A stretch of DNA of 33,499 bases from a virus, in the IMG/VR virus record IMGVR_UViG_3300017917_003111, positions 1 to 33,499 of that record, one strand, 5' to 3'. The notes under the pieces were generated by a model, which was not told the origin of the DNA, did no database searches, and worked only from the letters and a program-made list of their open reading frames with translations. Below are positions 1-33,499 of this stretch, one piece after another. Both the position numbers and the translations under genes were made by a program. Within the stretch, counting starts at the first letter, position 1; the number at the start of each line of letters is the position of its first letter.

Positions 1-687
1 AAGGAAGTGTTTAACACTATCCACGATACGCAAGAGATTGTTGACATGGCATCAAGTGTTGGTGCTTACTACGATCGTTTACATATGATCAATTGTCGCA
101 AAGAGTTACTTGAAAAGTTTCCTGAACAAGAACACATCAAGTCGATTTGGTTAGCATTGAACGCAAGTTATGCCTTAGAAGCTTTCCGATTTATGGTATC
201 ATTCGCTACAAGTTTGGCAATGGTAGAGAACAAGATCTTTATTGGCAACGGCAACATTATCAGTTTAATTCTACAAGACGAATTACTACATAAAAGCTGG
301 ACTGCTTGGATTATTAATCAAGTGGTCAAAGAAGACCCTCGGTTTGCCAAAGCCGCTGAAGAATGTCAAGCAGAAGTTTTACAAATTTACAAAGATGTTA
401 TAGCTGAAGAAAAAGCCTGGGCTGACTATCTATTCAAGAAAGGTCCTGTTATTGGACTTAATGCAAATATTCTAAAAGAATTTGTAGATTATACCGCTGC
501 TCACGCTCTAAAAGATATTGGGATCAAGTATTGGGATCATGCTCCTAAGAGTACACCAATTCCTTGGTTTAATAAGCATAGCGACACATCAAAGAAACAG
601 ACAGCATTACAAGAAAATGAATCTACCAACTATGTTATCGGTGTGATGTCAGAAAATCTTGACTACGATGCGCTGCCAGCTATATAA
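1..687 (+). CDS. nrdB: Class Ia ribonucleotide reductase small subunit, C-terminal part
   Basis: The frame is open through the left edge, so only the last 228 or so residues are here. The protein is the radical-generating beta subunit of aerobic ribonucleotide reductase, which supplies dNTPs for phage replication. It matches the C-terminal half of E. coli NrdB in order: an ALEAFRFMVSFA helix, then LILQDELLHKSWTAW (E. coli has LIARDEALHL; the metal-binding Glu and His are kept), then WADYLFKKGPVIGLNANIL, then PIPWFNKH. The C-terminal tail ends in an acidic, hydrophobic stretch as expected for docking to NrdA. It ends in two consecutive stop codons. A glutaredoxin that could reduce the enzyme lies 190 bases downstream, as in other T4-like phages. 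The start lies outside the window. Confidence 0.95.
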   Translation, partial: KEVFNTIHDTQEIVDMASSVGAYYDRLHMINCRKELLEKFPEQEHIKSIWLALNASYALEAFRFMVSFATSLAMVENKIFIGNGNIISLILQDELLHKSWTAWIINQVVKEDPRFAKAAEECQAEVLQIYKDVIAEEKAWADYLFKKGPVIGLNANILKEFVDYTAAHALKDIGIKYWDHAPKSTPIPWFNKHSDTSKKQTALQENESTNYVIGVMSENLDYDALPAI

Positions 688-688
688 T
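659..688 (+). promoter_or_regulatory. Sigma-70-like promoter inside the nrdB 3' end
   Basis: TTGACT (659-664) and TATAAT (683-688) are separated by 18 bases. The -10 hexamer overlaps the nrdB stop codons and ends only 5 bases before the ATG of the next small gene, so any transcript from it would be leaderless or nearly so. Confidence 0.5.
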
Positions 689-693
689 AAACT

Positions 694-861
694 ATGTATA
701 AAGCACAATTCAAAAGATCCTCGCCCTACGAATCTTGGACAACCATAGGTCATTATGGCAATGAGCAGTCTGCCATGGCTGCTGCCTTACAATATAAAAA
801 CAAAGGCATGCTTATGGTTCGAGTTACAGATAAATCAGGCGCAGTGGTCTATACAGGTTAA
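694..861 (+). CDS. Small hypothetical protein, 55 aa
   Basis: A 55-codon frame fills the gap between nrdB and the glutaredoxin gene. The protein begins MYKAQFKRSSPYESW and has a short mixed alpha/beta look, ending in VRVTDKSGAVVYTG, which reads as two beta-strands around a turn. I do not recognise the family. There is no Shine-Dalgarno sequence in front of the ATG; instead a TATAAT box ends 5 bases upstream, so it may be read from a leaderless message. It is kept because it fills the space neatly, starts 6 bases after nrdB and ends 15 bases before the next gene. Confidence 0.55.
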   Translation: MYKAQFKRSSPYESWTTIGHYGNEQSAMAAALQYKNKGMLMVRVTDKSGAVVYTG

Positions 862-876
862 TAATAAAGGAACAAA

Positions 877-1104
877 ATGAAAGCATTAGTATGGTCAAAG
901 ATTTGCTGCCCATATTGCGATCAAGCAAAAGCACTACTAACACAAAAAGGTATTGAATTTGAAGAGCGCAAGATTGGTGAAGGATATACCAAAGAGCAGT
1001 TATTAGAAGCAGTACCAGGAGCGAGAACAGTACCACAGATTTTTTTAGATGATAAACTGATTGGTGGATTTACAGAATTAAAAGCATATTTCGCAAAGGT
1101 ATAG
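877..1104 (+). CDS. grx: Glutaredoxin
   Basis: A 75-residue single-domain glutaredoxin, a cytoplasmic dithiol oxidoreductase. The active-site CPYC lies at residues 11-14, followed by the helix containing DQAKALL. The cis-proline motif TVPQIF is at about residue 51 and the glutathione-binding GG follows in LIGGFTEL. The length is normal for a phage or bacterial glutaredoxin. Its place just after nrdB suggests that it regenerates ribonucleotide reductase, the job of NrdC in T4. The AAAGG in front of the ATG is a reasonable ribosome-binding site. The next gene starts 1 base after its stop, so the two are probably co-translated. Confidence 0.93.
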   Translation: MKALVWSKICCPYCDQAKALLTQKGIEFEERKIGEGYTKEQLLEAVPGARTVPQIFLDDKLIGGFTELKAYFAKV

Positions 1105-1105
1105 T

Positions 1106-1396
1106 ATGTTAATAGATAAAGGCGTCAGCGCAGGTGAAGTTATTACTTTAAAACTAACCAGCGGAGAAGAAATTGTAGCTAAACTTGTAGAAGAAACTGC
1201 TACACATTATAAATTATCAAGACCTATGGTAATTGGTATGGGCCCAAAAGGACCCGGATTAATGCCTTATTTGTTTACGGTAAGTCCTGACAAAGAAGTT
1301 CGTTTACAAAAAACCACAGTAACTCTTGCTGAAGCTACAGATAAAGAGTTTGCTAACCAGTTTATCCAGTCAACTACAGGGATTACGCTGGCTTAA
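1106..1396 (+). CDS. Small conserved phage protein, Sm/Lsm-like strand pattern
   Basis: A 96-residue protein of unknown function. The N-terminal part (VITLKLTSGEEIVAKLVEE) has the strand pattern and the 'G-E-x-I-x-A' turn seen in Sm-like beta-barrels, followed by a second half rich in beta-strands (PMVIGMGPKGPGLMPYLFTV). Similar short proteins occur in T4-like cyanophages as far as I recall, without a known role. The gene is packed against the glutaredoxin stop codon. A role in RNA or DNA binding would be inference from the fold impression only. Confidence 0.75.
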   Translation: MLIDKGVSAGEVITLKLTSGEEIVAKLVEETATHYKLSRPMVIGMGPKGPGLMPYLFTVSPDKEVRLQKTTVTLAEATDKEFANQFIQSTTGITLA

Positions 1397-1399
1397 ATA
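1394..1399 (+). promoter_or_regulatory. Possible T4-like late promoter (TAAATA)
   Basis: CTTAAATAG overlaps the stop codon of the previous gene and lies 6 bases before the ATG at 1405. On its own this hexamer is weak evidence; it is listed because the same motif recurs in front of other predicted virion and envelope genes in the window. Confidence 0.3.
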
Positions 1400-1404
1400 G
1401 TAGT

Positions 1405-2403
1405 ATGACTACTCCAACAATTAATCCATCACCGTCTCCGGCTAATTCGCCGGACGGTCCGTTACCTCGTAATCCGGTACCACATACACACCCGTATACT
1501 GCGATCACTGGACTGAGATTTGGTCCAGATGGTAGAGTTGAACCAGTATACGACAGCAGCAACGTTTATGCTAACGGTGTTGTAATTGCTTTATATAATG
1601 CTGCTAACACTGCAGGTAGTTTTGCAGCTCCATCTGTACCTCGAGTGAGTATAGTTGATGCTGTACAAAACGTAGAAGGTGATCCAGATAATACTGCAGG
1701 TAAAGCCGAGGCAGATCGATTCTTAGCAGAAGGTCGAATTACTCAACAAGAATATCAAACGTTAACGACTACTCCTAAACCAGCAGGCGAAGGTGTAAAG
1801 CCGTCGGCTGTTAAAGCAGGTACAGAGTCAGGAAACATCGCAGGCGATCTTGATCTTACCACAGTGCTAACACCTAACGGAACTACCATAGCTGATATGA
1901 TCAGCAAGGTTACATTCCCCAGGACTATTGAAAAACTTAGAGCAGGCAATCCTGGAATTACAGGAAATCAAATTGCCAGCAACTTAGCTGCTTTAGCTAT
2001 AAATGTTTGGGAACCTCTTAAGAGACAGTATCCCAAGGCCTTTATTACAAATTCATTCCGTGACGGCGCCAGTGTAGGCGGCGGACAACACGGAACAGGT
2101 CAAGCCGCAGACTTTCAGTTTAGGGGAGTGTCTGCACATGATTATTACGACATCGCGGTGTGGATGAGTAAAAATTTATCATACGATCAATTATTATTAG
2201 AATATCTGCCAAATAAAACTGTTTGGATACATTGCAGTTATGCTATCCCAGGATTACCTTATGGCGGAACCAGTGTGCGTCAAAATAAGGGCATCGCCAG
2301 TACGTTGGCCACACTTAATGGAGCGGCCGGAGGTAAGTTTACTCCAAACCTGCATCAAGACATCATTGTCGGTGCAGTACCAAATAGGATAGTTGCCGCA
2401 TGA
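1405..2403 (+). CDS. M15-type peptidase-like phage protein, probably virion-associated
   Basis: A 332-residue protein with a Pro/Ser-rich N terminus and a C-terminal domain that looks like a D-Ala-D-Ala carboxypeptidase (peptidase family M15). The zinc-ligand pattern is visible as His229 in GGGQHGTGQ, Asp236 in QAADF, and His276 in WIHCSYA; Arg219 in NSFRDGA precedes it as in VanX/M15A enzymes. It would cleave peptidoglycan stem peptides, so a tail-tip or lysis-associated role is plausible. The N-terminal 150 residues have no match I can name. A possible late promoter sits just upstream, and the stop overlaps the next gene by 4 bases. Confidence 0.75.
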   Translation: MTTPTINPSPSPANSPDGPLPRNPVPHTHPYTAITGLRFGPDGRVEPVYDSSNVYANGVVIALYNAANTAGSFAAPSVPRVSIVDAVQNVEGDPDNTAGKAEADRFLAEGRITQQEYQTLTTTPKPAGEGVKPSAVKAGTESGNIAGDLDLTTVLTPNGTTIADMISKVTFPRTIEKLRAGNPGITGNQIASNLAALAINVWEPLKRQYPKAFITNSFRDGASVGGGQHGTGQAADFQFRGVSAHDYYDIAVWMSKNLSYDQLLLEYLPNKTVWIHCSYAIPGLPYGGTSVRQNKGIASTLATLNGAAGGKFTPNLHQDIIVGAVPNRIVAA

Positions 2404-2816
2404 AAATTAAAAAATTATTTTGGAACATTTTAGGTTTTATTAGTTTAGGAATGGCTTATATCGGAGTAGTTACTCCTGGTATTCCTTATTCACCTTTCAT
2501 TGTGTTTTCTGCTTATTGTTTTAGCAAAGGCAGTGAACGCATGCATCGTTGGATCTATAATCACAAGATTTTCGGACCGTTCTTAACTAACTGGAGCCAG
2601 AAACGAGTATTTCCACAGAAACTTAGATATCTTATGTTGGCCATGATGTCATTAAGTTTGATATTAATGTATACTGGCGGAGTTAAACCTATAGGTATTA
2701 TCAGCACAGCAGTATTCATGGCTTTGGTTGCTGTGTGGGCTTGGAGATATCCTAATTCAGTTGAAGAACATGATCGTCGCAAAGAACAAGGCAAGAGGAT
2801 AGGATGGCTAAAATAA
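2400..2816 (+). CDS. DUF454 (YbaN-like) inner-membrane protein
   Basis: A 138-residue membrane protein of the YbaN/DUF454 family. The hallmark is clear: an N-terminal hydrophobic segment (FWNILGFISLGMAYIGVV), the P-G-x-P-x-x-P-F turn (TPGIPYSPFIVFSAYCF), then S-x-R-M-H-R-W followed by HKIFGPFLTNW. Two further membrane segments lie at about residues 75-115. The biochemical role of the family is unknown. It starts on the ATGA overlap with the previous stop and overlaps the next gene by 13 bases, so all three genes are probably one message. Confidence 0.88.
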   Translation: MKIKKLFWNILGFISLGMAYIGVVTPGIPYSPFIVFSAYCFSKGSERMHRWIYNHKIFGPFLTNWSQKRVFPQKLRYLMLAMMSLSLILMYTGGVKPIGIISTAVFMALVAVWAWRYPNSVEEHDRRKEQGKRIGWLK

Positions 2817-3061
2817 CATTAGAACAATTAATTGACATTGCATTTGCACACGAAGAGGGAGATCCCTTTGACTGGGGAGTATTTAAGAAAGGTCAAGAGG
2901 AAGCTATGAAAATGATCGGTGCCAGTGTTTTGGAAATGTTTGACAAAGAAGAAATCTCCGATGCTGATCGATTAATAATGTTAGCTACGATTACCAAATT
3001 AACAACTGAGAATATGATTTTGCATTCAAAGATCTTGACAGCAAGTCAAAAAGGTAGTTAA
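2804..3061 (+). CDS. Small hypothetical protein, 85 aa
   Basis: An 85-residue, mostly helical and acidic protein (for example EEGDPFDWGVFKKGQEEAMKM). I do not recognise a named domain; the DPFDWG segment reminds me of small conserved proteins in T4-like cyanophages. A ribosome-binding site (GAGGATAGG) overlaps the end of the DUF454 gene. Its TAA stop is the first part of the TAAATA motif that precedes the tmRNA gene. Confidence 0.7.
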   Translation: MAKITLEQLIDIAFAHEEGDPFDWGVFKKGQEEAMKMIGASVLEMFDKEEISDADRLIMLATITKLTTENMILHSKILTASQKGS

Positions 3062-3064
3062 ATA
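3059..3064 (+). promoter_or_regulatory. Possible T4-like late promoter ahead of the tmRNA
   Basis: GTTAAATAAC overlaps the preceding stop codon and lies directly upstream of the acceptor piece of the tmRNA. If used, the tmRNA would be a late transcript. No sigma-70 promoter with good spacing was found in this spot. Confidence 0.3.
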
Positions 3065-3065
3065 A

Positions 3066-3430
3066 CTGTATTGTTGTAATTCCTTTGTAGTGAAGGCGTT
3101 GTGGACCCGGGTTCGATTCCCGGCATCTCCACCAGAAGTGTTTGTTTAGGGTGATATGTATGGCGTAACAAACGCCAGAGGATTGGAATTCCCGACCTGT
3201 GAACAACAGGACACTTCTGATGGGGATGACAAGGTTTCGACATGGCGAGATAGCGAAAGAGGCAACACGGTAGGCGATGACCGTTAATCAAGCAAATTTA
3301 TAAATGCAGAAGAAAACGCATTTGACTTTAGCGCACTAAGCTTCACAGGTAATACTGTAGGCGGTCGTGTTGCTGTAGCAGCCTAAGAAACTGCGAGTCT
3401 GGGGTAGTTATACCTTATAACCCAAAATAA
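3066..3430 (+). ncRNA. ssrA: Circularly permuted (two-piece) tmRNA
   Basis: tmRNA frees stalled ribosomes and adds a degradation tag. The order is permuted: the acceptor piece comes first. It has T-stem CCGGG (3107-3111) / CCCGG (3119-3123) around TTCGATT and ends in CATCTCC-ACCA (3124-3134). The coding piece starts with GGGGATG (3222-3228), which pairs with CATCTCC in 7 bp including a G3-U70 wobble, the alanyl-tRNA synthetase identity element. It continues GACAAGGTTTCGACATGG, the conserved tmRNA 5' region. P2 can form from CAACA (3263-3267) with TGTTG (3072-3076) and AAAG/CTTT. The intervening piece is closed by AGAAGTGT (3134-3141) / ACACTTCT (3211-3218). The tag frame starts at GCA 3306 after TAAAT and stops at 3384-3386: 26 residues beginning AEENAFDF and ending RVAVAA. 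Confidence 0.93.
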
Positions 3431-3433
3431 CAG

Positions 3434-3457
3434 AACCCGCTTCGGCGGGTTTCTTTT
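3434..3457 (+). terminator. Rho-independent terminator of the tmRNA
   Basis: AACCCGC (3434-3440), loop TTCG and GCGGGTT (3445-3451) form a perfect stem followed by a T-rich tract. Confidence 0.9.
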
Positions 3458-3471
3458 TGGAATGAAAATAT

Positions 3472-3501
3472 TTGACATCATCAGTGAAAACACTATATAA
3501 T
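3472..3501 (+). promoter_or_regulatory. Sigma-70-like promoter for the outer-membrane protein gene
   Basis: TTGACA (3472-3477) and TATAAT (3496-3501) are 18 bases apart. The expected start of transcription is near 3508. It follows directly on the tmRNA terminator. Confidence 0.8.
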
Positions 3502-3506
3502 ACAGA

Positions 3507-3526
3507 ATGGCCAGCAGTATGGCCAT
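3507..3526 (+). repeat. 5'-terminal mRNA hairpin of the outer-membrane protein transcript
   Basis: ATGGCCA (3507-3513) and TGGCCAT (3520-3526) are perfect inverted repeats with a 6-base loop. They begin at the predicted transcription start, so the message would open with this hairpin. The real ribosome-binding site (AAAAGGAAAG) lies further downstream. Confidence 0.65.
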
Positions 3527-3546
3527 TGTTTAAAAGGAAAGTAAAA

Positions 3547-3999
3547 ATGAAAAAAGCAATTTTAGCATTAGCATTAACTCTATCCGCAGGTGTTGCATCT
3601 GCTGTAGACCTTGGTGTTTACGGTGGTCGTAACATGGGATCAGAACAAAACTTAGTCGGCGTTTCCGTTGGCGAAAAGTTTGGCAAGTTTGGTGTACAAG
3701 GTACATTTGATCGTAGCACTACTCAAGCGATTGACGTTAACCGTTACACCGTTTCTGGTAGCTATGATGTTGTTAAGTTAGGTCCTGTACAAACTAACGT
3801 TCGTGTAGGCTTTGCTTATCTTGATCCACAAAGCTCACGTGCCAGCAATGGTGGTGCAGGTTTTGTAGGTGCTGGTATTGCTTATCCAGTAACTAAGAAA
3901 GTTAATATTGTTGCTGACTATGCATACCAAAAAGGTAATAACATTACCAAAGCATACGATGGTAACATCTTGACCGCTGGTCTAAAATATTCATTCTAA
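3547..3999 (+). CDS. Small outer-membrane beta-barrel protein
   Basis: A 150-residue exported protein. Residues 1-18 form a signal peptide (MKKAILALALTLSAGVASA, cut after ASA). The rest alternates short polar turns and amphipathic strands (for example RYTVSGSYDVVKLGPVQTNV, KKVNIVADYAYQKG) and ends in LTAGLKYSF, with the terminal Phe expected of a BAM-complex substrate. It resembles small OmpA/OmpW-type barrels. The start at 3547 is chosen because AAAAGGAAAG precedes it and a signal peptide follows; the frame is open further up but the promoter lies there. It has its own promoter and terminator. A phage-made outer-membrane protein could mask a receptor or change permeability; this is inference. 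Confidence 0.85.
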   Translation: MKKAILALALTLSAGVASAVDLGVYGGRNMGSEQNLVGVSVGEKFGKFGVQGTFDRSTTQAIDVNRYTVSGSYDVVKLGPVQTNVRVGFAYLDPQSSRASNGGAGFVGAGIAYPVTKKVNIVADYAYQKGNNITKAYDGNILTAGLKYSF

Positions 4000-4019
4000 T
4001 ACAGAATGGATTAGGTAAG

Positions 4020-4038
4020 AGGGCCTAATGGCCCTTTT
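4020..4038 (+). terminator. Rho-independent terminator
   Basis: AGGGCC (4020-4025), loop TAAT and GGCCCT (4030-4035) are followed by TTTT. It closes the outer-membrane protein unit. Confidence 0.85.
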
Positions 4039-4111
4039 ATTATTTCAAATCGTTATTAATTTTTTCTATGACGCTTATTAAAAAATATTAGGCAAAATCT
4101 ATTAAAATTGC

Positions 4112-4164
4112 TTGATTAATAGGATAATTAAATTATATAATAGTTACATAGAACATAAAGTTCT
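4112..4164 (+). promoter_or_regulatory. ahpC promoter with 5'-terminal inverted repeat
   Basis: TTGATT (4112-4117) and TATAAT (4136-4141) are 18 bases apart in a very AT-rich region. AGAAC (4150-4154) and GTTCT (4160-4164) form a small inverted repeat just after the expected transcription start. It could be a 5' hairpin or an operator; there is no OxyR-like site that I can recognise. Confidence 0.65.
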
Positions 4165-4196
4165 AATAGTTTTCAAACACACACAAGGAGAATGAT

Positions 4197-4730
4197 ATGA
4201 AAACAGTTGGTGATAAGTTAGAAAAATTTGCCGTAACAGGCGTTAATCCAGGTAAAGATGACTTCTTTACCATTACAGACGAGTCATATGCAGGCAAGTG
4301 GAAAGTAATCGTTTACTATCCAAAGGACTTCACATTCGTATGTCCTACAGAAATTGTAGCCTATGATAAACTACACAGCGACTTTGCTGATCGTGATGCT
4401 GTATTGCTGACTGGTAGTACAGACAATGAGTTCTGTAAACTTGCATGGCAAGCCGCTCACGAAGATCTCAAGAAGATCAAGCATGTTCAGTTCGCTGACA
4501 CACAGCGTGGCGACCTAAGCCTAATCAATCAGTTGGGTGTATTCTATGCTCCAGCAGGTGCCGCACTTCGTGCAACATTCATCGTTGACCCAGACAACGT
4601 TATCCAACACGTTACTGTGAACAACTTGAACGTAGGTCGCTCACCAGAAGAAACATTGCGTGTTCTCGATGCGCTACAAACTGGTGAACTATGTGCATGT
4701 AACCGCACCGTTGGTGGCGAGACACTTTAA
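4197..4730 (+). CDS. ahpC: Alkyl hydroperoxide reductase / peroxiredoxin AhpC
   Basis: A 177-residue 2-Cys peroxiredoxin that reduces peroxides in the cytoplasm. The peroxidatic cysteine is in DFTFVCPTE (about residue 49). The resolving cysteine region is ELCACNRTVGGETL at the C terminus. This form, with CAC near the end and a partner AhpD rather than AhpF, resembles the AhpC type found in actinobacteria and some proteobacteria. The ribosome-binding site AAGGAG is 7 bases upstream. AhpD is encoded 220 bases further on, with two micro-ORFs between, and the set looks like one operon. The gene is normal in length and motifs, so it should be active. Confidence 0.95.
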   Translation: MKTVGDKLEKFAVTGVNPGKDDFFTITDESYAGKWKVIVYYPKDFTFVCPTEIVAYDKLHSDFADRDAVLLTGSTDNEFCKLAWQAAHEDLKKIKHVQFADTQRGDLSLINQLGVFYAPAGAALRATFIVDPDNVIQHVTVNNLNVGRSPEETLRVLDALQTGELCACNRTVGGETL

Positions 4731-4737
4731 GAGGTAA

Positions 4738-4863
4738 ATGATGACCGGTGATAAACTCGAACAAAAGATAAAGAGATACCATTATCGGTTGGAGTTGCTA
4801 CGTACTGTAGCACCGGTCGTTATCATCACCTTACAAGTAATAATTTTATATAAAATATTTTAG
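4738..4863 (+). CDS. Small single-span membrane protein, 41 aa
   Basis: The 41-codon frame starts 7 bases after the ahpC stop, preceded by GAGGTAA as ribosome-binding site. The N-terminal half is charged (KLEQKIKRYHYRLEL); the C-terminal half is one hydrophobic span (APVVIITLQVIILYKIF). I do not recognise it. It could anchor or regulate the peroxide-reducing pair, but nothing in the sequence proves that. Confidence 0.5.
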   Translation: MMTGDKLEQKIKRYHYRLELLRTVAPVVIITLQVIILYKIF

Positions 4864-4873
4864 GAGTGATAAA

Positions 4874-4954
4874 ATGAGTTTTCAAGAACAATTTGCATAT
4901 TTAAAAAGATGGCATTGTCCATCATGTAACTCACAGACAGGAGATAAAAAATGA
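4874..4954 (+). CDS. CxxC micro-protein between ahpC and ahpD, 26 aa
   Basis: A 26-codon frame with a good ribosome-binding site (TAGGAGTGATAAA-ATG). Its stop overlaps the ahpD start as ATGA, the classical arrangement for translational coupling. The peptide contains KRWHCPSCNSQTG; the W-x-C-P-x-C pattern resembles a redox-active thiol motif or half of a zinc knuckle. It may be a leader that couples ahpD translation, or a small redox partner. Too short for a family assignment. Confidence 0.55.
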   Translation: MSFQEQFAYLKRWHCPSCNSQTGDKK

Positions 4955-5466
4955 CAGCATGGGTAGATCAACTTAAAGATACTATTCCTGACTATGCCAA
5001 GGACACACGTCTTAATATCGATGCAGTAGTCAAGCGTTCGACTTTAGCACCAGAAGAAGCTGAAGCTGTAGCTCTGGCAGCAGCCTTTGCCACAGGTAAC
5101 CCAAAATTGTGGACTTGGATGCAAAGTCAGATGGCAGATCAGAAAGAAGCTGAAGCCGCAATCACAGCCGCAAGTCTAATGGCTATGAACAATGTTTGGT
5201 ATCCCTATGTTGAAATGGCAGACGATGCCAATCTAACAGGCTTACCAGCTCAGTTACGTATGAATGCCATTTCAACACACGGCGGCACAACCAAAGCACG
5301 ATTTGAAGCGTACTCACTTTCTGCCAGTATTGTGGGCAAGTGCCACTTCTGTGTAAAGTCGCATTACGAAACATTAAAGAAGGAAGGCTACACAGTAGAA
5401 CAACTTCGTGACATTGGCCGAATTGCCGCTGTAATCACAGCAGTATCCAGAGTGTTAAATTCTTGA
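4951..5466 (+). CDS. ahpD: AhpD-family alkyl hydroperoxidase
   Basis: A 171-residue all-helical protein of the AhpD/carboxymuconolactone decarboxylase-like family. The active site is complete: Glu in TKARFEAYSLSAS, then GKCHFCVKSHYETL, giving the E-x(n)-C-x-x-C-x-x-x-H array of AhpD. In mycobacteria AhpD passes electrons to AhpC, so the two proteins here probably form a peroxide-reducing system. The gene starts on an ATGA overlap with a 26-codon micro-ORF. Full length, no damage seen. Confidence 0.93.
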   Translation: MTAWVDQLKDTIPDYAKDTRLNIDAVVKRSTLAPEEAEAVALAAAFATGNPKLWTWMQSQMADQKEAEAAITAASLMAMNNVWYPYVEMADDANLTGLPAQLRMNAISTHGGTTKARFEAYSLSASIVGKCHFCVKSHYETLKKEGYTVEQLRDIGRIAAVITAVSRVLNS

Positions 5467-5512
5467 TGAATCTTTAATGATTTTCAGTATGTTTTGAATG
5501 GTGGTTTGGCCT

Positions 5513-5549
5513 TATAATATTGATACATACTTGTACTACTCGAGTATGT
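5513..5549 (+). promoter_or_regulatory. pqqA promoter -10 box and leader hairpin
   Basis: TATAAT lies at 5513-5518; no good -35 at standard spacing is visible (TTGAAT at 5494-5499 is only 13 bases away). ACATACT (5525-5531) and AGTATGT (5543-5549) form a perfect 7-bp inverted repeat starting at the predicted transcription start, upstream of AAAAGGAG. Confidence 0.55.
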
Positions 5550-5570
5550 TTTATCAAAAGGAGAAACATT

Positions 5571-5642
5571 ATGTGGACTAAACCAGAAGCAACTGAAATG
5601 CGTTTTGGAATGGAAATCACTGCTTATGTAATGAATCGATAA
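5571..5642 (+). CDS. pqqA: PqqA, precursor peptide of the cofactor PQQ
   Basis: A 23-residue peptide, MWTKPEATEMRFGMEITAY followed by VMNR. It matches PqqA from enterobacteria almost position by position: M-W-x-K-P at the start, R-x-G-x-E-x-T-x-Y in the middle, and N-R at the end, with the same total length. PQQ is built from the Glu and Tyr of the E-x-x-x-Y motif, here Glu15 and Tyr19, both present. PqqA is cross-linked by the radical-SAM enzyme PqqE with chaperone PqqD. No other pqq gene is in the window, so the host would have to supply them. It has an excellent ribosome-binding site (AAAAGGAGAAAC), its own promoter region and its own terminator. Confidence 0.9.
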   Translation: MWTKPEATEMRFGMEITAYVMNR

Positions 5643-5660
5643 GCAAACGTAATACGAATT

Positions 5661-5685
5661 AACCCGTCTATATGGCGGGTTTTTT
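5661..5685 (+). terminator. Rho-independent terminator after pqqA
   Basis: AACCCG (5661-5666) and CGGGTT (5676-5681) pair and are followed by a run of T. Confidence 0.85.
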
Positions 5686-5686
5686 C

Positions 5687-5714
5687 TTGACTTTTTATAC
5701 AAAGATGTTATACT
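5687..5714 (+). promoter_or_regulatory. Sigma-70-like promoter
   Basis: TTGACT (5687-5692) and TATACT (5709-5714) are 16 bases apart, immediately after the pqqA terminator and 30 bases before the next gene. Confidence 0.7.
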
Positions 5715-5744
5715 ATATGCTCAGTAAGAATTACGGAGATGTGT

Positions 5745-6134
5745 ATGACCATGCATTTGGAAGGCCCTTGGCTATCAACCACAGGCAAAAAGAAAGGCAA
5801 GAAGAAGTGGGCATCTGCTGAAGCCAAACGCAAAGCTGAATTTTTGGAAGAGTCTTGGAAAGAGCTCCAAAAGCGTTGGGGCATCGAAGCAGAAGAAAAG
5901 AAACGTAAACGAGCTCTCGAATCTGGCACATACACCGGACCAAAAGTAGAGACTTATCGTAGAGAAACACCCAAAATTTCCAGCTTGCCGTTTACTGCTG
6001 GACCTTGTACCAAAGCACCAGATAAAGTTTACACAGGTGACAAGATCAAGGGTATCGGTACCATGCACAAAAGTAATGCAGTTCCTATCTTTTCGGACGA
6101 AGAAGCCGTCGAGATATCCAAAATGCGTCGATAA
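5745..6134 (+). CDS. Conserved T4-like phage protein, basic, unknown function
   Basis: A 129-residue, very basic protein. It begins MTMHLEGPWLSTTGKKKG, continues with a Lys/Arg/Glu-rich helix (about residues 20-60) and ends GTMHKSNAVPIFSDEEAVE-ISKMRR. I recall this N- and C-terminal pattern from conserved hypothetical proteins of T4-like phages of marine bacteria. Three in-frame ATG codons occur (5739, 5745, 5751); 5745 is chosen because GGAG at 5735-5738 is then 6 bases away, while it abuts the first ATG. The basic character suggests nucleic-acid binding, but this is inference. It is transcribed from its own promoter. Confidence 0.82.
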   Translation: MTMHLEGPWLSTTGKKKGKKKWASAEAKRKAEFLEESWKELQKRWGIEAEEKKRKRALESGTYTGPKVETYRRETPKISSLPFTAGPCTKAPDKVYTGDKIKGIGTMHKSNAVPIFSDEEAVEISKMRR

Positions 6135-6150
6135 TTGCCTATTTTTATAG

Positions 6151-6429
6151 TATAATTACTGATACATGATATATATAACTACGTTTCGCAAAGAAACTAA
6201 GATAGTTGGTTCAAAGTATGTCACAAGCAGAAAAGGACCCGCGAGTCTTGGCCTATGAGAAACCCGTGAGATTCGGGCGGTCAAGTTCGCCAAAGGCAGT
6301 ACGAGTTATGAGATTGTATTGCTGATGGAGACAACTACACGAACCCAGGGTTCTTTCAAGAGCCTCGTGAAGTTAACTCCCTTAATGTAATGTCGTAGAT
6401 AGTATCAAAATATCGATACGAAAGACGAC
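6151..6429 (+). ncRNA. Candidate structured RNA or long structured 5' leader
   Basis: About 315 bases without a convincing gene lie between 6134 and 6450. A TATAAT box is at 6151-6156. After it come: (1) AACTA-c-GTTTC-gcaaa-GAAAC-taaga-TAGTT, two nested stems (about 6177-6206); (2) TTGGC ... GCCAA enclosing CCCG/CGGG (about 6248-6292); (3) ACGAG (6301) ... CTCGT (6364-6368) enclosing GAACCC/GGGTTC; (4) GTCGT ... ACGAC enclosing GTATC/GATAC (about 6393-6428). Four independent nested stems in a row are unlikely by chance. It could be a free phage RNA or a cis-regulatory leader of the hydrolase gene at 6450. It does not match any riboswitch or RNase P core that I know. Confidence 0.6.
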
Positions 6430-6449
6430 ACCAAATGAAAGGAGGACTT

Positions 6450-7019
6450 ATGGAAAAGTCGATTAAATTAGCGTCCTATATTTTAGGATTTGTAGCAGTA
6501 GTCGTGTTGGTTCAAACTATTACCACCACAAAGTTTCAGACTCTTAAAGAGAAAAATGGTTACTATAGTCAAGATGTTGTTTCGATTAAAACTCGTGAAC
6601 AACAATTAGAATGCTTGGCTATCAATATCTACCGTGAAGCAGGTTATGAGCCCTTCGAAGGTAAAGTAGCTGTGGCTCAGGTCACAATGAACCGAGTCGC
6701 CAAAGGTAATTTTGGTAAAGATGTCTGCGGTGTTGTATATCAAAAAAATGTTGTTATGGAAAGAGTTGTATGTCAGTTCTCATGGGCATGTGACGCAGTA
6801 CATAAAAACAGACCTGTTGGTAAGGAGGCCTACAATGAAAGTTATGAAATTGCAAAGAAAGTTCTTTTGGAAGGATTTAGATTGGATGTTCTCAAAGATG
6901 CTCTCTATTATCATGCCACCTATGTCAACCCACAATGGCCGTTGGAAAAAATAGGCAAAATTGGCAATCACATTTTTTACAAACCAAAACAGAAAGGTAC
7001 TCAACATGCTGGACTTTGA
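6450..7019 (+). CDS. SleB-type cell-wall hydrolase, membrane-anchored
   Basis: A 189-residue protein with an N-terminal membrane segment (SYILGFVAVVVLVQTI) and a SleB/hydrolase_2 catalytic domain. The domain is shown by LAINIYREAGYEPFEGKVAVAQVTMNR (Glu in YREA is the predicted acid catalyst), then CGVVYQ, CQFSWACD and ALYYHATYVNPQW. Such enzymes cut peptidoglycan glycan strands. The start at 6450 is chosen because AAAGGAGGACTT precedes it; an ATG at 6435 overlaps that site. The uncleaved N-terminal anchor resembles signal-arrest endolysins. The next gene, a membrane protein, overlaps by 14 bases, so the pair could be a lysis cassette. Confidence 0.88.
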   Translation: MEKSIKLASYILGFVAVVVLVQTITTTKFQTLKEKNGYYSQDVVSIKTREQQLECLAINIYREAGYEPFEGKVAVAQVTMNRVAKGNFGKDVCGVVYQKNVVMERVVCQFSWACDAVHKNRPVGKEAYNESYEIAKKVLLEGFRLDVLKDALYYHATYVNPQWPLEKIGKIGNHIFYKPKQKGTQHAGL

Positions 7020-7311
7020 TTTAATCAAATTTAAAAAATTCGTTGGTGAAAAATTCACTGTCGTATCATCCGAGACATTTGGATGGTTGGCTAATGTTGT
7101 ACTACACGCATCAACTATTCCCAGTCTTTTGGCTGTGATGGCAGGACTAACAGACAGACTGCCCGGAGTAGATTTGGTTCTGTTAGTTTGGGCAGGTTTG
7201 ACTCTGTTGTTTGTCAAAGCCGCTGTCCAAAAAGACATGCTCAATGTAGTTACAATCGGGTTTGGATTCATTATCCAGGCCACATTAATGGCTCTGATCT
7301 TCTTCAAGTAA
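7006..7311 (+). CDS. Small membrane protein, holin candidate
   Basis: A 101-residue protein with three predicted membrane spans (about residues 27-45, 52-70 and 77-98) after a basic N terminus (KFKKFVGEKF). It ends LMALIFFK. Similar proteins with ETFGWLA ... PGVDLVLLVWAGL occur in T4-like phages of cyanobacteria and SAR11 as I recall, without assigned function. The 14-base overlap with the SleB-type hydrolase gene and the size and topology are consistent with a holin. The start at 7006 follows AAAGG at 6993-6997; the frame is open earlier but only inside the hydrolase gene. Confidence 0.78.
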   Translation: MLDFDLIKFKKFVGEKFTVVSSETFGWLANVVLHASTIPSLLAVMAGLTDRLPGVDLVLLVWAGLTLLFVKAAVQKDMLNVVTIGFGFIIQATLMALIFFK

Positions 7312-7329
7312 AATTGGTTAGAAAATGAG

Positions 7330-7358
7330 TTGACAGGACCTTCGGGTCCTGTTATAAT
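7330..7358 (+). promoter_or_regulatory. Consensus promoter with a UUCG hairpin filling its spacer
   Basis: TTGACA (7330-7335), a 17-base spacer and TATAAT (7353-7358) form a near-perfect sigma-70 promoter. ACAGGACC (7333-7340), loop TTCG and GGTCCTGT (7345-7352) make a perfect 8-bp inverted repeat that covers the end of the -35 box and the whole spacer. Read-through RNA from upstream would fold into a terminator-like hairpin here, though no strong T-tract follows. Confidence 0.85.
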
Positions 7359-7393
7359 TAATACTGTAGCAATTTACACACAGAAAGGCAAAT

Positions 7394-7870
7394 ATGAAAA
7401 AGGCAATTTTGGTAGGTATGTTGGCAGCGGCCATTACTGGCTGTTCGTCGATGAAAGAGATTCCAGATCGTAAAACTTACGCACAACCATCTTGGTACAA
7501 AGATTGTGCTCAAGAAGGTGTTAAGGGTTGGTTCTGGTGGAAAGAAGATTACGTCTATGCCTGCGGCGCAGGTGAAAGTGCTTATGCACAGGCCGCAGAA
7601 GAGCAAATGGACGCTATCGCTATGAATAACTTTGCTAAACGTATCAACGGTGTAGTTAATTCAGAAACTGTAATTGACATCAAAGACGACAAGAAAACTA
7701 CTCGTACTGTGATTTCTTACAAAGTTTCAGAAACTGCAATTCGTAAGCACGTTAAGAGCGAAAAAGGTCACTTCACAATGAACGGACGTCACTACACATA
7801 TGTTCGTCTGGAAATGAAAAAGTCTACCTTTGAACAATTGATGGCAGAAGCTAAACAGAAAGCACAGTAA
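7394..7870 (+). CDS. LPP20-like lipoprotein
   Basis: A 158-residue predicted lipoprotein. The signal peptide ends in a lipobox, MLAAAITGCSSM, with Cys at residue 17. The mature part has PSWYKDC, GVYACGAGE-like residues (YVYACGAGESAYAQAAEEQMDAIAMNNFAKRI in the sequence) and a beta-rich C terminus. The arrangement of a 'W-Y' start, 'A-x-G-x-G' turn and long Ala-rich helix resembles the LPP20 / PF02169 lipoprotein family. It would sit in the periplasm at the inner face of the outer membrane. It shares one base with the next lipoprotein gene (TAATG) and is read from the strong promoter at 7330. Confidence 0.78.
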   Translation: MKKAILVGMLAAAITGCSSMKEIPDRKTYAQPSWYKDCAQEGVKGWFWWKEDYVYACGAGESAYAQAAEEQMDAIAMNNFAKRINGVVNSETVIDIKDDKKTTRTVISYKVSETAIRKHVKSEKGHFTMNGRHYTYVRLEMKKSTFEQLMAEAKQKAQ

Positions 7871-8223
7871 TGGACTCATACAAAGCTAAGAATTACCTGT
7901 GGGTAGTAGTCATAGCATTGTTTGTAATTATTGCTCTCACAGGTTGTTCGTCTGCTCCTAAGAAGGTAGCACAAAAACCCCAGTACTGCCATACCAGTCA
8001 AACTATTTTGACTAAGAATGGCGAAAAGGTTGAAAGTCAAACTTTGGTCGAATGTACTGACGATCAAATCAAAAAACTGTTCCAGGTTAGATCCGGTATG
8101 GCGCCTAACTGCGGAGAATTTACTTATTGGATGAATCTTGGAGGACGTGATGTTCAACGCAAAGGTATCAGCTGTCAGAAGCCTGATGGTAGCTGGGAAA
8201 TTGTTAATGTTGCTGGCTATTAA
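7870..8223 (+). CDS. Lipoprotein with surface-antigen-like C terminus
   Basis: A 117-residue protein. After a membrane segment comes a lipobox, IIALTGCSSAP, with Cys at about residue 26. The middle (YCHTSQTILTKNGEKVESQT) and the end (GISCQKPDGSWEIVN) resemble the C-terminal module of the rickettsial 17-kDa surface-antigen group, where a C-x(3-4)-D-G-S-W pattern closes the domain. Function unknown. It overlaps the next gene by 74 bases, which is unusual for two real genes, but both products carry export signals and related motifs. Confidence 0.75.
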   Translation: MDSYKAKNYLWVVVIALFVIIALTGCSSAPKKVAQKPQYCHTSQTILTKNGEKVESQTLVECTDDQIKKLFQVRSGMAPNCGEFTYWMNLGGRDVQRKGISCQKPDGSWEIVNVAGY

Positions 8224-8581
8224 TCCTGCACACGCCAACGACATAAACAATCCTAAATTTTTTGAGTATCGCTCTGGGGGATTTGCCAACAGATTAGTAG
8301 ACATTACCTTTGGTTGGTTTAAGGGATTAGATTCGGAACAAAAAGAATCCTATCATCAGAGTCTTACCCATGCAGTGATGATGGCCGAAAATGGTCAACG
8401 AGTTTCTTGGTATAAAAATGATGCCAGTGGATTTGCTGTACCAGTAATGACATGGCCCAATGGAAACGGTTATTGTCGTAGAATCCATATTCAGACCATT
8501 GCCTATGGTATGGAAAAAACGCAGTCGGCCACAGCCTGTTTTGATAATGCACATACAAATTGGCGTTGGATAAGGGAATAA
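8150..8581 (+). CDS. Secreted surface-antigen-like protein
   Basis: A 143-residue exported protein. The signal peptide is about residues 1-28 (hydrophobic core LMVAGKLLMLLAI, cut after AHA). The C-terminal half (VSWYKNDASGFAVPVMTW, YCRRIHIQTIAYG, ATACFDNAHTNWRWI) follows the 17-kDa surface-antigen pattern: strand, CR, strand, A-C, W. Start 8150 is chosen because TTGGAGG precedes it at good distance; TTG and GTG codons upstream are less likely. A central segment (FANRLVDITFGWFKGLDSEQKESYHQSL) resembles the linker of that family. The gene overlaps the preceding lipoprotein gene in another frame by 74 bases. Confidence 0.78.
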   Translation: MFNAKVSAVRSLMVAGKLLMLLAINPAHANDINNPKFFEYRSGGFANRLVDITFGWFKGLDSEQKESYHQSLTHAVMMAENGQRVSWYKNDASGFAVPVMTWPNGNGYCRRIHIQTIAYGMEKTQSATACFDNAHTNWRWIRE

Positions 8582-8584
8582 ATA
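8579..8584 (+). promoter_or_regulatory. Possible T4-like late promoter (ATAAATA)
   Basis: GAATAAATATTTG lies 8 bases before the ATG at 8592 and overlaps the previous stop codon. It matches the T4 late consensus TATAAATA in seven of eight bases. Confidence 0.45.
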
Positions 8585-8591
8585 TTTGTTC

Positions 8592-9998
8592 ATGAAAATA
8601 TATTCGAGCGACAAGCTAATCGCATACCTCGCACTAATCAGCGGATTGAGTATATCCGCTGTTGCTGTCTATTATTCCGTCGCAGGTTTAATCGCGATAT
8701 TTGCCGCTGCCGCAATACCTATCATGATCATGGGTATTGTATTAGAGTTAAGCAAACTGGTTGCTTCTGTTTGGCTTAAACAGAATTGGGATAGAGCACC
8801 GCAAGGATTAAAGTGGTATCTTGCCACAGCAGTGGTCGTTCTTATGATCATTACCTCTATGGGCATATTTGGATTTTTATCCAAAGCACACTTAGATCAA
8901 AATCTTGTCAGTGGCGATGTTGTAGATAAAGTTGCTATCATTGACGAGAAAATAAAAACACAAAAAGACAATATTGAAGCGGCTCGTAAAGCTCTGCGTC
9001 AAATGGATGACGCTGTAGATCAGACTATGAGTCGTAGCACCAACGAACAAGGTGCAGACAAAGCTGCCAATTTGCGTAGATCACAACAACGTGAAAGAAC
9101 AAATCTACAAAACGATATCGCTAAAGCACAGACAGAAATAGCAAAGTTAAATGAGCAACGTGCTCCGATTGCTAAGGATCTACGAGCAGTTGAAGCAGAA
9201 GTAGGACCTATCAAGTATATCGCTAAATTGATCTACGGCGACAATCCAGATGCTAATCTTTTAGAAAAAGCAGTGACCTGGGTTATTATGATTATCATAT
9301 TTGTATTTGATCCGTTGGCTGTTCTATTGCTATTAGCCAGCCAATATTCTTTCCAATGGTTACGTGAAGGTAAAAAAGAAGATGAGGAAGGCGACGACGC
9401 TGAAGAGTTCTTTGAAAAAGCCAAAGAAACATTTAAGAAATTAGATGAGGATGCTGTCGAAGAGAAAAAATCGGACGATCCAAGTCCTCCTGGCTGGATG
9501 TTCAAACATATTACTGGTGCTGTGACTGCACCCGAACATTTTGGTATCAAAAAGGAACAGGGATTTAATGAAAAGTCTCCCTTAGATGAGTGGAACGAAA
9601 TGATAGCTGAAGCCGAGAAAGCTATCGGAGAAGAACATGAAGATGATGATGCTATTATTTCTACAGCACCAGAAACTGAAAAACAGGCAATGAAACGATG
9701 GAAACACGACAATCCTGATAAATCATTAAAAATTCAAAAACGTTTATTTGAAAAAGGACAAATAGATCGTTTGCCTTGGGAAGATTATCTTAAACCTCAA
9801 GCAGATTATTCGGAAGAGCAAGAAGCTGCTATAGAAGCTGCCAAATGGGCACAAGAACAGATAGAAAAACAACAAGAAGTTTCTTGGATGGAAAATCAAG
9901 AAGGTCAACAAATCAAAAAAACCAAAGATGGCTATCAACAAAATGCTGAACAAAATGAGCGTACAATTTGGCAACGAATTCAAGACGCTAAAAAATGA
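8592..9998 (+). CDS. Membrane protein with long coiled coil, conserved in T4-like phages
   Basis: A 468-residue protein. Two or three N-terminal membrane spans (about residues 8-57 and 75-98) are followed by a long coiled coil (about 110-205, heptads with DEKIKTQKDNIEAARKALRQ), another membrane hairpin around 225-255 (VIMIIIFVFDPLAVLLLLASQYSF) and a highly charged cytoplasmic tail rich in Glu and Lys to the end. I recall similar membrane proteins with the FDPLAVLLL segment in cyanophage-like myoviruses, function unknown. The ATG at 8592 is preferred to an in-frame TTG two codons earlier. A late-type promoter motif is just upstream and the next gene overlaps by 4 bases. Confidence 0.8.
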   Translation: MKIYSSDKLIAYLALISGLSISAVAVYYSVAGLIAIFAAAAIPIMIMGIVLELSKLVASVWLKQNWDRAPQGLKWYLATAVVVLMIITSMGIFGFLSKAHLDQNLVSGDVVDKVAIIDEKIKTQKDNIEAARKALRQMDDAVDQTMSRSTNEQGADKAANLRRSQQRERTNLQNDIAKAQTEIAKLNEQRAPIAKDLRAVEAEVGPIKYIAKLIYGDNPDANLLEKAVTWVIMIIIFVFDPLAVLLLLASQYSFQWLREGKKEDEEGDDAEEFFEKAKETFKKLDEDAVEEKKSDDPSPPGWMFKHITGAVTAPEHFGIKKEQGFNEKSPLDEWNEMIAEAEKAIGEEHEDDDAIISTAPETEKQAMKRWKHDNPDKSLKIQKRLFEKGQIDRLPWEDYLKPQADYSEEQEAAIEAAKWAQEQIEKQQEVSWMENQEGQQIKKTKDGYQQNAEQNERTIWQRIQDAKK

Positions 9999-10396
9999 CA
10001 GATAAAATCTTAGTAGTAACTCCACCAGACGACATTTTATTACAAGGAATCAGAATCCTTCATGTTCACTTAGATGAAGAACAAAGTTCTATTGTATCTA
10101 ATGCATTGATGCAGACTAATCTACCGCACAATATCATTAACTATGTTTGGAAAATGGGCAATAGAGTTGATTGGTTATTAGACAAAACAACAAAATGCGA
10201 TTTAATTTTATTCAATGCTAACGGTCCATCCGATCCTGGTTTAGATATAATTTTAGGATGGACAGCGGCACAGCACCAATCATATTATTTTGGCACTCTA
10301 AAAGATTTACATATGGTCAACGATCGTGCTATATATACAGCAGACGACATTATTTTTTTACTGGAGAAAATTGCAAAAAAACATGAACAAATTTGA
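9995..10396 (+). CDS. Conserved phage protein of unknown function, 133 aa
   Basis: A cytoplasmic-looking 133-residue protein with an alternating beta/alpha pattern ([32 protein letters not shown]). The layout, with Asn-Gly-Pro after a hydrophobic strand, reminds me of a Rossmann-like or nucleoside-2-deoxyribosyltransferase-like fold, but no catalytic motif is certain. It begins on an ATGA overlap with the membrane protein gene and overlaps the ribosomal protein gene by 14 bases, so it belongs to the same message. Function not assigned. Confidence 0.72.
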
Positions 10397-10622
10397 GAAT
10401 AAATTTAAAGGCAGTTCGATAACTGTCAAAGAACACGAAAACATTAATCAAGCACTACGTCGATTCAAGAAAAAAATTGAAGAAGGCGGTCTTTTGGACA
10501 CTCTAAGAAAGAAAGAGTTTTACGAAAAGCCTACCACTGAGCGTAAGCGTAAGAAAGGCGCTGCCAAAGCACGTTGGGCAAAGAAACTAAGAGATCAACA
10601 ACTTCCACCGAAACTATTCTAA
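10383..10622 (+). CDS. rpsU: Ribosomal protein bS21
   Basis: A 79-residue basic protein. The bS21 pattern is clear: [36 protein letters not shown], then [19 protein letters not shown]. bS21 binds the small ribosomal subunit near the anti-Shine-Dalgarno sequence and affects initiation. It is one of the ribosomal proteins known to be carried by phages of aquatic bacteria, including pelagiphages. A phage copy could replace the host protein and bias translation. ATG 10383 is chosen; the longer upstream reading is inside the previous gene. The 12 residues before SSITV are an extension compared with common bS21. Confidence 0.93.
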
Positions 10623-10634
10623 GAAAGGCATAAA

Positions 10635-11654
10635 ATGCGTATCGAAGACGAAGTCAAACTTGACTTCAAAGATGTGCTAATTCGTCCCAAAAGATCTACA
10701 CTAAGTAGTCGAAGAGAAGTAGATCTAAACCGTACATATACATTTAAACACAGCAAACAGGAATGGACCGGAGTTCCTGTCATGGCCAGTAATATGGACG
10801 GTGTTGGCACATTAGCAATAGCAGAAGCACTTTGCAAACATAATCTGTTTACTTGTTTGGTCAAATCATACACAGAAGAAGATGTGTTAGATCTTGTAAG
10901 TTCTGCTGACACTGACTATTTTGCTGTTAGTACAGGTACAGGCGAAAAAGACTTTCAAAAACTACAGAGAATTGTGAACACAGTTCCAGAAGTTAATTTT
11001 ATCTGTATCGATGTTGCCAATGGTTATTCAGAACATTTTGGAGACTTTGTTGCTAAGGTTAGAGCTCAGTTTCCTCAACACACAATCATTGCAGGTAATG
11101 TGGTTACCGCAGATATGACACAGGAGTTAATTTTACGTGGCGCAGATATTATTAAAGTGGGTATTGGCCCTGGCAGCGTTTGTACTACTCGTATTCAAAC
11201 TGGTGTGGGCTACCCACAGCTTAGTGCTATTATTGAGTGTGCCGATGCCGCTCATGGTCTTGGTGGGCATATTATTGCTGACGGCGGATGTGTTTGCCCT
11301 GGTGATGTTGCTAAGGCTTTCGGCGCTGGTGCGGACTTTGTAATGCTGGGCGGAATGCTCGCTGGCACTGATCAAGGAGGCGGCACTGTAGAAGATGGAA
11401 TGGTCACATTCTACGGCATGAGTTCTGACACAGCAATGAACAAACATCATGGCGGTGTTGCTGAATATCGTAGCAGTGAAGGACGTACAGTTAAAGTTCC
11501 TTACAAAGGAGATATCAATCCTATTGTTTTGGATTTGTTAGGTGGCTTGCGTAGCACTTGTACCTACGTTGGCGCACCATCACTTAAACAATTATCAAAG
11601 TGTACAACCTTTATCAAAGTTAACAGACAGATCAACGATGTGTTTGTAAAATAG
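10635..11654 (+). CDS. guaC: GMP reductase
   Basis: A 339-residue enzyme that converts GMP to IMP with NADPH and ammonia release. It aligns along its whole length with E. coli GuaC (about 347 residues): [20 protein letters not shown] at the start, [12 protein letters not shown], then [14 protein letters not shown] with the catalytic Cys183, [11 protein letters not shown]-like residues, DGGC and [13 protein letters not shown]. It lacks the CBS domains of IMP dehydrogenase. AAGAAAGG precedes the ATG. A phage copy could turn host guanine nucleotides, for example from degraded RNA, into adenine nucleotides. It sits between bS21 and the exonuclease gene. Confidence 0.96.
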
Positions 11655-11683
11655 TTGACAAACCTTACTAAAGAAAGTATAAT
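11655..11683 (+). promoter_or_regulatory. Consensus sigma-70-like promoter abutting a start codon
   Basis: TTGACA (11655-11660) and TATAAT (11678-11683) are 17 bases apart. Only six bases (AGTAGT) separate the -10 box from the ATG at 11690, so transcription should start at or within a base or two of the start codon. The promoter begins directly after the guaC stop. Confidence 0.85.
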
Positions 11684-11689
11684 AGTAGT

Positions 11690-12277
11690 ATGACAAATAA
11701 TACTGATGTGATGATTGATTTGGAGACATTAGATGTTCTCCCTTCCGCAACCATTTTGACAATTGGCGCTGTTAAATTCGATCCTTTTGGAGATGATGTA
11801 GCAGAGCCTGCTTGCCAAAAGTTTTACATTAAAGTAGATCTTGATAGTTGCGATCGTATTGGTTGCACAGTCAGTCCGGATACTATAGAATGGTGGGGCA
11901 AGCAAAGCCAAGCTGCTCAAGACGAGGCTTTTAGTCCCGATGGCAGAGTAGACATTGTAGAAGCTATGACAGAATTGCGTAAGTTCTGTTTAGGAGCAAA
12001 ACGTGTTTGGAGTCATGGCGCAGGATTTGACGTTATTATTTTAGAAAACGTTTTCCGTAAAATCGGCAAATCTATTCCATGGAGTTTTTGGGAAGTTCGT
12101 GATACCCGTACAATTTTTGATATTGGTATTAATCCAAATCGTCCGCCCGTGCTGGCGCACCATGCGTTAGAAGATGCTTGGAATCAAGCTGTAGGAGTAC
12201 AAAACGTCTACAGAACTCTGCGTTCCGCCAGCGGTATAGACGGAAAAATGTTCCAACCTCTGGCCAATCAGAGATAA
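11690..12277 (+). CDS. dexA: DEDD-family 3'-5' exonuclease (DexA-like)
   Basis: A 195-residue nuclease of the DnaQ-like fold, close to T4 DexA and bacterial Rv2179c-type exoribonucleases. Motif ExoI is DVMIDLETLDV (Asp10, Glu12), ExoII is in the VWSHGAGFDVIILEN segment (Asp), and ExoIII is HHALEDAWNQ (His and Asp), the DEDDh set. In T4, DexA degrades DNA or RNA 3' ends and is made early. The gene seems to have a leaderless message: no ribosome-binding site is possible between its -10 box and the ATG. A later in-frame ATG at 11708 would cut off the first beta-strand. Confidence 0.88.
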   Translation: MTNNTDVMIDLETLDVLPSATILTIGAVKFDPFGDDVAEPACQKFYIKVDLDSCDRIGCTVSPDTIEWWGKQSQAAQDEAFSPDGRVDIVEAMTELRKFCLGAKRVWSHGAGFDVIILENVFRKIGKSIPWSFWEVRDTRTIFDIGINPNRPPVLAHHALEDAWNQAVGVQNVYRTLRSASGIDGKMFQPLANQR

Positions 12278-12353
12278 ATAAATTTCATAAGCTGTACCAA
12301 ATATGGGCAGTTTATAGGGCATAGGGCCCAAATAGATCTTACTTAACAAGGAG
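12275..12353 (+). promoter_or_regulatory. dnaK leader with possible late promoter
   Basis: GATAAATAA (core 12275-12280) overlaps the previous stop. Further down, TTATAGGGC and CTTACTTAACAAGGAGAT closely match the hsp20 leader (TTATAGGGC and CTTACTTTACAAGGAGAT around 14269-14305). The shared block ends in the ribosome-binding site. No consensus sigma-70 promoter was found. Confidence 0.5.
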
Positions 12354-12359
12354 ATGACT

Positions 12360-14261
12360 ATGTCAAAGATCATCGGTATCGACTTAGGTACCACAAACTC
12401 ATGCGTAGCCGTTATTGAAAACGGAACCCCCAAAGTTATTGAAAATTCTGAAGGTGCAAGAACTACTCCTTCTATTGTAGCCTATACTCAGGACGAAGTA
12501 TTGGTAGGTGCGAGTGCCAAAAGACAAGCAGTAACTAATCCAAAAAATACAGTTTATGCAGCCAAGCGTTTAATTGGACGTAAGTTCAAAGAAAAAGCTG
12601 TGCAAAAAGATATTGATCTAATGCCATATCAAATCATCGAAGCCAAGAACGGTGATGCTTGGGTCAAAGCGCAAGACAAAGAATTAGCCCCTCCACAGAT
12701 TAGTGCTGAAGTTCTTCGTAAGATGAAGAAGACTGCGGAAGACTATCTTGGCACAACTGTGACACAGGCAGTCATCACAGTACCTGCTTATTTCAATGAC
12801 CAACAACGTCAAGCTACCAAAGATGCAGGACAAATTGCAGGATTAGAAGTACTGCGTATTATCAACGAACCAACAGCGGCTGCATTGGCCTATGGTGTTG
12901 ACAAGCAAGATAAAAAGGATCGTAAAGTTGCTGTATACGACTTAGGTGGTGGTACATTTGACGTATCAATCATCGAAATCGCCAACGTCGACGGTGACAA
13001 GCAAATCGAAGTTCTTTCTACTAATGGTGACACATTCCTCGGTGGTGAAGACTTTGACCAGCGCATCATGGATTATCTCTGCGAAGAATTTAAGAAAGAA
13101 AATGGTGTAGACCTAACCAAAGATATGTTAGCACTACAGCGTTTAAAAGATGCTGCAGAAAAAGCAAAGATTGAACTTTCTAATAGCAATCAAACTGATG
13201 TAAATCTACCTTATGTTACTGCTGATGCATCTGGTCCAAAACATCTTAACATCAAACTTACTCGTGCTAAACTCGAAAGTTTGGTAGATGAATTAATTCA
13301 ACGTTCATTAGAACCTTGCCGTGTTGCTCTCAAAGATGCAGGTGTTACTGCCGCAGACATCGACGAAGTTATTCTTGTTGGTGGACAGACACGTATGCCT
13401 AAGGTGCAGGAAGCAGTTGAAAAATTGTTTGGCAAAGCACCACGTAAAGACGTTAACCCAGACGAAGCCGTTGCTGTTGGTGCTGCCATTCAAGGTGCTG
13501 TTCTTGGTGGTGATCGCAAAGACGTTCTACTGTTAGACGTTACACCTCTAAGCCTTGGTATTGAAACACTGGGCGGGGTGATGGCTAAGATCATTCAAAA
13601 GAATACAACTATTCCTACTAAAGGACAACAGGTTTTCTCTACAGCAGAAGACAATCAGCCTGCAGTAACTATCAAAGTATTCCAAGGTGAACGTGAACTT
13701 TGCCAACACAATAAATTGTTAGGCGAATTCAATCTCGAAGGTATTGCACCAGCACGTCGTGGTCAGCCACAGATTGAAGTTACCTTTGATATTGATGCTA
13801 ACGGTATCATGCATATTTCTGCCAAAGACAAAGGCACAGGCAAAGAAAATAAAATCACTATCAAATCTGACAGTGGTTTGAGCAAAGAAGAAATCGATAA
13901 GATGATTCAAGAAGCCGAGGCCAACGCCGAAGCAGATAAAAAAGCTCGCGAATTAATTGAAGCACGTAACTCTGCAGAAGCACAAGTTCATCAAGTAAAA
14001 CAAGATCTTGCTGATCACGGTGATAAAATCACAGCAGAACAAAAGAAAGAAATTGAAGATGTAATCGCTGCTGTTGAAGAAGCTGCCAAAGGTAATGATG
14101 CAGAAAAAATTACCGAAGAACTGAACAAGGTGTATCCAGCAATGAAAGCATTGTTGGACGCTAAGTTGGCTCAAGAGCAGGCCACAGCGGGTGCTGAAAC
14201 TGCTCCCCAAGAAGATGTCGTTGATGCTACCTTTACGGAGAAAAAAGACGATGTCAAATAA
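12360..14261 (+). CDS. dnaK: Chaperone DnaK (Hsp70)
   Basis: A 633-residue Hsp70, full length compared with E. coli DnaK (638). The ATPase domain shows [13 protein letters not shown] at the start, [14 protein letters not shown] (about 190), and [13 protein letters not shown] (about 335). The linker [16 protein letters not shown] leads to the substrate-binding domain, and the C terminus VVDATFTEK ends near the usual EEVD-like acidic tail. It refolds proteins with DnaJ and GrpE, neither of which is seen here, so it would rely on host partners. ATG 12360 is chosen because AAGGAG abuts the ATG at 12354 but is 6 bases from 12360. A phage DnaK is unusual. Confidence 0.96.
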
Positions 14262-14308
14262 GGTACCTTATAGGGCCTTAATTATTCTTACTTTACAAGG
14301 AGATTAAT

Positions 14309-14746
14309 ATGAATAATGGAATTGCAAGAATAGATGCTTTTAACAGAGCTTTAATTGGATTTGATCAATTGTTTGATCAATTAGAACGTCGTTACGCCAA
14401 CAGCGTGTCTAATAACTATCCACCACACAATATTATCAAAACTGGTGAAAACAATTACGAAATTGAATTGGCAGTAACTGGTTTTGAAAAGCATGAAATT
14501 TCTGTTACTGTAGAAGATAATGTTTTAGTAATCAAAGGACAGTACGGAGAAGTAGACTCTCGCGATAACGTAGAATACGTTTACAGAGGATTGGCTACTC
14601 GCGAGTTCACTAAGGAATTTCCTTTAGCTGAACACATCGAAGTAATCGGTGCAGAAACCAAGAATGGTATGCTAACTGTTAAATTGGTTAGAAACATTCC
14701 AGAATCTGCTAAACCAAAAGTCATTGACATTGTAGAAGTTAAGTAG
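14309..14746 (+). CDS. hsp20: Small heat-shock protein Hsp20 (IbpA-like)
   Basis: A 145-residue alpha-crystallin-domain chaperone. The N terminus (RALIGFDQLFDQLERRYAN) matches IbpA-like proteins, the crystallin core runs from about residue 35 (NNYEIELAVTGFEKHEISVTVEDNVLVIKG) to NGMLTVKLVRNIPE with the A-x-x-x-N-G-x-L signature, and a C-terminal V-I-D-I motif follows. It holds unfolding proteins for DnaK. Hsp20 is common in T4-like cyanophages and relatives. The gene follows dnaK after 47 bases and has nearly the same leader sequence, so the two may be regulated alike. Confidence 0.94.
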   Translation: MNNGIARIDAFNRALIGFDQLFDQLERRYANSVSNNYPPHNIIKTGENNYEIELAVTGFEKHEISVTVEDNVLVIKGQYGEVDSRDNVEYVYRGLATREFTKEFPLAEHIEVIGAETKNGMLTVKLVRNIPESAKPKVIDIVEVK

Positions 14747-14776
14747 TATAATATAAGGGAGGGGAAACTCTCCCTT
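14724..14776 (+). promoter_or_regulatory. clpS promoter with 5'-terminal hairpin
   Basis: TTGACA (14724-14729), 17-base spacer, TATAAT (14747-14752), inside the hsp20 3' end. AAGGGAG (14755-14761) and CTCCCTT (14770-14776) form a 7-bp hairpin at the predicted start of the RNA, upstream of the AGGAGG ribosome-binding site. Confidence 0.85.
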
Positions 14777-14797
14777 AAAATTAACATAGGAGGAATA

Positions 14798-15097
14798 ATG
14801 TCCACAGCACCAACTGTAGAAGAAAAAGTGGTAGTATCATTACAGCCACCTAAACTTTGGAAAGTAGTATTTTTAAACGATGATCAAACTCCTATGGAAT
14901 TGGTAATTGAACTACTGACTAAAATCTTCAAACACACAGAATCTAAAGCCAAAGACATTACTTTAGAAATTCACGAAACAGGCAGCGGTATAGCAGGAAT
15001 TTATCCTTTCGAAATTGCAGAACAGAAAGGCATTGAAGCCACAGGTGTAGCAAGACAGAACGGTTCACCTTTGCGCATACAGGTAGAACAAGAATGA
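14798..15097 (+). CDS. clpS: ClpS, N-end-rule adaptor for ClpAP
   Basis: A 99-residue adaptor. The core KLWKVVFLNDDQTPMELVIELLTKIF matches ClpS, with the Asn-Asp-Asp that binds the N-terminal amine of substrates, and the later IHETGSGIAGIYPFEIAE keeps the conserved His and G-x-Y-P. The N-terminal tail (about 20 residues) that feeds ClpA is present. It redirects host ClpAP to proteins with bulky N-terminal residues. With the tmRNA tag and DnaK/Hsp20 in the window, the phage carries several parts that steer host protein quality control. The stop overlaps the heme oxygenase start as ATGA. Confidence 0.94.
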   Translation: MSTAPTVEEKVVVSLQPPKLWKVVFLNDDQTPMELVIELLTKIFKHTESKAKDITLEIHETGSGIAGIYPFEIAEQKGIEATGVARQNGSPLRIQVEQE

Positions 15098-15657
15098 GTC
15101 TAAGAGAAATTACAAAAGATTTACATGCAGATGCAGAACGCACAGAATTTGCAGGAAAATTACTAAGCGGTAATATCAGCGTAGAAGATTACGCCAACTA
15201 TCTTTATCAAATGGTTTTAATTTACCCAACTATCGAAATGGGTAACAAGATACAAGGTAACTTTGCCAACTTGCCGGACATTGAAAGAACTTGGCCGATC
15301 TATCAAGATTTTATAGAGTTAGCAGGCAAGGACAATCCTAATTATAAATGGTTACCAAGCACCATTGCTTACCATAATTATCTATTAGAGTTGCTAAATG
15401 ATCCAGAACGTAAGCATCTTGTTAAAGCACATCTGTATTGCAGACATATGGGCGACCTGTACGGTGGCCAGATGATTGCCAAGCGTGTACCGGGACAAGG
15501 TAGATTTTATAAATTCAAAGACCCAGAAAAACTCAAAGAACAGATCCGTGCAGAACTTACAGATGATCTTGGAGATGAAGCTCGTGTAGCTTTTGAATGG
15601 GCTATCAAAATCATGAGAGAGCTAAACAATGAGCCAAGTATGGGACACACTAATTGA
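15094..15657 (+). CDS. ho1: Heme oxygenase
   Basis: A 187-residue heme oxygenase that opens heme to biliverdin, CO and iron. The proximal His is His11 in EITKDLHADAERTEF, and the distal helix carries the hallmark GDLYGGQ (residues 120-126) preceded by YCRHM. The length is near the usual 190-240. Phages of cyanobacteria and of some heterotrophs carry heme oxygenase, usually with a bilin reductase. Here the reductase gene follows with a 29-base overlap, so the product is probably passed on. Coupled by ATGA to clpS. Confidence 0.94.
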   Translation: MSLREITKDLHADAERTEFAGKLLSGNISVEDYANYLYQMVLIYPTIEMGNKIQGNFANLPDIERTWPIYQDFIELAGKDNPNYKWLPSTIAYHNYLLELLNDPERKHLVKAHLYCRHMGDLYGGQMIAKRVPGQGRFYKFKDPEKLKEQIRAELTDDLGDEARVAFEWAIKIMRELNNEPSMGHTN

Positions 15658-16309
15658 AATCCAGCATTTACTCGAAACGTCGTTTGAGAAAACTGGAGTC
15701 GAATCCTTCGAGCCTGGAATGGCTCGTTTTAATCAGCCTGGTTGGGTTAATCGTGTATGGACTGGTGATAGGTACCGCCGGGCCCACGTTGATGTCGTTG
15801 ATGCTCGAAGCACTAAAGGACTCTGGATGATGCATTGTTGCATCTTCCCACATATACATAATCCTGCTCCAATTTACGGTTTTGATGTTATAGCTGGTAA
15901 GAATAAAATTACCGGCTGTTTTCACGATTATAGTCCCGCTGGCGATCCAGCTCATCCTATGATTGAATGGTTTGGCAATGAAGTGTCGAAATTAGAATGG
16001 CGCAGAGAGCGTGAACTACCGGACTGGGCACAGCGTATTTTTACCAAACATATGGTAGCTGCGGGTAATGTACAGCAACAAGACGAATTAGATCAAATTT
16101 TTACATTAGCAAGAACTACAATAGATCACTACTTAGACACAGTAGCAGAAACTAATAATACTGCGGCAGATACCACATTTGAGCAGAATTATTATGCTCA
16201 AAATCAGAAGCAAAACCCACATACACCGCGTGTAATGGTCAGTTTAGGGCTTTCTGAAGAGGATGTAAGGGTGTTTATACAGGATTGCCTGTTCCCTGAA
16301 ATACGATAA
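15629..16309 (+). CDS. Ferredoxin-dependent bilin reductase (PcyA/PebS/PcyX family)
   Basis: A 226-residue enzyme that reduces biliverdin with electrons from ferredoxin. The FDBR fold is recognisable: WMMHCCIFPHIHNPAPIYGFDVIAGKNKI, with His69 and Asp86 in the positions of the PcyA catalytic His88 and Asp105, then FHDYSP, and the C-terminal YYAQNQKQNPHTPRVMV...VRVFIQDCLF that matches the Y-x(3)-Q-x(2)-N-x(2)-T signature. Which bilin is made cannot be told from sequence alone; oceanic-phage PebS and PcyX give phycoerythrobilin. It overlaps the heme oxygenase gene by 29 bases. The absence of photosynthesis genes makes the use of the pigment unclear. Confidence 0.92.
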   Translation: MSQVWDTLIEIQHLLETSFEKTGVESFEPGMARFNQPGWVNRVWTGDRYRRAHVDVVDARSTKGLWMMHCCIFPHIHNPAPIYGFDVIAGKNKITGCFHDYSPAGDPAHPMIEWFGNEVSKLEWRRERELPDWAQRIFTKHMVAAGNVQQQDELDQIFTLARTTIDHYLDTVAETNNTAADTTFEQNYYAQNQKQNPHTPRVMVSLGLSEEDVRVFIQDCLFPEIR

Positions 16310-16312
16310 ATA
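16307..16312 (+). promoter_or_regulatory. Probable T4-like late promoter (ATAAATA)
   Basis: CGATAAATATTCGT lies just after the previous stop codon and 6 bases before the ATG of a predicted internal head protein. It fits the T4 late consensus in seven of eight bases. Confidence 0.5.
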
Positions 16313-16317
16313 TTCGT

Positions 16318-17703
16318 ATGCGAGCATTTGAAATACTACACGAAGCAACTCTGAAACCAGGAGTTTTATTTGTACCAAAACACTTGGATTGGAGACCTGC
16401 AGCCTTTTTACAAAAACTTAAAGATCGAACACCGTTCGTAGATCCAGAAGGAAATCAATACATTCCAGCACCTGGAGAATTCAAGAGATTAAAGCCGATC
16501 GTCGATGCGGCAGTAAAAGCAAGATTAGAAAATCCCAAAGCTCCAGTACCAAGTATCATATTAAACACAGAAGATGGTAAACAAATTCCATTAAGTAATT
16601 TAGAAAAAGCAGATCTTCAAACAGCTAAAGGTCAAGCAACAACCAAAGTCAATGTACAGCCGATTGGAATTGGCATAGCAGGTCCTAAAGTAGATAAAAA
16701 GACTTCAGCTGAAGACGAAATTAAACAAGCATTAGCACAAAATAAAGCTATTTCAGCACAGAATTTACACAATGTCGTACTGACAAATAAAGTATTAGAT
16801 AGCGCAGGAAACTTAGGAGTTGCAATTAAAAAAGCGACCTCGGATATAGTTGCAGGCTCAGTACCTATAGTCAAAGAATACGATGAAAAAACACAGAAAG
16901 TTATGGCTATAGATGCTGGAGAATATCTTGGAATTTTACAAATGGTTCATGATACAGCAGAGTTTCCAAAAAAGGCAGAATTTTTAAAATTTTTAAACAC
17001 TGCTGATCTCAATAACCTAATGGTAATTTTTCCAGGAGCACAAAACTCTCAAATACAAGATAGTTACGGTGTACAAAATAATCAAACTGGTCATACTATA
17101 ATGATTAGCAGCAAAGGTGGCAAAGGCGGAACAGCAGTTGGGGCAGCACCATCTCTTAGCGGATTAAAAATTCCTGAAAGAATGCTCGCTAAGGTAAAAC
17201 CTGGAAGCGGTGTCGACTTTATTAGACTCATGCAGAGTAAGTCTACAATTATGCAACCTTTTTATGCTTTGAATTTTTTACAACAATATTATCCTAACAC
17301 AGTTCCCGATCTTTATAAAAACTTAGTTCCTTTTACCGATGAAGACCTAACTATGATTTCTAATAATATCAAAGGAAAAGGACCATTACCTAAAAAATAT
17401 AATAATGTTTTAAAATCGAGAAATATCGCAGCCAGAGCCACAGCTGGTGGAATTTTATTTTATTGTGCAGCTAAAGATTTAGTAGAAACATTTAATAAAA
17501 ATACACCAATTCCTGACTTCAGACAGGCTGTATTAGAAATTCTTGATGAAAACTTTGTACAGATATTCTCAAGAATAGTGGGCGGAAAACTAATTGCCAA
17601 AGTACTATGGCCTGGCAAAATAGATGGTAATGTTTCTTTGTGGACCAAAGCTGAAGCATCAACGCCCAGCAAACAAGGACTAAGTTTCAAAGTCACTGAT
17701 TAA
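16318..17703 (+). CDS. Probable internal capsid protein with cleavable propeptide
   Basis: A 461-residue protein without a named domain. It begins MRAFEILHEATLKP, which looks like the capsid-targeting sequence of T4 internal proteins (short amphipathic segment ending in L-x-E); the expected gp21 prohead protease cut is after Glu9 in LHE|A. The rest is Lys/Ala/Gln-rich with a central globular part (about 230-460) containing VKPGSGVDFIRLMQSKSTIMQPFYALNFLQQYY and a C-terminal ... KVLWPGKIDGN. Low-complexity Gly/Lys stretch SSKGGKGGTAVGAAPS is near residue 265. A late-type promoter precedes it. If right, it is packed in the head and injected with the DNA. Function otherwise unknown. Confidence 0.7.
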   Translation: MRAFEILHEATLKPGVLFVPKHLDWRPAAFLQKLKDRTPFVDPEGNQYIPAPGEFKRLKPIVDAAVKARLENPKAPVPSIILNTEDGKQIPLSNLEKADLQTAKGQATTKVNVQPIGIGIAGPKVDKKTSAEDEIKQALAQNKAISAQNLHNVVLTNKVLDSAGNLGVAIKKATSDIVAGSVPIVKEYDEKTQKVMAIDAGEYLGILQMVHDTAEFPKKAEFLKFLNTADLNNLMVIFPGAQNSQIQDSYGVQNNQTGHTIMISSKGGKGGTAVGAAPSLSGLKIPERMLAKVKPGSGVDFIRLMQSKSTIMQPFYALNFLQQYYPNTVPDLYKNLVPFTDEDLTMISNNIKGKGPLPKKYNNVLKSRNIAARATAGGILFYCAAKDLVETFNKNTPIPDFRQAVLEILDENFVQIFSRIVGGKLIAKVLWPGKIDGNVSLWTKAEASTPSKQGLSFKVTD

Positions 17704-17738
17704 TTTTATTAGCACATAATCTTCAGTAAATTCGCTCT

Positions 17739-17768
17739 TAAATACTAATACCGAGTACCGGGAGCGAA
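17739..17768 (+). promoter_or_regulatory. Late-promoter-like motif and leader shared with the gene at 22621
   Basis: CTCTTAAATACTAATAC is followed by ACCGGGAGCGAA (17757-17768). The 12-mer recurs exactly at 22603-22614 with CTCTAAATATTATTAC before it. The TAAATA cores are 18 and 16 bases from the 12-mer. The GGGAG within it can act as ribosome-binding site. Confidence 0.55.
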
Positions 17769-17772
17769 TAGT

Positions 17773-18213
17773 ATGAAAAAAGTATTAGTATTATTATCAG
17801 TCGTGCCATCATTGGCATTTACTGCTCCTTTGAACGACTTTCAATTCAAAAGCCCAAGTTTTAGTGGTATAGGGTACGGAGCACATGTTCTTACCATAGA
17901 GAATCAAGAAGCCACTCGTAGAAAAGCCGCAGAAGATAAAATTCAAGCTGAATTAGAAAAGGCTAAAAACGAAGCTAAAAATACCAACATCGCCAAGTTC
18001 ATGAACAACTTGGAATCAAGAATCTACGCACAGATAAGTCAAAACCTGGCCACAGCTATGTTTGCCAGTGGAGGTGCTACCAGTGGTACTTTAAACTTCG
18101 AAGGTAACACAATTTTTTGGAATAGAGATAGTTCTGCCATATATTTGACTGTGACGGATACTGTAGGTTCGCAAACACAAATTACTATACCGTTAGGCAG
18201 TTTCCAATTCTAA
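17773..18213 (+). CDS. csgF: CsgF-like curli assembly protein
   Basis: A 146-residue exported protein. Signal peptide about residues 1-17 (VLLSVVPSLAFTA). The mature start, FQFKSPSFSGIGYGAHVLTIENQE, matches the N terminus of CsgF that plugs into the CsgG pore (E. coli FQFRNPNFGG). A helical middle (about 45-75) is followed by ESRIYAQISQNLATAMF and the beta-rich end GNTIFWNRDSSAIYLTVTD, as in CsgF. It would cap the CsgG channel and help anchor the curli nucleator. It is followed by csgG after 1 base. It starts a likely operon through 22555. Confidence 0.87.
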   Translation: MKKVLVLLSVVPSLAFTAPLNDFQFKSPSFSGIGYGAHVLTIENQEATRRKAAEDKIQAELEKAKNEAKNTNIAKFMNNLESRIYAQISQNLATAMFASGGATSGTLNFEGNTIFWNRDSSAIYLTVTDTVGSQTQITIPLGSFQF

Positions 18214-18214
18214 A

Positions 18215-19315
18215 ATGATTAAGACCGCTATAGCTCTTCTTGCAGTAACAATGTTAGGAGGATGTGCTGTACTCCAGAGTACCGGTGTGACAGAAACAAT
18301 GCCTAAAGTTACCAAGAACATGATGCAGAAAGAGTTTGATGCTATTCCTCCACCTGCCGCTGGTAAGCCCGTGAGTGTGGCTGTGTATAGTTTTCAAGAT
18401 AAAACAGGTCAGCGCAGACCACAGGGCAATGTGGCCAGTTTAAGCATGGCAGTTACACAAGGTGCAGAAACATTTTTAATCAAAGCTCTACAGGATGTAG
18501 GTCGTGGACAATGGTTTGAAGTAGTAGAACGAGTAGGCATTGACAATTTGACCAAAGAGCGATTGATCATTCGTCAGATGCGTGAAGCCTACGAAGGTAA
18601 CAATGCCAGACAGCTATTGCCCATGCAATTCGCAGGTATGATCGTAGAAGGCGGTATTATTGGTTACGACAGCAGCACTTCCTCTGGGGGCATAGGACAG
18701 AGAATATTCGGCATAGGCAAACAGACACAGTGGTCAACTGATACTGTTACAATTAGTTTAAGAGCGGTGAGTGTTAACACTGGCAAAGTTTTGATGAGTG
18801 TCACTGTGCAGAAAACAATATTAAGTTCTGCAGATTCAGTGACAGCGTTTAAGTTTTTTGACAAAGGCACACAGGCATTTGAAGCAGAAGCAGGATTAAC
18901 CATAAACGAGCCAGGAACCTATGCTGTAAAATCAGCTATAGAAATGGCTGTGGTAGAATTAATCAAAGAAGGAGAGCGTAAAGGTGTATGGAAATTCAAA
19001 TCAGATGATCCAACTCCTGCGCCACAGATTCAACCTCAAGTAGAAGCTGTGCCTCCTACAAAAGAAGAAGTCAAATCCGAACCCATACAACAAAAAGAAC
19101 AAAAAGAAATTGTAGTGGGCAAGGTCGTGGATTGGAGCAATCTGCGTAAATCAAGAAGTGCTAACAGTGAACGAGTAGTTAGCGTTGCACCTGATACTGA
19201 AGTAGAAGTTTTACAAAGTCAAGGTGAATATCATTTAGTTAGAACTGAAGGAAAAGAGGGATGGATCCATAAAAGAAACATTAAGGTGCAGACTGCACCA
19301 AGGAGCGGAAAATGA
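18215..19315 (+). CDS. csgG: CsgG-family outer-membrane secretion lipoprotein with C-terminal SH3 domain
   Basis: A 366-residue lipoprotein. The lipobox is MLGGCAVLQ (Cys16). The CsgG domain spans about residues 30-265: VSVAVYSFQDKTGQRRP, RGQWFEVVERVGIDNLTKERLIIRQ, FAGMIVEGGIIGYDS, the TQWSTDTVTISLRAV barrel strands, and ELIKEGERKGVWKF at the end. CsgG forms the nonameric pore that exports curli subunits. A Pro/Gln/Glu linker (about 268-300) then leads to an SH3-like domain with NLRKSRSANSERVVSVAPDTEVEVL and EGWIHKRNIKV. E. coli CsgG lacks this domain. The SH3 part may bind peptidoglycan. The stop overlaps the next gene by 4 bases. Confidence 0.9.
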   Translation: MIKTAIALLAVTMLGGCAVLQSTGVTETMPKVTKNMMQKEFDAIPPPAAGKPVSVAVYSFQDKTGQRRPQGNVASLSMAVTQGAETFLIKALQDVGRGQWFEVVERVGIDNLTKERLIIRQMREAYEGNNARQLLPMQFAGMIVEGGIIGYDSSTSSGGIGQRIFGIGKQTQWSTDTVTISLRAVSVNTGKVLMSVTVQKTILSSADSVTAFKFFDKGTQAFEAEAGLTINEPGTYAVKSAIEMAVVELIKEGERKGVWKFKSDDPTPAPQIQPQVEAVPPTKEEVKSEPIQQKEQKEIVVGKVVDWSNLRKSRSANSERVVSVAPDTEVEVLQSQGEYHLVRTEGKEGWIHKRNIKVQTAPRSGK

Positions 19316-20100
19316 AAAAGAAACACTACATTATAGCCACTGCCATAGCGGTTATGTTTGTAGGATCAAAAGCGTGGGCCACTGACAACAGCATTTACAT
19401 CGAACAAGCCGGTGATAATGCTACTGTGTCTGTCACACAAGACGGTGCAGGCAATCGAGTTAGAGGCATACAGGGAGTAGGTACTGGTAACACAACACCT
19501 GCTCGTATAACTGGCGACGGTGTCACAGTTGACATTACACAAGTTGGTGCAGGTAATACATTAAACTTGGGTATGAATACTACCACTGCTGCTGGCGCAA
19601 GTCCTACAAGTGTAACTTATAATGTGTCAGGAGGTAACAACACTGGTACCATTAATTTAAATAACTCAGGAACTGGAACTAACGCCAGCACTGCTCTAAG
19701 TATCACACAGAGCGGAGGCGGAAACACTTCCAACGTTAATATACTTGGTAGCCAGAATACAGCCACAGTAAATCAAAGTGGAGGTAACGCATCATTTACT
19801 ACCACAGTAAATGCTGACGAAACCACTCAGACTGTCAATACCAGCGGAGGTACTGGAAACTCAGTTACTACTAATCTAACCAGCAACAAAGGATCAGTAG
19901 CAGTGACTTTCACAGGAGCTTCTAATACTGCTAATATAACTCAAAGCGGAACAGCCGGCGTCACTGGACACTCAACGACCATTAATGCCAACGGTTCCAG
20001 CAATAGTTATACTGTGCAACAGGGAGGTACTATTGATACTACTGTGAATATCCAAACCACAGGATCAGGAAATACATTTAGTATAAACACACATAACTAA
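19312..20100 (+). CDS. Curlin-repeat (CsgA/CsgB-like) protein
   Basis: A 262-residue secreted protein. A signal peptide (IIATAIAVMFVGSKAWA) is followed by DNSIYIEQAGDNATVSVTQ, DGAGNRVRGIQG: the curlin pattern with N-x-x-x-x-Q-x-G. Imperfect repeats of the strand-turn-strand type with Q-x-G-x-N, Q-S-G-G-N and T-Q-S-G continue to the end (for example ITQVGAGNTLN, ITQSGGGNTSN, VNQSGGNASF, ITQSGTAGVT). Composition is dominated by Thr, Asn, Gly and Ser. It should polymerise as an amyloid fibre after export through CsgG. The repeats are less regular than in E. coli CsgA, so nucleator or fibre roles cannot be told apart. Confidence 0.88.
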   Translation: MKKKHYIIATAIAVMFVGSKAWATDNSIYIEQAGDNATVSVTQDGAGNRVRGIQGVGTGNTTPARITGDGVTVDITQVGAGNTLNLGMNTTTAAGASPTSVTYNVSGGNNTGTINLNNSGTGTNASTALSITQSGGGNTSNVNILGSQNTATVNQSGGNASFTTTVNADETTQTVNTSGGTGNSVTTNLTSNKGSVAVTFTGASNTANITQSGTAGVTGHSTTINANGSSNSYTVQQGGTIDTTVNIQTTGSGNTFSINTHN

Positions 20101-20108
20101 GGTGGACA

Positions 20109-21215
20109 ATGAAACTATGGATGGTCGTACTATGCGCACCCTTGCTGAGTATATCGCAGAACTGCATCGCCGCGATCGGGACTATTACCGATCAAGCAAA
20201 CGCACCTCCGTCGATACAGAGAAAGAAGGAAATGATTCGAGGCCAGAAGGGCACATCTCTGCAAATGATGGACACGATAAGGACTCAGCAAGGTAAGGTT
20301 GGCATTACCTTTGAAGACAAGACTAAAGTACAACTAACTGAAAATAGTCGGTTAGTAATAGATGATTTTGTCTACGATCCCAAGAAGGGTTCTGGCAAAC
20401 TTGCGGTCAAAGTGGCCATGGGCACTGTGCGTTATGCTTCTGGACAGATAGCCAAAAATTCACCGCAGAGCATAGCAGTAAACACACCATCAGCAACGAT
20501 ATCTGTACGAGGCACAGATTTTACTGCCACGGTGGATGAATTAGGTCGCAGCACTATTATTCTACTGCCCAGTTGCCCAGCAGACTACAAAGATATAGAA
20601 CGAGATTGTAAGACTGGAATGATCTGGGTAGAAAGCGATGAGGGTCGAGTGGTATTAGATCAACCTTTTCAAGCTACTAAAGTTGACAGCAGAGATAGTA
20701 AACCTTTGAAACCAGTGATTGTTAGTCTTACAGAAGATGCTATTAATAATATGCTGATAGTCAGTCCTCCTAAAGAGCTACGAGAAGATAAAAACGAAAA
20801 ATTAAGTCTTAATAAAAGTGCTCTTGATGTAGATTTTCTTGCTGCACAGGGACTGATCAATGTGTTAGACAAAGAAGAAAAAGAGCAATATCAAGACAGA
20901 CTGAGCAAGAATTTTCTTGACAGCGATTTCCTTGCCAATGTGTTAGATCTTGTTAATGCACAGTTGGCTGCACAATTAGATCTCTTAGGTAAAACCAAGT
21001 CAGGACTACTACCAGACTATGTGGCCACTTCAGGAGTCACTGCTTTTGTAGACGATTTGATCGTTGAACTGTGCAGAGACAACGGCAGCGATGTAATGTG
21101 TATAAGCACTCCTAAGAATCAAAACTCTACGGTGTATATGACACAAGGAGCTGTGGAAGTAAAAAATAGAATTAATTCTGGATCAGGTACCGTAATCAAC
21201 TTAATTCAACGATGA
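20109..21215 (+). CDS. Secreted FecR-domain protein
   Basis: A 368-residue exported protein. A signal peptide (MVVLCAPLLSISQNCIA) is followed by a FecR domain (about 25-150): KGTSLQMMDTIRTQQGKVGITFEDKTKVQLTENSRLVIDDFVYDP, GTVRYASGQIAK and VNTPSATISVRGTDF. The C-terminal 200 residues are mainly helical with no known domain. Outside siderophore signalling, FecR domains are often encoded beside CHASE2 cyclases and surface proteins, as here. No anti-sigma region is present, so this is not a classical FecR regulator. Ends on an ATGA overlap with the next gene. Confidence 0.88.
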   Translation: MKLWMVVLCAPLLSISQNCIAAIGTITDQANAPPSIQRKKEMIRGQKGTSLQMMDTIRTQQGKVGITFEDKTKVQLTENSRLVIDDFVYDPKKGSGKLAVKVAMGTVRYASGQIAKNSPQSIAVNTPSATISVRGTDFTATVDELGRSTIILLPSCPADYKDIERDCKTGMIWVESDEGRVVLDQPFQATKVDSRDSKPLKPVIVSLTEDAINNMLIVSPPKELREDKNEKLSLNKSALDVDFLAAQGLINVLDKEEKEQYQDRLSKNFLDSDFLANVLDLVNAQLAAQLDLLGKTKSGLLPDYVATSGVTAFVDDLIVELCRDNGSDVMCISTPKNQNSTVYMTQGAVEVKNRINSGSGTVINLIQR

Positions 21216-22555
21216 AAATACTTTCTACATTTATAATCTATATGCTGATAGTGTTGGGCGTACAGACTTGTACGGTAGAATTAGCTCGAGCACAGGGTGT
21301 ACAAGGATTAACCTATGAAACTTATGCAGGCACCGGAGCCAGCCCCAGTAGAAATCCACTGGCTAATCCCACAGTAAGAAGCACAGGAGTGTCAGCAAAC
21401 ATTAACTATCCATCAGGATCGTTCGGTAATAATATTTTAGGCTCTGGATTAATTGACAGAGTTATTGTAAAATGGACTGGATGGATTAATATTCCCACAT
21501 CAGGAACATATCAGTTCGGAGGTTCTGCTGACGACGGAATTCATGTTACTATAGATAATACTGTAGTCATTGACAGCTGGATAGACAGCGGTAATGCTTT
21601 TAGAACAGGAACTCCTATTACATTAGGAACAGGTCCTGTGCCTATTACAGTTTGGTATTACGAAAATGGAGGAGGTCAGACCATAGTGTTTCAATGGTTA
21701 GTCAATGGCACCTGGCAAGTAGTGCCTACCACAGTATTTGCCACACAAAGCACTTACTGGACTCCAGTTGTACCTCAGTATACATCGGGCATTACGATTC
21801 AACAACAGACAAGAAAAAATTCTGCTAACACAAGACAAACAGCCGTAACAAACAATTCTATTTTTATAGATCAAGTAGGCGATAATAATACCATAACTGT
21901 CAGTCAACAGAGCTCAAATAATCAAGTTCGAGGTGTTGGGCAACAGGCAGCATCTATACAGGGAAATCTTAACGAAATAACCGTAAGACAGGGTACACAA
22001 AGTGGCAGTATCACTGGACGTAATCTATTAGAATTAAGTGTAAATGGCAATAGCAATACATTAAATCTAAATCAAGGAAGAAACAGTGATGGCACTAATC
22101 CTGGTGCAGACAGCAATAATCACTATCAAATGCTAAATCTCACAGGTTCCACAAATACCGTAACTACGGTACAGAAAGACGGCAGTAATACCGCCCAAGG
22201 GCATTTTATGGAAAATACTATTTCTGGTAACAGCAATATTATTAATCTAACACAGCAGGGCAGTGGTGGAAAAATATTATTCGGTAATGTCAACGGAAAT
22301 TCAAATTCGGCAACAGTAAATCAGAAAGACGGTGGACAACACTACTTGGATTTTGCTCTAACAGGCAATGGTCATAGTTTAAATGTCATACAGGAAGGTA
22401 CAGGATCTCATAAAGCAACTATAAGTCTTACTAATGCAGGTGGGGCTGCCACTGTGAATCTCAATCAACAAGGTGTAAACAATCAAACCTACAGTATCCA
22501 ACAAAGTTGTGCTAATCCCAGCGGTTGCACAACTACCGTAACACAAAGTCAATAA
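21212..22555 (+). CDS. PA14-domain protein with curlin repeats
   Basis: A 447-residue secreted protein. Signal peptide about residues 1-27. Residues about 30-180 form a PA14 (beta-barrel, often glycan-binding) domain: GLTYETYAGTG, VKWTGWINIPTSGTYQFGGSADDGIHVTIDNTVVIDSW, VWYYENGGGQTIVFQW. From about 205 come curlin repeats: NNSIFIDQVGDNNTITVSQQSSNNQVRGVGQQ (very like the start of the upstream curlin gene), then VNGNSNTLNLNQG, ISGNSNIINLTQQGSGGK, VNGNSNSATVNQKDGG and others, ending SCANPSGCTTTVTQSQ. This could be the curli subunit that places an adhesive domain on the fibre. Fusion of PA14 with curlin repeats is unusual. Confidence 0.88.
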   Translation: MKILSTFIIYMLIVLGVQTCTVELARAQGVQGLTYETYAGTGASPSRNPLANPTVRSTGVSANINYPSGSFGNNILGSGLIDRVIVKWTGWINIPTSGTYQFGGSADDGIHVTIDNTVVIDSWIDSGNAFRTGTPITLGTGPVPITVWYYENGGGQTIVFQWLVNGTWQVVPTTVFATQSTYWTPVVPQYTSGITIQQQTRKNSANTRQTAVTNNSIFIDQVGDNNTITVSQQSSNNQVRGVGQQAASIQGNLNEITVRQGTQSGSITGRNLLELSVNGNSNTLNLNQGRNSDGTNPGADSNNHYQMLNLTGSTNTVTTVQKDGSNTAQGHFMENTISGNSNIINLTQQGSGGKILFGNVNGNSNSATVNQKDGGQHYLDFALTGNGHSLNVIQEGTGSHKATISLTNAGGAATVNLNQQGVNNQTYSIQQSCANPSGCTTTVTQSQ

Positions 22556-22586
22556 TACACGCATTAAACTCAGAGTGTATTCACTC

Positions 22587-22614
22587 TAAATATTATTACT
22601 AAACCGGGAGCGAA
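22587..22614 (+). promoter_or_regulatory. Late-promoter-like motif and shared leader
   Basis: CTCTAAATATTATTAC followed by ACCGGGAGCGAA (22603-22614), a copy of the csgF leader. It separates this gene from the curlin operon and suggests co-regulation with it. Confidence 0.55.
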
Positions 22615-22620
22615 ATCGGT

Positions 22621-24987
22621 ATGAAAAAGAAAATTATTGCGGTAGCAGTTGCGGCCGTACTATCAGCGTCTGCATATGCTCAGAATGCCATATTGCAGAA
22701 TGAATACATTAGAGCGGGTGTAAATCAAACCACAGGTACATTTGGATCTGGCGGTAACACATCACCTGGACTATTATATAACTCAGCAGGTTCTGGAACT
22801 TGGAATACTGGTTATGACTATCTAACACCTGGATCACCATTTGACGGATTCTCAGTAAAAATAGATGGCACAAATTATACAAACAATAACGCAGGTGGGG
22901 CACAGATAGGCGGAGGATGGACCTCTGGAACTACGACCAGCGCCACAGGTGCTGACTGGACGGGCACATGGAGTCACGGTGGAACTTCTTGGGCATTAAG
23001 AAATCAATACAGCCTACCAGCAGGACAGCAGTATATAGATATAACTTCATCGATCACAGCAGGATCAGCAGCATCTACAGTTTGGTTCGGTAGATTTATT
23101 GATCCAGATGCTCGTGCAGCCGCAGGGGATAGTTCAGTTACAGACAATGTGTTAGGATATGGAGCTATACCTGTGCGTAATGTGGCTTTCTCTGAAGCGT
23201 TAGTTTCAAGATTTGCACTTGGTATATATTCTGCTAACACCAACGTATGGTCCGGTATCAGCAGTTGGAGTTCTGAAGCCGACGGTTATCAAACCAGCAA
23301 GTATGGTTCAAACTTTGGTCGCGGTGACGACACCATCGGTCTTAGTTGGAAATTTGAAAGCGTTAACGCAGGCGACACACTCACTGCTTCATATGCTTAT
23401 ATTTTTGGACCCAGTGCTTTCGGTGCAGCCAGTTCAGCTGTGGCAGGAGGTGCAGGTGGTGGTACGCCAGGAACTGCTCCAGGTGGTGGTACACTAACAG
23501 ACGTCGGCTCAGCAACCACAGCGGCCAGCTCGCCTTCGACACCATCGACACCTACACCATCCGGACCTGCTACAACAGTCAACGGTACATCAACATTTGC
23601 AGACACTGCCGGCGACAGCATTGTGTTAAGCAGTTCTGTAGTTGCTGGTAACTATCTAACAAGAAATTATAATTCGTTGACTACCACAGAGTTTGGTAGA
23701 ATCACTACTACTCCAAGAAATATAGTTCAATTATATAGCGACGGTAGTTCAACTACAACAGCAACAACACCCTTAACTGCTTCAGAAACTTATTATCGTG
23801 GTATAGATATTACACACAATGATATCGCTACAAGTTGGGCAGCTATTGGTGATGCAGTCTGGGTGTCAAACGGTATCGACAACAATAGTTTAGTAAACAC
23901 AAGATCTATTGCATCTTCACAAGGATCTAAGACATTAACAGTAACAGCTACAGGTAATATCACAGCCAATGAATTGTATACTATTACAACTCCTACAAGA
24001 TTTACCTATAATAGAACTACAACTACCGTAACTACTAATGACTTTGCACCAACCAGTACTTACACAGATACAACTGCAACTACTACTACAACATCAACAG
24101 TCACAGGTGATTATAATGTTGTAACTAATGATCAAATTGCTCGTGATGCAGCCTATTCCGTGTCAGTGGGATTAAGAACAGATCAAGTCGCGACTGTTAA
24201 TCAACTACAGAGCATGATTAATAGAAATACCGAATTTGGTCGTACACTGGTCTACAATTTCTATACACATAACAGAGACGGTTATACTGGAAATACATCA
24301 TTGATCGGTGTGGGACACAGCAAGGATATCGCAGGCGGCATGGATTTAGGCTTTGGAATAAATCAAATTATCACTAACTTATCCGGAAACAGCAGTTCTG
24401 TTAGAGCTAACGGTACACAGCTTGGAGCAACATTGTCCAAAAAAGATGTCAAGGGATTTGATCTCAGCGGTACAGTTCAACACACTATTACTGATTACAA
24501 CATCAGTTCTACTCCAAGTGTAGCGATTACAACATCAGGTGACAGCAGACTATTGGCCACACAGGCATTTAATACCAGCTTGCCAGCAGTCACAGGTAAA
24601 ACCACAGGCAATGACACCAGCGTGAGCTTCAAAGCAGTGGGACCTGCATTGGATCCCAAAGGTATTGTTCGTCCTATCGTAGGTGCCACAGCCGGATATC
24701 GTAATACTCCTGGCTACACGGCTAACATCAGTCCTTTACCTGGAGTAACTGTCAGCAACACCATTAATAATGTTAATCAAAATTATGGATTTGCTACTGC
24801 TGGTGCCGAAGCCAAATATGGTTTATTTAATGCACAGGCATTGTACTATACTGACGGTGTTACACAGTTAGGTGTGGGACTAAGCAAAGACAAGGACAAT
24901 TTAACTGTCAGTGTTCGTGCAGATAGACTACAGACTAATCAAGGTGCATCTAATCTATATGGAGCAAGATTGATTTACAGATTCTAA
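22621..24987 (+). CDS. Large outer-membrane protein with C-terminal beta-barrel
   Basis: A 788-residue exported protein. Signal peptide about residues 1-20 (IIAVAVAAVLSASAYA). Residues about 20-270 are beta-rich and Trp/Gly-rich (GTWSHGGTSWALRNQY, SLPAGQQYIDITSSI), then a Gly/Pro/Ser/Thr linker (about 275-325), a Thr-rich passenger-like part (about 330-510), and a C-terminal barrel with alternating strands (VSVGLRTDQVATVNQLQSM onward) ending in YGARLIYRF, with the final Phe typical of outer-membrane barrels. It resembles autotransporter-like proteins in layout. A surface-exposed role next to the curli genes is likely; receptor masking or adhesion is inference. It ends before a strong terminator. 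Confidence 0.8.
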   Translation: MKKKIIAVAVAAVLSASAYAQNAILQNEYIRAGVNQTTGTFGSGGNTSPGLLYNSAGSGTWNTGYDYLTPGSPFDGFSVKIDGTNYTNNNAGGAQIGGGWTSGTTTSATGADWTGTWSHGGTSWALRNQYSLPAGQQYIDITSSITAGSAASTVWFGRFIDPDARAAAGDSSVTDNVLGYGAIPVRNVAFSEALVSRFALGIYSANTNVWSGISSWSSEADGYQTSKYGSNFGRGDDTIGLSWKFESVNAGDTLTASYAYIFGPSAFGAASSAVAGGAGGGTPGTAPGGGTLTDVGSATTAASSPSTPSTPTPSGPATTVNGTSTFADTAGDSIVLSSSVVAGNYLTRNYNSLTTTEFGRITTTPRNIVQLYSDGSSTTTATTPLTASETYYRGIDITHNDIATSWAAIGDAVWVSNGIDNNSLVNTRSIASSQGSKTLTVTATGNITANELYTITTPTRFTYNRTTTTVTTNDFAPTSTYTDTTATTTTTSTVTGDYNVVTNDQIARDAAYSVSVGLRTDQVATVNQLQSMINRNTEFGRTLVYNFYTHNRDGYTGNTSLIGVGHSKDIAGGMDLGFGINQIITNLSGNSSSVRANGTQLGATLSKKDVKGFDLSGTVQHTITDYNISSTPSVAITTSGDSRLLATQAFNTSLPAVTGKTTGNDTSVSFKAVGPALDPKGIVRPIVGATAGYRNTPGYTANISPLPGVTVSNTINNVNQNYGFATAGAEAKYGLFNAQALYYTDGVTQLGVGLSKDKDNLTVSVRADRLQTNQGASNLYGARLIYRF

Positions 24988-25003
24988 TAACATAGTCTAT
25001 AAT

Positions 25004-25028
25004 AAGCCCGCTTCGGCGGGCTTTTTTT
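25004..25028 (+). terminator. Rho-independent terminator
   Basis: AAGCCCGC (25004-25011), loop TTCG, GCGGGCTT (25016-25023) and a run of T. It closes the outer-membrane protein unit. Confidence 0.92.
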
Positions 25029-25032
25029 TAGG

Positions 25033-25038
25033 TAAATA
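25033..25038 (+). promoter_or_regulatory. Possible T4-like late promoter (GTAAATA)
   Basis: GGTAAATATTTT lies between the terminator and the ATG at 25043. The cyclase gene has no other visible promoter after the terminator. Confidence 0.4.
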
Positions 25039-25042
25039 TTTT

Positions 25043-27049
25043 ATGCTGAAAAAAATACTATTAAGTCCTTGGACAGCACTGATAACATTAGCTCTTATTT
25101 TAAGTATAAGAATTGCTGATCCTGTCTTTGTAGAAAGTGTAAGATTAAAATATTTTGACACACTGATCGTCAACAAAACACCTACAGAAAATAACATTGT
25201 CACAGTTAACATAGACGAGTCAGCGTTAGACAAATATGGCCAATGGCCGTTTAACAGACAGATTTATGCAGACATTATAGAGGATCTCTACAAACGTGGT
25301 GCTGGACTTGTAGTATTCAATGTCTTAATGACTGAGAAAGATCGACAAGGTGGTGATGGAGCATTGGCAGCAACACTAAATGAATTTCCTGTAATACTCC
25401 CACACATACCTGCAGATAGAAATAAAAATCAACCTCGCAAGCCCAGCACTGCTGTAATAGGTTCTGAGAATTCTGAAATGATTGTGCAGTATCAGGGAAT
25501 CATAGCCAACGTTCCAGAATTAGAACGCAAAGCTGCTGGAACCGGAGTGGTAAACACACTGCCAGAAGTTGACGGAGTAAATCGTCGTATGCCGTTGGTA
25601 GTGGCTGTAGACGGAGTTGTATATCCAAGTTTAGCTATGGAAGCTCTTAGAGTCACTGCTAAAGATTCAACTACACAAATCAAATTGTTTGAAGGCGGTG
25701 TTGAAAAAATGCGTATACCTGCCTTTGGTCCTATAACCACAGATGCATTAGGCAGAGTATGGATTGACTGGAGCCAACAGAGTCGTTCTGTGTCAGTAAC
25801 TGATTTACCTAAAGATCTACAAGGTGCAGTTGTGATAGTAGGAGTTGCAGCCGCAGGACTCGGTAATCCAGTGCCTACATCGCGAGGCGCAGTATGGCCA
25901 CATGAAGTACAGGCTGCTGTGTTAGGCACTATGTATAACGATGTAGTCATAGAACGTCCTGATTATGCAGATGGTTTAGAAATTCTTTCTATTGCAGTTG
26001 CAGGATTATTGTTGTTATTTTTAACGAGGTATGTATATGTTGGATTGGCGTCGACGCTTATACTTGTTGCTGGCGGGATTGTCGGTAGCTGGTATTCTTA
26101 TAATCATTACCTATTCTTATTCGATATTACTGCCTTTGCCAGTGGCACAATACTGGTCGCTTTGCATGCCTACGGTGTCAAGTTTGTCAGCGAATACTTA
26201 CAAAAGCAACAGATAAAGAAACAGTTTGGCACATATCTTTCGCCTGCTATGGTTGAGAAGTTATCCAAGAATCCCGAACTACTAAAGTTAGGTGGCGAAA
26301 GCAGAGAGCTCAGTATCATGTTTACAGACGTTAGAGGCTTTACTTCAATTTCAGAACATTACGGAGAGAATGTTCAAGGACTCACACAGATCATGAATCG
26401 CTATATGACAGCGATGACAGCAAAGATTATCAAGAACGAAGGCACCTTAGACAAGTACATCGGCGATGCACAGATGGCTTTTTGGAACGCACCTCTCGAC
26501 GATGCTAATCACGCTAAGAATGCTGTAAAAACAGCGTTAGAAATGTTAGGAGATTTAGATGCATTCAATGAAGAGATATCAAAAGAAGGAGTACCAGCCT
26601 TTGGAATGGGTCTTGGCATTAATACTGCTACCGTTGTGGTTGGTAATATGGGCAGTGACCAGCGTTTTGATTATACTTGCTTGGGCGATGGGGTTAACTT
26701 GGCATCAAGGCTTGAGGGTCAATCCAAACCATACGGGGTTAAAATCGTATTGGGTCCGAAAACTGCCGAGCAGGTAAAAGACGAGTATCCAGTATGCGAA
26801 CTTGATTGTATCGCAGTCAAAGGAAAGAAAGTTGGTGTTAAAATTTACACAGTAGAAACAGAGACAGATGAACACAGAAAGTTCTTAAAGTCTTATTACG
26901 ATGGTAATTGGACAGCCGCAGAGAAGTTGATTAAAAGCTGTAAGGCCGCCAATCCTCAAATGGAGAAGTACTATGATGCTATGGCAGAACGATTGGCAGA
27001 AGGCAAGCCAACAGATTGGGATGGAACTTATAGAGCAACCAGTAAATAA
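25043..27049 (+). CDS. CHASE2-domain adenylate cyclase, class III
   Basis: A 668-residue membrane sensor. An N-terminal span (about 9-28) is followed by an extracytoplasmic CHASE2 domain (about 30-300: FDTLIVNKTPTENNIVTVNIDESALDKYGQWPFNR, VVFNVLMTEKDRQGGD, PEVDGVNRRMPLV). Three membrane spans (about 312-380) lead to the cyclase domain. Catalytic residues are complete: metal-binding Asp429 (FTDVRGFT) and Asp475 (YIGDAQMAF), substrate-binding Lys471 and Thr545, and Asn552/Arg556 (VNLASRL). This set favours ATP over GTP. It should make cAMP in the host in response to an envelope signal. Phage-encoded membrane cyclases of this kind are unusual. It directly follows the curli cluster. Confidence 0.93.
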   Translation: MLKKILLSPWTALITLALILSIRIADPVFVESVRLKYFDTLIVNKTPTENNIVTVNIDESALDKYGQWPFNRQIYADIIEDLYKRGAGLVVFNVLMTEKDRQGGDGALAATLNEFPVILPHIPADRNKNQPRKPSTAVIGSENSEMIVQYQGIIANVPELERKAAGTGVVNTLPEVDGVNRRMPLVVAVDGVVYPSLAMEALRVTAKDSTTQIKLFEGGVEKMRIPAFGPITTDALGRVWIDWSQQSRSVSVTDLPKDLQGAVVIVGVAAAGLGNPVPTSRGAVWPHEVQAAVLGTMYNDVVIERPDYADGLEILSIAVAGLLLLFLTRYVYVGLASTLILVAGGIVGSWYSYNHYLFLFDITAFASGTILVALHAYGVKFVSEYLQKQQIKKQFGTYLSPAMVEKLSKNPELLKLGGESRELSIMFTDVRGFTSISEHYGENVQGLTQIMNRYMTAMTAKIIKNEGTLDKYIGDAQMAFWNAPLDDANHAKNAVKTALEMLGDLDAFNEEISKEGVPAFGMGLGINTATVVVGNMGSDQRFDYTCLGDGVNLASRLEGQSKPYGVKIVLGPKTAEQVKDEYPVCELDCIAVKGKKVGVKIYTVETETDEHRKFLKSYYDGNWTAAEKLIKSCKAANPQMEKYYDAMAERLAEGKPTDWDGTYRATSK

Positions 27050-27191
27050 ACTTATAGACTACAACGTCTATTGGTTTTTACAGTGGTGGTATTTGCCTAT
27101 GCGGATTATTTCGAAAGGAGATGATGTAGATCAATTCATCTCCCGATTTACCCTGAACGGGTTTAAGTCGTTTAATATCTGTAGAAAATAA
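27021..27191 (+). CDS. Small hypothetical protein, 56 aa
   Basis: A 56-codon frame overlapping the cyclase end by 29 bases. The peptide MELIEQPVNKLIDYNVYWF is followed by LQWWYLPMRIISKGDD and ends FNICRK. No family recognised. Inside it, GGAGATG (27117-27123) and CATCTCC (27137-27143) form an inverted repeat, and ACCC/GGGT (27150-27162) another, which may instead mean this stretch is a terminator region between the converging gene sets. The stop touches the minus-strand gene. Confidence 0.45.
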   Translation: MELIEQPVNKLIDYNVYWFLQWWYLPMRIISKGDDVDQFISRFTLNGFKSFNICRK

Positions 27192-27500
27192 TTACTTCTT
27201 AGTTTCTTCGGTTTTCTTTAGAACTTGTTTGTTGATTTCTGCTTCAGCTTCGACTCGTTCATACTCAATGGTCTTGCCGCGAAGATGTAAAACAGTATTA
27301 ACTTTTTGTGTCAGTCTAATTAGATCGTTGTCCAACATACGGATACGATCAATAAGAGCGATAAGCACTGTGTTGGCATCATTGAGAATAGGTTTAATCT
27401 CCTTGGTAGCCCAAGTCCATACATACCATATCATGTAGCCCATACCAGCGGCAGCTACGATAGGAAATCCATATTTGTTAATCAGTGCTACTACATCCAT
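27192..27500 (-). CDS. Holin-like single-span membrane protein A
   Basis: A 102-residue protein: short N terminus, one membrane span (FPIVAAAGMGYMIWYVWTW), then a charged coiled region (LIALIDRIRMLDNDLIRLTQKVNTVLHLRG) and a Lys/Glu tail. It is a paralogue of the protein at 27838-28119, sharing 'GFPI-A-A-G-Y' and the 'I-LI-NRVK/DRIR-M-D-IRL' segment. The plan recalls BhlA/UviB-type holin-like proteins and conserved cyanophage membrane proteins, but no lysis role is shown. AAGGAGAATATA precedes the ATG on the minus strand. Last gene of a four-gene minus-strand set. Confidence 0.8.
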   Translation of the reverse strand: MDVVALINKYGFPIVAAAGMGYMIWYVWTWATKEIKPILNDANTVLIALIDRIRMLDNDLIRLTQKVNTVLHLRGKTIEYERVEAEAEINKQVLKKTEETKK

Positions 27501-27510
27501 TATATTCTCC

Positions 27511-27657
27511 TTATAAGGCCACGCCTAATATCACGCCTAATACAAAACTAATCACAGCTACCTTGGCTAAATCTCTATCGTGCCATAAAGGCTGCTGATC
27601 TAAATATTTTTTGGTATGCGGATCTAAACTGTCATACCATTCACTTAGTTTGCTCAT
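27511..27657 (-). CDS. Small membrane protein, 48 aa
   Basis: A 48-codon minus-strand frame: MSKLSEWYDSLDPHTKKYLD, then a charged stretch and one C-terminal hydrophobic span (KVAVISFVLGVILGVAL). AAGGAAGG gives a good ribosome-binding site, and its start overlaps the end of the preceding gene. It fills the space between two clear genes. No family recognised. Confidence 0.68.
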   Translation of the reverse strand: MSKLSEWYDSLDPHTKKYLDQQPLWHDRDLAKVAVISFVLGVILGVAL

Positions 27658-27835
27658 TGATACCTTCCTTGATAAATTTAACCAATGCATCTTCTTTGAT
27701 TAACATGGCTCTGCCGTTGACGTTGATCAATTTAAAATAGTCTCCGCCTTTCCACCCTAACTTATCTGTGTTAAATTCTTCATCTAAGATAATGCCGTTA
27801 GGTGAACAGTCCCAATTATAATCTAAGTATAACAA
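27641..27835 (-). CDS. Small conserved phage protein, 64 aa
   Basis: A 64-residue protein, LYLDYNWDCSPNGIILDEEF at the start and LGWKGGDYFKLINVNGRAML in the middle. I recall this W-K-x-G-D-Y-F-x-x-x-N-V-N-G-R-A pattern from conserved small proteins of T4-like phages; function unknown. It seems to start with TTG (27835, minus strand), two bases after the upstream gene's stop, with AAGAAGGGA as ribosome-binding site; no ATG is available before the conserved region. Its end overlaps the 48-aa gene by 17 bases. Confidence 0.72.
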   Translation of the reverse strand: MLYLDYNWDCSPNGIILDEEFNTDKLGWKGGDYFKLINVNGRAMLIKEDALVKFIKEGINEQTK

Positions 27836-27837
27836 TT

Positions 27838-28119
27838 TTAATCCCTTCTTGCGTCATTCTTACCATCTGCACGAGCAATACGATCAGCATCGGGTCTTAG
27901 ACCCAAAGCATTTGACACAATAGTATCAATACGGATTACGTCGTGATTCATGGTTTTTACACGATTGTCTAACATGGTAATAATTCCGCTCATACCTTTG
28001 ACAGCACTGGTAACTGAGCCCAGAACTAATTTAAGTGTTAGAAATACGAAATAACCGCCCGCTAATGCAGCCGCAATTGGAAAACCCAATTCAGCTACTA
28101 ATTTGAAAAACTCGCCCAT
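27838..28119 (-). CDS. Holin-like single-span membrane protein B
   Basis: A 93-residue paralogue of the product of 27192-27500: one membrane span (LVAELGFPIAAALAGGYFVFLTLKLVL), then a helical tail (MSGIITMLDNRVKTMNHDVIRIDTIVSNALGLRPDADRI). The ATG at 28119 (minus strand) is chosen because TTGGAG is 6 bases away; the open frame reaches a TTG four codons upstream, but that would overlap the ribosome-binding site. It is the first gene of the minus-strand operon. Holin or accessory lysis protein is a guess from size and topology. Confidence 0.8.
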   Translation of the reverse strand: MGEFFKLVAELGFPIAAALAGGYFVFLTLKLVLGSVTSAVKGMSGIITMLDNRVKTMNHDVIRIDTIVSNALGLRPDADRIARADGKNDARRD

Positions 28120-28141
28120 TTTTCGCTCCAATTTATATGTG

Positions 28142-28147
28142 TATTTA
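28142..28147 (-). promoter_or_regulatory. Possible T4-like late promoter for the minus-strand genes
   Basis: On the minus strand GTTAAATAC lies 23 bases before the ATG at 28119, resembling the CTTAAATAC in front of csgF. No sigma-70 promoter was found on this strand here. Confidence 0.35.
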
Positions 28148-28152
28148 ACATG

Positions 28153-28196
28153 TTGACAGAGTTTTTAACTGATGCTATAATATATACATATATTAT
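28153..28196 (+). promoter_or_regulatory. Consensus sigma-70-like promoter with palindrome over the start site
   Basis: TTGACA (28153-28158), 17-base spacer, TATAAT (28176-28181). ATAATATAT (28177-28185) and ATATATTAT (28188-28196) form a perfect 9-bp inverted repeat with AC between, covering the -10 box and the expected transcription start. It may be an operator or only AT-rich melting sequence. Confidence 0.82.
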
Positions 28197-28211
28197 TCCC
28201 AAGGGTCTTGA

Positions 28212-29051
28212 ATGAAAATACAGCTGGCTTCTGATCTGCATCTTGAATTCGCAGATGTCATGATCAAAAACAACACAGGCGCAGACGTGCTGATCCTGTC
28301 TGGTGATATCCTTGTGGCAGAAGATCTGCGTAACCAACCAGAAAATCTTGCTTGGGGCGATCTGCCCACAGATGGTCACGGCCGTGCCAAACGCACCATG
28401 CGTTATCGTGATTTCCTACAGCGTGTGAGTTTTCAATTTCCTCACGTGATCTATGTCATGGGCAATCACGAACACTATCACGGACATTTTGACAAAAGCG
28501 TCGAATACATTCGTGATACACTCAATTATCTAAACATCTATAACATTCACGTTCTCGATCGTGATACCAAAAAGATTGACGATGTTACATTTGTAGGTGG
28601 AACAATGTGGACTGACTGTAATCGAGGTGATGCTATGACTCTGTATCATCTTGAACAGTGCATGACAGACTTCCGTGTAATCCGTATCAAGAATGAAGGC
28701 TTCCGTAAATTCTTGCCCATGCGTACAGTTATGGAGTTTACCAAGACTCGTGATTACTTTAAATTGGTAATAGATGAACTCAAAGATCAAAAGGTAGTTG
28801 TATGTTCACATCATGCACCTACTCCTTTGAGCATACACGAAAAGTACAAACAGGATACTTTAATGAATGGCGGATACTCGTCTGATATGAGCGAATTCAT
28901 TCTTGATCGTCCTCAGATTCGAGCATGGACACACGGTCATATGCACGACTGTTTTGATTATCAAATTGGAGATACTCGTGTGATGTGTAATCCTCACGGA
29001 TATCCTGGAGAGAATCCTTATTTCAATTTCGACTTTACATTCGAGGTATAA
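28212..29051 (+). CDS. Calcineurin-like metallophosphoesterase
   Basis: A 279-residue enzyme with the complete metallophosphoesterase motif set: QLASDLHLEF (D-x-H), LILSGDIL (G-D), YVMGNHEHYHG (G-N-H-E), VCSHHAPT (H) and THGHMHDCF (G-H-x-H). It binds two metal ions and cleaves phosphoester bonds; the substrate (nucleic acid, nucleotide or protein phosphate) cannot be read from sequence. Similar enzymes are frequent in T4-like phages. A strong promoter lies 31 bases upstream and AAGGG acts as ribosome-binding site. The stop directly precedes the next gene. Confidence 0.93.
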   Translation: MKIQLASDLHLEFADVMIKNNTGADVLILSGDILVAEDLRNQPENLAWGDLPTDGHGRAKRTMRYRDFLQRVSFQFPHVIYVMGNHEHYHGHFDKSVEYIRDTLNYLNIYNIHVLDRDTKKIDDVTFVGGTMWTDCNRGDAMTLYHLEQCMTDFRVIRIKNEGFRKFLPMRTVMEFTKTRDYFKLVIDELKDQKVVVCSHHAPTPLSIHEKYKQDTLMNGGYSSDMSEFILDRPQIRAWTHGHMHDCFDYQIGDTRVMCNPHGYPGENPYFNFDFTFEV

Positions 29052-29291
29052 ATGGCATCTACACTATATCAGCCTGCTCAACCAGAATACTTGTTAGACA
29101 CAAATATCTCCTTCAATCCTTTACATACTAACAGCCTTAGTATGATCGCCGGCGGCACCGAAATGCTTCGAGTAGCACCGGATGGATTTTATGTCCGTGG
29201 TGTCAAAGTTCCTGCAGATGACCAAGAAGCTCGAACAGTCTACGAAGCGTTCAAACAGTATTTGGTTTGGGCAGAGTTAAATCGTCGATAA
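29052..29291 (+). CDS. Small conserved phage protein, 79 aa
   Basis: A 79-residue protein. The second half, MLRVAPDGFYVRGVKVPADD followed by QEARTVYEAFKQYLVW, is a very recurrent sequence in small proteins of T4-like phages and some jumbo phages, with no known function. The N-terminal half (SFNPLHTNSLSM) is less conserved. It starts on the base after the metallophosphoesterase stop, so the two are co-translated. Confidence 0.8.
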   Translation: MASTLYQPAQPEYLLDTNISFNPLHTNSLSMIAGGTEMLRVAPDGFYVRGVKVPADDQEARTVYEAFKQYLVWAELNRR

Positions 29292-29295
29292 CTGA

Positions 29296-29324
29296 TTGAC
29301 AAAATCACTGAATGATGCTATAAT
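29296..29324 (+). promoter_or_regulatory. Consensus sigma-70-like promoter
   Basis: TTGACA (29296-29301), 17-base spacer, TATAAT (29319-29324). The spacer ends TGATGC, exactly as in the promoter at 28153. It drives the long array of small genes that runs to the right edge. Confidence 0.85.
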
Positions 29325-29347
29325 AGTATATCATTGAAAGGAGCTCT

Positions 29348-29515
29348 ATGGTACTGTTTTATCTTATATTTGGCATATTGGCTATATTCTTCGCTGGTGT
29401 TAATTTGGGCATGTGCATCAAAGACAGCGATTTGAAAGATTGGTTTATCAGTGTCATGGGAGCCTTTTTTGGCATCTACTTGATTATTTCTGCAATTGGA
29501 AGGATTGTGCTATGA
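29348..29515 (+). CDS. Small two-span membrane protein, 55 aa
   Basis: A 55-codon frame with a strong ribosome-binding site (AAAGGAGCTCT) right after the promoter. Two hydrophobic segments (VLFYLIFGILAIFFAGVNLG and FISVMGAFFGIYLIISAIG) flank a charged loop (KDSDLKD). No family recognised. Its stop overlaps the next start as ATGA. Confidence 0.72.
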   Translation: MVLFYLIFGILAIFFAGVNLGMCIKDSDLKDWFISVMGAFFGIYLIISAIGRIVL

Positions 29516-30138
29516 TTACTCTTAAAGATTTTATGGAAGTGGTTGATTTCAAAATCACAGAAGGCAGTGACTACTGTTGGGATTGTTTTGGCCCTAATGC
29601 CTATACCTTGACCTCTTGGAATGGTGAACATGACGGTCACAGCCTCAGTATCACATTCGATACAAAATTTCACACTGTGTATCAGGTAGAAGCATTTGAT
29701 TATCAAAATAATCGTGCTTATAGATTGATGCACCCTGACTGTGTTGAAGACTATCAAAACGAAGCAGACATGCGTCAAGTTGATCCCGACGAGGCCTGGG
29801 ACGGTGTCAAATTTGTTGATCTCGAAACAGAAGAAGATTGGCTTAAAAAAGCCCAGGCTATCGTAGTAGGTGAGGACTATGATACTCGTGTTGATATACC
29901 TTTGCGTTTAGATGACGATCATCTGTTTGAATTAATGAAACAGGCACACGAGCGTGACATGACCTTCAATGAATTCGTTGAACAAGCTCTGAAAGATTTT
30001 ATAGAAGAGCATAGACATCTATTAGATCGCCCTGAAATTCAAAGTCCTCCATTTCCTGCAACAAACTTTACGCAAGAAGAGGCTCGTGAAGCTGTGCGTA
30101 AAGCGCAGAAAAAACTAAAGAAAAAAGATCGTGGATAA
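29512..30138 (+). CDS. Conserved phage protein, 208 aa
   Basis: A 208-residue acidic protein beginning MITLKDFMEVVDFKITEGSD. An N-terminal beta-rich part (about 1-75: YCWDCFGPNAYTLTSWNGEHD, LSITFD, VYQVEAFDYQ) is followed by acidic linkers and a C-terminal segment DTRVDIPLRLDDDHLFELM / KQAHERDMTFNEFVEQALKD that has the strand-helix-helix look of a ribbon-helix-helix DNA-binding domain. The Lys-rich end (KKLKKKDRG) would suit nucleic-acid binding. I recall related hypothetical proteins in T4-like phages. The start at 29512 on the ATGA overlap is preferred over an upstream open frame inside the previous gene. Confidence 0.8.
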   Translation: MITLKDFMEVVDFKITEGSDYCWDCFGPNAYTLTSWNGEHDGHSLSITFDTKFHTVYQVEAFDYQNNRAYRLMHPDCVEDYQNEADMRQVDPDEAWDGVKFVDLETEEDWLKKAQAIVVGEDYDTRVDIPLRLDDDHLFELMKQAHERDMTFNEFVEQALKDFIEEHRHLLDRPEIQSPPFPATNFTQEEAREAVRKAQKKLKKKDRG

Positions 30139-30451
30139 GCAAGACTTTATCAACAAGCTCAAAGGTGTGCAGTATATCGTGATCAATGACTGCTACGGCG
30201 GCTTTGGTCTGAGCAATCGTGCTATGCAAGAATACCGCAGACTGGCTGGTATCACTGACTCCAGTTTCTGCGATAGAGATATTCCTCGTGACGATCCCTA
30301 CTTGGTACAGTTGGTACGAGAGTTAGGTATGGCTGCTAACGGTGCTCATGCCAATTTAAAAATTGTAGAAATTCCGGGCGATGTTGACTGGCTGGTGCAA
30401 GAATATGATGGTGCAGAATGGATAGCGGAAGTTCACAGAACGTGGAGTTAA
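30131..30451 (+). CDS. Conserved hypothetical protein, 106 aa
   Basis: A 106-residue protein with YIVINDCYGGFGLSNRAMQEY near the start and LKIVEIPGDVDWLVQEYDG / AEWIAEVHRTW at the end. This is a widespread small family in phages and bacteria without known function as far as I know. It begins with GTG, overlapping the preceding gene by 8 bases, and overlaps the next gene by 34 bases. Confidence 0.8.
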   Translation: MDKQDFINKLKGVQYIVINDCYGGFGLSNRAMQEYRRLAGITDSSFCDRDIPRDDPYLVQLVRELGMAANGAHANLKIVEIPGDVDWLVQEYDGAEWIAEVHRTWS

Positions 30452-30648
30452 TTCGAATCAGTTTTGACAGAGATCATTATCATTTACAAAATGATATGAT
30501 AGATTGGTGTCAACGAAAGTTCGGCTACGGACACTGGAATAAAAATATTGGTGAAAATAAATGGAGTGTAGAAAGCATGTTTGGTCACACTCATTTTTAT
30601 TTTCGTGAAGAACGTGACGCAGTCTTGTTTACACTGACATGGCGATAG
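30418..30648 (+). CDS. Small 'LRW-motif' family protein 1
   Basis: 76 residues. It shows the family plan: a helix with Trp-Cys (NDMIDWCQRKFGYGHW), an aromatic strand (HTHFYFREE) and the end DAVLFTLTWR. Seven other proteins in the window end in the same way. Function unknown. The ATG at 30418 overlaps the previous gene by 34 bases; translational coupling is likely. Confidence 0.72.
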   Translation: MDSGSSQNVELIRISFDRDHYHLQNDMIDWCQRKFGYGHWNKNIGENKWSVESMFGHTHFYFREERDAVLFTLTWR

Positions 30649-30652
30649 GATT

Positions 30653-30964
30653 ATGACTAAAGCTGTTATCCTAACTACCTATCAATGGGCAAATATCGTA
30701 GAAGAAATTAAAAAGCGAGAAAAGCCCAGCGTTGTTCTTTCACGTGGTAAAATGCGTGATGTATTGGGATTTACACCTCGACATCATGAAGAATGGGTTA
30801 AGTTTGCGGATGCCAAAGTTCGCGACCCGGATGAGGAATGGCTCTATGAAGGTGCGGAAGGATATTTTGCGGGCAAGAAACATCAGCGCACAGTTCACTT
30901 AGACTTTTATGATGAACAGAAACGTACAATGTTCTTGTTGAAATATGGCGATTGGATTCGGTAA
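30653..30964 (+). CDS. Small 'LRW-motif' family protein 2, divergent
   Basis: 103 residues, longer than its relatives. The N-terminal part (AVILTTYQWANIVEEIKKREKPSVVL) has no visible relation to the others, but the end (QRTVHLDFYDEQKRTMFLLKYGDWIR) fits the family: strand, acidic turn, then [MF]-F-L-L-[KR]-[WY]-G. The Trp-Cys helix is replaced by FTPRHHEEWVKF. AGGATT precedes the ATG, 4 bases after the previous stop. Confidence 0.7.
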   Translation: MTKAVILTTYQWANIVEEIKKREKPSVVLSRGKMRDVLGFTPRHHEEWVKFADAKVRDPDEEWLYEGAEGYFAGKKHQRTVHLDFYDEQKRTMFLLKYGDWIR

Positions 30965-31214
30965 CAAATTGAAAACTGCTACATTGGACGAAGTTATGTT
31001 AACTCGAGCTCGCGAAATTTGGAGCCATCGAGTAAACTTCGACTCTGTGAGCATAGAAAATAAACATCTAATGAATTCGTGGTGTGAAAAGAACTGTCGA
31101 GGTATATGGCGAGCAGAAACTTATTTTGCCTTATACTGGCAATTCACTGATGAACAAGATGCCACAATGTTTACATTACGTTGGGGTTCAGCACAGGGAA
31201 ATAAATTAAAATGA
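30945..31214 (+). CDS. Small 'LRW-motif' family protein 3
   Basis: 89 residues. Trp-Cys helix MNSWCEKNCRGIW, aromatic strand ALYWQFTDEQ and DATMFTLRWG, followed by an extra tail SAQGNKLK. It overlaps its upstream neighbour by 20 bases and the next gene by 4 (ATGA). Function unknown. Confidence 0.72.
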   Translation: MAIGFGNKLKTATLDEVMLTRAREIWSHRVNFDSVSIENKHLMNSWCEKNCRGIWRAETYFALYWQFTDEQDATMFTLRWGSAQGNKLK

Positions 31215-31603
31215 CCAAACGAACTCTGCGCCGTAAAGTGATCATCAGAGAGTATGACTTTCACAAAGTCAAGGCAGATGCTTTGTCAGTGGGGTTTGCG
31301 ACTCAATATGTTCTTTATGATAGAGCAGAGTTCACTCCTTTAAATCAAGAAAATTTAGAAAAGCTCAAATTAATAGACATTTTAAAAAGTAAAAAATCAG
31401 TGTTGTCTACTACAGAATTAAATCTTCAGTTTCCTGCAATGACTCTTTACCAGCTTAGAGATTATCTGTATAATGAAAAATACTATAACTGGGATGTTAC
31501 CATAGACGAAGATGGATATCTATGTGTACAATCTCGCAAGAATACTCCTAAGAGTCGTATCGGTTGGGGTGTATTTGAAAAGGACTTAGAAAGTAGATTA
31601 TGA
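31211..31603 (+). CDS. Hypothetical basic protein, 130 aa, not of the array family
   Basis: 130 residues. It begins TKRTLRRKVIIREYDFHKVK and contains a helical part (LEKLKLIDILKSKKSVLSTTEL, MTLYQLRDYLYNEKYY) that could be a winged-helix-like fold, followed by a strand pair (WDVTIDEDGYLCVQSR). It lacks the LRW end. It starts on an ATGA overlap and ends in one. No family recognised. Confidence 0.68.
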   Translation: MTKRTLRRKVIIREYDFHKVKADALSVGFATQYVLYDRAEFTPLNQENLEKLKLIDILKSKKSVLSTTELNLQFPAMTLYQLRDYLYNEKYYNWDVTIDEDGYLCVQSRKNTPKSRIGWGVFEKDLESRL

Positions 31604-31857
31604 ACATGCAAGAACAAATCGTTAAAGAACTCGGAGATAAAATGCATAGTGCTATGGACTTCGAAATACTGGCAGATGTCTTGTGTAGATTTGGTTGGCA
31701 TAGGATTGACCTTGATAGATTCACAGACAATCATCACGCTATAGATATCACATATTGGTTAGAGAATAATTGCAAGAGCAGTTATCATCGGGAAGGTAGA
31801 TACTTTTTATTCGAGAATGCTGGAGATGCTGTACTGTTTGCTTTGAGGTGGAAATGA
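31600..31857 (+). CDS. Small 'LRW-motif' family protein 4
   Basis: 85 residues. The helix has Trp-Leu instead of Trp-Cys (DITYWLENNCKSSYH), then strand RYFLFENAG and the end DAVLFALRWK. The end codons AGG TGG also form the ribosome-binding site of the next gene. ATGA overlaps on both sides. Function unknown. Confidence 0.75.
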   Translation: MNMQEQIVKELGDKMHSAMDFEILADVLCRFGWHRIDLDRFTDNHHAIDITYWLENNCKSSYHREGRYFLFENAGDAVLFALRWK

Positions 31858-32075
31858 CATTTCGAGAAACAGACTGGCCTTATGTATGTTATACCAAGCA
31901 TGATTGGATAGACGTGGCTGACTGGTGTGCCGTTAATATTGGAGATTTTGATCGAGATTGGTATAAGTTAGGTGAGGATTCTTTGGCACAGTTTTTAAAC
32001 AAAGACTACAAGAGTACATATTATTTTCGAAGATCTGAAGATGCTACTATGTTTTTATTGAGGTGGGGATGTTAA
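31854..32075 (+). CDS. Small 'LRW-motif' family protein 5
   Basis: 73 residues. Helix DVADWCAVNIGDFDRDWY, strand STYYFRRSE and the end DATMFLLRWGC: the most typical member. The ATG at 31854 overlaps the previous stop as ATGA; a GTG two codons earlier is less likely. Function unknown. Confidence 0.75.
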   Translation: MTFRETDWPYVCYTKHDWIDVADWCAVNIGDFDRDWYKLGEDSLAQFLNKDYKSTYYFRRSEDATMFLLRWGC

Positions 32076-32293
32076 TGCCAATTGAAGGCGAATACAAAAT
32101 CGCCTATGAAAATGTCAATCGCAGGTGCATCAACAAATACGGATACAGTCCTATTACACCTCGTATGATGGGTGCATGGTGGAGAGAAGAAACTGGATTA
32201 AATTTAGTCTACGATGGAATGAACAAAGTTTTGTGTATTGATTTTCCTGACTATCACGATGCTACTTTTTTCTTATTAAAATATGGGAATTAA
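32075..32293 (+). CDS. Small 'LRW-motif' family protein 6
   Basis: 72 residues. Helix region VNRRCINKYGYSPITPRMMGAWW, strand KVLCIDFPDYH and the end DATFFLLKYGN. The start at 32075 (TAATG overlap) is preferred because GGGG at 32065-32068 is 6 bases away; an ATG at 32069 is also in frame. Function unknown. Confidence 0.72.
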   Translation: MPIEGEYKIAYENVNRRCINKYGYSPITPRMMGAWWREETGLNLVYDGMNKVLCIDFPDYHDATFFLLKYGN

Positions 32294-32468
32294 TTTTAGA
32301 GGACCTCAAGGGCCCTGGGAGCCCATGTTTGCTTGGAAACCAGTGCGAGATATTCACGGACGTTGGTGTTGGTTAAAAAAGATTTATCGTAGAGAACGGA
32401 ATAGAATGGTATGGCCTCCACAGGGTTATGAGTATGGCAATGCGTTTGATGTATTAAAAGATATATGA
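32283..32468 (+). CDS. Small conserved phage protein, 61 aa
   Basis: 61 residues, rich in Trp, Pro and Arg: GPQGPWEPMFAWKPVRDIHG, WCWLKKIYRRERNRMVWPPQ, then GYEYGNAFDVLKD. This pattern recurs in small proteins of T4-like phages as I recall. Not a member of the LRW family. Overlaps the previous gene by 11 bases and the next by 4. Confidence 0.75.
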   Translation: MGINFRGPQGPWEPMFAWKPVRDIHGRWCWLKKIYRRERNRMVWPPQGYEYGNAFDVLKDI

Positions 32469-32644
32469 TAGGTAAATTCGTGTTCACCGATTTAACTGCT
32501 ATTATAGCAGATTACAAATATTATGCAGATAATGAATTTTCCATCGACAACTGGTTAGAAAACCACGACAGCGAAAGAATAGGAATGGTTATAAAGTTCG
32601 ATAGTGAACATACTAAGATGATGTTCATAATGAGATGGGTATAA
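32465..32644 (+). CDS. Small 'LRW-motif' family protein 7, minimal
   Basis: 59 residues, the shortest member. Helix SIDNWLENHDSERIG, strand MVIKFDSEH and the end TKMMFIMRWV. It starts on the ATGA overlap with the previous gene and ends 1 base before the next. Function unknown. Confidence 0.7.
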   Translation: MIGKFVFTDLTAIIADYKYYADNEFSIDNWLENHDSERIGMVIKFDSEHTKMMFIMRWV

Positions 32645-32645
32645 T

Positions 32646-33059
32646 GTGGGACGTGATATGGGACGTGTTAAAGAAAGTATTGCCTGGCCCTATGCGCAGG
32701 ATAGAACATCAGAGATTAATCAACATCTTGCGGACAGGTACTACACGTACAGGCCAGACAGAAAATACGGGCCCCCGATAATGAAGTACAACCTAATAGG
32801 TGATCGTGTGGAAGAAGCTAAAACAGTGGTAGTGCATAAATTCACAATGGGAGATGTTGAGGATCCAGATCTCTATGCTGCTCAACCTTTGAGCGAATGG
32901 GAACATTCAGAACAAGGACAATGGGTAATGAAGAATGCCTGCGATACTCCCACTTGGTATAGAGAAGCAGATACAGTGTCATTCGGGTATAAGTACGTGA
33001 TAAGAGCCAAGTTTATGGGACCAGCTCTAACGGAATGGTTATTAAAACATGGTGTTTGA
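32646..33059 (+). CDS. Conserved phage protein, 137 aa
   Basis: 137 residues. HKFTMGDVEDPDLYAAQPL and WEHSEQGQWVMKNACDTPTW are recurrent in conserved proteins of T4-like phages; the end YVIRAKFMGPALTEWLLKHG has a C-terminal strand-helix pattern. Function unknown. The start is uncertain: GTG at 32646 or ATG at 32658. The motif TGGGACGTG occurs twice at the start. It overlaps the next gene by 11 bases. Confidence 0.75.
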   Translation: MGRDMGRVKESIAWPYAQDRTSEINQHLADRYYTYRPDRKYGPPIMKYNLIGDRVEEAKTVVVHKFTMGDVEDPDLYAAQPLSEWEHSEQGQWVMKNACDTPTWYREADTVSFGYKYVIRAKFMGPALTEWLLKHGV

Positions 33060-33309
33060 CACAGACCCGACTACAACAATACTCCGAGCCCAAAAGGCAG
33101 AAGAGCATCTCAAGGTAGATCAACGACTGATGCAACTGTTAGAAACCTATCACTGCATCGTTCTCAAGGATGACGACTTTGCTGACAAGCTCACTTGGTG
33201 TTTGGAACACTGTCAAAATAAATTCCGTGACTTGAGCGATCCAAATGGCCGTGCTTGGTATTTCCAAAATGAACAAGATGCTTCTATGTTTGCTATGAAG
33301 TGGTCATGA
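33049..33309 (+). CDS. Small 'LRW-motif' family protein 8
   Basis: 86 residues. An N-terminal helix (TTTILRAQKAEEHLKVDQRLM) precedes the family part: KLTWCLEHCQNKF, strand AWYFQNEQ and the end DASMFAMKWS. It overlaps its upstream neighbour by 11 bases and the next start by ATGA. Function unknown. Confidence 0.74.
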   Translation: MVFDTDPTTTILRAQKAEEHLKVDQRLMQLLETYHCIVLKDDDFADKLTWCLEHCQNKFRDLSDPNGRAWYFQNEQDASMFAMKWS

Positions 33310-33499
33310 CAAGAAGAATACTAAACACGGGTAGACAGTTGGGCAAAAGTAACTTTGTGCAAATCGCTCGGTACTTGGAACAGTATATGAAAAGTGCATT
33401 GAAATTAAAAATAGTATGGCGAGAAAAAGGCAAGCTGAGTTTGACAGCTACCTTGCCTGCTCCGGGTCCTCGAGGTTTTGAGTTAGGGCTTGCCGAAAG
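33306..33499 (+). CDS. Hypothetical protein, cut by the right edge
   Basis: A frame starting at 33306 on the ATGA overlap with the previous gene and still open at the end of the window (64 codons seen). The peptide begins MTRRILNTGRQLGKSNFVQ and has a helix YLEQYMKSALKLKIVW followed by beta-strands. No family recognised from this part. Confidence 0.55.
   Translation, partial: MTRRILNTGRQLGKSNFVQIARYLEQYMKSALKLKIVWREKGKLSLTATLPAPGPRGFELGLAE

Follow-up and report, generated by a model that had tools for sequence, protein, structure and literature searches.

The window analysed here, a stretch of viral DNA of 33,499 nucleotides, carries on its plus strand a short series of genes in which a very small one, pqqA (5571..5642), is placed among genes of two other kinds. 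An AhpC-type peroxiredoxin gene (4197..4730; Pfam AhpC-TSA, E=9.5e-22) is followed by a gene of the AhpD alkylhydroperoxidase family (4951..5466), which lies directly upstream of pqqA; synteny in relatives supports both assignments. The AhpD gene product matched TIGR00777 with E=6e-36 but under the curated cut-off, and the core domain TIGR00778 over its cut-off. Downstream lies phrog_27048 (5739..6134, plus strand), a conserved phage gene of unknown function with about 600 viral relatives, which we used as the synteny anchor. The phage genes around pqqA comprise those for NrdB, endolysin-like proteins and CsgG in addition to phrog_27048, and the CHASE2 cyclase of the window is common to Melnitz and HTVC008M. 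Relatives of phrog_27048 are present in Delftia phage PhiW-14, in Acidovorax phage ACP17 (about 156 kb) and in contigs of IMG/VR that reach 364 kb, so that the window is likely to be one piece of a large phage genome.

The pqqA reading frame runs from ATG to TAA and codes for 23 amino acids, MWTKPEATEMRFGMEITAYVMNR. It matched Pfam PF08042 (PqqA) with E=2.4e-10 and 40.6 bits (cut-off 21.1), well past chance, and the NCBIfam PqqA equivalog TIGR02107 with E=7e-10 and 38.5 bits (cut-off 20), and no second PqqA match was detected elsewhere in the 33,499-base window. The peptide has the Glu-x3-Tyr pair (Glu15 and Tyr19) that becomes the redox cofactor PQQ, and its length lies within 22-25 residues. 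An earlier sequence-only reading had recognized a PqqA gene with these two residues, and the scores over both curated family cut-offs confirm it; the enterobacterial plan which it ascribed to the peptide has to be replaced by the Methylophilaceae plan. The peptide is also unusually divergent, having GMEITAY in place of GFEVTMY, and its Met14 is seen in a Nevskia PqqA as well.

The gene has its own set of expression signals, all on the plus strand. The -10 box TATAAT lies at 5513..5518, with no good -35 box upstream of it. At 5474..5490 there is a palindrome, TTAATGATTTTCAGTAT, of the consensus CTMATGA-NNN-TCATKAG, a candidate operator that may stand in for the -35 box; this motif was found de novo, and the best site in the window for its 19-nt viral matrix starts at 5473 (22.1 bits), 40 nt upstream of the TATAAT. 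A stem-loop at the 5' end of the predicted leader (5522..5555; -10.3 kcal/mol, z -2.5) shows compensatory changes in relatives: the 6-bp stem right after the -10 box is kept across 18 leaders, with such changes in three of its six consensus pairs, and in the wider viral set leader folding gave a moderate signal (mean z-score -1.2). Stems of this kind at the 5' end often stabilise mRNA, and the leader stem probably does so for pqqA. The predicted Shine-Dalgarno sequence AAGGAG (5558..5563) lies 7 nt upstream of the ATG, and an intrinsic terminator (5661..5690) consists of an 8-bp stem at 5661-5681 and a T-run, the region 5643-5692 folding with z -4.3. The TATAAT box, leader hairpin, ribosome-binding site and terminator that had been proposed as a separate transcription unit are thus all real, while the extent then given to the unit, 5513-5685, missed the operator, which lies outside it.

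How is this small gene distributed among related phages? Relatives of phrog_27048 and of the AhpD gene were gathered without reference to pqqA as a held-out set. A pqqA gene lies within 6 kb in 18 of the 80 nearest phrog_27048 loci and in 11 of 80 AhpD loci, in every case with Glu15 and Tyr19. Absence of the peptide from all related phages, which the sequence-only reading had named, together with lack of expression, as evidence against itself, is contradicted on the sequence by those 18 of 80 nearest loci. Most copies are syntenic, the usual gene order being AhpC-AhpD-pqqA-phrog_27048-SleB, and ahpC or ahpD was detected near pqqA in 17 of the 18 loci versus 5 of the 62 loci without pqqA (Fisher p=4e-12, in a test that ignores kinship). 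This association suggests a module of peroxide defence and PQQ supply. Two large relatives without pqqA at this place have one elsewhere; several other relatives of 200-320 kb have none anywhere, as expected if their hosts differ. Like other auxiliary genes, then, pqqA is a host-type gene set amid phage genes and kept in phage relatives.

A tblastn search with PqqA against 50,697 phage records matched P19250A, Venkman, MEP301, MEP401, MEP402, four Melnitz strains and one uncultured podovirus. Thus pqqA is present in 9 of the 9 cultured Methylophilales (OM43/LD28) phages reached, a set outside which the isolates MEP431-434 fall, and is annotated as such in none of them because gene callers skip reading frames of 23 residues. 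These isolates span at least four unrelated lineages, namely the P19250A/Venkman type, the MEP301 type, Zobellviridae and T4-like phages (Kyanoviridae). The Acinetobacter PqqA as query gave the identical phage set and nothing more, and PqqA queries found no match in related Pelagibacter, Roseobacter, Delftia and Acidovorax phages of the same collection. Two INPHARED records named Acinetobacter phage MD-2021a matched in both searches and were rejected, since they look like mis-binned chromosome; one of them, CAKLQF020000010.1, holds a ppk-pqqABCDE region and is an apparent bacterial contamination. In IMG/VR, searched by DNA patterns, at least 120 contigs have pqqA, a lower bound on its prevalence, with 61 distinct viral peptides among the matches listed. 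Many of these peptides, including the commonest, are identical letter for letter to PqqA of Methylophilaceae hosts. Viral pqqA is far commoner than the publications on it indicate.

The sequence-only reading had taken phage pqqA to be undescribed, which two reports contradict. PqqA was described in the Lake Baikal methylotroph virus VP_266 by Coutinho et al. 2020 (PMC7678222), and viral pqqA is listed in a reservoir study of 2026 (PMC13188868). VP_266 resembles the window in having PqqA on a phage with a predicted Methylophilaceae host, where an auxiliary role in methanol oxidation was proposed for it; VP_266 differs in also encoding a methanol dehydrogenase, of which the window has none (PMC7678222). 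In the passages of that paper on VP_266 neither an operator nor a hairpin is reported, nor a selection test or an isolate survey, and P19250A is said to encode none of the PqqA and methanol dehydrogenase genes of VP_266 (PMC7678222). We found an unannotated pqqA in P19250A at about 28082-28153. No mention of a phage pqqA was found in the methylophage papers that were searched.

The second line of comparison concerned the regions upstream of pqqA, 133 from viruses and 124 from hosts, each set being run on its own in a de novo motif search. One palindrome, CTMATGA-NNN-TCATKAG, emerged from both, in 96% of the viral and 84% of the host sequences, with log-likelihoods of 810 and 858 respectively, where shuffled sequence gave 57 and 66. 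A fixed consensus of the palindrome had given only a modest signal, and this was resolved by the de novo search. Sites of 12 bits or more were detected by the matrix derived from hosts, with no viral input, upstream of 55 of 158 viral pqqA genes and in none of 706 random windows of viral sequence; in the held-out set the viral matrix at the same threshold detected them in 20 of 22 distinct units, mostly with a TATAAT 40 nt downstream, versus 5 of 400 background windows. Most of the top genome-wide matches in host genomes sit directly upstream of pqqA. Across ten genomes, the pqqA copies of Methylophilaceae and Methylophaga nearly all have the operator upstream, with the -10 box about 61 nt further on, and no operator was detected at pqqA of Paraburkholderia or Hydrogenophaga. 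Among the methylophage isolates the operator varies, being weak in Venkman and without a clear site in MEP401 and MEP402. In OM43 LSUCC0665 (875061-875316) two pqqA copies stand in tandem, and only the upstream copy has a strong operator.

The distance from operator start to -10 box differs between the two groups: of 104 viral units, 47 have 39-40 nt, and of 52 host units, 28 have 60-63 nt. The phage operator is thus closer to the -10 box by about 21-22 nt, which equals two helical turns. This phased spacing, together with the lack of a good -35 box, resembles the arrangement of an activator centred at about -42 in phages or about -64 in hosts, although a repressor is also possible as the operator-binding protein. 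The core of the operator presumably resembles a Fur box, which we treat as a lead. We found no publication on such a palindrome at methylotroph pqqA promoters, and the operator shared by viruses and hosts is new here.

The solitary pqqA genes of Methylophilaceae and Methylophaga are the nearest counterpart of the phage unit: they too stand as single genes, with the same peptide, operator and -10 box and with a folded leader. From operator start to -10 box the host genes have about 61 nt, in contrast to 39-40 nt in most phages and 40 nt in the window. PqqA usually stands in a pqqBCDE operon, a setting that is not defining and that the window does not have, and solitary copies are normal in methylotrophs. 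Methylophilaceae have 3-12 pqqA copies and one pqqBCDE set (PMC4109929). In the methylotroph genomes that we searched the number was 1-12, with 12 in Methylotenera mobilis 13.

It had been suggested from the sequence that the phage points to a methylotroph as its host, and pqqA and its operator are what support this; on these two features the host of the window would be a methylotroph. Against a firm assignment stand the window DnaK, equally close to other betaproteobacteria and to methylotrophs, and a tmRNA that differs from the Methylophilaceae type. This permuted tmRNA (3012-3477, plus strand) exceeds the Rfam thresholds of both beta_tmRNA and tmRNA_permuted. Methylophilaceae hosts score far under the cut-off met by the window, and the tmRNA is therefore not a recent copy from such a host.

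Taken together, we consider it probable that the locus is a stand-alone pqqA cassette that serves the phage as an auxiliary metabolic gene under host regulation. In this reading the palindrome at 5474-5490, centred at about -42, would be bound by a transcription factor with which the host controls its own pqqA copies; in lieu of a -35 box, this factor would recruit the host RNA polymerase to the TATAAT. The resulting mRNA, short, terminated and probably stabilised, would be translated to PqqA, in which host PqqD and PqqE would cross-link Glu15 and Tyr19, PQQ then being completed by the other Pqq enzymes of the host. This PQQ would serve methanol dehydrogenases of the XoxF/MxaF type; xoxF is the top transcript in an OM43 isolate (PMC5120137). 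Because one PqqA is consumed per PQQ, an extra pqqA would be the part worth adding and an economical way to more PQQ, and the hosts do likewise with their several pqqA copies beside one set of the other genes. We infer binding and activation at the operator, processing of the peptide by the host and a raised PQQ supply from this arrangement, and methanol oxidation may be sustained during infection as a consequence.

If the peptide itself is of use to the phage, then its codons should have been kept by selection. Glu15 and Tyr19 are kept in 120 of 120 loci among the matches listed, although the search had left both codons free. The 105 distinct 72-nt reading frames among those matches, which are related sequences and not independent events, are invariant at both residues, with Tyr coded by 57 TAC and 48 TAT. 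The pN/pS ratio was 0.27 at codons unconstrained by the first search, 0 at E15 and Y19, and 0.13 over all codons, the last value being biased low by the search pattern. The viral PqqA peptide is under purifying selection and so, like an auxiliary gene, is maintained by it. This result bears on a different reading, in which operators on replicating phage DNA act as a sponge that titrates the host pqqA regulator and the peptide is a passenger. Conservation of the operator in phages and hosts alike fits a sponge, but it would need neither a -10 box, nor a hairpin, nor a Shine-Dalgarno sequence, all of which are kept in register, and MEP401 and MEP402 retain the peptide without a clear operator; given also the selection on the peptide, we regard the sponge as unlikely. 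Another possibility is that the phage peptide is a decoy, which occupies PqqD and PqqE, blocks PQQ synthesis and stops methanol oxidation in the host. The first committed step uses PqqA as its substrate, for which a dead analogue could compete, and the window peptide is divergent. However, a decoy should lose or relax Glu15 and Tyr19, which are invariant in the 105 frames, and the commonest viral peptides do not differ from host PqqA at all, so that a decoy is very unlikely.

The remaining Pqq proteins were also sought. A search for the PqqE family in 23 records found radical-SAM proteins, none of which reached the cut-off; such matches were present in 14 of 14 control genomes too. The presence of these radical-SAM proteins in large phages of the group could be taken to mean that the PqqA-like peptide gives rise to some other modified peptide or is a signal. 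This is very improbable in our view: the residues are those of PqqA, matching host PqqA over the full length, and the distribution tracks methylotroph hosts that depend on PQQ. Of the 23 records, one has a PQQ-dependent alcohol dehydrogenase, with about 6 kb between it and pqqA. Neither PqqB nor PqqC was found in 164 viral loci, in the loci of named phages or in the window, compared with 32 and 30, respectively, of 119 host loci; the earlier statement that no other pqq genes are present holds for the window, whose 33 kb are probably just part of a larger phage genome. That the gene is host DNA captured by chance, or comes from bacterial contigs misfiled as viral, is extremely improbable in spite of the two MD-2021a records of that kind, one of which carries a chromosomal pqqABCDE operon, since pqqA occurs in nine sequenced isolates, in conserved synteny among phage genes, under purifying selection and with PqqB and PqqC in 0 of 164 viral loci.

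The preferred reading, a host-regulated pqqA cassette, may be compared with known auxiliary metabolic genes of phages, such as the photosynthesis genes of cyanophages. Viral pqqA is like them a host-type metabolic gene whose key residues are conserved in the virus; unlike the usual ones it encodes a stoichiometric substrate of 23 residues and not an enzyme, and it is seemingly under the regulator of the host. A wider proposal, to which we give about even chances, is that pqqA is near-universal in methylophages, in at least five unrelated lineages, under the host pqqA operator answering a signal of PQQ demand; that the precursor peptide, and not the enzymes, limits PQQ in infection; and that the operator defines an unrecognised regulon of Methylophilaceae and Methylophaga centred on pqqA. 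PQQ-making methylotrophs control how methanol is turned over in lakes and coastal seas, and pqqA is a sequence marker by which uncultured viruses can be tied to them. The operator common to phages and hosts makes it possible to test how pqqA is regulated in these bacteria and why they have many pqqA copies beside one biosynthetic set.

Several other features of the window were observed. Downstream of phrog_27048, the intergenic region 6151-6434 (plus strand; about 270 nt) has no Rfam match and folds with z -4.1; it shows 75-93% identity in about 33 distinct relatives, and one helix has 7-12 compensatory sequences per pair among 27. We take it for a likely structured RNA, not described before, of the phage family to which the window belongs. 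At 15094-16309 (plus strand) a heme oxygenase gene (Pfam E=3.5e-20) is followed by one for a ferredoxin-dependent bilin reductase (PF05996, E=5e-13), a pair that sits here in a phage not resembling cyanophage. Between 27050 and 28211 about 1.1 kb has no plausible forward gene and a reversed GC skew, and the single minus-strand reading frame tested there had no Pfam match. A curli-like cluster at 18215-22555 (plus strand) comprises CsgG, a curlin-repeat protein, a FecR-domain protein and a PA14-domain protein, and includes a candidate fibre subunit; according to the Melnitz paper, Melnitz is without such a subunit.
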